Assembly: GCA_002786065.1 (NCBI GenBank)
Contig: NHNY01000024.1
Coordinates: forward strand, 295,166 to 359,165
Source of the DNA: Microcyclospora pomicola
Taxonomy: Eukaryota > Ascomycota > Dothideomycetes > Capnodiales
Reading direction: 5' to 3'
DNA: 64,000 nt
In this document: piece after piece, positions 1-64,000 of the stretch
Layout of the letters: each line of letters starts with the position of its first letter
Numbering within the stretch: position 1 is the first letter of the stretch
Program-made: the position numbers and the translations under genes
The notes under the pieces: model-generated
The model's database searches: none
What the model was told of the DNA's origin: nothing
The model's input: only the letters and a program-made list of their open reading frames with translations

Positions 1-1663
1 TCAAGTCGTCGCTGACTTCAGGATCTGACGATGATATTTTTGCTGATGAAAATATGTCGAAATCCGCCATCGCAACAACCAGATCCTTCTTTGTGTCGTT
101 GAAAGAGATATATTGAGCGGTTCGGGCTCCTCCTCGAAGCACTCTGACTCCAGTGTTGGAAAGTCCAACATTGTCAAGTGCCTGTAACGCGGCCTGTCCT
201 GACAAGTCGTCGCCGACAACGCTACAGAGACGGACTTGCGCCCCCATAAGATGTGCTGCACGAGCGATATTATGTCCTACGCCGCCGAGTGATTGCTCAA
301 TTTTCGCAGGATTGGAAGTGTGTTGTTGAGGAGTCACTGCTGTGGAGTGCGAAGGAGGAGCAAAGTTGCATGACAAGTCTACAGCCAAGCTACCAGCGAC
401 AAACAGAGGGACCGTCTCTTCAACTAAGATATCAGCTTCTGGCAGCTTTTTAGTGATCGAACTTGTGATTCCAGCTAGAGCCCCTGAGATGGTATAGTCC
501 TTTGTCGTAGGCTGCGTGTCGACGACGGGGCTCACTCCTTGACTCTTACTATCTGAGTCATGAGCGTTCCATTCTGTTGAGGACAAAATGACGATAACTC
601 ACCATGCATGCTCGTCTTGTTCTTCGAGATGTCTGAGCGCCACTGCGATTCTTGCGCCGCGTATCACATTGCCTTCAACTAAAGCAGTGTTGGCAGTCAT
701 ACTTCGACTACCAGTTAAGTCCTTGATTTTAGCGAGAATGAACGGAGTTGTCGCTGCTCCGGTACACCCGGCGGCATGAGCCTCAGCATGGGCCTGGTCA
801 ATCGCGAGTTTCATGTCATCAAGTGCAATTTCATGCTCGGCAGGTATCGGATTTGCGAAGTGCAGACCTGATTTGAGGCCAAGGGAGAAATGAGCATGTA
901 GGATCCGAGCAGCGTGCTCCTCATCTTGGAGTATCATTGGGCTCAATATGCCACTATCTCTGGTCCAGAATGCTGGAAAATCAATGTTACCAGTACGACC
1001 ATCTGCGAAAGTCGCCACAGCTACGCCCTGCGTCTCCAAATATTCTAGCGTCTTAGGAATATCGAGGAAAGCTTTGCATCCCGAACTGATCACAGCCACT
1101 GGTGTTCTGCCTAGTTCTGTCAGATCAGCGGATACGTCCATTGTCGACTCTGCTCCTCGGTGAACGCCTCCGAGACCTCCTGTCGCGAAGACTCGTATCC
1201 CCGCCATGTGCGCCAGAATCATCGTGCCAGCAATGGTGGTCCCACCGTTCATGAGTTTACCATTGCCGCCTCGTGAACCACAAACAAACCCAAGGTCCCG
1301 CCTTGACACTTTGCGAAGGTTTGAGGCGTTTTCCGGGGACACGAGTCTTGCCAGCTCCCCAGCTCCCATTCCAACTCTCGCTATGCCATCGAGTATGCCT
1401 ACAGTAGCTGGTACAGCACCATGTTGGCGAACAAGAGCATCCAAGCGAGCAGCTAGTGCCAGATTCTCTGGCGATGGGTATCCATGGGTATAGATGGTAG
1501 TCTCAAGGGCAACAACTGGGCGCCGCTCCTGGATTGCTTGCTGAACTTCTTCCGAAATTCTAACGAACTTTGATATTGTAGAATTGCAGCGAGCACGAGC
1601 TGGCGACTTGATCTTTGAAAGTCTTAAGCCCCGTGATGTCCCACGCATTGTTAGCCCCGACAT
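1..1663 (-). CDS. Pseudouridine-5'-phosphate glycosidase fused to PfkB-family kinase (3' end beyond window)
   Basis: Bifunctional pseudouridine breakdown enzyme. The kinase half would phosphorylate pseudouridine and the glycosidase half would split the phosphate into uracil and ribose 5-phosphate. Exon 1 (1663-603) carries the PsuG/indigoidine-synthase-A fold, seen in the stretches ALETTIYTHG, NGGTTIAGTM and FATGGLGGVHRG and in the lysine of SSGCKAFLDIPKT. An intron of 54 bp (602-549, GTGAGT...ATAG) joins it to exon 2 (548 to the edge), which opens the PfkB half with SLGGVGHNIARAAHLMGA and SVVGDDLSG. The frame stays open to base 1, so the kinase catalytic end lies outside the window. The first 35 residues are Arg/Ser-rich and nearly free of acidic residues, which suggests mitochondrial import (inference). 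A second Met six codons in is an alternative start. This fusion order is common in fungi. Confidence 0.9.
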
Positions 1664-1993
1664 ATCAGCAGCGAGGTCGGTGGAGGTGTCTTAGACTTTG
1701 TGCTGCTGCCAAATCATTGAGTTCGTGCAGCACATATCATATGAAAAAGATCATGATTCTACCAAGAGTCCAATTATGCCGCTGTGTATACACATCTGTA
1801 CATGTAGATAGACTTTAGGACAAGGCCCAAGGATGTAGGGTAAGCTTGGCGCTCGGCTAACCTTCCTGTACCTGGAGAAGATGGACACGCAGCTCAATGC
1901 GAGACGGCTTAAGTGAACATCGAGTTGTTGGAACGCAGCGGATATCGAACACACGAGATCCAAGAGTTCGTTCCATTGTCCAATGTCAACAAG
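1664..1993. promoter_or_regulatory. Divergent intergenic region between the PsuG-kinase gene and OST1
   Basis: These 330 bp separate two genes transcribed away from each other and must hold both promoters. I see no convincing TATA box or palindromic operator. The open frame that runs into OST1 from 1913 starts with GTG, so it is treated as leader rather than coding. Confidence 0.4.
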
Positions 1994-3617
1994 ATGAAAT
2001 TCTCGCAATTGGTCCTTGTCGGCCTCACGAGCCTGATCTCGTCCATCACAACCACTTCCGCAGACTCCAACCTTACACAAGCGCCTTCGTCACGCAACAT
2101 TCTATCGTCCACGTTCAAGCCCGCTCAGCATTTCCATAATGTCAATCTTGTACGGCACATTAACCTCGACAAGAATTATGCACGAGAAACGATCAATGTT
2201 GTTATCGAGAACATCGATGCGCAGCCACAATCCGAATACTACCTATTGTTTGAAGCTGGACTGTTAAGCAGAATAGGTGGTTTCGAGGTTAAGGACAAGA
2301 AAGAGCCGGAGAAGTTGGGATTTCTGGTAGACGTGGTTGAGGTCGATACTCAAGGGTAAGAGGACCACAAACTATGGAGACTGGAGAATCATTACTGAAT
2401 CACGAGTTGCAGTTCTACCTCGTACTACAAGATCTCACTTCCTGCGCCTCTTTCCACGAACGAGCAGCTCACTCTATCAATTACCTACTACGTGCTGTCT
2501 GCCCTCAAGCCGGTGCCAAAAGAGATCGGCCAAACGGACAACCAATACGTCAAGCATGTCTTCTCGGCTTATGCTCCGAGCGCCTACACCACCCTCAAGC
2601 AGAAGACCAAACTCAAGCTTCCCACGACTGATGTTCGTGATGCGACTGTCCTCCCGAAGGAATTGAATGCCGAAGGAAAAGAAGACCCACAGAAGCAGGG
2701 CACAACCTTCACATATGGGCCGTATGGAGAGCTCCCTGCGGGTTCTGCGCAAGAGGTCAGCGTTCGCTACGACTTCACCAAGCCGCTTACACACGGCAAA
2801 TTGCTGGAGCGTGATATTGAGGTATCACACTGGGGTAACAACATGGCAACAGAAGAGCGCATCTGGCTTACCAACCGTGCCGCGACGCTTAAGAACCACT
2901 TTTCTCGCGTTACGTACGCGCAGTCCAGCTACTACAACCCTCCGACATCTGCTCTGAAAGAGCTTCGATTTCCCCTTGCCATTGGTAGCGCTGATGCTTA
3001 TTTCGTCGACGACATTGGAAATGTGTCGACGTCCCACTTCAGAGGCAACGTCCGCGAAGCAACACTGGAGCTCAAGCCACGCTACCCACTTTTTGGAGGC
3101 TGGAATTACAGCTTCAAAGTGGGCTGGAACAACGACCTTAGCAAATTTGTTCGCAGAGTGAAGGGATCGAGCGGCGGCTATGTTCTCAAAGTACCTTTCC
3201 TCGAAGGCCCGAAGCAGAATGAAGGAGCTGAATACGAGCGAGTTGTGACCCGCGTTATTCTTCCCGAGGGAGCTACGTAAGTGGTTTGCTTAGGTATATT
3301 TAAGGTCCCCTGCTTCGTACTAACAGCTTGACTACAGCAACGTTCAATTCGAGACGTCGGTCCCTCTGATCTCCAACGTCAGCACGCTGCACCGCACGTT
3401 CATGGACACTATAGGCCGAACAACACTGACGTTGACCGCCATCAACATTGTCGACGAATTCCGTGATCGCGATCTCATCGTCACATACGACTACGCATCC
3501 TCGGCACGGTTCCGCAAACCTTTGACCATTTTCGCGGGACTTCTACTTGTCTTCTCTGTTGGCTGGGTCCTCGGCAACCTTGACGTGAGCATCGGACGCA
3601 AGCGCAAGGTAGCTTGA
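1994..3617 (+). CDS. OST1: Oligosaccharyltransferase alpha subunit (ribophorin I)
   Basis: Subunit of the ER oligosaccharyltransferase that moves the preassembled glycan onto Asn of nascent proteins. Three exons: 1994-2355, 2413-3276 and 3338-3617, giving 501 residues, close to the family's usual length. Both introns (57 and 61 bp) have good sites, and the second has a TACTAAC branch. The start is the ATG before KFSQLVLVGLTSL, a clear signal peptide. An upstream in-frame extension begins with GTG and was rejected. Ribophorin I hallmarks include HWGNNMATEE, LPLAIGSADAYF-like segments (here RFPLAIGSADAYF), PRYPLFGGWNYSF and a single C-terminal membrane span (FAGLLLVFSVGWVLG) followed by a short basic cytosolic tail (GRKRKVA). 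It is divergently arranged with the gene on its left. Confidence 0.95.
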
Positions 3618-3901
3618 GTCGGCATGTAGACATATTGTAGTCGAAATATAGAGCTCTATCTAGCCATAAATGCTAGACCATGATCAGGAACTTCGCGCGT
3701 CAGTAGTGACGGTGTCATGGATCGCGGATACTTGTGTGTCCATACTGCATATGTTGTGAAGTTCCAATGTCAGTCGTCACATCATGGGCAGTAATATGCT
3801 GACCATCATGGCCTTCATCCAAAGATGTACGTGATGATCTACATGCCAATAGCGAGGTCTTGCAAGCTGATCCTAAGGATCGCCAATCGATGCATGAACC
3901 T

Positions 3902-6503
3902 TTACAAGATCATGATCGAGTCTCCGCCCAACTGCTTCGTAGCGACTTTAGCCAACCTCTCGATGGCCTGGAAATGCTCTCGTCTATCCAGATCGCTGCG
4001 TGCCGCATGAAGCACCTTTCCATCCCGTCTCACCTGCTCCCTCTTCTCCTTCTTCGCGGGCAGCCCACCTGCCACACAATGATCGACGCCGTTGAACGCA
4101 GTATCAGCGACCGTCTTCCACGCCGCGGTCTGATCGACCGCCATCGCCGGGGTGTAGTAGATGCGGCAGTCGGCAGGCTCGTACACGAACTGCAGCGGGA
4201 GCTCGGTGGCGTCGCCTTGCCGGATGCCGTCACGCGCGTTGACGACGGCGTTGGTCGTGCGAAACATGAACAGGTCGGTGTACTTGCCGAGGGCAGTCTT
4301 GGCGTAGTATGCGGCGCTGTGGAGCAGCTCAGTCTGGAAGGGGATGGTCGCGTAGTACAAGATGTCGGCGAAGAGGTAGTCGTTTGTGCCTTTTACACCG
4401 CCGACGGCTTGAATGATGTCTTTAGTGGGGCGCCCGCCGAGGGCGATGGTCTTGACGCCGGCTTGCTGGCGCATCAGCTCGGAGAAGATGGTACAGGTGC
4501 TCGCGCAGTAGCCGTCATAGACGATTATGACGTTCTCGGCCAAGAATGGCTGCGTGGTGATGTTCGAGCGGTTGAGATAGCCGGACACATAGATGCCACC
4601 AGAATTGTCGGGGGTGAGAACATCGCTCAAGTTCCAGCGAATGATGGAAGTGTAGTTCTCAGGGTCCGGGCCATAGGCGTGCGGTCCATATTTCTCGGCC
4701 CAGGAAGTAAATGGTTCGTAGTTGATGTCTGCATCAGTACGGTAGTTGAAAGCAGAGGAGGTCAGGTCCTGTACAGTCTCGTTCGTGTCTAGACTCCTGG
4801 GGACCAGACCGGAGTAGGCACTGATCTCTTCACCCATGATGTTGAAGGACTCGTGGGCTCGGAAACGAGTAGCTCCATATGGAAGGATGTGTGGAAACAA
4901 CTGTTTGAACAAATCATAGCCTATGCACCAGAATGTTAGTAACAGATACATGGAGACTGTCAGGATTGGCATCATACCTTGCAGAATCGTTCCACCTCCG
5001 TTCGCTGAGACATCTATAATGAGCTTTGTTTTGTTGGCTTTCACCGCATCGTTGATGAGAACTGTGTTCACGACCTGAAAAGGAACTTCGTCGTCCAAGG
5101 AGCCTACAAAGGACGGCACCGACAGCACGGCCACATCGTCGTAGCCTTCTCCTTCCAAGAAATACCCTGAGTTCAGATTGTTCGGCTCTCTGATTAGTGG
5201 AGATGGGTATCCAGGCGCTGGAATGGTAGTCGCAGCTGCGCTGCTAGTTGTGCTGACTGTCGTTGAAGCTGCAGCCGCCGATGACACAGTTGCTGTGGCG
5301 ATGACCTCTACTGGCTCTGGTTCTCCATCCGGTGGGACGAAAAAGGTCTGGTAGATGTCTTCGCCGGAGTTGATACCGTCGAATGGAACTAGGACTCGTG
5401 CAAAGTTGTTCATTGTGTATGTGGTTCCGTTGGCAAAGGTCAATGTTGTCGTAGCACCTGGGTAAACCCACCTTCCACGTCCACCTAGAAGAACTCATCA
5501 GTAGCCATAACAACACAGTCGATGAACTTCAGACTTACCTCCAGAGAACGTGCCAGTTCCAGTACCAGTAGGGCCGAGTGACACTTGAGCGAGCAGGTAG
5601 AACATGTTGTTCCACAATGCATCGGGATCCTGCAATGAGCCGTACTCTGAGAAGTTCAACAGCCACTCTGTACTGTCCTCGCCATCAATCTTCGTGATCG
5701 GACTTGGTGTCCACCCGTGGATGCCAAAGCTGGCTTGCAGTACGTCTGCATACACGAACACTTCCGGAATACTGACACCATCGACAGATACCGAAACCAA
5801 AGGCGTGGGACGACCGAATGAGAAAATCTCGTTCACGCTGTCTGGATACAGCACGAAGTGCCCGTCATGCGCCCTCTGGAAGCATTCATAGGCGTCGAAT
5901 CCAAACTCGTACTCGGACGCATAAGCACCATTCTCAGCATTCTGGTAGATGCGATCAAACTGGCCATAGAAGTCGTACGGCGCTTGGACTTTCTCGGCAT
6001 ACTCTGCTGGTGGTTCCTTGAGGTACTGGATGGTAGTCTGCCACTCGATGTACGGCCGAAGCGAGTCAAGCAGTGCTACTGCGGCAGAGCTGTTGAACGG
6101 AATGCTTTGGAGACACTCATATGCAAGGTCGGCAGGAACTGTTGCAACTGCGCTCGGGCTTGCACTCGTAGCCGAAGCAGCAAGTTTCGAGACACTAGCA
6201 CAAGGGCCACCAGTGGCGCTGCTGACGGGCGCCGAGGAGGTGGTTGGATATCCTGGAGCGTGATGGACTGTAGAGGCTTTGGAATGATGGCCGGGTCCGT
6301 AAGTCCAGGTTGCTGACGGCTGCTCTGGCGTATAAACGCTTGGTTTCTGCCTATGATAGTGGTCAGCGAACATTCCGGACTCAAGGACGTCATGACTAGA
6401 GCATAGCATACCATCCAGGGTGTGAGTGCTTGCCCCAGACCCATCCAGGCGATGCCTGAGCCACGCCCGCCAGAAGCGAAGCTGCTACAATGGAGGTATG
6501 CAT
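3902..6503 (-). CDS. Secreted S41-family (CPAF/UstP-like) serine peptidase-like protein
   Basis: Fungal extracellular protein of the tail-specific-protease (S41) superfamily. Four exons: 6503-6412, 6350-5539, 5484-4978 and 4920-3902, giving 809 residues. The start comes from splicing a 61-bp intron. It gives a signal peptide (MHTSIVAASLLAGVAQA) followed by a Thr/Ser/Ala-rich linker. The DGHFVLYPD segment (likely catalytic His) and the GYCASTCTIFSE segment (likely nucleophile Ser) are the visible active-site regions. The intron near 4921-4977 is 57 bp with no stop, so the frame reads through it, but GTATGA...CATAG plus a TACTAAC branch and the better join ILQG/YDLF argue that it is removed. 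Relatives occur in ustiloxin and phomopsin RiPP clusters, but no RiPP precursor or UstY-type gene is visible nearby, so a general secreted role is more likely. Confidence 0.8.
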
Positions 6504-7400
6504 ATTGGGGAACGATCAGATTGCAGAGAGCTGTCGAATGCATCGGCAGGCTCGCCGAGCCATTGTGCTCTATATAGGCTGTCACCAACCCATGGCTCTA
6601 GCATTGAAACCTTCTGCATCTTGCCTAGAGCTCGTCTGGGGGGGTGGAGTTACCGCTACAAGTCGACCAGGAGTCCATGCCGGACCACTTATCGTGCTCG
6701 TTTGGCTCAGCCCGCCAGGTACGACATGTTTCCTTGTCTAAGCTTGTCCCAAAAAGGAAGTTCATGGCCAGATAAGTTTGACTGTGCATATCGCGCGGGT
6801 GGAGGTGTTGATGTCGATCGGCCTGCCAAGTTGGAGCGCCAGGATTTCTGCCTTATCTTAGTAGAGCTACCGTATTGATACCGACGCTATCTGCGCAAGC
6901 AAGGCTTGGAAGCGTCGAAGTCATGAATTCTCCCGAGAGCTGTAACGGATCAGTTCATGTTCTATGTCCTTGGCACAATAGATTGTCCATTGATCCTCGG
7001 TTATGAGACGATGATGAGCTGACTGGCTATCACGTCAAATCACTAAATCCGTATCTCGAGTTCGCGGAAGTGCCGCACAAAAAAGCCTGTGCCCGGCACG
7101 GCAACGCCACTCGTTGTACGGAGTGCCTTGCCCAGCTTGAGTGCATAACAAAGTCACTCGATACGAGCTCACCGTGAGAAGATCATCAACTCTACTTTCT
7201 CTGCACACACGACGCAGCTTGCTAGGATGTTCATGTCGATTCAACCACCAGATCCATACAAACCATAGCACCAACGATCGTAGAGAAGATCTCGACACGT
7301 AAGAAGTAAACAAGAATTGATGTATACCAATGTCTCGGCAAGGCCTTGTGCGCCATGTAGTTTCAGCCACTCTCAGCTCGTTCAAGTCACTACTGATCAC
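6504..7400. promoter_or_regulatory. Intergenic: promoter of the S41-like gene and 3' flank of the GH47 gene
   Basis: A TATA-like CTATATAG at 6569-6576 lies about 65-75 bp upstream of the S41-like start codon at 6503, which supports that start. The remaining 0.8 kb shows no open frame with coding character on either strand and no repeat. Confidence 0.4.
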
Positions 7401-9116
7401 TCAGTCCCACCCCGACATCTTGGCCATGGTGCGGATGGGGTGAGCTTCGGTATTCCACACGAAGAAGTTCTTGTTGTCGGGACCATACTCCACATCCCAG
7501 ATGCCTTTCTTCGGGGTTTGGATTACATATTGATACTTGAGCACTTCCGCCAGCATGTAGCTGGCCATGACACCGGAAGTCCCTTCTCCCGTCGGCGTCA
7601 GAACATTGTTCACGCTCGCCCAGCCAGAGCCTATCCTCTCAGTACGATTCTGTGCCAGAGTATATGCCCACGCCACGTCACGCCAGTATTGATCGCCCGT
7701 GACTTGGTAGGCGTAATACCAACTCTCTACGGCTTCGGGAGCTTGTCCATTGGAAAACTCGGTGTTGTCGTCGATGAACCAGCCCGCTTTGTCGTAGAAG
7801 GCTGTTTGATTCGTATATCCAGGCCGCTCCAGTTCGGTGGTGTTCCAGGAGTAGAGGATTGGACCTATACCTGAGGCGGCATACCGATACCCATTGGCGC
7901 AGAACTCCGAGAACTCTAAGCCGTACTTCATGTAGTCTGGTCTGTCAAGCACCGTTGCGCCAAGGATGAAATTCCCACCTATGAAACAAGCAAGCTGTTC
8001 TGTGTAGTTCTGCACGGCAGTTCCAGCAAAAGATCCCGCCACGGTTAGATCCGGCCGTATGCTAGGGTGGCTGATGAGATGCGCAATGGTCGAATCTGCG
8101 GCATCTACCCAGCGATCACTATAGTTGGCATATCTGTCCGGGTCGTACACGTACATCTTGATCAAGTACTCATAGGCGGAATCATTACCAGACGTCCAAC
8201 CGCCATACTCATCAACAATCTCGCCTGTGGCGACACTGAAATTGCCTCCAGTGAGACCTGGCCAGACTTCCTTACCCTTGAACCAGTACGATTCAGCTTT
8301 CTGCACAAGATCTCCATACTCGGGATTGCCAGTCAAGTCGGAAAGACGCTGCCACTCAAGCTGGAGGGTACCAAGTTCAGCAACACCGGCGTAGTAAGGG
8401 GGAGGGTTCACAAAGGTTTGGTTGTCAATGTAGAGTGAGTTCACAGGAATACCTGTTGGAGTATCAAAGGCGAACTTGAGAGTGTCTGCTAGTGAGGTCG
8501 CTTGTCTCAGAAGCACATCAACGGATTCGCTGCTGGTCACCAGGTGTACAAAAGGGCCTTTCAGCAGATCGTAGGATGATAGAAGGCCTCCGATGTACCG
8601 GATGTTGGTCTCGAACAAAGACGTCGATACTGGGCCAGGCGAGTGGTTCTTTGTAAAGTCAATGGTGGGCACATACTCCAGGATGATGTCGACGATGTCT
8701 TGCTGCTCCCTGAGCAATCGTCAACTCAAATTCACTCATCGTGTGGAAAGATTGCTTGCGTACATTATGATGGCGGTGTCCAACGCATCGATCATGAGCA
8801 AGCCCCACCCGTTGCGCGAGTCCGTGAAGGTGTTGTTCTGCGGTCGAAGATCATCGTGTGGGTAAGCATATTCATAATAGCCATCCCAGGCGAAGCGGAA
8901 CATCTCAACCACAGCTGCTGCTCGGTATTCTTGGTCTTGCGTGAAACCTGTATAGTCATAGTCGTTCCCTTTCTGGCGCGGGTAAGCAAGGCGATCGGAG
9001 CTGCCATGTTGATGCTGGAACTGGTACGGCGGACGATGGCTTTGCCATTGAGGACTGGCCAATACAATACTTGAGGTGGCAAGTGCCGAGAGCAGTCCGT
9101 AGTAAAGTATGTGCAT
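7401..9116 (-). CDS. Secreted class I alpha-1,2-mannosidase (GH47)
   Basis: Removes alpha-1,2-linked mannose from N-glycans, acting in the secretory pathway or outside the cell. Two exons, 9116-8764 and 8709-7401, are joined across a 54-bp intron and give 553 residues. The join restores the GH47 core [24 protein letters not shown], followed by [18 protein letters not shown] and, at the C-terminus, the family's WNTEAHP box. The segment from MHILYYG through LASPQ is a cleavable signal peptide with no transmembrane anchor, so the enzyme is a secreted type rather than the ER Mns1. An in-frame ATG at 9137 would add seven residues before the hydrophobic core and is less likely. Many NxS/T sites are present. 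It lies on the same strand as the secreted peptidase-like gene. Confidence 0.92.
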
Positions 9117-10053
9117 GGCTAGTTTAGCAGAGATCAAGGCAACCTGAAGTATGAAGAGGATTGGCGTGTAGACGCTATCTACACACAGATGTAAGGAGCG
9201 TTCGGGTACCTCTTCACCTACCTCGACCGCGATGTGAAAAGCTCAATAATGTACCTGTAGAGGCAGTTTCCGGTACAACATCGTACTAGTGTTGCATTGT
9301 GTGTGATAAGAGTGTTGAGTTCACAGTTCCCCTCTCTGACGATGTTGTGCATTTCCTCACCTGGACTGGGAAGCTGCACGAACCCTGCTTGCTACCTAGA
9401 TAGAGAGGCAAACATAATCACCTCCAGCACATTCCTCATTCAGTGAATGACTGCCGGTCGCCGGGTCCTGCTGTGCGAGCGCATCTACGACCAGCACATG
9501 CGATCAAGCAGAGATATAATGACTTTGTAATTGAGTATACGAGTCCAGCACTCACATGTGAACGGCATGCGTGTCTCAGGGAGGTATTTTAGCGCATCTT
9601 CTGTGCTTAGAACTACGCAGCTCGACGAACCATCGCGCTGCTTATCGATACGATCAGGACCATCGTCATCAGGTGACCTTGGTCGTCACGCGATTGAAGT
9701 CATATCAAACAACCTGATGGGTGACACATGCACTTAGGCAGACAAACCTTAAGCATCATCACCTTGACGCCGTGTGGATCTCTCGACGATGCTACTGTCG
9801 TGCTCCCATGCCCGCCAACCATGTAGCCCGTGAGGTGTCACCAAATTCCGCCAGACTCGAGACAATATCCCAGCCGCAAGTCTCACTTCAAGATATTCAA
9901 CCCAAACACTGAGAGAGCGTGACGGCCTGTTCTGATGGTGTACTCATTTGTCGTGCTCACCGGTTGAGCCTGTGACCCTGCAGTGGCTAGACGGCGCTCG
10001 CGGATTGAACTCGTGGTTCGTGAAGCACTTGATTTCTTTACTCTTCGTCCAAT
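9117..10053. other. Intergenic, divergent promoters of GH47 and ATG26
   Basis: About 0.94 kb between the GH47 start (minus) and the Atg26 start (plus). Only short shadow frames are present. I see no RNA gene or repeat. Confidence 0.35.
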
Positions 10054-13000
10054 ATGGCTACTTCGTCACGGCACCACCGTTCACAGTCGGCTTCGACGTC
10101 ACAACTCCCAGGAGCGAGAGCATCGTCTCGTTCGATTAGACAGGTACGAGACTACCGGCTTCCAAGAACAACTATGGACGTACCCGATCGATTCAAGGTG
10201 GAGGATGAGGACGAAGAAGAGGATGGTGCTGGTAATGTCGGTGATAATCCAGCCTTAGTGCAGCAAAGTGTCTACGGCTTGCTATTTGCGGGAGCGACGA
10301 AGACAAGTCCAGATGCACAGCCAATACACGAGGACAGTGAGAGTGAAAGCCAAGGAAACGAGAAGGAAGGACGGGTCCCGTCGGGCAAGAGCTCGAGTCA
10401 AGAAGGCCGGAGCGGGAGAGGCAGTGATCACATCAACAAGGCCAACTCGCGGCAGACTAAAGGAATGCTGATGTCGCTTCTACGGCCGGTTCGTGAAGGT
10501 AGAGCTTCTCAGGAACAAGAACGTGACTCCATGACACAATCCCAGGTATTGCCGCCTAAGGAGAACATGACTGGGCACTCCAAAACGACCACAAATGCTG
10601 AGCTACGGCAAGATGCTGTTATCCTGGAACGTCGATCACAAGCTCAGGCTCGGCTCCGGGCTGGGATAGATGCAACTTCAGTCGCCCCTCACAAAGGCAA
10701 GGATGCGTCACAATCGAATGACTTGGTGGCAGCGTTAAAGAACATTTTCGATTTCGAAGCTCCTGAGGAAATTAAGTTCGACTTTCCATGCTGGTATCTT
10801 CGGAATGTACTGCTGCAGGGCCATATGTACATCACCAGCCAACACGTCTGCTTTTACGCATACCTGCCGAAGAAGAGCAATGCGACGATCAAATCTGGCC
10901 ATCTGGCAAAGCAGGGAAAGCGTGATCCGCGTTATAGCAGGCATTGGTTCATCCTCAGAGCGGACGTTCTGTCCTATTACGCCAGCGCGGCCGAGCCATA
11001 TTTCCCAATCGGCACAATAGATCTGCGTTATGGCCTTTCCGCCGAACTGGTGCTTGAAAAGGGCAAAGAGAAGGACGCAAGCTCTGCTTTCACCATCACA
11101 ACCGACCAGCGCACTTATCACCTAAAAGCCGAGAGTTCAACCAGTGCTAAGGAGTGGGTAAAGCATATACAAAAGATTATTTTCCGCTCACGCCATGATG
11201 GTGATAGTGTCAAGATATCGTTACCTGTGTCTCAGATTATGGATGTGGAGTCGAATCATGTGATTGATCTTGCTGACACGATCCAATTACGCGTCATGGA
11301 CGATGACGAGACTTATGCAGTGGACGACTATTTCTTCACGTTCTTTGGTCATGGAAACACAGCTTTCGAGGCAATTGTAGAGGTGGCGAATTTGGACAAA
11401 CGAACCGATGATCTTCACAATCCGAGTTCATCCCACGCGGACGTCTTGGACCACAGCACATCGCATGTCACAACATCTGCTCAAATAACGCCGAGAGAAG
11501 TTCAAGGACCAGCACAAAGAGAGGTATCGAGACTGGATGCCCAATCGTCCGACAACGAGTCAGAAGGCAGTCAAAGCTTCACAGGTCAATCCGGAGAATA
11601 TTCAAATTCGGAGACTGAAGTCAGACGTGACCGGATACGGCCATACCAGGACACATCAAGAACAGCAAGAAGGAGGACTAGACGAGCTTCGAGGGAGTTC
11701 ACGAGCCCTCCGATAGAGCACTCGGGTCAAACAGAGCAGCAAGATGAACCTTATGACCCTATGTCTGCGAGCCAAATCCTGAGCGACGATCGCGCATTTG
11801 GAGCACCGACGCTGCAGCTTGAACGGAATCCTCAGCATCCTGGTCAGCGACAAATCAGGCAGAAAGCTCAAACCCGACATGATGAGTACACTAACATCCG
11901 TCCACTCACTAGTCGCCCGACGATGAGCGTACTCACGGCTCCCATGCAACATGCTTTTACTCTCGCTGAGCATGTACGTAGTGGAAGCAAGCGAATGAGC
12001 TCATACCTAGGCAGTAGTCCGAAGGATTACTATAACAAGTTTTCCGGGGCGATTGCTGGTGGCAGGCGGCATTACCCTGGCACTGAGGGACATTCACCGG
12101 AAGAACGTATGGACGACCCAGAGGACAAAATCGATGCGGCTGAACACGAGCGCCGCTTCCAAAAGCACTTTGCACTTCCACCATCCGAGCGACTGGTGGC
12201 TGTCTTCTATTGCTGGCTGCATAGAGTGCTTCCACTGTATGGTAAAGTTTACATAAGTCAACGAACGTTCTGCTTTCGAAGCTTGATCTACGGTACCAAG
12301 ACCAAACTCGTCATTCCTTTTAAGAATATCGACACTCTGGAAAAGGAGAAGGGCTTCAGATTCCGCTATCCTGGCATGTGTGTCGTCATTCGGGGGCACG
12401 AAGAAGTGTTTTTCGACTTTGCTTCTCAAGATCTCCGTGATGACTGCGTAGTCACTGTGCTTCGTGCACTCGAGGACGTGGGCGGAGTGGAAGGTAGCAT
12501 GCTATTGACCGGAGAAGACGTCACGCAGGCTGAAGGCGCGGCGGCGGAACATCAGCTATTACAGCACGTCCATGAAGGTGACAGCTCCAATCATGACGAA
12601 AAGCCGCCTCGGAGTATAGACTATGTGGAACTCGATCCATCTCCGATAGACTTTGATGATCCTGCAGCTTCGTTACTGGACTTCACTCCAAAACAGCCAT
12701 TGCGCATCACCTGTTTGACAATCGGCTCGCGCGGCGACGTACAGCCATATGTCGCATTGGGTAAAGGTCTCCTGGCAGAAGGCCATTCAGTTCGCATCGC
12801 CACGCACGCTAGATTTAAGAACTTTGTCGAACAGCATGGCATCGAGTTTGTGCCGGTAGCGGGAGATCCAGAGGATCTGATGCAAATTTGCGTAGATTAT
12901 GGCCTCTTCACTCCTGGATTTCTGTACGAAGGCAGTAAGCGCTTCCGTCCGTGGCTACAAGAGCTTCTGGAATCGGCTTGGATCGCGTGCCAGAACTCTG

Positions 13001-14109
13001 ATCTGCTGATTGAGAGTCCTTCAACCATGGCCGGCGTCCACATTGCGGAAGGCTTGGAGATTCCGTACTTTCGTGCCTTTACTATGCCCTGGACACGCAC
13101 TCGTGCGTTTCCACATGCATTTATGGATCCCACGAAGCGAATGGGTGGGCAGTTCAATTACATGACTTATGGTCTGATAGACAATATTTTCTGGAGGTTC
13201 ACCTCTGGGGAGATCAATGCGTGGCGTGTCAAGTCGCTGGGGCTCAAACCCACGTCTCTCGAGAGAATGCAGCTTAACAAGATCCCTTTCCTCTATAACT
13301 TTTCACCGCATGTGGTGATCCCACCATTGGACTACAGCGATTGGGTACGAATCACTGGCTATTGGTTCCTGAACAACTCCGATGGAGAGTACAGCCCATC
13401 AGCAGATCTGACTGCCTTTATCAAACAAGCCCGCAACGATGGGATGAAATTGGTCTATATTGGTTTCGGATCCGTCACGGTCAACGACTCAAAGCAATTG
13501 ACGCAACAAATCATCGACGCTGTCGTCAAGGCCGATGTTCGATGCATCCTCTCCAAAGGCTGGTCCGACCACTTCGACAAGAACGACGGGTCGGCGCCTG
13601 TTGCCACGCTCCCGCCCTGCATCTTCCAGATCCGCGCCGCCCCGCACGACTGGCTCTTTCCCCAAATGGACGCCGTCGTCCACCACGGTGGTGCCGGCAC
13701 GACAGGCGCCGGCCTCCGCGCAGGTATTCCCACCGTCATCAAGCCCTTCTTCGGCGACCAGTTCTTCTTCGCCATGCGCGTCCAGGACCTCGGCGTCGGC
13801 CTGTACGTCAAGAAGGTCAGCGTCAACGCGCTCGGTCGCGCCATCTGGATCGCAAGCCATGACGACCGCATGAAGACGCGCGCCCGTCGGCTGGGCGAGC
13901 AGATCCGCGCCGAAGATGGCGTCGCCACCGCCATTAAGGCCATCTATCGCGACCTCGAATATGCCAAGACCCTGGTCCACGCCCGTGGTCAGCGCATCGG
14001 GGATCCGGAGCCGTGCGAAGACGATGAGCCGGCTGAGGAGAGCTGGACGTTCGTCGAGAATGATACGGAGGATGCCGCTGCGTTGGTCCAGGGGATGGAA
14101 GCAGAGTAA
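10054..14109 (+). CDS. atg26: Sterol 3-beta-glucosyltransferase (UGT51/Atg26)
   Basis: Transfers glucose from UDP-glucose to ergosterol. In several fungi it is needed for pexophagy. Single exon, 1351 residues, normal for filamentous fungi. Domain order is canonical: disordered acidic N-terminus; GRAM (about 228-275); PH (about 278-376, including the RHWFILRADVLSYY strand); a Ser/Glu-rich linker; a second GRAM (about 700-800, YISQRTFCFRSLIYG); and a GT-B domain from about 883 (TIGSRGDVQPYVALGKGL) to the UDP-sugar signature near 1210 (HHGGAGTTGAGLRAGIPT). The C-terminal tail ends in an acidic EESWTFVEND segment. The ATG at 10054 is the first in frame; the next (MDVPDRFKV, 10174) is the position where many orthologues align. 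Confidence 0.97.
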   Translation: MATSSRHHRSQSASTSQLPGARASSRSIRQVRDYRLPRTTMDVPDRFKVEDEDEEEDGAGNVGDNPALVQQSVYGLLFAGATKTSPDAQPIHEDSESESQGNEKEGRVPSGKSSSQEGRSGRGSDHINKANSRQTKGMLMSLLRPVREGRASQEQERDSMTQSQVLPPKENMTGHSKTTTNAELRQDAVILERRSQAQARLRAGIDATSVAPHKGKDASQSNDLVAALKNIFDFEAPEEIKFDFPCWYLRNVLLQGHMYITSQHVCFYAYLPKKSNATIKSGHLAKQGKRDPRYSRHWFILRADVLSYYASAAEPYFPIGTIDLRYGLSAELVLEKGKEKDASSAFTITTDQRTYHLKAESSTSAKEWVKHIQKIIFRSRHDGDSVKISLPVSQIMDVESNHVIDLADTIQLRVMDDDETYAVDDYFFTFFGHGNTAFEAIVEVANLDKRTDDLHNPSSSHADVLDHSTSHVTTSAQITPREVQGPAQREVSRLDAQSSDNESEGSQSFTGQSGEYSNSETEVRRDRIRPYQDTSRTARRRTRRASREFTSPPIEHSGQTEQQDEPYDPMSASQILSDDRAFGAPTLQLERNPQHPGQRQIRQKAQTRHDEYTNIRPLTSRPTMSVLTAPMQHAFTLAEHVRSGSKRMSSYLGSSPKDYYNKFSGAIAGGRRHYPGTEGHSPEERMDDPEDKIDAAEHERRFQKHFALPPSERLVAVFYCWLHRVLPLYGKVYISQRTFCFRSLIYGTKTKLVIPFKNIDTLEKEKGFRFRYPGMCVVIRGHEEVFFDFASQDLRDDCVVTVLRALEDVGGVEGSMLLTGEDVTQAEGAAAEHQLLQHVHEGDSSNHDEKPPRSIDYVELDPSPIDFDDPAASLLDFTPKQPLRITCLTIGSRGDVQPYVALGKGLLAEGHSVRIATHARFKNFVEQHGIEFVPVAGDPEDLMQICVDYGLFTPGFLYEGSKRFRPWLQELLESAWIACQNSDLLIESPSTMAGVHIAEGLEIPYFRAFTMPWTRTRAFPHAFMDPTKRMGGQFNYMTYGLIDNIFWRFTSGEINAWRVKSLGLKPTSLERMQLNKIPFLYNFSPHVVIPPLDYSDWVRITGYWFLNNSDGEYSPSADLTAFIKQARNDGMKLVYIGFGSVTVNDSKQLTQQIIDAVVKADVRCILSKGWSDHFDKNDGSAPVATLPPCIFQIRAAPHDWLFPQMDAVVHHGGAGTTGAGLRAGIPTVIKPFFGDQFFFAMRVQDLGVGLYVKKVSVNALGRAIWIASHDDRMKTRARRLGEQIRAEDGVATAIKAIYRDLEYAKTLVHARGQRIGDPEPCEDDEPAEESWTFVENDTEDAAALVQGMEAE

Positions 14110-15210
14110 AGTATGTCAGCGACAGGGGAGATGTGGCAGTCGGCAGAGCCACGAAGCATGCTTCTCTTGCGTCTTCTCCTTTTCACTTTTTCTAGATGCT
14201 TGCAACTATCAAATGTTCCTAGAGCTTTGTGTTTGTTCAAGAAGTCAGTATGGAGACCAGGTTTTGTGAAAGCGCATTAGCGTGGCGTTGTATAGGAGTT
14301 CAGACGGGCATGGATGCATGCATGTACTGCATCGCACAATGCAAGGACAGAGATAGACTGGGGCACGGTTCATGTTCATGTTCACGGAGCAAATTGAAAT
14401 CATTCAATGACACTCCATACCATTGATTTCATACTTACACCAGTGAAGAGGGAATATAGTGAACCTGCGGCATGATATCCGAAGTCATATACATGTAAAT
14501 TTGGACAGTGTATTCAATCACATCTACACTAACGGACGCCACGGTGCTGATGTTGATGGAGCACCGCCTAGACCACATCATCCAGCTGCTCTCCTTTCAG
14601 GCCTGATCCATGCCTCGCGTCTTTCGACATCATGGATGTTGCTACACTCCGCGAGGAACCTGCAGGTGTCTTGAAAGCCACATTCGACGCCTCGAGTAGA
14701 CATGCGCCCACGTTGCCGCGACCGAGATCTCAACACTGGCGGGTCGCCTTCTCAAGTGTACTGTCAATCCCGTTCGCGCGACTCGCCATGCCTGGCGCAT
14801 ACAGAGGTTTGGTTCCGAACGATGTCCAAGCACTGCAAGACGTGATGGACCACGCAACCCCACCATATTATGTCGGCGAGCAGACGGCGAAGCGCTCGTG
14901 GCTGGAGCCGTACGTGGTGAAGCTCGTTCGTTTGACGTCGAAGCAGAGGTCGCCGCTATGGATGCCATGGTCGAGGCAGGAACCGGTGGATAGGGCAAGA
15001 TAGTCGATGCGCTTTTGCTCGGTGAGATGATGAAGCTGTTCGATAGCGCGTAGTAGTAGTGACACACGTTTGACGACACTCTTCGCGCCGCTCGACTCCA
15101 CCATGGTATTTGTGTGCGATGTTGTCGCACGAGTCCGGTCGAGCGGATGGAGGTTCACAATTGACACAGGAGCCACAAAGCATACATCGCAGCTTCTGCG
15201 CACAGCAAGC
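14110..15210. other. Intergenic, convergent 3' flanks of ATG26 and the Zn2Cys6 gene
   Basis: No gene is supported. Between 14,640 and 15,000 the GC content rises and short frames exist on both strands, including an acidic one that ends in a TAG near 14,993. None has a start, splice partners or a family motif that I can defend. Confidence 0.35.
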
Positions 15211-16826
15211 TCAAGAAATAATGTCCTTGATTCCGGTATGATTGGCAACCCGCACCCCTCCACTGAGAACCGCGTTCGGCCAGACCATCATTTCTTTCCA
15301 GCCCAGGGGAATTTTCTTGTCGATTTCCGGTATCTGCCGGGCGGCAATGCCTCGGAACCATGGCAAACGGTCTTCGATCAGTTTCATGGTCGCGAACAAA
15401 TGGGCCAAGATCACCATCGCGCGTGGCGATTGCAGCTCGATCAATTGGATGAATCGGTAAGGTACCAACGCTGGCATGGCCATGAATCGCCGGGACGTCT
15501 GGCGAAATATTAGCAAGAGCCATATAGCTTGTATTGGATTCTACCCACCGCCAGTACCGGTTCGCATCGATCCATGACGTTCCTGTAAGCCAAACCGATG
15601 TAGCTCAATGCTTTGGAGTAAGCTTCGCCATCTTCTTGGGTCATGTTTTCATACTCTCGTGCCCAGCTCAAGACCTGCTCAAATGGCTTGGCGTGCTGCG
15701 GGTTGAAAAGCTCTACCTGATTTGTAAAGTCGGGAGCCCCGAACAGGACACCGGAACTGACGACCCACGTCTCACCAACCAAATTCCTCCATGAGTCGCA
15801 GATGAAGACTGTGCCATACGCGAGCCTCACCCACAGACTGGGATCGCTGGACTCATTCGAAGCATCACTGCTTGCATTTCCTCCCAACTCGAAGAGAGCG
15901 TAGAAGGACACGATGATAGACGTCAGATAGACGGCTTCGATGTTGCTAACGCTTAGATTGAGCAATGCCTGACGATGGCCCTCGATCGCTCGATCAAAGT
16001 AGATGTGCGAGGCTGTCAGCATCTCGGCCTGACGCTGGGCTTCGTGGTACAACAACTGTTCAATCTCGGCACCTGACGTCCTGGCCTCTAGACCTTTTCT
16101 CATGCCATCCATCATACTTGCATCCATCTTCCACAACGGCGCAGAGTTCCTGTCAGGGGTCGGAAGCTGATGTGAAGCATCTCGCAGCGGCAGTACCGAC
16201 TCCATGCGGCCTTCCCTCGTCAGCCACTGCTGCGCCGGCGTCCGCGAAGAGTGCAGCGCCGACAGGGCCAGCATGGCATCCAGAAGGCAACGATGCTGCA
16301 CGGCCACGAGGGGTGCCTGCAGTCGCCAGAACTCTCCCACCGTGGAGAAGGACGTGGACGTATGCGCAGTCCACTGGTGGATCAAGCGGAGCTCCAGGAT
16401 CTGGTCCTGGACCCGGTCATTTCCCTGCTGGCTGACCGGCGTGCCAAAGTCGACCGCGACTTCGGTCTTGGGTGACGGGCCTATTGGTCGTGGTTGCTGT
16501 GAGGCGCGTGCCGGAGGCAGGACATATTGGCATTCGACCTCATGTCTGGTGCAAGCGGAGCATTTCGGCCGCAGCTCGTCACTGTATTCGCACGTCAATC
16601 AAAGATCAAGATCAACTCAACGAGTTTAGAACGATCAAGACTGACCATTTGACCTTGCGAGCTTTACATCGTTGACTATCAGAGCAGAAAGACAGTCAGC
16701 CAAACATTCCCCATATCGGTTGTTTTGACTTTAACCGGAACATGCCGAAGCTGGCGATGTCCAAACAAAACGCGAGGGAGAGACGAACCATCCTGAACGG
16801 GTCTTCTTATGGTTGAATCTGGGCAT
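15211..16826 (-). CDS. Zn(II)2Cys6 transcription factor, UPC2-like
   Basis: Nuclear DNA-binding regulator. Four exons: 16826-16789, 16675-16646, 16581-15549 and 15498-15211, giving 462 residues. Splicing two small 5' exons completes the binuclear cluster C13-x2-C16-x6-C23-x6-C30-x2-C33-x6-C40, with KARKVK between the second and third cysteines and a VLPP linker after it. Two introns split cysteine codons (C13 and C23). The C-terminal part (RFIQLIELQSPRAMVILAHLF, WFRGIA, WKEMMVWP) matches the fungal-specific domain of the UPC2/sterol-uptake-control group. The last intron (15548-15499, donor GTGGGT) is inferred from frame. Its targets cannot be read from the sequence, and a sterol link is only by family resemblance. 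Confidence 0.85.
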
Positions 16827-17695
16827 GCTGTCGCCGGACGGGCTCCTCCTGAGATGAACTAATCACGGACGACGGGGCAGTGCGAAAGAGAGCTCGGATT
16901 CGGACCCGTGGTTGGTGGCGTGGAGTGGCAAGGAGCAGACTCGGAGAACTTTGCGAGGTGTGGGCCGTGTGTTGCGAGCAGGCTGGGCGAATTACATCGA
17001 GAGCAAGATGGCTGCGTCACGTGACTAGTAATCTTCCTATAATGCTGCCCAACTATAGAGGTCTACGCCGGAGAAGTAGGTTGTAAGTACAAGTCTAACA
17101 TTACAGTATGGCCCTCTCCTAGCAATGTTCGATACTCTCATCCAGTCACCTGAGATGCACATATCACTAAAGAGACGGCGTGTGATTGCAAATAGACGTC
17201 GGCAAGGCTCTCTTGCCTCTAGCTGATCATTATCTATCTACAATCTACATGATATATAGAGGAAAAAAGGTCTCGCTCTGACAATATCCTTGGTCAAAGC
17301 GAAACCCGGGGAGGAAATCCTTCATACTGTACATGGCCAGCCTTCGTATGTGTCTCCAGTCGCTGTCGCCAAAATTGGAGGGGGAGGTTTTGTTCTTGTT
17401 GTTGCATCGTCTTGCGTAAGTTCTCGCATGGTACTTCTTACATTGCTTGCTCTTTTCTTCTTCTTCCCGCTCGTTTCACTGTCTTTGTTTGCCCGATGCT
17501 CGTCTCAAAGCGCGACGATCTTCCTGCTTCTCTCGCGTACGCATGGCTTGAGGCAACCAGTGAACTCCCATTTTAACGCCACGCTCTCGCTCATCGAAAA
17601 AATCCAAACCCAGTATGCAATAAAGAAAAGTTCACGACACGCCCTAGCCGTGGATCTACGCGTCGTCAGCCATCGTTGAACACAGGTATCTCATC
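16827..17695. other. Intergenic upstream of the Zn2Cys6 gene
   Basis: About 0.87 kb. It holds the promoter of the minus-strand regulator and the 3' flank of the 900-residue gene. A pyrimidine-rich stretch lies at 17,400-17,500. No gene or RNA is recognised. Confidence 0.3.
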
Positions 17696-20398
17696 CTAGC
17701 CTTCGTCAACGGTCGGCCCTTCATCTTCATCCAGAAAATCTTCATCGTCGAGTTCCGCGTCATCGCTGGCCTGAACATCGTCTTCCATACCATTCCACTC
17801 CTCCTCAGGCTTGTCACCTTCGGCTTGATAGATGCGCAGAAGCTCAGTATCGGGTTCTGTATCACCATCCCCGCCAGCAATTGAGCCGCCAACACGACTC
17901 GCGAAGTTGTTGTTGCTGTGTGGTGTAGCATAGGCAAGAGGGGTGATCCCTCGTTTGCGGCTACTGGTGGCTTCGCTACGTGCTTCGTACGCAGGATCTG
18001 AGGTAGTGAATGGTGATGGCGGCTCTCGCGAGTAGCGAGGCGTGAAAGCCACACCCCTCCGCTCCGCCTCAGGTGATGCAGATACGCGGCGACGTTTCGC
18101 ATTCAGCTTTGGGATCGTCGATTCAATATGGAGCGGTACTGTTGCACTTGTCTCAAAGGACGCGACACGACGCTTGGGATGGTCTGTCGAGACTTGATCA
18201 CCAATTGACATTGAGCTTGGCAGGGACACCGTTCTCTTATGCTTGTAAAGTTGCTGGGACAGTCGAGGTTGTACATTTTCCGGTCCGCCGTCTTCAAGCC
18301 CAAACTGACTGCGAGTACTCCATTGAGATTCTGCAAACGAAGAGTGCAAGCTTGTTGATTGGTCAAGTCGATCGTGATATGACCAACAAGCTTCGATAGC
18401 CGCATTTGTGGCTTGTGCAGCCTGCTCTTCGCCAGTCGCGTCGAATAGTGGTAGTTGCCGGAGCTGAGGCCATGACCATGCATGTCCTGTTCGTTGCATG
18501 TAACCATCACTTGTAGTAATATACAGCCGCCGCAGACCGTCGTTCACCTTCATGAAAACGCTTGCATCAAGGAATTCCGCTGTCCACATTGACGATGTAA
18601 TCATCTCAGCTGGACTCAGAAAGCGTAGCCGCGACGATTTTCGCACCTTTCGGAGAGGGATAAATGCTTCTTTCAAGCCTTGAAACTCTGGGATTTCGGA
18701 GTGACCCTCGTGAGAATCTTGCTGGAAGACATTCTCGAAAGATTCAGAAATAGCTTTCAGTATGTGTCGAGAGTCTGAAGAGGTCAACGATATGTCGCGT
18801 ACCAGACCACGGCTGGCCAGGCGCTGGAAGACGGTGCCCGATGGTCCGCATGCTTTGGCTGAAAGCCAGTCCATGGCCTCGTCCGCCCAAGCTTGAATAG
18901 ACTCAGTTGTCCAGGCAGCGTTTGTTGACGATTTAAAGGACAGCTTCGGCACAGAGCACGCACCTGTCCATTCTTCTGAAGCTTGTGTGCTATTCCTCAT
19001 CGAGTGTTGCGTTGACTCCTCGGATGAGAACCAAATGCCACGCAGGTCTCTTCCCCACGGCAACAAAACCACCTCTACCTGCCATGGTCGAGCGAACGTG
19101 GGAGGACTGAGATACTCCAGATCGGCAATGCGACTCTCAAGAGCCTCGATGCGCGGTAATGTCTCGGCGTTCGCCACGAGAGTGGCCATGACTGCAGCTT
19201 CGGTATGAGCTGCTGCGTTGAGGTCGAAAGAAGCGTCAGACTCGAATGAACAGCTTTCCGCTGGTAAGAGCCTACGCCGCTTGCTGTTCGAAGCCTCAAG
19301 AGGGCGGGATGAATGTGGTTGATCATGCTGGTCTTGATCGCCTCTCCATTGCTCCAGGTCCAGCAATCGCCCATCGAAAAGCTCGAGCCTTTCTTGCATA
19401 TCTTCCACTGGCCGTTGTGAGAAGGATAAACTTTCCAGAGTCTCGATTCGGCGGTTATAGGACTGGAGCAAATGTTGGACGTCGTGCGAAGTAAGATGGC
19501 CAGGCGTGATATCAGATTGTGCAGGGGCAACCTGTGCACGTAGATGCTGAACTGGCACCTCCACGGATTGATGTATTGAGCTTGGGCGCGTACCACTTGT
19601 CACGAGGTTCTGCGGTCGAATGTTTGAAGGCGATCCAGGCGTAGGATTGTTAGGCACAGCAAGCGCCCTGAAATCAGGAGTGCCAGCAATGCTTGGTGTG
19701 GCTACTTCCGTAGCACTGTATTCCTCAGCACCCATGCCGACACTGATATAGCCATGCGGAATGTCCACGGGAGGCCCCATCGCCCTGTACTGCTGAGATC
19801 TGCCTTGAAATGGTCGAGGTGGAGAATATCTTGTATCTTCGATCACACTGGGTGCAGCCGTGCTAGGCAGCTTCGCAGTATTGCCAGACGCCGGCTCATG
19901 TTCTTGATCTCTTGCGAAAGCGTTCAGTGCTTCCCATACCCGCACATTGATCGATGGCGGCGGTTGTAGCGAACCAGATCGAATTCCCAGACCTGCCGAC
20001 TTTGGTTCAGAGGTTGGTCTTTGTTGACTTGGCCTGTTGGCATCGCTCATCTCTATGTCACCAGTCCCTCCCAGAGCACGCGAAACCCCCAGCATGTCCG
20101 CTGGAGCAGTCGTAGCTTGCCGCTGTTGCTGCTGCTGTTGTCCGAACGCATCGTGGAAGCAAGCATGATGTCCACAGAAACAAAACGAATGGCCGTCGTG
20201 GTTGTTAAAGTTGTTCACGTTCAGCCAGAAGCGTGTGCATCCGCATGTCGGAGCTCTTGCGCCAATGCTCAGATCGCGGAAATTGCACGATCCATCGGGC
20301 AGTGCTTGAGGCCGTGGTTCTCCAGGAGCATCTCCAGCGCCGACACTGAAGGAGAAACGACTTCGACTACCTGAACGCTGGTGGTTCGAAGCCGCCAT
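17696..20398 (-). CDS. Uncharacterised 900-residue fungal protein with N-terminal Cys/His motif
   Basis: Intact single-exon frame from an ATG at 20398; function not recognised. Residues about 35-85 form a Cys/His-rich patch (CGCTRFWL followed by FCFCGHHACFHDAF) that looks like a small metal-binding fold. A Gln-rich run follows, then long Ser/Pro-rich disordered sequence. A structured middle (about residues 310-720) contains coiled-coil-like heptads (RRIETLESLSF, MQERLELFDGRLLDLEQW) and conserved-looking aromatic stretches (WSWPQLRQLPLFDATGEEQA). The C-terminus is strongly acidic (DDEDFLDEDEGP). Its size, disorder and acidity would fit a nuclear protein, but that is inference only. Confidence 0.75.
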   Translation of the reverse strand: MAASNHQRSGSRSRFSFSVGAGDAPGEPRPQALPDGSCNFRDLSIGARAPTCGCTRFWLNVNNFNNHDGHSFCFCGHHACFHDAFGQQQQQQRQATTAPADMLGVSRALGGTGDIEMSDANRPSQQRPTSEPKSAGLGIRSGSLQPPPSINVRVWEALNAFARDQEHEPASGNTAKLPSTAAPSVIEDTRYSPPRPFQGRSQQYRAMGPPVDIPHGYISVGMGAEEYSATEVATPSIAGTPDFRALAVPNNPTPGSPSNIRPQNLVTSGTRPSSIHQSVEVPVQHLRAQVAPAQSDITPGHLTSHDVQHLLQSYNRRIETLESLSFSQRPVEDMQERLELFDGRLLDLEQWRGDQDQHDQPHSSRPLEASNSKRRRLLPAESCSFESDASFDLNAAAHTEAAVMATLVANAETLPRIEALESRIADLEYLSPPTFARPWQVEVVLLPWGRDLRGIWFSSEESTQHSMRNSTQASEEWTGACSVPKLSFKSSTNAAWTTESIQAWADEAMDWLSAKACGPSGTVFQRLASRGLVRDISLTSSDSRHILKAISESFENVFQQDSHEGHSEIPEFQGLKEAFIPLRKVRKSSRLRFLSPAEMITSSMWTAEFLDASVFMKVNDGLRRLYITTSDGYMQRTGHAWSWPQLRQLPLFDATGEEQAAQATNAAIEACWSYHDRLDQSTSLHSSFAESQWSTRSQFGLEDGGPENVQPRLSQQLYKHKRTVSLPSSMSIGDQVSTDHPKRRVASFETSATVPLHIESTIPKLNAKRRRVSASPEAERRGVAFTPRYSREPPSPFTTSDPAYEARSEATSSRKRGITPLAYATPHSNNNFASRVGGSIAGGDGDTEPDTELLRIYQAEGDKPEEEWNGMEDDVQASDDAELDDEDFLDEDEGPTVDEG

Positions 20399-21299
20399 GG
20401 GTGGCTAGCTGGCACACCAATGGCCGCAAGATCTCAGCACTTCATAACGGCGAGTCTCGAGTATGGCCGAGGACGCTACGCTGTGGTCGGGCGCTTGCTG
20501 GCGGGGATGCGGCTCGATATCGGAGGAACGACAGCGACGGTGAGGGTAGCAAGGTGTATATGAAGGGATAGAGGTCGGTGAGTACCTTGGGTGGTGGAGA
20601 GAATGCAGATTAGTGAGGCCGCCCTGAAAAGTGAAGTGTAGCAATGAGTCGACAGGTTGATGCAGATATGGCGGCACGATAGAGGGACATGAAATCACGT
20701 AGGCCGTGCACGTGAGCTGCACCATGCATGCAGATGCTGCATTATATTGGTCTCGACTATAGATACATGATGCCCGATCTGCATGTCCGGCCTACAGTAC
20801 GTATGCTATCTTCTGATCTGCGTTTGTCGTCGGCAACCTCGTTGACCGTGTTCACGTTGTTCTTGCTGGCGCCAGCGTGAAACAGCTATCAGCGATAGAT
20901 CATTGGACCGGAGTCGACTCCACTGCTTCCGCGGGAGATCGGGCAGATTGCCGTCATCCTTGTTCAGCTTCGGCTTTTGGCTGCCGCCTTGACAAGAGCA
21001 GACAGTGTCAAGGATCACTCGTTACGGTGCTGTTCAAGTCTGAAGCGAAGGATCACAATCGCAGCATTGACAACCCAAGCGAACTACAATCCAACGTCAG
21101 GGTTCAAGCAGAGTGGCAGACCCGTGGCGCAGCAGCAGGACCGGACCGAAGGAGCGCGCCATCCTACCCATATCACTCTGTTCCAACTACGTCGTCAGGC
21201 AGCCAAGATAGAACGAAGTGAACAGGTAATACTCCTTGCGAGGCTGGTGTGAAGCCGCATACTCTTGAGTTCATCAACTGGAGGGGACAGATCACTATC
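20399..21299. other. Divergent intergenic region upstream of the 900-residue gene and the EI24-like gene
   Basis: 0.9 kb with only shadow frames. The plus-strand frame leading into the EI24-like gene begins with GTG at 21249 and is treated as 5' leader. A TATATTGG-like stretch near 20,750 is not well placed for either gene. Confidence 0.3.
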
Positions 21300-22217
21300 A
21301 TGGCCTCTTCAAGTCACAACACCGCCGTGCGTCGCTTCGTGCGGGCCAACTTCAGTCCCGCGCCTCTATACCCTCTCCAAGGCATCTACTACCTCAGCAC
21401 ACACAAGTTCCTCTGGCCGCTATGTCGAAGTCGGCTGATACCGTTGACTCTGCTGTCAACCTGTGTGCTGATTATCCTCTTCCTGACCGCATACATCCCG
21501 CTAGTCGCCTTCCTGGCGCTCTTTCACTACAAAGGCTCCGCGTGGGTCAACGCCACCTTCTTCATCCTGGGCGTCGGAACATTACTCATCTCACTGCTCT
21601 TCGAAGCCCTGTTCGTCGATCACACGCAGGTGGACATCTTCGATGCCGTCATGGTTGCCGAAGGCTACGAGCACCTGGTGCGCAATCGCCGCGTCGTGGG
21701 CGATAACGTCGACGAAGCCGATCCGCTGAAACGACTTGGCACGAGGGAACGCGGCGCGACCTTTGCGCCCTTCTCAATCCGACAGATCATCGAACTCATC
21801 ATCCTCCTGCCGCTGAACTTCATCCCGTTCGCGGGCGTGCCTTTGTTCTTGCTGCTCACGGGTTATCGTGCGGGTCCATTGCTGAACTGGCGCTACTTCG
21901 CGCTCAAGGAGTTCACCAAGAAGGAGCGCAACCAGTTCATCAAGACCAAGAAGCGACGATTTGAGTACATGTGGTAAGTTTTCCTGACTATCCTGATGGT
22001 TTGAGTCAAGCCACTAATGACCATCCCCCACAGGTTCGGCACAGTCTACATGATCCTGCAACTCATCCCCGTGCTGAGCATGTTCTTCCTCTTGACGACC
22101 GCCACGGGCAGCGCGCTGTGGTCCGTCCATATCGAGCAGGAGAACATGTCCATCGCCGCCGACGACGGGCTGGACGACGACCAGGATTTGCCGCCTGCAT
22201 ATACAGACGAGCCGTGA
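21300..22217 (+). CDS. EI24-domain / Rrt8-Lds family multi-pass membrane protein
   Basis: Two exons (21300-21973 and 22034-22217; 60-bp intron, GTAAGT...CACAG) give 285 residues. Hydrophobic segments lie at about 50-75 (LTLLSTCVLIILFLTAYIPL), 80-115, 160-190 (IELIILLPLNFIPFAGVPLF) and 220-245 (MILQLIPVLSMFFLL). The conserved FTKKERNQFIKTKKRRF-W-FG stretch spans the splice junction, and the intron splits the Trp codon. This is the pattern of fungal EI24-like proteins related to yeast Rrt8/Lds1/Lds2, which localise to lipid droplets and the spore wall. The C-terminus ends in an acidic tail with a PPAYTDE motif (PPxY-type), a possible ubiquitin-ligase docking site. The molecular role is unknown. 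Confidence 0.8.
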
Positions 22218-22787
22218 TCACTGCATTTGATTTCCAGGGCATGATGAGTTCTTTGTGACATATTGCATCAGAAACTTGAACCGACGCATGAAATGAGCAT
22301 TAATAGATCTATGTTGGAGGCATGCATCGCATTTGGCCGAATTATGACAACATCATACATCTCACGTACATCATGTAACATTGGTATATTACAATAACTA
22401 TATAGAAGTACCATGAGTGCCACTTCACGAGAACCTCGAGTCGTTCATCATGTCCATATTACGATCAACTACCGTCACATCACAAATTGACAGGTCACGA
22501 GGAACGGAAAGCACTGCAGAAAGGTGGGTTGAAAGTCATTTCTGACGTCTCGTCTCTACGTATAAAAGTCGAGGATGTGTTCCCTCTAATACATAGCAGC
22601 AGACAGGCAAACTTCTGCGGCCTGACCACTTCATGGCCATTGCCTGTCTTGTCATAAAGATAGACCTCCATGCATGTTCATCGCAGTGCATAACGCCACC
22701 AAACGCCGTCGCTAAAGGAAAATCCAACACACCGCCACCACCGCACAATTTGCTCGCCTCAAGCCTCCCTCTCAGATCACCGCCCAT
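22218..22787. other. Convergent intergenic region between the EI24-like gene and MPE1
   Basis: About 0.57 kb, AT-richer than its neighbours, as expected for two facing 3' untranslated regions. No gene seen. Confidence 0.3.
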
Positions 22788-24656
22788 TCACATCTGCTTG
22801 TAGTCCGCCTCGCGCGGTCGTCTTTGCCGGTTCTGCTGGCGATGCGCGTTGACAGGCGGACGGAAGTAGGCGCCATCGGCTGCATTGCCCGCGCCAGCGT
22901 GAGCCACGCCCCCATTCATACCGTTCCTTCCCTGAGAGCCGTTGCCCTGCCAGCCCATGCCCATGTTGAAACCATTCATGCCCATCCCCATGCCGTTCGG
23001 GAAGCCGTTCATGCCCATACCGTTGTTGAAGCCGCCGTTCATCATGTTCATGTTCATGCCAGGCATACCGCCAAAGCCGCCCATGCCATTCATCATGTTC
23101 ATGCTGAAACCCATGCCCATCATGGGGTTCATGTTCATGGCCATAGGGTTCATCATAGCCGGCATGCCAGGCATAGCGCCGCCCATCGTGCCGGCCATGG
23201 CGTTCATTTGCTTGGCGAAATCTTGCATGTTACCTGCCATGGGCATGGCGGGCATTTGCTGTTGCTGTTGTTGCTGCATAGCTTTCGGTGCTGAAGGGAT
23301 TGGTTTGCTTGCGGACTTGGGGGTGCCTTGGTTGGAGGTGGTTATCTTCGTCTCTGCTGGGTTTGCCGGCTTGCGATCGTTCTCCAAGTCGTCCTCGGCC
23401 ATACGCTTACGGGACTTGGGCGTTGAGGCTGCAGAACCGGTGCCATCCACGAGTTCTTTTGGTGATTTTGCGTCGATAGGTTTCGGAGTGCTGACAGCCG
23501 ATGGACTTGGTGCCTCCTCCTTCTGCTTCTTCTCGGCCTTCTTCATGTCTTCGTATTCCTTGATCTTGGCTGCCATCTCCTCGTCAGGCACTAGCTTATC
23601 AAGCAAGACTTGCTCGCCACAGGTTGGGCACAGCAGATCACCATCTAGAAGAGCATTTTCAATGCAATCCCGGCAGTAGGTTGTGCCACAGCATGGAGTT
23701 TTCACTGGATCCTTGAGAATGTGTTTATCAAGAGGACACGCAAGACCACGATCTTGAATCTCCTGGATGTCGACGGAGAGCTCTTTGGCCTTTTCATACG
23801 AGGCATCGTGCTTCTCTTTGTACTTTTCCCAAGCCGCGTCGTCTGTCATAGGTAGAACCCACTCATTGTTTGCAGTACGCATGGCACCTGGAGGCAGCTT
23901 TGACATGTCGATCTTACCGTCTTCACCAAACTCGGTCGGCTCAAGCTTCTTTAGCATAGAGCGAGGTATACCGGTAGTACGCTTAATCTTGGGACGGCCA
24001 TCAAAATTGGGATCATTGTTAGTGGGACATGCTTGGATCCAATGACCTTTGTCGCCACAGCGGTGGCAAATATAGCCAGGCGGAAGCGGCTTGTCTGGGA
24101 CAGCAGCTGCTTTGTTGTAATTACTACGAATTACTGGTTTGTTCGCCATCTGCGCCTGATCTGCCTTCCATGCCTCACTGGTCGCATTGAACATGGCCGC
24201 CATTTTCTCCTCCTCTGTCATTTCCTTGTCATCGGCCGAGTACGCCGGTCGTGCAGATGCTGCTTGCGCAGGTGCACCGTTCGCTTCTATACGATGTTGA
24301 TTCTTGGCCGTGATCGGCATCTTGCCATTAACATAACGTGCAGCTCTACCAGCACCTTGTTTCTGAGCCGGTAAGCGGCTGGCAATGACCGTGGTCGATC
24401 GAGGTATTTGCGTTGTGTCATCGTCATATTCTGAGTAGTGTTAGCACTGGACATGAGGAAGTTGAGATGAGATCAGGATATGCTTACTTTCACCATCAGG
24501 CGTGGAAATGTTGAGGTCGAAATCTGTACCATCACCGAGCCGAGAAAGAGTGATGATCTCACGCTTCACTTCAAAGACTGACAGAGAAGAACCATCAAAA
24601 GTAATTGGGGTGGTTGCCTTCTGCGACTTGAACTTGAAGAAGATGGAAGACGACAT
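22788..24656 (-). CDS. mpe1: Cleavage and polyadenylation factor subunit Mpe1 (RBBP6-like; DWNN, zinc knuckle, RING)
   Basis: Subunit of the mRNA 3'-end cleavage and polyadenylation factor. Two exons (24656-24488 and 24430-22788; 57-bp intron) give 603 residues. Visible in order: DWNN ubiquitin-like domain at residues 1 to about 75 (SSSIFFKFKSQ at the start, YDDDTTQIPRSTTVIA at the end, spanning the splice junction); CCHC zinc knuckle near 178 (CHRCGDKGHWIQAC); U-box/RING-like finger at about 288-327 (CPLDKHIL...CCGTTYCRDC...CPTC); charged linker; polyQ; and a long Met/Gly/Asn-rich tail to about 570. The tail is unusually repetitive, with many GMGMNG-like units. The gene order DWNN-knuckle-RING without further domains matches the fungal form. 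Confidence 0.95.
22900..23280 (-). repeat. Met/Gly/Asn-rich degenerate coding repeat in the MPE1 tail
   Basis: Imperfect repeats of codons for Met, Gly, Asn and Phe (units such as GMGMNGF and NPMAMN), preceded by a CAA/CAG run coding for eight glutamines. On the plus strand this shows as recurrent CCCAT/TTCAT triplet patterns and creates a long antisense shadow frame, which was not called as a gene. Confidence 0.7.
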
Positions 24657-26021
24657 TGTGAATCTCTTCTGCTCGTTCCCGTATTGTGGTGATTCCTGGT
24701 GTAGCGGATGCGTTGGGCTGCAAGCAACAGTCGAGGATGATCAAGTGGACACCGAGCTTACTCTGGTGAATCACTTGTCCGAGGATCCTAGGATTGAGGA
24801 CGGGAATGTGCAGAAAAGCTATGTTCGTCTGTGCAGGATGGAGGATAACAGGTGACGGTCGATAGCAGAAGCCGAGTCACAACCTTTTGAAATAACTCTA
24901 GTATTCAAAAACAACTGCCTGGGACACCAAGACGTGTGGTAGCAAAGAAGTTATCTCCACGTCTTTCTCGAAGATAAGTGGTGAGGCCACTACTTCAACT
25001 GCTTGCAGCCAAAAGCTCTGCCTCTTGCCGGCCACAATTTGTGTAACGCAAAGAAACAGATGAAATAGCAGAAACAGAATTTAGCAGCAAATCTCTCCCA
25101 AGTTGACAGTAAATATCTCTTTCTAGCACTCCACCGCCTCACTCTGTGCCAACAGCACGATCTTCGCGGTTCCGCACTTCCTCTAGAAAATGAAGGAGCG
25201 CTTGATCGGTCGAAGGGTGTGGGTGCGTCACCGTCGGAGAAGAGGTTATGGCAAATGTGATGGGAAAGAAACTGGATCCAGATGATGGAGATTGTGTGGT
25301 TGATGACTTGGTTGATGTGTTGGGGACAGTGAGGAAGAGAAAGAAGGCAACAGAAAGCCTGGTCGACAGCTGACCGCTGACAAACCCCCACTAGTCTTGC
25401 TCACGTGATGGAAAGGTTGGAGTTCACCTATGTGGAATGCACAAGACAGTTCTCTCACTCTGCCTTATCCAACATACCTACGTACACATGACACGTCCCA
25501 GCTTTTCAAACATGAAGGGCTTACATTACACAATTCATGTATCCGGCTGCAGGCTCATCTGCGCATTGAAAAACGAACGATTATGCACTATAGGTCTTCA
25601 CGGCATCTTAACATGTTTCACATAGCTTTTCCCTGTGAAGACTTTTGGGCAAAGACATCGCCACTCAGACAGTATTCGGAACATAAGACATACTTTGTTG
25701 AGCTTACATGATGCGGTCTTGAGAACAATAAGCAGGTAAGTGCCTGGTGTTGTGACCATGTCAAAGGCACGGACATGACGCCGCAGACATCCGGGTACAA
25801 TACAAAAACATGCTCACTTCTGGACTTCACGAGGAGATAGATGCCATGAAAGATCAGATTTGGAATCCATTGATTTTCATCATATCAAACTAATATACAG
25901 AACCGTCCAAGCAATCGTAGATCGTATGGTTCCGCCAACGCCTCAGTATGCGAGGAATCGCTCAAGAAAGTTCGGTCACACAACTCCACCAGCCTGATCA
26001 TACTTGGTTGTCTTTCACCAT
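24657..26021. other. Intergenic between MPE1 and the small heat-shock gene
   Basis: 1.36 kb. Contains the MPE1 promoter (minus) and the sHSP 3' flank. I see no gene, RNA or repeat; all frames here are short and without coding character. Confidence 0.3.
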
Positions 26022-26744
26022 TTACTGGATCTCAATTCTCCTGGAGACTGGAGCTTGTGCCTTTGGCACCAGGATCCTTAAGATACCCTTGTCCATGCTG
26101 GCCCTGACGTTTTCTTGGTCGATACGAGACGGGAAAGAGAACGACCTAGCGAACTCGCCTACGGATCGTTCACTGACCCACCAACGGCTGCTGTCTTCCG
26201 CAGGCTTCTCAGCTTCGGCGACTTGTGCTTGCGTTGACGTCGATTGTGGTGCTTCGGCAGTCGCGCTTGATGCAGTCTCCTCATCCTCAACCGATGCTTT
26301 GTGGTAGCTGCTGTCGCTCTCTGTGCTTCGCGGCGTTTGCACACCACTCTCAATAGCTTCAGCGGCAGCAGGTTGTGAGCTCTCTTCACGAACGCTCTCG
26401 GTCCTTCCCTTGATGCTCAGGACATTGGTGTCGGACCATTCGATTTGGACATCTCGTGAGTCGATACCCGGCAACTCGCCCTGAAGCTCGTATGAGTCCG
26501 AGTGCTCCTTCACGTCAAATCGTGGCTGGAAAGTGCGTAGTGTTTGTGTGGCGCCAATATTATTGCTGCGTGGCGTAGCTAGAGCATCAAGTGCATCTAC
26601 GAGCCGGAACATGGGTGCAAAGTCGTGCTGTGCGAAACGTGGGAAGAATGACATGTTGCGAGTCGAGGTGGTGGCGGGAGCTGCGGCTTTGCAGACGTGG
26701 TAAGCTTGTGGAAGGCGGGAGCTCGGAACTCGAACGGTATACAT
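26022..26744 (-). CDS. Small heat-shock protein (Hsp20/alpha-crystallin, Hsp30-like) with N-terminal extension
   Basis: ATP-independent chaperone that holds unfolding proteins. Single exon, 240 residues from the ATG at 26744. The alpha-crystallin domain is split. Its first half, around FDVKEHSDSYELQGELPGI, reaches IEWSDTNVLSIKGRTES. A Ser/Ala/Glu-rich insert of about 70 residues follows, then WWVSERSVGEFARSFSFP and MDKGILRILVPK, as in other fungal Hsp30 proteins. The usual Hsp30 start MSFFPRF occurs at 26654. Here it is preceded by 30 residues rich in Arg, Ser, Ala and Pro with no acidic residue, which could be a mitochondrial leader or simply leader sequence. Heat-shock elements and a TATA box lie upstream, so heat induction is likely. 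Confidence 0.93.
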   Translation of the reverse strand: MYTVRVPSSRLPQAYHVCKAAAPATTSTRNMSFFPRFAQHDFAPMFRLVDALDALATPRSNNIGATQTLRTFQPRFDVKEHSDSYELQGELPGIDSRDVQIEWSDTNVLSIKGRTESVREESSQPAAAEAIESGVQTPRSTESDSSYHKASVEDEETASSATAEAPQSTSTQAQVAEAEKPAEDSSRWWVSERSVGEFARSFSFPSRIDQENVRASMDKGILRILVPKAQAPVSRRIEIQ

Positions 26745-26880
26745 GGCGACGGCTTGTTGGTGAGGTAATTTGTAGTAGTGGCGATGCGTTGTTGTGGAGA
26801 TGTTGCTGGTGCTCTGCAGTTCGTACTGAAGTCGGATTCTGAAGATGATGATGGAGCGAGACAAGCAGTTTACCACAGCA

Positions 26881-26890
26881 CTTATATACT
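26881..26890 (-). promoter_or_regulatory. TATA box of the small heat-shock gene
   Basis: On the minus strand this reads AGTATATAAG, about 137 bp upstream of the ATG at 26744 and about 130 bp downstream of the heat-shock elements. It is consistent with a 5' leader of roughly 100 bp. Confidence 0.6.
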
Positions 26891-27019
26891 ACATATCCAG
26901 GCAGCTATCGAGAAGACGCGGCCATATGATTTACAATCCTCGCCATCACGAATCCATGTTCGTCAGCAATGGAGACTGTCACCAGAAACCGCTAGCGGCT
27001 TCGAGAGTGTGCCACCACT

Positions 27020-27047
27020 TTCTGGAATGTTCCTGCCTCTTCTGGAA
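27020..27047 (-). promoter_or_regulatory. Heat-shock elements upstream of the sHSP gene
   Basis: TTCTGGAATGTTCC at 27020-27033 is a perfect three-unit HSF site (TTCnnGAAnnTTC). A second two-unit site TTCTGGAA follows at 27040-27047. The two cores sit 20 bp apart, two helical turns, about 280-300 bp before the sHSP start codon. HSF binding to such inverted nGAAn units is well established. Confidence 0.8.
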
Positions 27048-27873
27048 TAGTGTCTCATCTGCGTCACGTGACTAAGATATGATCAGTATCAGCGCTGTAG
27101 GACTTGCCACTTGACCATGCCTTCTAGCTTGCACACGCCACACCACCATAGTCGATATACCTGATATCGCTTGGCTTAGAGTTCGACTGTACACGTCTAG
27201 CTCGAGAACCTGATTCGACAGAGGATCTATGGCCACGGCATCAACATCCTGCTCGAAGCGGCAAGAGTCATCATACTAAACAGGCCACACTGTGCGGTCA
27301 CAATGCGCAGGGAAACCGCTCTATCGCGGGCCACATGGTACCGTCCAGTGGATTTTACGATCCGCAGTTGGTAGCAAGGATACATCCGCTCCACCCGTAA
27401 CAGCAATGTCGGGTACCTCGCCGACATGCCACCATAGGCCCTCGTAGCAGCTTGATTGGCCAGCACTGTCCACCAGACACAGCGGCAGAAGCTCTGGAAC
27501 GCTTCGAACGGGCAGTTCAGCCATAGGGGCGAGCAAGACGGCCGCGGGTTCCCGGCTCTCTGGGCAGCCCTGCAGGTCGGTGGAGTGCTTTCCCCGACAG
27601 CTGGGACTCACGAGGATGCCGGCAGCCATAAGCGGGATGCAGGCGGCAGGACAGATCAGTGGTAAGGTTCAGGACTTTATGCAAGGGACGTGGACGCATG
27701 GGAGGGTAGTGAGAAAAGGTTGTTCAGACGTCAAGTCGTCTGCTTCTGCTATTGGAAATGAAAAATACGCATGTTTTCTGATCGCGAAGGAGATTTGAAG
27801 CGGCAAGTAAGTAGGTGTGCAGTGCTGGAATGTCGTACAACGACCGTAAAGTCATAAGATGGAATGTGCTCCC
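27048..27873. other. Intergenic between the sHSP promoter and KXD1
   Basis: 0.83 kb with overlapping short frames on both strands (GC-rich around 27,230-27,680) but no start, motif or splice pattern that supports a gene. Confidence 0.3.
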
Positions 27874-28555
27874 TCAATCGAGAGGAGCTGGGTATCGCTC
27901 TCGTGCCACGCGGTATTGCTCAGGATATCGAGCTGCGGCGCGCTTGTTAAGTGCGCTTTTTCTAAATCAGTGACCTGTTACGACGATAAATCAAGTGCTT
28001 CGACTTACTGCATCTTTTTCTGCGTCCACTCCAGATCCCGCTGGACATCCTTCGCCGCTTTCATGCCTTCGCTGAAGTTTGCACGAGTCTTGGCCAGACG
28101 AGCTCTCGCTTGTGCCTGCAACTCCAGCAATTCGCGGTTCTTTGCATTCAGCTCGCCAGACCTGTCGTTTTCATTAGATGCTGTGATGAGAATTTCTGAC
28201 GAGAATGTGCTTACATTTGCGCCTGTTTCACCAGTTGCCGATCAAGCGGCATGCGGTCGTAGGTTTGCGAAAGACGATCATTCATGTAGTCGAAGAGATC
28301 GACGCTCGTTGCACCAGCTGAAGACGAATCATAGTCGCTGCCGCCATACTGGCTCGATGCTGAGGAGTACAGCCCCGCGCCAGATGTTGAGACGCTCTCC
28401 GGGCGCTCTGGTGGCGACGAACCCAGGTGCCCGTACGTTGGCAGTTCGCGGGTGTATGACCGGCCGACATAACCATGGCCTGCATTCTTACCGGGAACGC
28501 CAACCGGTAGAGATCCAGCCGGCTGGTATTGATACTGATAATGAGAGGTAGCCAT
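27874..28555 (-). CDS. kxd1: KxDL-motif protein (BLOC-1 related, Kxd1)
   Basis: Small coiled-coil protein of the BLOC-1-type endosomal complex. Three exons: 28555-28215, 28161-28009 and 27961-27874, giving 193 residues. The N-terminus is disordered (Tyr/Gln/Ser/Pro-rich). The KxDL domain begins at about residue 90 (SVDLFDYMNDRLSQTYDRM), continues in a coiled coil (SGELNAKNRELLELQAQARARL) and ends in RYPEQYRVARERYP, recovered only after splicing the last 45-bp intron. An in-frame ATG at 28681 would add 42 hydrophobic residues, but a TATA-like ATATAAAAAG lies immediately upstream of it, so translation from 28555 is more likely. The two introns are 53 and 47 bp. Confidence 0.88.
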
Positions 28556-28686
28556 TACAAGGGACAGTAATGGAAGTGAGGATAGAGAGATGGGTGATGG
28601 ACAAAGAGAGCAGAGTTTGGTAGCAGTGAAGATGACTGGAAGAACAGGAAGAGAGATCAAACCAGCTCGAAAGCTCAGCATGGCAC

Positions 28687-28698
28687 CTTTTTATATGC
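28687..28698 (-). promoter_or_regulatory. TATA-like box of KXD1
   Basis: On the minus strand the stretch reads CATATAAAAAGG. It sits about 135 bp before the ATG at 28555 and within 10-20 bp of the alternative upstream ATG at 28681, so a transcript starting 30-60 bp downstream would exclude that upstream ATG. This is the reason for the chosen start. Confidence 0.5.
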
Positions 28699-30015
28699 CA
28701 TGACGGTCAGAGATCATCCCCACCTCCGAGCGATAAGCTGATTCACCGTCCACAGAGAACGCTCACCGAACAGAGCTTGCATCCTGTCATGGACAAGCGT
28801 GGTCGAGCTCAAGGGTAGACCCATGTCGGTGATTCTGACTTGACACGGGTGGAACCCCAGCACCTAGGGACATATCGCCGAGCTTGCCGTCGGAGAGGCA
28901 GAGTCTAGCCATCCAGCCGACGGCACCATTGGCCTCTTTGCAACGCTAAAAAGCTAGCTACAGAGCTGCTACCCGGAGCTGTACGGTTGGGGAGACCGCG
29001 GCAAGCAGTGGGTCAAGTGGCGGTATGGGGGGTGGGCGAAGGTGACTTCGCTACAGCAATACTGCGCGGATCAAATTCACGCCTGCAAAGTGAGTTGGCT
29101 TTGTCACATACCAAGACCCACCAGAGAATTCACTCCTCGGTCTAGCTGTTTCGAGATCGATGCAGAGTCCTCGGTGGGCGAGAGCCCGGATGGGGTTCGG
29201 GCTCGTCCCCTATCGTGGAAAGTTTGTGGTGCCAGAGCAGCGTCAGACGAGCGGTCATGAGCGCACTACACGGCTCCGGGGCAGGGATGTGCGAACGAAG
29301 TGTGAGGAGGGTAGACAGAAGTCGCGAGACACGGCATAGGAAAGCTGTGAAGTCGGTAGATACACGACAGGCGTCATCAGCGTGTGCGCCATGTGCGTCG
29401 AACATCGGGAGGTGTGGTTGTGCGATGTGAGGGCCAGCCCAAGTGTGAAGTGACGTCCAGCTTGGGCGAGCGCTAGTCGTGCCGCATAGTCGTGCAGGTG
29501 ATCACAAGTGCAGTACATGGAGTAGACGACTTGAACTTCTGCTATCGGAAGATTAAGTACACGTGTAAAGTACTTGGGGCCTGCCGAGGTTTACGCCGTG
29601 ATCGCGAGCCGTTGTAGTTAACGTGTAGTCTGGTGTGTACGGAAGGAAGCGAAAAAGGACGGGGTCAAAACGTGCGAATTCATGTCTCGACTTTATGGAT
29701 GCAGTCTAAGGGTTGGGCACTGAGGGAACAATTGCCAGGCCGCAATACATACCGATGCAATAAAATTATTCGATGTGGCTGCATGTTATCAGCAGGTCAG
29801 CTTGAACGTCGAGCCTGAGGAGTAGACATCCTGATGGCCGGCTGCATTCTCATAGATACAAGGGTTTGCAAGGTCAAAAAGAGGAAGCGTTTGCTTCTCC
29901 GCGACAGAATTTGGCATGTCTTGTGTGTTCTGACGATGCTGATGTTGAGCTTATTGAAAGTTGCTGACATAGATCGATTTTGTATATCAGAAGCCCATCT
30001 ATCTACGCAAGCTGC
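28699..30015. other. Intergenic between KXD1 and SEC18
   Basis: 1.3 kb without a supportable gene. Short frames on both strands around 29,140-29,520 overlap each other in the way typical of GC-rich non-coding DNA. No RNA gene recognised. Confidence 0.3.
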
Positions 30016-32397
30016 TTAAGATGCAGCAGCATATGCGACTTGCTCGCTGATCAGCTCTGCAAACGTACCAGGCCGATCATCATTATGCAAGGCCGTCTGA
30101 ATCGCGAGCCGGACCTGCCGCACGCCAACATTGATCTGCTTGCCACCTGTAGTCTCTTCGATCTCCTGGATCGCTCGTCCAATGTCAGCTTCCGCGAATG
30201 AACCACTTTCCTTCATGATGAATGCTAGTTCCTGCTGCGTCATGACGTTGGGAACTGCGATCAATGCATCGAAGAACAGTTCCAGTTGGTTTAGAATAGT
30301 TCGATCTGATGTTGTGGCCATTACAAGGAGAGGCCGTCCTTTTGGCGGCTTCGACTCCATAAGCGCTTTGATGGCGGCGAGGACGTTTGAGCTGAACCGT
30401 GGACCCACCGGGACCCAATCCAGAATGAGCTCGATGTTGTCCAGCACCAGTACGTTCAGCGGGGACTTGTAGGCGTCTGTGAAGACTTTGCTCAGATGCT
30501 GGATTTTTTGCATTTCATTCATGCCTATCATATCCGCTGGTCGGACCAGGCGGATGAACGGGAACTCTGAATCGGTGGCAATCTTTGCTGCCAGAGCGGT
30601 CTTTCCTGAGCCACGAGGGCCATGCACAAGCACAGACAGCAGTGGTGTCGTGTTGCCACGCACTTGCGCGATGAAATCTGCTCCTTTGCTGAGAATACGG
30701 CCGATGTGAGGACTGAAGCGGATGATACCGCCTTCGACGGCACGCTCGAGATCTTCTTCGTTGACACCGAACAGCGGGTGCACTTCATCTAGAGCTCGTA
30801 GGAAGTCGTCCATGTGGATTTGCATCTCGTTGATGTCATCTGACAGCGCCGCCACTGTTCCTCCTTTGATATGTCTTTGCAGTGCAAAACTGCTGGCTGA
30901 CTTGACCAAGCCACTGATCTCCGCCCCAGAAAAGTTGCGCGTGAGCTTCGCAAGCTCCTTGAGGTCGACATCACTCGCCATTCGTCCATTCTCGCGCATC
31001 TTCGTTGTGTGAATCTTTAGAATTTGAGCTCGACCACTCTCATCGGGTAAGCTGATCTCCATATGCACTTCCAGGCGTCCAGGTCGCAACAGTGCTTCAT
31101 CGATCATGTCTTTTCGGTTGGTCATACCGATGAGCAGGATGTTGTTGAGTTGGTCAACACCATCAAGCTTAGAAAGCAGCTGATTGACCACGCTGTCTCC
31201 TACACCAGTTCCACCACCGGCGCCTGACCCACGCTGCTTACATACAGCATCCAACTCATCGAAGATGATAATGTGTAGGCCTGACTCATCGCCTTTCTCT
31301 TTTTGTTCCTTCTCGGCATCTGCAAAGAGCTTACGAATGTTCTCTTCCGACTGACCGACGTACTTGTTGAGCACCTCGGGACCATTGATGACCTTGGGCT
31401 CCCTGGCATTCAGCATCTTGCCGATCTGGCGGGCGATGAGTGTTTTACCCGTGCCGGGAGGTCCATAAAGCAGAATACCTCGCACATGCTGAATGCCAAT
31501 CTTTTCTGCTAAGCCTGGTGGGAAGATACGCGACGCAAACGCTCGTCGGAAAATGTCACTGAACTCCTTGTCAAGTCCTCCAATTCCCAGGTCCTCAAAC
31601 TTGAAGTCCGGTCGCACGACCGAGTTTGCAGCCGGCCTGCGATTCGATCCTTTCAACGCAATAGGTGACCGTGCATCCTTGAAGTAGTTTATCCTTGTCT
31701 CTTTCGTCAGGATCCCCCGCGCTTGCGGGCTGGTCATCTGCTGTGCTCCGCCCTGCGATCTCAAAGACGCAATATCCACCAACTCCACCGTCCGAATCGT
31801 CATCCTCAACGGGATGCTCCTGAAGTCCATCAACAACTGCTGCCCCGGCGCGAAGATCTGGTTCGGGAAGTTATGCACAAACGCCTGTGCCAGCTCGTCC
31901 TGGTCGTACGGCACCTCGGTGGATTTCCTGCCCGCAAACCCCACCTCGATGTCCATGCTTCCCAAGTAACTCTGCGCGCCTTGGCTGAAGGGGTCGTATG
32001 GCTGGACATCGACCTGGTCGGTCAGCGCGACCTGCATCCATGTCCGTTGTGGATCGCTCAAGCTGATCTGGCCTCGTTGGACCTGGTTCGTGGGCCGGCC
32101 GGACAGGACGTAGGCGCCGTTGATCAGCAGGTACGAGTCGCCGTCTCGCGCAGGCGGGATATCCTGTGGATTGACGGCACAGAGATTGCCGAAGGTGTAG
32201 GTGTTGTCGGGACTCTTGGTCGGGCTGAGCTGGAGCGGTCGCATTCTCGGTTTCTCGTCTGAGGAGGGCGGTGGACGGGCGCGTGGGTCGGGGCCTCGTT
32301 GCTGAGGTGGTGGGGCTGGTCCTCGCTGGCCAGCTGGAGGCGGCGCTCCTCCTTGTCGGTTGCCAAACAAGGCGTCGCGGTTGAACATGCCTGCCAT
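30016..32397 (-). CDS. sec18: Vesicular-fusion ATPase Sec18/NSF
   Basis: AAA+ ATPase that disassembles SNARE complexes after membrane fusion. Single exon, 793 residues. A Pro/Gly/Arg-rich leader (1-50) precedes the N-domain (about 55-220), followed by D1 with Walker A GPPGTGKT at about 311 and Walker B IIIFDELDA, including the second region of homology GMTNRKDMIDEALLRPGRLE. D2 has a Walker A of GPRGSGKT at about 591 and the segment NVLVLDNIELILDWVPVGPRFS. D2 lacks a canonical second acidic Walker B residue (LDNIE), as is normal for NSF, whose D2 binds ATP for hexamer assembly. The 50-residue Pro-rich leader is longer than in yeast, but the ATG at 32397 is the only good start. Confidence 0.96.
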   Translation of the reverse strand: MAGMFNRDALFGNRQGGAPPPAGQRGPAPPPQQRGPDPRARPPPSSDEKPRMRPLQLSPTKSPDNTYTFGNLCAVNPQDIPPARDGDSYLLINGAYVLSGRPTNQVQRGQISLSDPQRTWMQVALTDQVDVQPYDPFSQGAQSYLGSMDIEVGFAGRKSTEVPYDQDELAQAFVHNFPNQIFAPGQQLLMDFRSIPLRMTIRTVELVDIASLRSQGGAQQMTSPQARGILTKETRINYFKDARSPIALKGSNRRPAANSVVRPDFKFEDLGIGGLDKEFSDIFRRAFASRIFPPGLAEKIGIQHVRGILLYGPPGTGKTLIARQIGKMLNAREPKVINGPEVLNKYVGQSEENIRKLFADAEKEQKEKGDESGLHIIIFDELDAVCKQRGSGAGGGTGVGDSVVNQLLSKLDGVDQLNNILLIGMTNRKDMIDEALLRPGRLEVHMEISLPDESGRAQILKIHTTKMRENGRMASDVDLKELAKLTRNFSGAEISGLVKSASSFALQRHIKGGTVAALSDDINEMQIHMDDFLRALDEVHPLFGVNEEDLERAVEGGIIRFSPHIGRILSKGADFIAQVRGNTTPLLSVLVHGPRGSGKTALAAKIATDSEFPFIRLVRPADMIGMNEMQKIQHLSKVFTDAYKSPLNVLVLDNIELILDWVPVGPRFSSNVLAAIKALMESKPPKGRPLLVMATTSDRTILNQLELFFDALIAVPNVMTQQELAFIMKESGSFAEADIGRAIQEIEETTGGKQINVGVRQVRLAIQTALHNDDRPGTFAELISEQVAYAAAS

Positions 32398-33111
32398 CTT
32401 GGGCAGTGGTCAAGCTTGCGTATGTCGCTTATGTGGATGAGCAGATGCTGTAGGAAGTGAACGCAAAGAGAGTATTCTTATGGACTCGTACCCGACACGG
32501 CAAAGCAATGCAGCACCAATGAAGCAACGTGTCTTGTTCAGGGATTCAAAGTTTTATGCTGTTTCCTGAAGGCTTCCATTCTTCCAGATGTATGGACTGA
32601 CTCTCCGCAATATTCGTTGTCATGTGTTTGGCAGGCGACGTCAGGGCTGCGGCAGCTTCGCCCCTGTGTCCCCTCCTTTCAGGCATCAAATCACGTCAGG
32701 CACCAACAATTGAGCTTCGCCTTGTCAACATCCTCTATGGAAAAGAACATTTACATATACCAGGTGGACAACTATATCTCAGCTTCGTCTCCTTGACTTG
32801 TCAGGGTCCCGAAAAACACATAATTACATTATTGAGATAGCCAAGTATGATGCAGCGAGGTCACGAAGCCGACCGGCTGCATACCTTCGAGGCATATATG
32901 TCAAACTTGTAAGACAAACGCTTGAACAGATCCAAGCCCGTCGATTCTCAAAAAAACGCCTTCATGCCAATTTCAATCGTTCGACGTTTCCTAGTATGAT
33001 CTTGTCCCAAACGCCTAAACCCACGTCCCACTGCAGCACATACGCTAGCAAAAGTCCCAGCATCATCATGGTCGTTCATCATCAACACCTCCGACTTGGA
33101 AGCAAGCGTAC
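32398..33111. other. Intergenic between SEC18 and the A-T-C synthetase gene
   Basis: 0.71 kb: SEC18 promoter (minus) plus the 3' flank of the synthetase gene. A possible last exon of the synthetase would fall within 32,960-33,060 (see that entry). Otherwise nothing seen. Confidence 0.3.
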
Positions 33112-36100
33112 TTACATCTTCAGCAACTCAGCGATGCTGATCTGCCAATTTTCCGCCTGACCCATCCGAGCAACCAGAGTGACAAGCTCGGCCAACGCCC
33201 GCTCAGCCTCCGGAATGCTCATATGTTCGACATCCCAGGTGAAGCCAAGGGCGACGGACTTCTTGTCATCGAGCAGGAAGCCGGTGATGGTCAGGCCGTT
33301 ATCCATGCGTGTCGAGTGTTCCAGCACGGTAAGACCGCTGGGGTTTTGTGCGGTGGGCGGTTGCGGGAGCCAGTTGAAGCTCTGTCGGCGGATGAGTGGC
33401 AGGATGGCGTCGGCGTCACGTTCGCGGTCGGCCCAGCTGCGAACGTCGTCGGTGGACAGCGGGTCGCGCAGTCGGTCGACGATGCGGAAGAACGGCGCAT
33501 GCGCGAAGGCGCTGTTTTGCTCTTCGTCCTTGGTGACCTGCTGCATGAACGAGACGAGGGATTTGCCTCGGCTGACGGGGATGCGGTCAAGGACATATTC
33601 GGTGGTACAGCCGGAGATGTCAAGCGGGTTGTTGTTGAAAGCTTCACGCTGGAGCGGGGTATAATCTGAGCTGAAAGGCCATGATCTTGCAGCATTGATG
33701 GTGCCAAAGATGGCCTCCTTACCGCCTGTTTTCTGAATGTTGAGCAGCGCGATAGCCGCTTTCACCAACATGAAGACGGGCACATCGTGCTCTGACTTAA
33801 GACGCGCAAGATCTTGTACTTGCACCATCTTGCGGATGCCCTTCTGTGCGACGATTTTCTGCTCAGCTGGCGCTGTCCGCTCACCTTTACGCGGCTTGAC
33901 ACCATTGAAGCGCGTCCAGCCTGCATCCAAGCCCTTAAACCATTCTGGTGCTCGTTGGGGAGGCCATAGTGAGGTCTCTGGTGTAGATGAGATCCCGTTG
34001 AGCTTCTCCGTCCAGTATTGCACGCCGTTCTCGGCTTCTGTACCCTCGCGATGCTCGTAGAAAGCGGTCGCATAATCCCTGAATTGCGCATGCGGGACAA
34101 GTGCGCCCTCTCCTGTCAAGATCGTGACGATATCTTCCAACCACAATTTCGTACCACTGGCATCGTGAACAGCATGGGACCCTACGAAGATCAAGCCGGA
34201 CGAGTTATCCTCGCGTACGGAAGCGATGTGCATGCGGATTAGGGGACCTCCTATGACGCCTCTGTCAAGCTCGGGGTGGTCGCGCAAGAGATCCTTCAGA
34301 TCTTCCTTTTGCTCCACCTCCCAGCCAGTGGTCAGTGCGACGTTGCACCACGTTTCAGAAGCGCGAATTGTGATCAAGAGGATATGCTCATCCTCCTTGA
34401 CAGCCATTGATCGCATGGTCGGGTGGTATGGTAGCGACTGCTTGATCACCGCTTCAAGTCGGCTGCTGGAACACGGTGCGGAGTACGCGAATCGCACATT
34501 CCAAGAATTCGGACGGGCAAAGTTCAGGAAGATGGCGTCCCAGTCAGGTAACGGCAAAACGTCCTCCACGTCGCTCCAGCCAAGTCCGACTTCAGCCACA
34601 GTCGACTGTACAAGAAACTTGGTCTTCTCGAAGCGGACGATATCGCCCTGTGCAGTCGGTAGATCCTCGATCATTGGAGGTCCATGTCGCAATACCTTGG
34701 CGACAGTGGCCGTCCGGTTCGGTCGCGAATCAATCAGATCAGCCTGATCCTGTATACGGTCGCACATCTTGAAGTCTTCCACCGTTATATCACGTCCAAG
34801 GTCTTTCTTGACCATGCTAGAGAGCTGCATCATCATGAGAGAATCCGCAAACGACTGGATAGTGGAAGTCGATTCCAAGCCATCGTGACCGCTGATCTTC
34901 TTCCAGATCGCGATCAATGAATCGACAGTCGGTGCTGACCTGTCCACTGCACCCTTCTTCTCCTGTGCCTCGAGGTACTCTCTCACGGAGGCGCGTAGCT
35001 CCACCTTTCGTACCTTGCCAGAAGCAGTCGTGATCCAATTATTCAAACCCAGATCATTCTTTAAATGCAGAATCATCTTCGGCGAGAACGCTGGACCAAG
35101 GTCATGAGACGTGGCCTGCTTAATTTCGTTGATGTCAACGTTGGAGTCTGAAGCTGTCACAATCACTGCAATTGGAACTTCGCCCGCCATCTCGTCAGGA
35201 ACGCCAACGACTTGTGCGGCGGTCACACCGTCGATTTTGCTCAGGTAGTCCTCAATACTGGCGGGGGAGATGTTCTCACCACCACGAATGATCATATCCT
35301 TGTAGCGACCGGTGATACACACAACGCCATCGGAGTCCATCATCGCCTGGTCACCCGTCACGATCCAGCGAATGCCGTCTTCGTCCGTGTAGAAGTTCGA
35401 CGACGAGACTGTCGGATCTGCATATCCATGGATGACCTGGGGACCTCCATTGTGAAGCTCACCAATCGTGCCCCGTGGTATAGGAGTCCTGCTCTCAGGT
35501 GCGCAGACTTTCACAGTGGTACCGGGTACACACACACCCGACATGACTTCTCCATGGCGGACGACATACCCAGCTCCCTCATACCAGGCGAGTGTTCCGG
35601 GGCTTTCGGTCATGCCATAGCTTGTGTTTGCAGGCACTTTGAAACCGTTGGTGCAGGCTTCCACAAGACTGGGGAGTACTCCCGCACCACTGATGTCGAG
35701 GCTCACAAGAGTGCTCAAGTCGGCCCTCGGGAAGTAGGGGTGTGCGAGCATGGCTTGGGCTGTGGTCGGGACCAAGCTCATGTGTGTTGCCTTGAACAGC
35801 TCAAAGCATTCCAGCGAGGCCTGGGCTTCAAAGTTCTCCGATGGGAAGATGACCAGGCCTCCTCTCACCCAAAAGCCAAGGGACCAACCAACACCGTAAG
35901 AATGGAAATTAGGCAGATGTTGGACAAATCGGTGGTTGTGATTGATCTTGCGCGCGTCCATGCAGCCATTGGCAGCATTGAGGCACATGAAGCTGGACAG
36001 GTTACATGGCTTGGGTAGTGATGTAGTGCCGCTGGTGAACAGGATCATGGTGGTATCGTCTGCTCGGACGGGGTCCGGCGTGTCCGGAGGCGAAGGATCA

Positions 36101-36684
36101 CCAGACATGATTTGGCTGAGGATGCTCCATTCGTGAGTGGTTGAGTCACCACCTTCCTTTAGCAGAATCTTGACGGGTATCTCTGCCATCTGCTTATCTG
36201 ATAAGCTGTGTTCCAGTTGCGCAGCGATCGTTGAGTCTGCGCAGACGACCACTGCAGGTTGGGTGAGTTTGAACATGTGTGCGATTTCCTCGCTTCTGGT
36301 TGCTGTCTTCACATTAATGGGAACCAAAGGTGAGTGAAGGTATGCCGCCGCCCAGTAAAGAATGGCCCACTCTGCTTGGGTGTTGACGAGGGTAGCAATC
36401 GGCCTTCGTTCGATGTGAGTTAAACGGTTCAATGTGGTTGCCACTCTGCGGGCACCACGATCCAGATCGGAGTATGACCATTGTACGTAGTCTTGGTCGA
36501 CAAAGTGACTACCGACCCATCGGAAGTCGTCGGGTTTCTGGTGTCGCGAGATCAAAGCCAAGGCATTCGGCCGGGTGCGTACAGAGTCCTGCCAGAGTGA
36601 TAAGTGCGAGATGTCTGTGCTGGCCAGCTTGACTCCATTGGCTATGGATGCCACAGGCTCGCGGTGCTTAAGCGTGTCTGCCAT
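33112..36684 (-). CDS. Single-module A-T-C NRPS-like synthetase
   Basis: Activates an acyl or amino acid as adenylate, loads it on its carrier domain and passes it on through a C-terminal condensation-like domain. 1190 residues from ATG 36684; an upstream extension begins with GTG. The A domain runs from about 20 to 560, with P-loop LFTSGTTSLPKP at about 215, YGMTESPGTLAWYEG, TGDQAMMDSDG and GRYKDMIIRGGENISP at about 445-475, and TASGKVRK with the likely catalytic Lys near 550. The carrier domain is centred on FADSLMMMQL at about 615, Ser being the phosphopantetheine site. The C domain has SHAVHDASG at about 840, so HxxxD is kept but the usual first His and final Gly are replaced. A domains with RGGENISP resemble acyl-CoA ligases. 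The TAA stop overlaps a perfect donor (AT/GTAAGT), so a short extra 3' exon is possible. Confidence 0.88.
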   Translation of the reverse strand: MADTLKHREPVASIANGVKLASTDISHLSLWQDSVRTRPNALALISRHQKPDDFRWVGSHFVDQDYVQWSYSDLDRGARRVATTLNRLTHIERRPIATLVNTQAEWAILYWAAAYLHSPLVPINVKTATRSEEIAHMFKLTQPAVVVCADSTIAAQLEHSLSDKQMAEIPVKILLKEGGDSTTHEWSILSQIMSGDPSPPDTPDPVRADDTTMILFTSGTTSLPKPCNLSSFMCLNAANGCMDARKINHNHRFVQHLPNFHSYGVGWSLGFWVRGGLVIFPSENFEAQASLECFELFKATHMSLVPTTAQAMLAHPYFPRADLSTLVSLDISGAGVLPSLVEACTNGFKVPANTSYGMTESPGTLAWYEGAGYVVRHGEVMSGVCVPGTTVKVCAPESRTPIPRGTIGELHNGGPQVIHGYADPTVSSSNFYTDEDGIRWIVTGDQAMMDSDGVVCITGRYKDMIIRGGENISPASIEDYLSKIDGVTAAQVVGVPDEMAGEVPIAVIVTASDSNVDINEIKQATSHDLGPAFSPKMILHLKNDLGLNNWITTASGKVRKVELRASVREYLEAQEKKGAVDRSAPTVDSLIAIWKKISGHDGLESTSTIQSFADSLMMMQLSSMVKKDLGRDITVEDFKMCDRIQDQADLIDSRPNRTATVAKVLRHGPPMIEDLPTAQGDIVRFEKTKFLVQSTVAEVGLGWSDVEDVLPLPDWDAIFLNFARPNSWNVRFAYSAPCSSSRLEAVIKQSLPYHPTMRSMAVKEDEHILLITIRASETWCNVALTTGWEVEQKEDLKDLLRDHPELDRGVIGGPLIRMHIASVREDNSSGLIFVGSHAVHDASGTKLWLEDIVTILTGEGALVPHAQFRDYATAFYEHREGTEAENGVQYWTEKLNGISSTPETSLWPPQRAPEWFKGLDAGWTRFNGVKPRKGERTAPAEQKIVAQKGIRKMVQVQDLARLKSEHDVPVFMLVKAAIALLNIQKTGGKEAIFGTINAARSWPFSSDYTPLQREAFNNNPLDISGCTTEYVLDRIPVSRGKSLVSFMQQVTKDEEQNSAFAHAPFFRIVDRLRDPLSTDDVRSWADRERDADAILPLIRRQSFNWLPQPPTAQNPSGLTVLEHSTRMDNGLTITGFLLDDKKSVALGFTWDVEHMSIPEAERALAELVTLVARMGQAENWQISIAELLKM

Positions 36685-39083
36685 GTTAGCAGAGGGGCTG
36701 GAGGAAAGCACAGCAAGTCGTGAGCATAGGAAGCAGATTCGAAAGACAGCACAAGATAGAAGTATAAGAAGCGCACATCAACGATTGAGGGAAGAAGAGA
36801 TCAGCTAGCTTGGCCACATGGCAGGGCGTTGCAGGAGCCGGATTGATCGACACGTCTAGCGATGCTGTACGCAGGCAAGAAGCACATGGAGATGCCAAGC
36901 GCATGCACTTGCAACAAGCTGCAAGCAACGACATGGTGAGGCTGCATGCTTGCGACAAAAATGGTGGCGGCAAGCTACAGGGATGATCACCGTTGATTCG
37001 TCTCAAGGCGCATTCCGATATCCTGAACTGCGCTGGCGCATTCCTCCGCTGCTATCCTTGGCCGTGGACAGCTCCTAACTTCGCTCGATCCGGCAAGATT
37101 GGGACCATCGACCGGACATACCCACCGCAGCGTGTCGGGGAGTGTGTGAGAATTCGCTCCGAAAGCGAGCGTGACGAGACGGCATGCTCACTTGTGATGG
37201 GTGAGTGTGTCACCACCGACCCCAGACGAGCTTGCACGGCACAGGATGATCTGGAAGGCGGAATGTTCAATTGAATGCAGTACGTTGATAACCACCTGCA
37301 GCTCCAGGATAAGAAACGCAATTGCAGGGAATGTTAGCGCCGCTACAACAGCCTCCTCGTCGATCCCGTCGAGGGCTCGGGGCAGCATAGCAGGATAGCT
37401 AGCGCTAGCCGATTCATTGTTAAACCACTTCATCCGGCAGTCGGCAGGGACTCGGCGCTTTGGGGAAGAAGCATACTACGTAGGAGTGCCAGTTTGTCAC
37501 AGGACCGAAAGACGGTACATGTGCGCTCCTGCGCTTTTGACGTTTCTGTGGACGGTGCCGGAGGGAGCAGACCAGCTTGGCCGAAGGTTGCGTGGGCGAT
37601 TGTCGTACAGAGCTGAGTCGCACAAAGGATGCAGACTCATGCAGGCGATACAGGGTTTGTGACGTGACAGCATGGCCATTCTTGGGACAGGAAAACGATA
37701 TTGATCTCACCCCCGTTACAATCTCGCATGTGGAAGTAAGGCCTGCCCGACGGATTCGTTGTTGGCCGGGCATGAATGCGGCAACTCGCGTTCGTGGATC
37801 GCCAGGTACCTGTACGATAACGAGAAGTGGCCGGCACAGTCGGAACTCGCCCTCCATATCCCGGAGATGAAAGCAAGGCTGAGAAGATGCCTACCGCCGA
37901 GAGGAAAAGGAAATCGGGGAACAGACGTTGGAGTGCCACGAATCCTTGGCGTTCCATTGATAGAAAGCGTTGCAGATCCCCGCGGGCCGCCCCCTTCGTT
38001 AAGATGATCGGCAGGGCTGGAAACACTCACAGGCGGATCAGTCAACTTGACTTGTCTCCACTTCGCCTGCAACGTCGACACCAAAAGATGACTGCAGTAG
38101 TAACTCTGACACTTCACCAATACGGTATATTTGTACACTGTTACCAGTCACTCGATGCAATACGATGGACGCACCCTTAGCTCACTTCCTCTTCCAAGCT
38201 CCAGGTGCTGGACAGGGGCCATTACCTGCATTCCTCGCGTTGGGTGAACGCAGCCTGACTGCTCCGCTGTCAGTGACGTGGTCCCGACATGGCTGTTCCA
38301 CGAGAACGAACTACCTTCACCTTTCACAAGGACGACTTGGCGATAACCGGCACGAAGCTGATGTGGGGAGCGGTTGCTCATGGGAAGCATCGTTCATGCA
38401 GTGGAACGATAAAGATAGTGTCCGATTGATCGACTGGTGAGAGAACAAGACCGTTGCGCGCCGCTCGTACCGCTCTCAGCTACTGCAGTATCTTCACTCT
38501 ACCGGGTCGTGGTGCTAAAACTGTGCTCATACCCGACCTGTTGACACGAGAGCTTCATTTACAACATGCAGGCTAGAGAGCTGTCGCATGCCTGTTCGTG
38601 CACGACAGCACTTTGCCCTCCAAGTCCCCAACACGTCCACCCTCTATGCTTACATGTGCCTTATCGTTGAGAGCTCTTGTCCACCCGCTTGAACATCCTT
38701 GTCTGGTATGAACGGCTTCTCACACCACCGAAAACGTTCTCGTCGCGCATCCCTGGTGTTTGTCTTGCTCGACCCTGTCGCTTTTGTGGCGCCTGGATTT
38801 TGTTGGTGAAATGGACAGTGGTGAATATTAAGATAGCCTAGACTGGAACCCTGTCTCTCCACATCCTGAAGATCGACTGCGATAAATCCAGACGTGACCA
38901 GATCGCAGCCTGTGGGATGTATTGAACGGATCACAGGCGTGCCAGGACACAAAGCTCCCCACAGCATTCCCAAATCGCATCTAGCTGCTGAATTACAAGG
39001 TGTTGTTCTTGCTCGTCCGAGCATAGAGAAGTCCGTACGAAACAACAACTTTCACTGCCAAATCTACACCTGCGCCGTCCATC
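36685..39083. other. Long divergent intergenic region between the A-T-C synthetase and the MFS transporter
   Basis: 2.4 kb, the longest gene-poor gap in the gene-rich part. Many overlapping short frames exist on both strands (37,050-38,440), but none has a family motif or a plausible splice pattern. It must include both promoters and could hold a decayed or unrecognised small gene. Confidence 0.35.
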
Positions 39084-40538
39084 ATGACATTCGACACGAA
39101 AGACTCGAAAGATTGGGATGCACACGCTTCACCACGGACTTCAACTTCGAAACACGCTGACTCGAACCTGCGAAACACCCTTGCCATGGAACCAGAGATT
39201 GAGAAGTCCGAAGCAACGCCTCCTCTCAAAGGACCTGGACCGCCTCCTGATGGCGGCTTGACCGCGTGGCTTCAGGTATGTTCGGAAAGACACGACGGCG
39301 AAGACCATCACGACTAACAGGACTAGGTATTGGCAGGCTACGTCCTCTTCTTCAACACGTGGGGCTTGATCAATGCTTTCGGTATGCGCCTAGAATCGCA
39401 CGTCTTGCCGACCTGAGATCACTAACAGGCAGTAGGCGTGTTCCAGACATACTACAACCAGGATCTCCTGGTCGGACACTCCAATTCTTCCATTGCCTGG
39501 ATCGGTACCCTTACAAGCTTTCTCCTGTGTGCTAGTCCCATCACGTGGGGACCCATCTTCGACATGGGCTCGCCTCGTCTTCTTGTCCTCTTCGGCTCTG
39601 CTTCAGTCGTCTTCGGAATCATGATGACCAGCTTGTGCCATGAGTATTGGCAGCTGTGCCTGGCACAGGGAGTCACTTGTGGCATTGGTGGGGGATGCTT
39701 GTTCATCACTGCTACCTCTATCCTACCATCTTACTTCAGCAAGAAACGAGCCCTCGTCATGGGTCTGGCTGCATCTGGCTCCTCGCTTGGTGGCATCATC
39801 CTGCCTCTGGTCTTTCAGCACCTCCAACCTACCATCGGATTTGGCTGGGCCGTCCGCGTGATTGGCTTCATTGCTCTTGTCACCCTCGCGATTCCATGCG
39901 CTGTCGTCAAGCCCAGAGCGAAGATGCCAGGTCGTCGCAAGATCTTCGATACCGCCATCCTTCGCGAGATGCCATACGCCATTTTCAACTTCGCCACCTT
40001 CTTCGGTTTTACAGGGCAATATATCCCCTACTTCTTCATTCAAGAGTATGCGGCCGAGCATGGGATGAGTCTCGGATTCTACATGTTGATTTTCATGAAC
40101 ATCGGATCAATCCCGGGACGAATCGTGCCCTCGTTGATCGCAGATAAGTACTTCCACCCACTGAAAGTGCTCGCAACTACCACTGCATGCGCCACGATCC
40201 TCGCCTTCTGCTGGATCGCCATCAGACACAGCACCGCCGGGCTGGTCGTGTGGTGTTTCCTGTACGGCTTCTTCAGCGGCGCCTTCGTCTCCCTGCAAGG
40301 TGCTGCCGTCGCCTCCATGACCAGCGATATGCGTACCATCGGCACGCGCTTCGGGATCAACATGTTCTGCGGCGCGTTAGGTATACTGATCGGGTCGCCC
40401 GTGGGTGGCGCCATCTTCCCCGTCTCGTGGCCGGGATGCCAAGTTTTCTGTGGCCTCACGTTGTTATTGGCGACGATCTCCGTCGTCGCGACCTGGATTG
40501 CGTTCGAGAGAAGTCAGCAGGTCAAGCCGATGGGCTGA
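39084..40538 (+). CDS. MFS transporter, monocarboxylate-permease (MCT) type
   Basis: Plasma-membrane carrier with 12 predicted spans, probably for an organic acid or a metabolite. Three exons: 39084-39275, 39327-39381 and 39436-40538, giving 449 residues. The first intron (51 bp) and second (54 bp) each have ACTAAC near the acceptor. Splicing restores the MCT signature PDGGLTAWLQ/VLAGYVLFFNTWGLINAFG/VFQTYY, with an exon of only 55 bp in the middle. Later hallmarks are SWIGTL-like (here IAWIGTLTSFLL), YFSKKRALVMGLAASGSSLGG and a long cytosolic loop at KPRAKMPGRRKIFD. The start is at MTFDTKD; a second Met at 39186 (MEPEIEK) is possible. It is divergently placed with the A-T-C synthetase 2.4 kb away, so export of that product is a possibility. 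Confidence 0.9.
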
Positions 40539-41467
40539 GATGTTTCTCGAACTAGTCTTACAAAGGTTGAGCATACTTGTAATGACCCATAGATATAGAT
40601 GATCGTGACGGAGCGTAAAGCGTTGGTGCTGAATGGATAGTATGACTTCAATCGTCTTTGCTTGCCTCGCCATGTCTACCGTACGCACATCTCGGGGCTG
40701 TCTGCCACATTGGCTTGCGATGCAGCGATCATACAAAGCATACTTCACCACTGCCCATTCAATTTCAGACACGTCGTAAGTGAGCTCAGATAATGTTTTC
40801 ACGATTGCTAGACAGGGAGAGGGGTGTCCAAGGCGTGGGAGTGTCGCGCAGGTGCAGACAACATGTCTTCTGTCGTCGCGTGGCATGCGAGCCAGCATCG
40901 AACAAAAAACATGCGCAGTATGAAACGTGGTGGTTAACACATATTTCTTTTAACCGACACGTAGTAGGGACAGCAATTCATACCATGTGCGGCATTCGCT
41001 TGTCGCAACATGGAGTCGTCGAGTCGTTGGCCGCAAATCCCGCTGTCCAGCCTCCTCTGTTCCTGAGACACATCTCCAGCCACTTCGCGCAGAAAGCTGG
41101 AGCCAGCGAGACGTCAGCGCCCACCTCTCCGACCACCCACCGATTGATTGCTGCGTCCTCACACTTTCTTCTCACTTGCAACACACTCACATACACATCA
41201 TCTTCTCGTCGCTCGCTCACTGTCCAATACGCCATTCATCCTGAGATTATACTTACCAAGCTGCGACGGAATACTGTACTTCTGCGCATCGGCACTTGAA
41301 CACTCCGGCCCGCGCTGCAGCTTGCGTCCCCCACCAATCGTCCGAGCAACGCGCCGCAGAGTACCGGTACCTGGTGAAAGTGAAGGAAGAGCTGCGTGGA
41401 ACGCGCACGAGTCGACGACGACAGCGACGACAACGATCCTGCCGCCGTCGCTGCTTCGCCCGGCGCA
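40539..41467. other. Intergenic between the MFS gene and the single-pass membrane protein gene
   Basis: 0.93 kb. No gene. Around 41,160-41,460 the DNA is GC-rich with overlapping frames on both strands, probably the 5' leader of the downstream gene. Confidence 0.3.
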
Positions 41468-42179
41468 ATGCCTGTCCTTCCTCACAATGCCCACTCCGCC
41501 GCCTCGATAGCTTCAGACACACGCACGATCGATGCCCGGCAACTGAGCGACGCCGCCCAAGCAGTCGCACGACATCTCACTGCCGGCGTCACGCAGCTGG
41601 CCACACACTTCTCGCAGATCCAACGACGACAGAGCGGAGATGAGATTGTGGCCATTCCTGCGGTCTATGCAGGCCTCAACTCAGGTCCTGCACCCGGCGT
41701 CGTCGTCGGCATTGTCCTGGGGAGCATCGCCGGGTTCCTGCTGCTACTGCTGTTGTTCTGGGCGCTGAGCAATGGTAACAGCGTGTTCCGGACCACCAGC
41801 TATGAAGAGGAGGATGTCGTGATTCGTCGACGGTCGAGGAGCCCGCGTAGCCGGCGCAGCCACCGCACAGAGATGGCCAGCCGGAGTCCGGCACGGCGAG
41901 AACGAGTGATCCGGCAAGAGCGGATCGTGAGAGATGTCCCGCCGCCGCGAGACGTTAGTCGGATCCGGGAGACGATCATTGTGGATGATCGGCTGCCACC
42001 GTACGAACGGAGGGTCGAAGGTGACGATGTTGTCGAGGTAAGTCGCGGGGAGTGGTCTCCGAGTTGGAGACGGTCGCTAACATGAATTTTCCTGGCAGGT
42101 GATCGAAGAACATTCGTCTTTAGCAGAGGACATCGCGCCTCCGAGAAGAAAGAGCAGAAGAAACAGCGGGTATCGGTAA
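41468..42179 (+). CDS. Uncharacterised single-pass membrane protein with Arg/Ser-rich cytosolic tail
   Basis: Function not recognised. Exons 41468-42037 and 42099-42179 (61-bp intron, GTAAGT...GGCAG) give 216 residues. An extracellular-type Ser/Ala/Thr-rich N-terminus of about 75 residues has no clear signal peptide. One strong transmembrane span follows (GVVVGIVLGSIAGFLLLLLLFWAL, about 79-102), then a highly basic tail of RRRSRSPRSRR type and a PPPRD...RIRETIIVDDRLPPYERR stretch. The residues after the splice (VIEEHSSLAEDIAPPRRKS) look conserved-type. The stop at 42177-42179 overlaps another perfect donor (CG/GTAAGT), so the true end may be a third exon; an acceptor at 42,315 would add a short RGDYSDI tail. 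Such type III single-span proteins are common in filamentous fungi. Confidence 0.65.
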
Positions 42180-43144
42180 GTCACATTCTCCCCCCAACTG
42201 CCAATAGACGCGGCGTCATGTCGATTGTTTGGGCAGGTTGGATGTGCGTGTGCTGCAAGGGCAAGCACTAACTCTTATCACATAGATGAGCGAAGCTAAG
42301 CAAGACCTACTTTCAGACGCGGTGACTACTCGGATATCTAATTCGTCTTTACGGCGGAACGAAGAGAAAGTTTGAAATGTGCTCTATATGTATACATGGG
42401 TTCCAGAGCGATGGCGTTTGTTTTCCGGACGGACAAAGGGGGGCTGCATGCTGCGACGCATTTGAAATGGATAGACGAGCGAACAATTGAGGAAGGCTGC
42501 AGTTTAAGGACGCAAGGAAGCACATCAAGAGACATATGGCAGTTGCGGGTTGCTGCATGATTTGCAGAGAATGGTACTCTAAAGTCCAATGGGCGAATGG
42601 CAACAGTAACAGCGCGAGGATTCTGGTTTGCAAGATACCCGGGATATGCAAGCGTCTTGATATGCCCTCTGAGCTATCGATCGTTGAGTTCGATAGAGGG
42701 GAAACCAGTATAGCTTTCATCTTCAATGACAATTATCTGAAAGAATGTGTTCATGCAGACTAATGTAGCCTGCGCTTTACTGTGGTTGCTTCGGTTGCTC
42801 TACATTCGATGGTGAGCTATGGATGTATCAATAAAGATTACTACATATTGGATACATACGTGTATCTTGTAGTGGCATTTCGCTCGAGATGCCTTCTCTT
42901 GTGATTCCGACGCTGCTTGGTAAAGTCAAATACCTAAGATAGGCAGACTCACAGTACCCGGCAAGGTGAGTGAGCTTGCAAGCTTTCATCGCTCCGTTTC
43001 AACCTGCGTGAGATGTACTCCAGAGCTCCACTTACATTTCTGCTCCACCTGGAACGTCGAACAAAACCCACCAGTTCTTTGGAGCAGAAGATCACAGCTT
43101 GAACCATCCGCGGCCTTCACACTTGAGCAACTCAAAACGAGACT
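42180..43144. other. Intergenic between the single-pass protein gene and the SDR gene
   Basis: 0.96 kb, AT-richer. A possible third exon of the upstream gene is the only coding candidate. Nothing else seen. Confidence 0.3.
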
Positions 43145-44204
43145 ATGTCAGCCTCTGCATTGACCCCAGCCAGTCTATATGACGTTTCGGGTCTGGTAGC
43201 TGTCGTCACTGGGGGTATATTGTCTACATCGCAGCCACGAATAAAAGTACGAGGCTGATGATCTACTCCTCCAGGTGGCACTGGGCTGGGACTGATCATC
43301 GCGAAAACACTCGAGGCCAATGGTGCCAAGGTCTACATCACCGGACGGCGGCAAGAGAAGCTGGATGAAGCTATCAAGCAAGCGGTACTTCGCTCTCCCT
43401 GGACGCCATGATCGGCTCGCTATGGTTACTAACATGATATCTCTCCAAGGCCCACGGCAACCTGATCGCCATCCAAGGCTCGACGACATCTCGCGAGGAT
43501 GTCCAGCGGGCAGTCGACACCATCACCCAGCAGACCGGGCACATCGACCTGCTGATCAACAACGCCGGCCAGACGACCTTCCTCGGCGGACCGGGCGTCC
43601 GCCCTGCACCCTCCGCCGAGGCCCCTCTCGCGGAAGTGCGCGACTACTTCTTCAACTACCGCGACCCGCAGGACTGGCTGGCGACGCTCAACACCAACGT
43701 CTCGGCCGTCTTCACGACCTCCATGGCGTTCCTCGAGCTGCTGGACGCCGGCAACAAGCGCCGCGCCAAGGACCTGCCGACCTCGCAGATCATCACGATC
43801 GGAAGCGTGGGCGGACTCACCCGGCACACCGAGAGCTATGTGTATAACGCGAGTAAGGCCGCGGTGCATCATTTGATGCTCAACTTGGGGAGCACGTTTG
43901 TCAGGTTTGACATCCGGACGAATATCGTAGCACCGGGCTGGTTCCCGAGCGATGTACGACATCCCCTCTTACCTAAGCTTTGATATGCTGACACCCAAGA
44001 TAGATGACGACCAGCGTGTCAAAGGCTTTTGAGAAGGACGGCGGCGTGATGCCGCGCTCGCTGGTCCCGCAGCAGCGGATGGGCAAGGAAGACGAGCTGG
44101 CGGGCACGGTGCTGTATCTGGCGTCGAGAGCGGGTGGATATTGTAACGGCAATATCAGTGTCATCGATGGTGGGTTTTTGCAGAATCATGCGGGTAGGTA
44201 CTAG
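43145..44204 (+). CDS. Short-chain dehydrogenase/reductase (classical SDR)
   Basis: NAD(P)-dependent oxidoreductase; substrate unknown. Four exons: 43145-43214, 43275-43384, 43450-43953 and 44004-44204, giving 294 residues. Splicing completes the Rossmann motif VVTGGGTGLG at about 21-30, which is cut by intron 1. Further hallmarks are the NNAG box (LLINNAGQTTFLGG), the N of LNTNVSAVF, the catalytic Ser in ITIGSVGG, Tyr and Lys in YNASK (YxxxK), and the family's end motif GNISVIDGGFLQ. The nucleotide-binding residue after beta-2 is TGRRQEKL, with two Arg, which suggests NADPH. Exon 3 is notably GC-rich compared with its flanks. It is 3 kb downstream of an MFS gene, and any role in a shared pathway is unproven. 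Confidence 0.92.
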
Positions 44205-45980
44205 TTGAAGAGTCATACCGTATAAGTGTCAGACTCTACCTAGTTGTATAGGCTAGATTGAGGAAGTTCATGGGAGACGAAGAAATGTCAATGGGCTCTG
44301 GCATGCAGTATCACATATCAGACATCATACGAGAAGCATGATCAATGCCCTGATAGCTTGAGCAGTGCTAGGATTGCGTGGCAGTATGATAGAGCTATGG
44401 ACTAGGGAAGCGAGCAATGCTAGGTACTTCCACACCTGGAGATGGAATATAATACAACAAGGCTCCACCTAGATTCTCTAGGAAATATTAGGTATCGAGG
44501 TATGATCTACCCAAAGTAATAACTCCTAGAAGATCTATGTGGAGCGTACTTGGACACCTTCGGCTAGATAAACTATACCAGAGCCCCACATAGAATTTCT
44601 TGAAGACAGTACTTCATGTGGATCGCTTAGTATCTATATCGTGATTGTGAAATGAGATTCTGGATGCTGCTTATGGGCATTGGATCAACTTGTCACTGGA
44701 TAGGTAGGCATAGCAAAGTTACAGTGGTCTCGATCCAGCGTGAACATTTAGATGTCCGAGTTCCAGCCTGGATGAGCATGCCCGTTCATTGTGCGCAAGA
44801 CGATCGAGGTGGGTCATATCATCACGACGGACATATACAACACATGTTTGTATTGCTCCTAGAGCAAGAAGCCGCTTATGCATGTGCAGGGCCTGCCGCA
44901 GCTATAATAATGCATCGTGGAAGCAGGGAAGTACAACCCCGCCACCGCTTTACCGGGGACTTCTTCACTGCTTGGCAGTAGAGCTCGATGAGGTTCTGGG
45001 CTCTCCAGCGGTTCGTACTCGCATCGAAGGGAAAGCCACAGAACACTGGACACGAGAGGGTGCAAAGTCCTTTGCAGATGAAATCTTCCTCCAGCGCTCC
45101 GCACATCAGCTCCCACGTGGAGAGCTGGTCCCAGCACCTTGGCCGAGACGGCAAACGGCCTCGATTGGGTTTGCGCTCGCTGCCGAAAGCATTTTGCTCG
45201 TCGCGGGCCAATCATCGAAAATGTTGCGGCTGTGCTGCAGCTTAAATCGCCATCTGCCTGATTACGTCGGCTTTCCTGGTCGCAGGAGGGATCCCTGCAA
45301 TACTTCCGTTTGACGGGCTTCGTTCAAGCGAACCTTAAGCGGGACGAGCTGATTGTGCCCGTCTTCGGTCGTGCGGCGGTGGCGACGGCGACGGCGACGG
45401 CGAGGTGATGATTCCTAGGCGCATCGTGTTTGGAGGCTGAGAGCTTGCGAGTGGACGCGGGACTAATAAAGCGTCGTGGATTTATTAGTGGGCTGGAGCT
45501 GATGTGTGGCTGTCAGAGCACGACTGGGTGGGCTCGGAACCCGCCTGGCCCCGAAGCTTATTGGAACCTTGCCTACTTTAGCCAATGTGTGTGTTGCGAC
45601 TTTGGTGACCTACGCAATCGGGCCACAACGACGATTCGAGGTATGCCGATGCTAGCTTTCCACATGCGCCGACATGTTCCTCTCCTCTCCCTCTCCCTCG
45701 AGTAGGCAGGATCCTTTCACTCGGTGTTTCACTCGTCCACAGCTAGACAACGTTACTGGTCCTTCGCCGTCAAGACCGTCTCGTTCCTTCATCTACACGA
45801 GCCCTCCCGGGGTCTGAACGACAACCAACCTTGGCAGTAAAGTTGTCTTGCAATCTCCGTTGCATTGGATCCGGAAAATGATGCGGTGAAGCTCAAACAC
45901 CATCTCGCATTCCTGTCGAAGGTGTTGGCCCGGTGCCCCTGCACGAAAGTCCTTTGCGCTCGGAGTTCCATGGATTGGCT
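44205..45980. other. Intergenic upstream of the LTE1-like gene
   Basis: 1.78 kb without a supported gene. It includes a degenerate inverted-repeat cluster (listed separately), a short GGCGAC run at 45,374-45,402 and the leader of the RasGEF gene. The frame that leads into that gene starts with GTG at 45933. Confidence 0.35.
44463..44603. repeat. Degenerate inverted-repeat cluster
   Basis: A 20-bp arm at 44463-44482 (CTCCACCTAGATTCTCTAGG) has an inverted partner at 44525-44544, matching at 17 of 20 positions, with a 42-bp spacer. A third, direct copy with more changes lies at 44584-44603 (CCCCACATAGAATTTCTTGA). This could be a decayed MITE or a transcript hairpin. It is AT-rich and non-coding. 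Confidence 0.45.
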
Positions 45981-48900
45981 ATGAATTCAGACGCGCTCGC
46001 CCGCAAGCGCAAGCATAGGCTGCAATTAGCAGCTCGGACGACCGCACGCACAACCCGAGAGAGAAAGATACCGCAGGAGGATGTGCGCCAACGACCACAG
46101 GCGAGCAGGGAGGGGGACTTCGAGACTACCCAAGATGACGTAGACCATTCAAAGGCGCCGGAAAGAGATACCAGACCGACAAGTCCACCGGGGCACGAGG
46201 ATCTTGGTGCGCGTCACTTCACGGTTGGCAATGTAGGTGCGAATGGGACGTTGTACTTGCAACCAATGCGCACACCTGTGGGCGTGCTACGGCATCCTGC
46301 TACGCCTCCAGATACCGCGGACGGGAAAGAGCTTGGACGGACAGAGTGGTCCGATGTCCGGTATAGCACACAGTCGGGCGCATATACGCCACGCTTGCAT
46401 GCGAACAGAGCGAGTATTGGGCATGATCTGGCATTACCAGGGCCAAGCCTACGCAATGGCGGAGGTCGACGACAACAGCGATCTCACTCTTTCTCAACGA
46501 TCAGCGAACGATCAAGAACGTCAACTTTTGATACGCACGCTTTCATCCCGATGCTCGGTGATCAGCCAACCACTCGACCTAAAAGTTTCACCGGCTCGCA
46601 CTCCGCCAGTCTACTTGATTTGAACATACCCAATTATCGCCTCGGAACACCTCAGTTTGGCGAGCGAGGAAGTGCGTACATACAACGGTCTGCCTACAAT
46701 TCAATGGCCAGCGGTCATCCCTCGTCCGTCGTTCCGACACAAGACTACGACAGAGTATTTCCACAGCCGCCGGGAAATGTAGCGGCGACATCTTTTCTGC
46801 ACCCCTCCCGTGCCAAATTTGGACGAAGAACGGTTCGAGGTTCTGTTCAGGGTCCTCCACTACCAGCGATCAATACCGCCAATCTCACCGACTTCGCCGA
46901 GATCGAAGCGCATGCAAATAGTCCTGGGCTGGTACGATACGACACATCGACGGGCCGAATCCTCGCCGCCACTCCTGCCAGGCTGATCGCTCAAATTACT
47001 TCTCCAGTCTTCCTAGATTATGAGCTCCTGTCTGATTTCTTCCTCACGTACCGCTGCTTCATGTCGGCGTACGATGCCATGAATTCCATGCTAGCACGCC
47101 TGGAATGGGCTCTGAGTACCACGAATGATGCCGGACAAATTGTACGCGTACGAACATTCGTGGCTCTCAGACACTGGATGCTGAATTACTTTGTCGATGA
47201 TTTCGCGCATGATGTAGCACTACGACAACAATTTTGCAACACCATTAACCTTCTCTCTCGAACCTTGCAGAGCCAATCTGTTGGCAGCGGCAAAGTCACT
47301 GAGATGAACATCCTTGAAGAGCTTAAAAAGTGCTGGCGGAGGACTTGCGGCATGTTCTGGCCGTCACCTGACTCACGGAATGTGCAACCTGGAACGGATA
47401 TTGTACCAGGGGGAATGCCGTCCTCACCCATACTGAGAGGTTCCACTCTAGGACGGCGCTCGTCCATGAGCACACGTCGGCTCACCAAGAATTCCGATCA
47501 ACCCTGGCAGTCCCATAACTTACGGTTGTCAATAAGAAGAAACACAGTCCAGTCGTTCGAGACAGACTTTGCTGCGATGACTGGGAAGCAGGCAAGCATA
47601 CCTGCGTCTCCGATGAGTGAGGAGAGCTTGGAAGTCCTGTCATGCTCTGTACCGTTTCTGCGGCATGTCCAGCAGTCTCGCACCGCGAGCAAGTTTGCTC
47701 CGCGACCGGTCGCTTCTCATCGGACGAAGACACAGACCGACGCTCCTGCACGACCCCGCCACCAACACAAACGCAGCGGAAGTTTCTCTGACGCTTTGCG
47801 TGACGTAAGACACTCTCGACCTCCCGCCGAAATAGAAAGCATTGATTTCCGATTAACGCCTGCTATTGCGCTGACTGGTGGTCTCGTACGAGGTCTGCTA
47901 CTTCAACCATCTCCCGCGAAAGTCGACGTTCTGGTTCCCTTGAGTCCACCTTCAGCGGACCACAAAAGACCGCAAGGTGCCTCCTCCGACTCGTATTTCC
48001 ACGAGCAGCAGCACCAGAACACAGCCGTCAAGAAGATTGTGGGCGAGGTCCGAAGAGCTTTGAGCGCACGCAAGCATCGCCACGATTCTCCTGCCAGAAG
48101 TCACAGATCTACGCAGTCCACTTCTTCACGGAGCGCCGGATCGTCGACACATGCAGAGAGGTCTGCGACCAGTAGTGGTCAGGCACTTCAGGGTCTGCTT
48201 GGCAGGATGGACATGCTGGGCGCTAGAGCGTCCGAATCATATCAGCAGGTCTTTGGCCATCTCCTTGAGCACGAGGCTAACCCGGATGGCCGTGGCAACA
48301 TGGATAATGTACCTGAAGGCGACGAGTATGAGAGCGAGTATAACCCAGACGAACAAATGGCGACCGCTGATCGCCGTCTCACTGCTGGAAGCAGATCGAT
48401 AGTGATCGGAGTTGACCCATCGATTGATATTGATTCTCTGATGTTGCCGAAGAACTCTTTCCACCACATGTCTAACACAATGGCACCTGGGCCTCCTCGC
48501 CCTACAACACAGACTTCTCTTCCTATTGACTCTTTCACGTTTGCAAGACTTGACTCTGGCGTCGGCTCAGATGAATATGCATTTAGTGGTGCTCGGCGCA
48601 TGGCGTTTGGATCTCGAGCAGCATCCGATTCGCAGCTCAGTCAGAAGTTGTCCATGCCGCCACCTTGGAAGGAAGAACACCTCAGTCCCGAACAAGTGCG
48701 CGACTACACATTCCCGAGAAGAGCTTCGTCTGGCATCGAACTGCCAGCCGTCTTGATTGATCCTGCCATTCAACAATTGCGGAGAATCCCTGGTGGTGAT
48801 CTGAAGTCTGCAGAAAACATTCACGACTTGCAGCTGCTTCCCCAACGCCACACCTCCGGGTATTCGTTTTCGGAATACTCACGTTCGCAAATACCATCAG

Positions 48901-50789
48901 CCCATCAATTCTCGGTTGCGTCCGGCCCCAAGTACTCGGCGTACGGCGCTCAACGCTCATGGAAAGCATCGCAACCAAGAGCCAAGTCGACATCACTGCA
49001 GCTACTAGAGACGCATTCGATGGGCGCACACTTGCGTCCTTCCTATCAAGCGCAATTCGCTCATCTTCGTCGACTTACTCCCGGGCTAGGTAGTGATGGC
49101 GGTATCGAGGATGCCCTTCTCAAGCTTGAAGGCAAAGCGGAAAGTCCTGCGAAAAGTACCTTTGATCCGACAGAGCCACGAGGTGTCCATGATGTTGATG
49201 CACTATCTGGTCCTAGGTTCCGACCGCACGACTCTGTCGATACTTCGCGTGGAATCAAGAGTGAATACGGACCGAGCATTACGCCTTCACAAGAGATGCT
49301 TCCATCATCGCAGTACGCTACCGAAAGCTTTTCTGTGGACAACTTCCTCCCTTTCGATCACAATGCGACTCCGACTACGGATGTGCAAGGTGCTAGCATT
49401 TTCGATGCCTCTCGCTCTTCAGCTGCCATGTCATACATTTCAGGTGTAGAACGTGCGCGTTCGCAAGTAACCTTCGCTTCGACTGGGAATCTTGAAGTGC
49501 CCTCAGTGGTCCTACCACGGGCTTCTATGGGAAGCAGGCCAACTACACATGACACGCGCCATTCCTTCCAGCCGCCTATGGGAGATCTCGGATGGACGAT
49601 AGGAGGAACAGGAGACGAGCCTGGGGGCCTAACGAGTCTTCGTAGAAGATCTACCCGCCTGAGAAAGTCGGGTCTTACGTTACACTCCATGCTGCTTGAT
49701 GACAATGACAGTCTAAGCGATATCTCCACGGAGATCGGCGGGCCTGCCGAAAATGAGGAATATGGTGCCAGCACATTTTATTTCGACGATACTGTTTGTG
49801 AAACTGCCGGGCTTGCACATCGACCGTATCGTCCGCCAACACCACCTACCTCCATACCGACTGAAAGCCACTCCTCGGACGAGTTTGCTCGACAGCCAAT
49901 GCCTTACGTGAGGTTTGACGAAATGGCCGACAAGACGATTGCAATGGCGCAAGCGGCACAACAGTACCAGACCGATGGGCGTAGTTCGATCCCAATGCAA
50001 GCGCTGTCATCTCATATGCCGTTCATCCTGGCATTCGAGTCCGAAGTCATTGCCGAGCAGTTCAGCATCATCGAGAAGGACGCGCTCGACGAAGTTGACT
50101 GGAAAGACCTCATCAGCCTGAGGTGGGTGCAGGCGCCTCCACCCATTCGCAACTGGGCCGACTATCTCAACAAGCAGGATGAGTACAACGGCATCGATAT
50201 CGCCATCACTCGCTTCAATCTCGTCGTGAAATGGGTCATCTCTGAGTGTATCCTTACCAACTCTCCTGGTGAAAGGGCCCGCTGCATCACCAAATACATC
50301 CACATCGCAACACACTGCCGCCGCTTCCGCAACTTCGCCTCCTGCTATCAGATTACCGTCGCGCTGCTCTCTTCCGTCCTATCCGGCCTCCATAAGACAT
50401 GGGCATTGGTCACCGTCGCGGAGAAAGCGATGCTCGCACGCCTTGAACTCCTGTGCCAGCCCACACGCAATTTCCACAATCTACGCGTCGAGATGGAAGC
50501 CTCCAGTATGGAGCGCGGCTGCATCCCGTTCATTGGTCTGTACACGCATGATCTGAAGCTCAACGCGCAGAAGTCGGCCTTGATTGATGTGGCTCCGCAC
50601 GGCGCGGAACCGCTGGTGAACTTTGAACGCTACCAGACGGCCGCGAGCATTGTTAAAAGCCTGCTCCGGCTCATCGAGGCGAGCTCGAAGTACATCTTTC
50701 GTCCCCACCCAGAGGCGCTGAGTCGCTGTCTGTGGCTGGCCGCTTTGGAGGATGGGGAGATCAGTGCGCGGTGCAAGGGGCTGGAGTAG
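45981..50789 (+). CDS. Ras-family guanine nucleotide exchange factor, Lte1-like
   Basis: Large GEF with the domain layout of fungal Lte1, a regulator of mitotic exit and polarity. Single exon, 1602 residues from the ATG at 45981; the frame extends upstream to a GTG at 45933, which was not used. Domain order: basic, disordered N-terminus (KRKHRLQLAAR); RasGEF-N (REM) at about 316-450 (VRYDTSTGRILAATPARLIAQITS, LLSDFFLTYRCFM, MLNYFVDDFAHD); a very long Ser/Pro-rich disordered region (about 450-1340) with many SP/TP phosphosites; and a CDC25 catalytic domain at about 1346-1602 (EVDWKDLISLRWV, RFNLVVKWVISECI, SGLHKTWALV, IPFIGLYTHDLKLN). In budding yeast Lte1 GEF activity is disputed; here the catalytic domain looks complete. 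Confidence 0.9.
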   Translation: MNSDALARKRKHRLQLAARTTARTTRERKIPQEDVRQRPQASREGDFETTQDDVDHSKAPERDTRPTSPPGHEDLGARHFTVGNVGANGTLYLQPMRTPVGVLRHPATPPDTADGKELGRTEWSDVRYSTQSGAYTPRLHANRASIGHDLALPGPSLRNGGGRRQQRSHSFSTISERSRTSTFDTHAFIPMLGDQPTTRPKSFTGSHSASLLDLNIPNYRLGTPQFGERGSAYIQRSAYNSMASGHPSSVVPTQDYDRVFPQPPGNVAATSFLHPSRAKFGRRTVRGSVQGPPLPAINTANLTDFAEIEAHANSPGLVRYDTSTGRILAATPARLIAQITSPVFLDYELLSDFFLTYRCFMSAYDAMNSMLARLEWALSTTNDAGQIVRVRTFVALRHWMLNYFVDDFAHDVALRQQFCNTINLLSRTLQSQSVGSGKVTEMNILEELKKCWRRTCGMFWPSPDSRNVQPGTDIVPGGMPSSPILRGSTLGRRSSMSTRRLTKNSDQPWQSHNLRLSIRRNTVQSFETDFAAMTGKQASIPASPMSEESLEVLSCSVPFLRHVQQSRTASKFAPRPVASHRTKTQTDAPARPRHQHKRSGSFSDALRDVRHSRPPAEIESIDFRLTPAIALTGGLVRGLLLQPSPAKVDVLVPLSPPSADHKRPQGASSDSYFHEQQHQNTAVKKIVGEVRRALSARKHRHDSPARSHRSTQSTSSRSAGSSTHAERSATSSGQALQGLLGRMDMLGARASESYQQVFGHLLEHEANPDGRGNMDNVPEGDEYESEYNPDEQMATADRRLTAGSRSIVIGVDPSIDIDSLMLPKNSFHHMSNTMAPGPPRPTTQTSLPIDSFTFARLDSGVGSDEYAFSGARRMAFGSRAASDSQLSQKLSMPPPWKEEHLSPEQVRDYTFPRRASSGIELPAVLIDPAIQQLRRIPGGDLKSAENIHDLQLLPQRHTSGYSFSEYSRSQIPSAHQFSVASGPKYSAYGAQRSWKASQPRAKSTSLQLLETHSMGAHLRPSYQAQFAHLRRLTPGLGSDGGIEDALLKLEGKAESPAKSTFDPTEPRGVHDVDALSGPRFRPHDSVDTSRGIKSEYGPSITPSQEMLPSSQYATESFSVDNFLPFDHNATPTTDVQGASIFDASRSSAAMSYISGVERARSQVTFASTGNLEVPSVVLPRASMGSRPTTHDTRHSFQPPMGDLGWTIGGTGDEPGGLTSLRRRSTRLRKSGLTLHSMLLDDNDSLSDISTEIGGPAENEEYGASTFYFDDTVCETAGLAHRPYRPPTPPTSIPTESHSSDEFARQPMPYVRFDEMADKTIAMAQAAQQYQTDGRSSIPMQALSSHMPFILAFESEVIAEQFSIIEKDALDEVDWKDLISLRWVQAPPPIRNWADYLNKQDEYNGIDIAITRFNLVVKWVISECILTNSPGERARCITKYIHIATHCRRFRNFASCYQITVALLSSVLSGLHKTWALVTVAEKAMLARLELLCQPTRNFHNLRVEMEASSMERGCIPFIGLYTHDLKLNAQKSALIDVAPHGAEPLVNFERYQTAASIVKSLLRLIEASSKYIFRPHPEALSRCLWLAALEDGEISARCKGLE

Positions 50790-51213
50790 TAGCTGCAGCT
50801 TCTACTTGCCGTGCGATCTGGTCATGGATGGCTGACTGAGTTATGATGGACCTATGCTTACTTTATACTCTTTGGTCTGGTATTATTTTGCATATCGAAA
50901 GGGGCGGTGGATGTACATCCTTCTGGCGTAAGGGCGGGCACGTCGGGCACGACTCAGGTGTTTTTCTGTCCTACGAAGCTATCGATACCAAAAGCTACAG
51001 TGTAGATATATGGTTCTATGCAGTATCACGATTATATGTAATGAATTATACAACCTTCCACGCAAGCTCGACGCCTCGTCGATCTGCCCGCACATCATGC
51101 CCCCAGCCCACCAAAACGTCACGATTGCATCGACGCACAGAGACACGCGTCCGCAAAATGCCGAGCAATGTCAAGCAGCTCCACGGAGGACAAAAGATCT
51201 CACGATCAGACGG
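50790..51213. other. 3' flank of the LTE1-like gene
   Basis: 0.42 kb. No gene. AT-rich around 50,980-51,060, as for a 3' untranslated region. Confidence 0.3.
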
Positions 51214-51249
51214 TCGAAGGGCAAATCGAAGGGCAAATCGAAGGGCAAA
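51214..51249. repeat. Three tandem copies of a 12-bp unit
   Basis: TCGAAGGGCAAA is repeated three times without change (51214-51225, 51226-51237, 51238-51249), immediately downstream of the minus-strand tRNA gene. The unit is a multiple of three but is not in a gene. Confidence 0.85.
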
Positions 51250-51261
51250 AGAAGAATCATG

Positions 51262-51342
51262 TGCATCGGCCGGGAATCGAACCCGGGGCTAGCCGACAAT
51301 TGTAAATGGCAACGGCTAATTTTACCACTAAACCACCAATGC
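51262..51342 (-). tRNA. tRNA-Gly (anticodon GCC) with a short intron
   Basis: 81 bp, minus strand. Acceptor arms GCATTGG/CCGATGC pair with one G-U; the T arm is CCGGG-TTCGATT-CCCGG; the D loop is AGTGGTA; and the anticodon stem AGCCG/CGGCT encloses 17 nt. This equals a 7-nt loop (TTGCCAT type, anticodon GCC) plus about 10 nt of intron just 3' of the anticodon, the standard eukaryotic position. A TTTT stretch follows within about 15 bp on the minus strand (plus 51247-51250), suitable for Pol III termination. The exact intron limits are ambiguous by 1-2 nt. Confidence 0.9.
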
Positions 51343-51719
51343 ATTGATGGAGAGGCATAGTTTTGCGTGATTATAGTAGTTAAAGATATCGGTGGCCAAC
51401 GCAGCTGGTAAGGGAGGTTCAAATCGAAGCCTTGTAGTGGTATCCTCTTGTAGATGTCCGGATGTCGTCTGAGACAGAATCACGGAAGCCGGGTTTAGAA
51501 ATGCACGTGTTGCCTCGAGTAAAGACTGCACTGGGTACCTCTTCATGTTAATCTGCGGACAAGCCACTCCCTCCACAAGATCATTGTACGTTCATATCCA
51601 AAACCTGATAACGAGTTGTAGGCAATGCGGAATGAACAAAAGGCACTACATTACTGGGAAAGTTGTAAGGTTCTGCAAATCCATCGAAGCATAAGAACAT
51701 TCGCTTCAACAATACAGCC
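51343..51719. other. Intergenic between tRNA-Gly and the DUF1907 gene
   Basis: 0.38 kb, nothing recognised beyond the promoter of the downstream plus-strand gene. Confidence 0.3.
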
Positions 51720-52697
51720 ATGAAGACGACCCAACATCCGCTCTCGCCCCCTTCCCTGGAGGACATCGCCTCGACTCTAGCCAACGCACTCAAATCCGCC
51801 TACACTACCTCCTCAGTAACCGTAGTCCCATGCCCAGATCTCCGCCTTCCACCCTTCCACCTCGCCGCTCTGGGGCTCAGCGGCCACGAAGCCGTCGCAG
51901 ATATAGGCGGCCAAGCACATCTGTTTCCCCGTCCACTGCTCACCAAGAAGTACTCCCTGCTGCAAACCGCACAGCTCATGAACCTCTCCCCGAAACAAGG
52001 GATGCTCCTCGGTGCCGGCGCCGGACCATTCCACAATCTGGGCCAGAACAGCGAACTCGCCGCCAATCTATCCTGGGACGGCGAGTTCGAGCAGGTGAGC
52101 AATCAGACGCGGTACAGCAAGATCGACGTGGCCGATGGCAGCCTGGTCAGCGGACGATGTCCGAGCACCGACTGCGCCCTGATGATGAATGTGTTTGGCA
52201 GCGACGGCCTGCCTGGGCCCGTGCTGCGCGTGACGGCTAGAGGTCGTCGTGCAGCGGCGACGGATGCGGCGTCGTTCCCTGAGTTTCTCCGACAGACTCT
52301 CCAAGATGCGTATGGCACGACGCGTACGATCTCGCTCGGCGGCGTGTTCGTACTGAAGCGCGGGCGGGCGAGGTTTCATGTAATGCCGGACTTTCCGGCG
52401 GAGAAGGATCTACCATTCGCGAGCCGAGAGCAGCTGGAGGCGTGGTTGGAGTTCCGTGAGTTTGAGGCGCCGATGGTGTGTCTGAGTGTTTTACATAGCT
52501 GTGATCCAGAGGGGTTGGGGTTGAGGATGGAGCATACGCATTGTTTCTCGGGTGACGAAGGGGGTCAACAAGGGGGGCACTATCATAATGATCTCCTGCC
52601 GGGGGATGAGGATGCGGAGGAGGTGGAGTACGAGGCATACTTCAATGTAGCGAAGACTCTATACAGGATCGATCAGCCAGTAGGTAGTTCGAGCTGA
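51720..52697 (+). CDS. DUF1907 / C11orf54-like (PTD012) putative zinc-dependent ester hydrolase
   Basis: Single exon, 325 residues, similar in length to the animal protein. The DUF1907 core is clear: PDLRLPPFHLAALGLSG near the start, IGGQAHLFP, GMLLGAGAGPF, the GGVFVLKRGRARFHVMPDFP strand, and the C-terminal metal-site region EHTHCFSGDEGGQQGGHYHND, which supplies several His ligands (HTH and HYH). The human homologue binds zinc and shows ester hydrolase activity in vitro, but its physiological reaction is not settled, so no substrate is assigned. The last 20 residues end YFNVAKTLYRID, as in the family. It is convergent with cullin-3, with 267 bp between stop codons. Confidence 0.88.
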   Translation: MKTTQHPLSPPSLEDIASTLANALKSAYTTSSVTVVPCPDLRLPPFHLAALGLSGHEAVADIGGQAHLFPRPLLTKKYSLLQTAQLMNLSPKQGMLLGAGAGPFHNLGQNSELAANLSWDGEFEQVSNQTRYSKIDVADGSLVSGRCPSTDCALMMNVFGSDGLPGPVLRVTARGRRAAATDAASFPEFLRQTLQDAYGTTRTISLGGVFVLKRGRARFHVMPDFPAEKDLPFASREQLEAWLEFREFEAPMVCLSVLHSCDPEGLGLRMEHTHCFSGDEGGQQGGHYHNDLLPGDEDAEEVEYEAYFNVAKTLYRIDQPVGSSS

Positions 52698-52964
52698 GCG
52701 AGTATCTCAACACATATTAGTATGAAGGGAACGGAGTGCATGCTGTAAGTGTTGCGTAGGACAAAATGGTATCGCCCGAAAACGCTCGTATGCGCTACAT
52801 GCCTTATGCTATGCCCAAAGCGCCTCGCTGGCCCACAAAATCAAGTTCATTAATGGTCATCAATCAAACCGAGTCGTACGCAGGCGAGATACCGGGTGAA
52901 GCCCCGTGCAACATGCCGCAGAAATGCATCAACACAAGCCACCAACGTACCATGCTGGCGTTAC

Positions 52965-55705
52965 CTAAGCGAGGTACCGATAAGATGGCATGGCAGCGTC
53001 CTCGATCCTCTCCAGGTACTCCCGCTCAATCAAGCTCTCAATCCGTTTCTTAATCATGTTGAAATCGGGCTTGAATTGTCCCGATAGTTGCGTGGTGGTT
53101 TCCGAGATCAAGTTCGTATGCGTCAACTCCTTGCGAGACCTGGATGCAAAGTCAGTAAGGGCAGGCTGGACATTCCTTGTCAATAATACATACTTCATGA
53201 TCCGCACGACAGCAGCCTCAATCGCGAAGGCCCTGCTGTCGTTGTTCTTCTTCTCCGTTTCTTTCCGCTCTTTGTCACCTTCCACCTTGTTTCCAGCGCT
53301 GACGACTCCCACCTTGATTCGCACAAACTCCGACTTGAAGCTTTCGTTGAAGGAGAAGCGATCACCTGGTTTCACGTCTCTGCTCATCGGCTCCTTCAGC
53401 AAGAACCGCGTCTTGGGTGCTACGGCCAAGGACTGTAGGTTCCGGGTCAAATCGTGCATTGGAATGTTGGTCTGAGCTTGGATCTCCTCCACTGCTAAGG
53501 ACTCCTCTGCAGGTAGGTCGTTGAAGAGCAGCAGAATGAGCATGGCATATGTTGAGCAATTGATGTCGTGTGTGCGGGGCTTGCCACCTTTCGATTTCGG
53601 AAAGGTCGCCTTGATGTCTGCATCCCCCATGTTGCTCTGCCAGGTGAGCCTACGACCAGAGTACTTTTGTGAATAGAACGATTCGAAGCCCATTTTGATG
53701 CGCTGAACGCTGGCGGGGTACACAATCTGATTCCGGCTGTCTGGCTGCTCGCCTTCTTGCCCAGCGCGGAATGCCTCCAATGGCCAGGTCATGGATGTAA
53801 GGACCTTAATGCTGAGGTCGGTCCTGCGTGGGTCTGCATCACCAAGCTTTGCGACATGATTCTGGTAACCGTTGCTGAGCTCTTCAGACAAAGTCATGTC
53901 TTTGAACATGGCTTCTAGCTTGAGCGTGAAACTGTTTCCAAGCTCGATCTTCATCCGACTGATCATCTGCTTCTCCACATCAACACTTTGACTCTTGTTC
54001 AGAAGCAGACGCTTGCAGAGGTGTTTCTTGTAATATGTCTCAAAGACATCCTTGTCCAACAAGAATCTCAGGATCGTTATTGCCTTTTCCAGAGTACTGT
54101 CGATCTCGGCCTCGGATTTGTTCTTGATCCCTTTCTTCATGTTGTCGTCGATGAACAAAGAAATGTATTCGCTGCTGCGCGCGAAAGCATTGATGACATC
54201 AGCCATACTACGGTTGATAGCCGTCGATACTGTCTGATCAGCAGCGAATGCAACAGCACATAGCTTGTCAAAGCGATCACGCAGCACTAGAATCTCCTCC
54301 ACCCAACGGAGCGCTGCCACAGTTTGCTGATTCGTGGCCTTCGCCGCACCAGCTTTCTTATTACCATCATCTGGGTCTTCCCCGGTAGTCGCAGTCTTGG
54401 GGTCTGCTGTTGACACCTGGAGTGCTGAATTGTTGATGTTGGTACCCATTTCTGTGATGATTTTCTGCATCGCTCTGGTGAGCTCTGGCTTTCGAGGATC
54501 GACTCTGGACTCCAAGTCAAATATCAGGCTAAGCTCTTGGAGTTTCTCGTTCTCCACCATGTGTTGAACGCCACTGTCCATCTCTATCAGCCCTTTCATC
54601 TTGTGCCGTATCAATTCGTTCTCTACGACCTGCTGGAGTCGTGCTGCTGTGCTTTCGGACAATGTAGATCGACAACGGTCGCTCTCCTCGTCGATTCGTC
54701 GTCTGGTCTGTCGACAGTATTCCCCGGCATCCGATTCTCTCAACAGTCTTTCACCTTCCACCTTGTAGAACTCTGCACTTGTTCGCAGGAACTCCTCTTC
54801 AAAAGCGCGCAGGTATAGCTTCTCGTCCTCGACCTCCTGATCCGAATCGTACAACCCTTCGAGCATGTAGACATTTGACTTGATCAGGAATTGGTCGATG
54901 GTTTCACCGTCGCGATCCATTTGTATCTGATCGAGGATGATACGTGTGAGGATGTCCAGAAGTGGTGGAAGCTCCTGTCGCGCAGGTGCCCTAAGAATCT
55001 GGTCTCGGAACAGGCTCATGGATTTTGCGAAGATGGACGGTTGTCGATGATCGGTGCAATACACTCGATCCTAGTGTAGAGTGTTAGATATGCCTGGAAG
55101 AGTGGCAGGCTGAGGACTCACCATGTACATCAAGACATCTGTCAGCATGCCCATGCATAACTGGTGGTCTTCCCATGCGTTCTTCAGCTCCTTCAAGAAT
55201 ATTTGACCAGCTACCAACCTCTCCCCACGTGATGCCAGCGTGCCACCGCCTGCCTCATCCGCAAGCAAGGAGATCGTCAGTTTGTTGACAATGTTCCGGC
55301 GTACCTCATTACCAAGCCATGTTTCCTCGAACTGAACGACCTTGTTGTACAACTGTTCGCCATTCTTCTTTAACACGATCTTATAAGCGTTGCGGTACAG
55401 CTCCTCGAATGAAAGTTGCGATGCATTTTTGGTGTGAATCTCTTGAAACGCTCTCTCTAACGTGCTCCATGCTTGCTCAAAGTCGACGTCGGCGCCGTGA
55501 AGGGCCTGTCGCGTCATGTTAGCTATCGCGTCTGTAGATGTGCAGCCATACAAGGGCTGTCGCTAAGTAAGGTAGGTTACAGCAATGTGTGACTGGGAGT
55601 TGCAAGTACGCCTTGACGAGGTAGGTGATGGCATGGACACATGAAAGGACATACCCGCCGCGGAGCGCGAATCTTGCCCTGACTCCTACGCATAGTGGAG
55701 GTCAT
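52965..55705 (-). CDS. cul3: Cullin-3 (scaffold of CRL3 ubiquitin ligases)
   Basis: Scaffold that holds BTB-domain substrate receptors and the RING protein Rbx1. Four exons: 55705-55655, 55505-55122, 55070-53194 and 53139-52965, giving 828 residues, the usual length. The tiny first exon encodes MTSTMRRSQGKIRAPRR; after a 149-bp intron the protein continues ALHGADVDFEQAW, the conserved Cul3 start, and then HTKNASQLSFEELYRNAYK. Cullin homology covers IDSTLEKAITILRFLLDKDVFETYYKKHL to INCSTYAMLILLLFNDL. The neddylation site is in VRIMKSRKEL, and intron 3 (53193-53140) splits that Lys codon. The C-terminus YLERIEDAAMPSYRYLA is typical for the family. Intron 3 is 54 bp with no stop, so the frame reads through it, but the family motif requires its removal. 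Confidence 0.95.
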
Positions 55706-56088
55706 AGCGAGTCTTTGTTCGGCTGCAAACTACATGGGTTGCTGCATCCGGTGATGCATTTGAAGCACTTCGGAACGATGTCTCGGCGGGGTAGTGGTGG
55801 AGGTGCTGGAGGTATCGCTTTGTTTCGATCGAGTCGCGGTATCGGAGCAGACAGCGTGAATGACCGGATGCGTGCTGGATTCGTAATGAAGGACGTGAAC
55901 AGAGTCGAAGAAAGTAGCAGCCAGAAATCCAGTACGGAACTGAGCTGGGTGTTGGTGTGCAGCGTGGGCTGTCAATAATAATATATTACGCCAGGGTCTG
56001 GCAGCTTTACTAGCGCCTGACGCAGCCGGCGTATTAACATTCCTGGCATACGGCCCCATCATCAGAACATGTATCAATAATTTTGAGT
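55706..56088. promoter_or_regulatory. Divergent promoter region between CUL3 and ZIM17
   Basis: 383 bp between two genes read outward, so it must contain both promoters. No conserved box stands out. The ATG at 56089 is preceded by TTGAGT in frame, which is not a start. Confidence 0.4.
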
Positions 56089-56705
56089 ATGCCTACCTTA
56101 CTGTCACCGACCATGAACGGTATATGTTCCTGGCGAAACTTCCGCCATCTAGGCAAACCATCCGCCTCCCTCTTCCATTCAAGACGCACGCTGGCACTGC
56201 GAAGCTTTCATCTTCAAGCATCACCTCCGGCGCTCCGCAGGCATTCGCCAGCCATCGCAAACCGTGTGCAATTCCGACACGAAAGCAATGCGACCGTCCC
56301 AAAGCCCCTCACTGATCGAGCCGATCAAGAAGAGAATGAGAGCGCGGAGGCAATCGCTGCGAGAAAGGCGCAAGAACCAGCATACCAAATGACTTTCACA
56401 TGCAAGCAATGTGATACGCGGTCCACCCATCGACTCACCAAGCAAGCATACCATCATGGAACCATACTCATTTCTTGTCCTGGCTGCAAGAACAGACACT
56501 TGATCGCTGATCACCTGAAGGTACGTCGTGCGGTTCAATTACCATACATAGCTGCCCCGACTGACCGTATTGTTAGATCTTCTCGGACAAGGCCATTACC
56601 CTCGAGGACATTCTCAAAGAGAAAGGACAATATCCCAAGAAAGGCCGCTTAGGGGAGGATGGCGATATTGAATTCTATGAAGACGAAAACAAGCCTACTC
56701 CATGA
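56089..56705 (+). CDS. zim17: Mitochondrial DNL-type zinc finger protein Zim17/Hep1
   Basis: Keeps mitochondrial Hsp70 soluble and folding-competent. Exons 56089-56520 and 56577-56705 (56-bp intron, GTACGT...TTAG) give 186 residues. An Arg/Ser-rich mitochondrial presequence of about 65 residues ([19 protein letters not shown]) precedes an acidic stretch. The zf-DNL domain follows: [43 protein letters not shown] with its two CxxC pairs, then after the intron [17 protein letters not shown], the usual end of the domain. The domain's DNL is replaced by LIADHL with D kept. A second ATG at 56113 (MNGICSW) would shorten the presequence only. Confidence 0.93.
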
Positions 56706-57300
56706 GCTCTCTCTGGTTCGCTTACAATTCTCCACTCCATACTACTCACGCCATATGGTGTTTTTGGACATTCCCGGGATACTCTGTGACCGGTCAGGTG
56801 CGAATACACCACAACAATGTCTCTGCTCGTAGGCTGAAATACCGGGATGCCCCCTTCAAGTTGCGCCTGTCCACGAGCTACATTTGGCAGTCACGTATCT
56901 TGCGTTGCCTCGATGTGGTGACGGCCAGACCTAGACATCATGTGAGAGATACCATGTCTCCAGAACAGCTGCAAGAACGACTTGGCAAATGTCGAGCTGC
57001 TGTCTGGTGGCCTGCGCGGGAAGCAATATGCTTGCGATGAAGCGGCTCCGAGCCGTTAGCATGCATTTGGTGAGGGCATCGTTGCAAGCCGGGTTCAACT
57101 CGCATGCTTGGGTGACGCGGCTGGAACTCTTGAGGTCTCCAGGGCCTTGTTGAAGGAGCTGGGGCGTGGTAGCGTGGACGCTCGAAATAGTGGATGCCTC
57201 AATGCTCTCCGTTGGCGAGATCGAAATTTGCAGTCCGCCAGCCTCGAATGCATCGAGCGAAGATACACCTGAACACAGTCAATTGACTGTATGGTCGTAC
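56706..57300. other. Convergent intergenic region between ZIM17 and the RWD gene
   Basis: 0.6 kb. No gene is supported. The long plus-strand frame at 57166-57885 is the antisense shadow of the RWD gene. Confidence 0.3.
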
Positions 57301-58053
57301 TCAGCCCTTCATCTTCATAGCCTCCAGGAACTCCGTCTTTCTCCTCTTGCCGACATCGTCACCACTGTCATGTTCAGCACAACCTTCAACTTCCCTGACC
57401 ACCTCCCCCATGCTCTCCACCTCCACTACGCCGGCGCCATGCTTGAACGTCCATTCTTCATCCACCTCCATCCGCACCTGGAAAGCCTGCCAATTGAGAG
57501 CCTTGAGCTCGTTGACATGCTCGTGCACAGCCTGGAAGGGACCAGAATAGACCAGTACCCCTGGATATCCCGGCTTTGTGACACCAGAAACCGAACTGGG
57601 CGGCGACAAGCACTGCTTGCGCTTGTTCGTGTTGAGCAGATGGTGCAAGTACACAATGATCGTCGCTTTCTTGCTATCTACCTCCATGCTACCGCTTGTC
57701 TGGTCTTGGCTTGGTCCCGTCTCTATCCCTCCACCTTGCTGCTGCTGCTGCTGCGCAACATCCTGAAAGTTCATAATGATCGCATCCAGCACTTCCTCTC
57801 CGACCTCACACCGGCTCGAGATCTGGGCCTTGAACGCTTCACGAAGATCGACCCGACCCGCGCTCGCAGAGACCACTTCTGGTAACGCATCGTGCAGATA
57901 TGCGTCCGGCAGCCGCAGGACGAAAGATCCCAGGTCGCCTTTGTAGTTTAATTCGCCGCCTTTGGCGTGGTAGCTTACTTGATCCGGGTACATGGATTGC
58001 AGCAGGGAGAGCTCTGTAGTGAGGCGCTCATCCTTGCCATTGTCGCCTGACAT
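57301..58053 (-). CDS. RWD-domain protein with DUF1115-type C-terminal domain (RWDD2-like)
   Basis: Single exon, 250 residues. The N-terminal RWD domain (about 8-110) has the ELSLLQSMYPDQVSY start, LPDAYLHDALPEV and the YPxxxP-like turn area. A six-Gln run (coded mainly by CAG, seen as CTG repeats on the plus strand) links it to the DUF1115 domain (about 130-240), with YLHHLLNTNKRKQC, SGVTKPGYPGVLVYSG, VHEHVNELKALNWQAFQVR and the C-terminal KTEFLEAMKMKG. Proteins of this pair of domains are widespread but their function is unknown. This is the last intact gene; its start lies within about 150-200 bp of the AT-rich tract. Confidence 0.88.
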   Translation of the reverse strand: MSGDNGKDERLTTELSLLQSMYPDQVSYHAKGGELNYKGDLGSFVLRLPDAYLHDALPEVVSASAGRVDLREAFKAQISSRCEVGEEVLDAIIMNFQDVAQQQQQQGGGIETGPSQDQTSGSMEVDSKKATIIVYLHHLLNTNKRKQCLSPPSSVSGVTKPGYPGVLVYSGPFQAVHEHVNELKALNWQAFQVRMEVDEEWTFKHGAGVVEVESMGEVVREVEGCAEHDSGDDVGKRRKTEFLEAMKMKG

Positions 58054-58199
58054 ACTTGAGCGATTGCGAGGCTGGTGGAGCGATCAGCATCAGGTTGACT
58101 GAATCGCAATTGATGTTATACCTACAGTCTACCTGAGGACTTGGCAATGCGGCAAGTGGTTACGGCTCGGTGCACCACAATGAAAGCTCAGGGAGACAC

Positions 58200-61100
58200 A
58201 AGCTACTACCACCTATCGAACTCAAAATTTTTGCCACTAGCGCGCCTTGGCGATAGGGAACTTTTCCACTGACCTCCAAAGTTTAAATATTATATACACC
58301 TTCAGACATACACTTTGTCTTTACATCAACATCCACAACGATTGTACTAGTATTCGGACTAGTATATACAGTTATTACAAAGCAAGCTAAGACATTAATA
58401 ACCTTAGGACCAAAATAAATACTAGTTCGATTCCTAGTACAAATACTAGTTTAGTTACTAGTATAGCGATACTACAGAATATAGATCTTAGGATTCGAAC
58501 ACAAGTCCTAGATAAGAAGATCTTTTATTAATATTATCCTATTCATCCTACGTTAATTAAAGAAGGGCTTAATAGTAATAGCCGACCTCTAAATTTAACT
58601 TAGCTTATAGCTAGAAAAAAGCCTAGAACAGCCCTTACTATAAGATAGTTAAAGCATACTTTTCACCTCCCTTAATACCTAACTTTAGACCCTAAAGGCT
58701 TTACATACTGTATTAATCTCGATAGGGTCCCTATCTAAGGCGAAGACAGAGTACCTCTATTCTAGCCTACTATAGGGTCTTTCTTAATAGTAATATTCTA
58801 CTAGTATGTCTACTAGTACTAATACTAGTATAGCATTAATACTCTTGTTCTTAGGTTAAAGGGTACCTAAAAAGCTCTTCTTTACCCTTCCTTCGCATAG
58901 TAAAGTGTAAACACTAAAGATAGAAATGCACTAGGATTAAAAGATACAAATATATGCCCTTAGAAGCAGCAACAAAACTATATACTAATGTTAATACAGA
59001 AACATAGGAAGCTCTTACGAAAACCCGACATCTTCTTAATAGAAGTAAGCTAAATATATTAGTTATAAACGTACATACAACTATCGTAGCAATCTGTAAA
59101 AGATATAAGAAACAGATTGTGTGCACCCTATAAAACGAGACTTGTTATCTAGTCTTTAATTAGCTTAGGGAGGTAATAAATAATTCCTTACTAGTTTTTG
59201 TACTAGTATCGATACTAGTATAACTGCTAACCTAATATAGGACCTCGATAGCCGACATAGAGCCTATATCTATTGTACTAACTTTGTTTAAGGACATTTA
59301 AGTATATACGAGAATTATTAATGTATAACATATTAAAGAGAGCATTAGATCAATATTGATCTCTTACTAATATACTTATAACAGTACCTTAAAAACAATA
59401 TACTAGATTACACTTCCTATTGCCCTATCTACGAGAATTAGCAATTAAGGATGCCTAACTGCAGTATGTATCTTATTAAGAATACTAGTATTAATACTAC
59501 TACTAATACTACTATTTAGTAGGTGTCCTCTACAGCTATAGTAAGAAGGGCAAGCTTGTTAAAGTTGAATGTATAGTCGAGTTTGATCTAGTTATTCTAC
59601 TTAACCTTACTATTGTGCAGAACTAGTATGCACTATTTATATTAACTAGTATATACTTACATCTGCTACTATTACTATCTCGGACTCCTTAAGACCTTTT
59701 AAATAAGGTTACTTAGGTAGTGTAAAGAGCATAAGATAGCACTCTTATAAATAGTATAAATAATACCTCTACTAGTACGAATACTAGTATACTTATATTA
59801 ATATCTATCTAGTAACCTTCCTTCGCTCTAGCTTCTTATAGGAGTTTCTTTAGAGTAAAGAAGTAACATCTTTAACAGAGCTTTACCCTTTATTTGCAAA
59901 CAAATTACATATACAGGCAATAATACATTATTAGAGATTACTCTTTTACCCTTCTAGAGAATACTTTATAGGTATTCAATTCGAGTACTCTTAACAACTG
60001 CTTAACCTAGATAAGGTTCGTCTAATTACTAGTTCTTATACTAGTATACTAACTAGTATCTAGTAATACATCTAGGGCCTCTAGGACGACGAATATAGCC
60101 CTATAATAATCTGCTTCTACTAACGACAGGCTAATATGTTCCTTAATTAAGGGACATTTAAAGTCGATATATCCTTTAAGCGAATTTAGCAAAAAGATAT
60201 AAATAAGATCATCTTCGCAGTATTAGAGCAAGAGCAAGGCAAAAGTAAGCTTCTAATACTAGTCCTAATACTAGTATATTAACTATCTAAACAGTTTACA
60301 CTCTTATATAAGCATATATAGTTAGAGAGAGTACAGAAGTTTATTAAGTAATGTTTGAAAGAGTGTTTTCGTTAATTGCAACACGGACTAGCAGAGCAGT
60401 ATAGTAGCGATTTTATCGCCTAGAAGGGAACGGGTTTTAAGCAGTAATAATAGATATAGGCGCAGGTTAATTAAAAGGTACTAGTATCGATACTAGTATT
60501 AATTAAGGCTTACTAACTAATAAGCTAGGTTTTAGTTTATACCTCGCAATATAGGATCCCCTATATCGGAGCTAGATAGAACAGGTCTAAAATACTATTG
60601 TTTTTTACTATATCTACCTAGTAAGATCAATTAATCAGGTAGCTTTAGCTAGAGAATTATCTACCCTCTAGAGGGAGATGTTCTCTATTCTTATAGCTCG
60701 AAGTGCGGACTTATACTACTAGATTCTACAACAGATTGTATATAAGCGAAGATACTATTCTCTATACTAGTATTTATACTACTTACTTACTAGTTAATAG
60801 CACATAACTAAAGGTGTTAGGATTAGGCTCGGCATAAGGCTTACCTAGCTATTGTAGCTAGGTTGAATAAAGTGTGTTTAAAGATGCTAGAAATCATCTT
60901 TAAACGTATTAGAAATCAAACAAATATAGTAGAGCAATCTGTATAAAAGAGTTACTTAATAGGTAAAAGACAGAACCTTCTTCCTACAATACTAAGGTAG
61001 GTACTAATACTGATACTAGTATTAGTAGTCTAAATCTAACTAAGCTAATAGTATTGCCCTTCTTAACTGCCGCGATGTTAATAAGTATTACTCTTTTAAA

Positions 61101-61224
61101 GTGTATAGTTAAAGGGACGAAGACCGCTCTACAAACATCGTTAACAGAATAAGTAGAGATCTAGGGAGGCTAAGTATATATTAACATTTTTAAGCTAGTT
61201 ACTAATTAGCATACTAGTACTTAT
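58200..61224. repeat. AT-rich, gene-less tract with the look of RIP-mutated repeat DNA
   Basis: From about 58,200 to 61,224 the sequence turns strongly AT-rich and TpA-rich, with no frame longer than about 70 codons and no recognisable protein. This is the usual appearance of repeat-induced point mutation (C to T at CpA) on old transposons in ascomycetes. It starts within 200 bp of the RWD gene's start and stops sharply at the LTR at 61,225. No original element can be identified by eye. The ACTAGT motif arrays within it are listed separately. Confidence 0.75.
58346..61218. repeat. Recurrent 12-bp-phased ACTAGT-N6 motif runs
   Basis: ACTAGT (palindromic) recurs with exactly 6 bp between copies, so at a 12-bp period, in short runs: 58346/58358; 58421/58433 (CCTAGT)/58445/58457; 58800/58812/58824; 59190/59202/59214; 59484 with variants at 59496 and 59508; 59771/59783; 60028/60040/60052; 60258/60270; 60480/60492; 60754 (ACTATT)/60766/60778 (ACTACT); 61003 (ACTAAT)/61015; 61201 (ACTAAT)/61213. 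The spacer is often A-T/C-N-A/G-A-T (ATTAAT, ACTAAT, ATCGAT, ACGAAT). Runs are spaced mostly 140-390 bp apart. Confidence 0.7.
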
Positions 61225-61500
61225 TGTCGCGGGCCAGGGAGTCCTGTAGTCACGCCGCGAGTAGAGAGGACTCCTCCTATGCGCAGTAGTAGGCAGAGGA
61301 GTCCTGTAAGGAGCGGAGGTGACAATTAGGAGTCCTTAGAGGCGTCGGACAGGCAAAACACACCAATCTACTAGTGGAAAATGATCTTAGCAGACGAATG
61401 TGTGTCTTATACTGTAAACTATGAAGGAAACTCTATGTAAAGGACGCTGATGACAGTGAGGGAGTCGCGCTCCCTAGTGCGGGAGTCGCGAGTCGTAACA
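61225..61500 (-). repeat. Putative 3' LTR of a minus-strand LTR retroelement
   Basis: 276 bp bounded by TGT...ACA (plus strand TGTCGC...GTAACA), starting exactly where the AT-rich tract ends and ending next to a G-rich tract (on the minus strand). Read on the minus strand it has a TATA-like AGTATAAGAC around 61,410-61,419. The plus strand carries four GGAGTCC/GGACTCC units between 61,238 and 61,345 and a GGAGTCGCG pair near its right end. The second LTR would be beyond the window, so identity of the two LTRs cannot be tested. Confidence 0.6.
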
Positions 61501-61514
61501 ACCCCCCCCCTACC
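61501..61514 (-). other. Putative polypurine tract next to the 3' LTR
   Basis: On the minus strand GGTAGGGGGGGGGT directly precedes the TGTTAC start of the LTR, the position where second-strand priming takes place in LTR elements. It lies about 120 bp after the last stop of the element's reading frame. Confidence 0.55.
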
Positions 61515-61630
61515 ATAACAGTCACCGTCCCAGTGACCAGAGGAAAAAACCTTCGAGTGGCGGATGTGTGGTCGGACATCGTTAGGAAAGAGGGGAATCG
61601 GGATTGTAGAAAAGGGTGTCCTAATGATGA

Positions 61631-64000
61631 TCAGGACTGTTGACCGGCCGGCGAAGTCCGTCGGCGCTTTTTGTCACCTGTTTGTGGTGTCGTGGCGCGG
61701 CGTCTAGCAGAGGACTTCCCTTTGACCGGCGTTACGAACGGGTTTGCTTGATTAAGGAAGTTTGCGCGCGTTTGTGCCTTAGATGGAGTCGCGCTTGGCG
61801 TTAGGGACGAAACGTTCCTCTTCGGTGGGCCGAAGATAGGTAGGGGAATCTTTCGCGGGGTGGTGCTAGGCTTGACCTTCAGTCGGGCGACGCCTTTGGT
61901 CAGAGGTTCTGGTGAAGAGTCCGACGAGTAGAATTCCGGAGGTAAGAACGGGTCTTCGGGCGCTTAGCGGCGCTTGCGGGCACTGGATCGGCTCCCTAAG
62001 TGCGTGGGCTCGCCAAGCTGGATGGTTGGTGACGTAGGCGTCGTTATGCTAGAGTCTAATTCCGCTATGTAGGAGTCCTCGGCGTCGTCAGAGGGCTTAG
62101 CAGACGACGGCAGCAAAGGCGGCAGGAGCTTCTAGAACTGATTCAGAGGCACGAGGGATTTGGTCTTCTTGCCGTTGTCTAGTGCTTGCTGTAAGAGGTC
62201 CTTCTTTGCATTCTATATACCTAAGGTCCTGTAGGTTTCCGCGGAGATAGGCAGGGGTCGTGCAGGGAGTTCCTTAGTACAGTCCCTGATGAGGTTCCTT
62301 GTGAAGCGGGAGGCGGTGTCTCGTGCTGCTATAGCTGCATTGAGACTCGCGGCTGCGGAACCGTCCAATCGGTCTGCAATCTTGCGGAGAGGGGCGGAGG
62401 ACTCCCTGTCGCGTCCGTCGGCTATCGCGCGGAGGAGCTCGGTAGTGCGTTGCATGTATGATACGCTGGACAGTAGAGCATAGAATGAGACCTGTGCCGT
62501 AGTGTTGACTGCCTAGAGTGCGTTGGAGTCCCTTGCGTTGGTCACTGTCCAGCTACGGTCCGACATCTCCTTAGGAATGCTGCGGGCGCTCCGTTTGGGC
62601 AGGAGGATCTCCCCGACGTCCGGCATGTCTGTATCGGAGTCGTCTGGTGCTGTGGAGGCTCGTCTCGCAAAGGTTCGCTTAGCGGAGGGTCGCTTTAGCG
62701 ATAGGAACTCGACTTCAGAAGGGTATGTGTAGCACAAGGTCGGGTAGACATCCGGGTCGAGCGGGTTCTAAATCAGGTTGATGTGGCGACTGCTGAGCTG
62801 ACTCCAGTTGATGTCCTTAACGATAAGGGGTTGCGGCGGGTTAGATGTAACGTCCTGTTGGACGATAGCCTGTCGGACGTTATCAGGGATCCGTCTATCA
62901 GTGTCGAGCATAAAGTCGTAAAACTCGTCGGAAACCCGGTCTATATCCACTGTCGCTAGGTAAGTGACGAGGTTCCACATGATAGGATTGTCGAGGTCCG
63001 CGCCGCATATCTCGCCGTTAGGGACTTTCTGCATGTAGCTGTTATAGGTATACCTCTCCCGCGAGTTGGGAGAGGTCTAAGGGAAGGAGCCTGAGGCGTC
63101 TTTCTCGGTTTGGTCTAGCTTAGCAGGCTCATCACGGAAGAGGTGTTTGATCTGTGCCTCCCCTATAAGGGAGTATGCTTAGTATATCTTCATTAGGTAC
63201 TAAGTTCCTTTGACTTTCACGACCGCTAGTAGTCCTAATTGTCTGCGAGCAGGGTACGGAAAACCCTGGCTCGTAAAATCTCCACCCCAGTGCTTGCTAA
63301 GGTGCTGCTTGCTGATGATATTGAAGCGATAGCAAAGCTTAGCGAGTCGTCCGACATGCATATCCATTAGCATGACTCTGGAAGGCGGGAGTTGTTCTCT
63401 ATTTGGGAGGAAGGATGGTAGCTAGCAAATAGTCGTGTACATAAGGAGATGCGCGGTCCGCTTTATGTCCATCTCGGAATGCGATGCCGGCTTAACCTCC
63501 GTAGAGGCGGTCTTCGCGCCGGGTGTCTATAGCTTATAGAAGGGCTTGCGGTGTCCTTGCGTACGGGGGTGTGCCATTCCGCCGCTAGCTATTGTGGTGA
63601 CTGGTTGTGCTTGAATAGGGTTGTTGTGCAGGTTTGTAGTAACGTTAAGGGCGGCCTCTAAGTGTTGGGGCCAGAGGTTGCGGAAGTCGACAAGTCCGTT
63701 GACGAGGTTTCGTGCAGCGAGACCGTAAGAACGAGCTTGCAGGACTGGTTCGCGTGAGGTGAAGCCGTAGGTTTGCAGGAGAATCGGGTAAATGATTTCT
63801 GCGAGTGATTGAACGAGGGTAGTAATGATCGGGTAACCAGTGCGCAAGTCGGTGTACTTTTCTTCGCAACGCTTAATGGAGCGAAGATCGGCGGACTCGA
63901 TCGCGAAGTCAGAAGTCGAGCGGAAAAGCGAGAGGTCGCAAACCACGTCCTCGTAAATGGAAAGGACTTGATCGGACTCCTTCTAACACACCAGGTGCTT
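61631..64000 (-). pseudogene. Long single-frame relic (about 790 codons) with eleven in-frame stops; element protein of unknown type
   Basis: One minus-strand frame stays continuous from the right edge to a TGA at 61631-61633, without any frameshift. It is interrupted at 63983, 63527, 63422, 63200, 63179, 63077, 62768, 62513, 62213, 62132 and 61964 (lowest base of each codon). Nine stops are TAG, two (63179, 61964) are TAA and none is TGA. Between them the translation has normal protein composition: a globular first part (DLRSIKRCEEKYTDLRTGY, YGLAARNLVNGLVDFRNLWP), a middle with MWNLVTYLATVDIDRVSDEF, an Ala/Arg-rich helical stretch (SLNAAIAARDTASRF), and a basic Ser/Pro/Thr-rich C-terminus (RSSARKRR, DKKRRRTSP). 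I do not recognise RT, RNase H, integrase, protease or a CCHC knuckle. Position before a 3' LTR suggests an element protein, perhaps structural. Its N-terminus is outside the window. Confidence 0.7.

What the first reader, a model, noticed from the sequence alone, without database searches (positions are those of the whole stretch)
61631..64000. A 790-codon reading frame kept intact except for eleven TAG/TAA codons
Four separate minus-strand fragments (62213, 62513, 62768 and 63527 series) all lie in the same frame, and translating through the stops gives continuous protein-like sequence with no frameshift over 2.37 kb. Stops are nine TAG, two TAA and no TGA. CpG decay would make TGA from CGA codons, and random decay would add indels, so neither explains this. 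C-to-T change at CpA (RIP) turns CAG/CAA into TAG/TAA and, on the other strand, TGG into TAG, and fits well. A-to-I recoding of UAG to UGG, known in sexual stages of some ascomycetes, or stop read-through are less likely but testable. The encoded protein family is unknown to me.
Basis: partly seen in the sequence, partly recalled or inferred. Interest (0 to 1): 0.8.

Follow-up and report, generated by a model that had tools for sequence, protein, structure and literature searches.

The report
Mutation-killed fungal retrotransposon accessory gene
The long frame broken by eleven stops is the tail end of an extra gene in a fungal jumping gene that point mutation of repeats (RIP, a fungal genome defence) has destroyed; the stops are ordinary RIP-type damage, and only the unknown extra protein is of mild interest.

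Summary
In detail: window 61631-64000 (-) is one frame of 789 codons plus a terminal TGA, with 9 TAG, 2 TAA and no internal TGA. It is the C-terminal part of ORF3, an extra sense gene (about 1,450 codons, start inferred) between pol and the 3' LTR of a 12.7-kb Ty3/gypsy chromodomain retrotransposon; two copies have both LTRs and different 5-bp target duplications. Six independent copies differ almost only by C-to-T/G-to-A: 214 of 290 CpA sites are polymorphic, 101 of 382 CpG, 8 of 287 CpC, 6 of 377 CpT. LTR, spacer and pol show the same bias. Of 43 internal stop codons, 35 are Gln, Trp or Arg in another copy and 8 are fixed. Two sister elements encode a collinear ORF3 relative (27-28% identity), matched only in this frame. 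The ORF3 pieces searched match nothing in Pfam or, beyond chance, the PDB. Additional ORFs in fungal gypsy elements are already in print.

The parts
61225..61500 (-). 3' LTR, 276 bases, beginning TGTTACGACT and ending GCCCGCGACA on the gene strand
   Evidence: Shared end of the copies at 61225; 277-base direct repeats at both ends of two copies with 5-bp target duplications; exact ends read
61501..61511 (-). purine run (nine G on the gene strand) next to the 3' LTR, probable polypurine tract
   Evidence: sequence; the role is inferred from position
61631..64000 (-). C-terminal 789 codons plus the stop codon of ORF3, a sense additional ORF between pol and 3' LTR, with 11 internal RIP-type stops; continues beyond the contig end
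62864..63949 (-). stretch of ORF3 (residues 18-379 of the finding's frame) with a collinear relative in two sister elements, 27-28% identity
62357..64000 (.). 1,644 bases identical to the ends of contigs C53 and C40: assembly break in a repeat
58250..61224 (.). A+T-rich block (32% G+C) with RIP-like dinucleotide indices beside the element; not part of the element

Best explanation
The finding is the 3' part of a dead Ty3/gypsy chromodomain LTR retrotransposon (about 12.7 kb) in a fungal genome. While active, the element carried gag, pol and a third sense gene (ORF3, about 1,450 codons) before its 3' LTR. Repeat-induced point mutation then changed C to T on both strands of the copies, mainly at CpA and secondarily at CpG. 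RIP makes point changes only, so the frame stayed in register, and Gln (CAG/CAA) and Trp (TGG) codons became TAG/TAA; TGA is rare because it needs CpG change at CGA. Shown: copies, LTRs, target duplications, pol domains, mutation contexts, the codon at polymorphic stops in other copies. Inferred: gag and protease (by position, by similarity between the element families and by eye; no Pfam match), that the mutations came from the meiotic RIP machinery itself, the start codon of ORF3, and that ORF3 was an accessory protein of the element, perhaps nuclear (basic clusters near its C-terminus, no strong membrane segment).
For: Six independent copies: five are 2,370 bases long over the finding and one aligns over 2,368. 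Of 336 polymorphic columns, 203 are C/T and 126 A/G. Polymorphic over available sites in ORF3's C-terminal part: CpA 214/290, CpG 101/382, CpC 8/287, CpT 6/377. Same bias in the LTR (CpA 28/35, CpG 5/38, CpC 2/31, CpT 0/49), spacer (51/86, 22/84, 0/61, 5/76), pol (377/487, 150/613, 8/417, 16/588) and ORF3 N-terminal part (143/195, 67/262, 6/186, 5/249). RIP indices: window copy TpA/ApT 1.28 and (CpA+TpG)/(ApC+GpT) 0.86 against 0.53-0.61 and 1.25-1.33 over window 1-58000. Five-bp target duplications GCGAC and CTAGG at the two copies with both LTRs. Pfam: RVT_1 1.8e-11, RT_RNaseH_2 4.9e-7, Integrase_H2C2 1.4e-13, SH3_Tf2-1 1.8e-12 on unbroken C40 pieces, Chromo 9.1e-10 on a C53 piece with X at two stops. 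At fixed stops aligned with the sisters, 5 of 11 in gag-pol and 2 of 4 in ORF3 face Trp or Gln in at least one sister.
Against: Eight of the 43 internal stop codons of ORF3's C-terminal part are fixed in all six copies, and these are 8 of the window's own 11. The other aligned fixed stops do not face Gln or Trp: in gag-pol 6 of 11 face Lys, Arg, Asp or Pro, and at least one of these (Lys) lies in a well-aligned stretch; in ORF3 one of 4 faces Gly and one is TAG in both sisters. At 12 Trp codons of pol two are hit in all seven copies where 0.12 are expected if hits were independent (permutation P 0.0026); at 24 Gln codons none is. This points to hot spots or damage inherited from an already mutated ancestor. 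CpG changes make up about 30% of the polymorphisms (101 of 329), so a pure CpA mechanism is not the whole story; methylation-linked CpG decay may add. A RID-type enzyme in the host was not proven.
Confidence: 0.95

Rival explanations
1. The stops are recoded: A-to-I editing turns UAG into UGG in the sexual stage, or ribosomes read through, so ORF3 is a live protein.
For: Editing of UAG and UAA stops is known in filamentous ascomycetes (PMC11156358, start of abstract in the listing); 8 stops are fixed in all six copies and one is TAG in both sister elements.
Against: 25 of 35 polymorphic stop codons alternate with Gln codons, which UAG-to-UGG editing would not restore. The same mutation pattern lies in the LTR and spacer. 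Gag and pol carry the same kind of stops. CpA hits fall at codon positions 1, 2 and 3 in 53 of 77, 52 of 75 and 109 of 138 sites: only a slight excess at position 3, so little protein constraint shows since the copies parted.
Confidence: 0.01
2. Ordinary CpG decay of methylated repeats without RIP.
For: 101 of 382 CpG sites are polymorphic.
Against: CpA sites are hit about three times as often per site (214 of 290), CpC and CpT hardly at all. CpG decay alone would make TGA; only one of 43 internal stop codons is ever TGA, in one copy.
Confidence: 0.02
3. A cellular gene that decayed to a pseudogene, not a gene of the element.
For: No Pfam or PDB match ties ORF3 to retrotransposons.
Against: It lies inside an LTR-bounded element with target duplications, in 6 independent copies and, diverged, in two sister elements. 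All matches of three ORF3 pieces in this genome lie in copies of these elements (these searches score only the best candidates).
Confidence: 0.01

Closest known systems
Repeat-induced point mutation (RIP) of fungal repeats, e.g. Stagonospora nodorum (PMC3017866, passages read)
   Same: C-to-T with CpA preference on both strands, multi-copy repeat, raised TpA index
   Different: CpG is a strong second context here; the sexual-stage process and its enzyme were not tested
Fungal gypsy elements with chromodomain (chromoviruses); survey PMC2864245 (passages and the whole of section 5 read)
   Same: RT, RNase H, integrase and chromodomain in pol, LTRs, length within the reported 4.4 to over 13 kb. 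The legend of its Figure 3 lists an additional ORF of unknown function; the one plant element drawn there is described with two ORFs only, so I infer that the extra ORF belongs to a fungal element
   Different: No sequence comparison with those elements was possible; the place, sense and size of the ORF in that figure were not seen; ORF3 here is about 1,450 codons; clade not assigned
brtn of Boty (BcGypsy1) in Botrytis cinerea (PMC8365987, passages read; original paper seen only as a reference)
   Same: additional ORF in a fungal gypsy element in a genome with RIP
   Different: brtn is antisense by the title of its paper; ORF3 here is sense
Sense additional ORFs between pol and 3' LTR, the env-like class of plants and insects (PMC7264820, passages read)
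   Same: position and orientation
   Different: no strong membrane segment seen in ORF3 (highest 19-residue Kyte-Doolittle mean 1.58)

Membership tests
RIP-mutated repeat | C-to-T/G-to-A changes dominate differences between copies | tested here: met
   329 of 336 polymorphic columns are C/T or A/G
RIP-mutated repeat | CpA preference | tested here: met
   CpA 214/290, CpG 101/382, CpC 8/287, CpT 6/377; CpA first and CpG second also in LTR, spacer, pol and ORF3 N-terminal part
RIP-mutated repeat | raised TpA/ApT and lowered (CpA+TpG)/(ApC+GpT) against the rest of the window | tested here: met
RIP-mutated repeat | RID-type methyltransferase and sexual cycle in the host | tested here: inconclusive
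   three PF00145 matches over the cut-off in the genome; one has motifs that recall RID/Masc1 (from memory, not tested); a PDB search with its piece gave no hit at E up to 0.001; sexual cycle not testable
Ty3/gypsy chromovirus | LTRs TG...CA and target-site duplication | tested here: met
   (2 copies with both LTRs)
Ty3/gypsy chromovirus | RT-RNase H-integrase order with chromodomain at the end of pol | tested here: met
   the integrase core rve match (25.1 bits) is under its curated cut-off 32.6
Ty3/gypsy chromovirus | gag and aspartic protease | tested here: inconclusive
   no Pfam family over its cut-off in the gag and protease pieces searched; position, conservation in the sisters and a DTG triplet seen by eye fit
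Ty3/gypsy chromovirus | placement in a named clade by an RT tree | not tested
   no named fungal elements were at hand
Env-like additional ORF | sense ORF between pol and 3' LTR | tested here: met
Env-like additional ORF | membrane-spanning segment or signal peptide | tested here: inconclusive
   hydropathy scan only, highest mean 1.58 over 19 residues; no dedicated predictor was available
A-to-I edited fungal gene | UAG edited to UGG in RNA | not testable with these tools
   no RNA reads; the genomic evidence speaks against

The most novel reading that the evidence does not exclude
ORF3 founds a protein family without known relatives: a very long sense accessory protein of a fungal chromovirus lineage, kept by selection in at least two subfamilies while evolving as fast as or faster than Gag (27-28% identity in its alignable part and no match of its 423-codon upstream stretch in the sisters, against 36-38% for Gag and 69-73% for the integrase pieces). 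That would fit a nuclear or host-facing role such as countering silencing.
Probability: 0.35. Interest if true: 0.45.

Novelty: new member of a known kind. Interest (0 to 1): 0.25.

Why it matters
It shows that what looks like a recoded gene is a clear, countable case of RIP-type decay, with the copies that prove it in the same genome. The one open question is what the long ORF3 did for the element: additional ORFs in fungal gypsy elements have been reported, one as of unknown function.

Tried and rejected
Pfam: eight unbroken ORF3 pieces (two from C40, six of the window's twelve) and one X-marked piece of the window's first 423 codons: no family at E up to 1. The stretch 61967-62131 and the shorter pieces near the C-terminus were not searched on their own. 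PDB by sequence with three ORF3 queries: no hit or three hits each at E 1 to 2.7. Structure prediction of two unbroken ORF3 pieces without alignment: mean pLDDT 37.3 and 41.7, useless, so no fold search was run. IMG/VR viral contigs: 600 pattern stretches, none a relative. Paper searches for an additional ORF in fungal gypsy elements; none of the listings or passages seen names this ORF3, but only open-licence papers are held. Passages of PMC3248453 and PMC3538342 gave no such ORF. With short flanks only one LTR match per copy was found, and I took the element for one without LTRs until. My first stop count read six loci in the wrong orientation; one search replaced it. Contigs C53 and C40 were not counted as separate copies of the finding, because their last 1,644 bases are identical to the window; for upstream parts they are counted.

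Full report
Observation. Window 61631-64000 on the minus strand reads as 789 codons followed by TGA, with nine TAG and two TAA and no internal TGA. The other five frames of the stretch hold 28 to 63 stops. The window's end is the end of contig C17 of a 23.4-Mb genome in 58 contigs. The window carries genes for a PH-GRAM-glycosyltransferase protein, a RasGEF, a cullin and a CDC48-like ATPase, which shows a eukaryote and fits a fungus; the species is unknown.

What it is. The stretch occurs eight times in the genome. Two of these, the ends of contigs C53 and C40, are identical to the window over 1,644 bases although they differ from each other at 25 of the 756 bases before it; this is an assembly break in a repeat, so six independent copies remain for this part. 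With longer flanks two copies, C25:459052-471767 and C20:216784-229499, are each 12,716 bases long with 277-base LTRs and different 5-bp target duplications. In the window the 3' LTR is 61225-61500 (276 bases), and the copy runs on the minus strand. Pol gives Pfam matches to reverse transcriptase, RNase H, integrase zinc-binding, the Tf2-type SH3 domain and a chromodomain, so the element is of the Ty3/gypsy chromovirus kind; gag and protease pieces gave no Pfam match over cut-off. The finding is the last 789 codons of a further sense ORF between pol and the 3' LTR. In the C40 copy the same frame runs upstream from the finding for about 660 codons, with one unbroken stretch of 423 (my count); the start codon is a guess. 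A spacer of roughly 560 bases separates it from pol (my estimate).

Why the stops. Among the six copies 336 columns of the finding vary; 203 are C/T and 126 A/G. By context, polymorphic over available sites are CpA 214/290, CpG 101/382, CpC 8/287, CpT 6/377 (columns where no copy keeps the C or G are not counted). LTR, spacer, pol and the N-terminal part of ORF3 show the same. Hits at CpA sites fall at codon positions 1, 2 and 3 in 53 of 77, 52 of 75 and 109 of 138 sites, so little protein constraint shows. Over the six copies 43 internal codons are a stop in at least one copy: 8 in all, 35 in some. At the 35, other copies have Gln (25; at one of these a further copy has Glu), Trp (7) or Arg CGG/CGA (3, two of them also with Gln). 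Three of the window's eleven stops are among the 35; eight are fixed. The part of gag examined (745 codons, 5 copies) has 7 fixed stops; pol (1,276 codons, 7 copies) has 5, of which the last lies at the end of the range; the 531 codons of ORF3 upstream have 1 (7 copies). ORF3 is thus not special. Where fixed stops align with the sister elements, 5 of 11 in gag-pol and 2 of 4 in ORF3 face Trp or Gln in at least one sister; the other 6 of 11 face Lys, Arg, Asp or Pro, and of the other two in ORF3 one faces Gly and one is TAG in both sisters. At 36 Trp or Gln codons of pol supported by a sister, two of 12 Trp codons are hit in all seven copies against 0.12 expected (P 0.0026), and none of 24 Gln codons is: hot spots or inherited damage. 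The two copies with different target duplications are separate insertions, so inherited damage would mean that an already mutated element moved; I cannot decide between the two.

Sister elements. C10:37788-49950 and C14:389027-401172 are about 12.15 kb with LTR matches of 184-185 bases. The RNase H-integrase piece is 71-73% identical to ours, RT 67-73%, the protease-RT piece 45-47%, Gag 36-38%, and ORF3's C-terminal part 27-28% over 318-393 aligned positions. DNA comparison finds no ORF3 match there, and of six frames of the finding only the named one matches (E 5.6e-24 and 1.3e-14; next best 0.26). I take this as a sign that ORF3 was a protein under selection while the elements were alive. 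The 423-codon upstream stretch found no counterpart in the sisters. ORF3 pieces had no Pfam relative and only chance-level PDB hits, no strong membrane segment, and basic clusters near the C-terminus in the window copy.

Host machinery. Three C5-cytosine methyltransferase domains lie in the genome. One recalls RID/Masc1 by motifs from memory; this was not tested. An integrase search gave 47 matches; only one, in C40, has no stop, and 3 of the 47 contain a TGA, one each, so this kind of damage is not confined to this family.

Known or new. RIP is well known (PMC3017866, passages). A survey of fungal gypsy elements reports lengths of 4.4 to more than 13 kb and, in a figure legend, an additional ORF of unknown function (PMC2864245, section 5 and passages); I infer that it belongs to a fungal element. 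brtn of Boty is antisense (PMC8365987, passages, reference title). Sense additional ORFs are known from plants and insects (PMC7264820, passages). The searches listed no paper on this ORF3. I therefore file it as a new member of a known kind. The stops are ordinary; the unknown protein gives it modest interest.

Noticed in passing
window 58250-61220: A+T-rich block (32% G+C, TpA/ApT 1.75, 27 ACTAGT sites) next to the element, probably older, heavily RIP-mutated repeats.
   Followed up: partly
window 62357-64000; ends of contigs C53 and C40: Identical 1,644-base ends of three contigs while the sequence just upstream differs between C53 and C40: a collapsed repeat at an assembly break.
   Followed up: yes
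L043/L044 (C10:37788-49950) and L045/L046 (C14:389027-401172): Two sister retrotransposons with a collinear, fast-diverging ORF3; by eye their ORF3 has a Gln/Pro-rich stretch and a Lys-rich tail, though the basic-cluster pattern did not match in C10.
   Followed up: partly
C17 left copy of the finding (L003); L020 (C40): The C17 left copy has 76 of 203 C-to-T but 26 of 126 G-to-A changes. In C40 0 of 24 Gln but 4 of 12 Trp codons of pol are hit, yet over the longer segment C40 has more C-to-T (47) than G-to-A (26) changes, so this is no plain strand effect.
   Followed up: no
L049, L050 (C22) and L051 (C14): Three cytosine-5 methyltransferase domains, two of them about 10 kb apart in long open frames on contig C22.
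   Followed up: partly
window 51261-51342 (-): ARAGORN reports a tRNA with an unassigned anticodon; probably a weak call.
   Followed up: no
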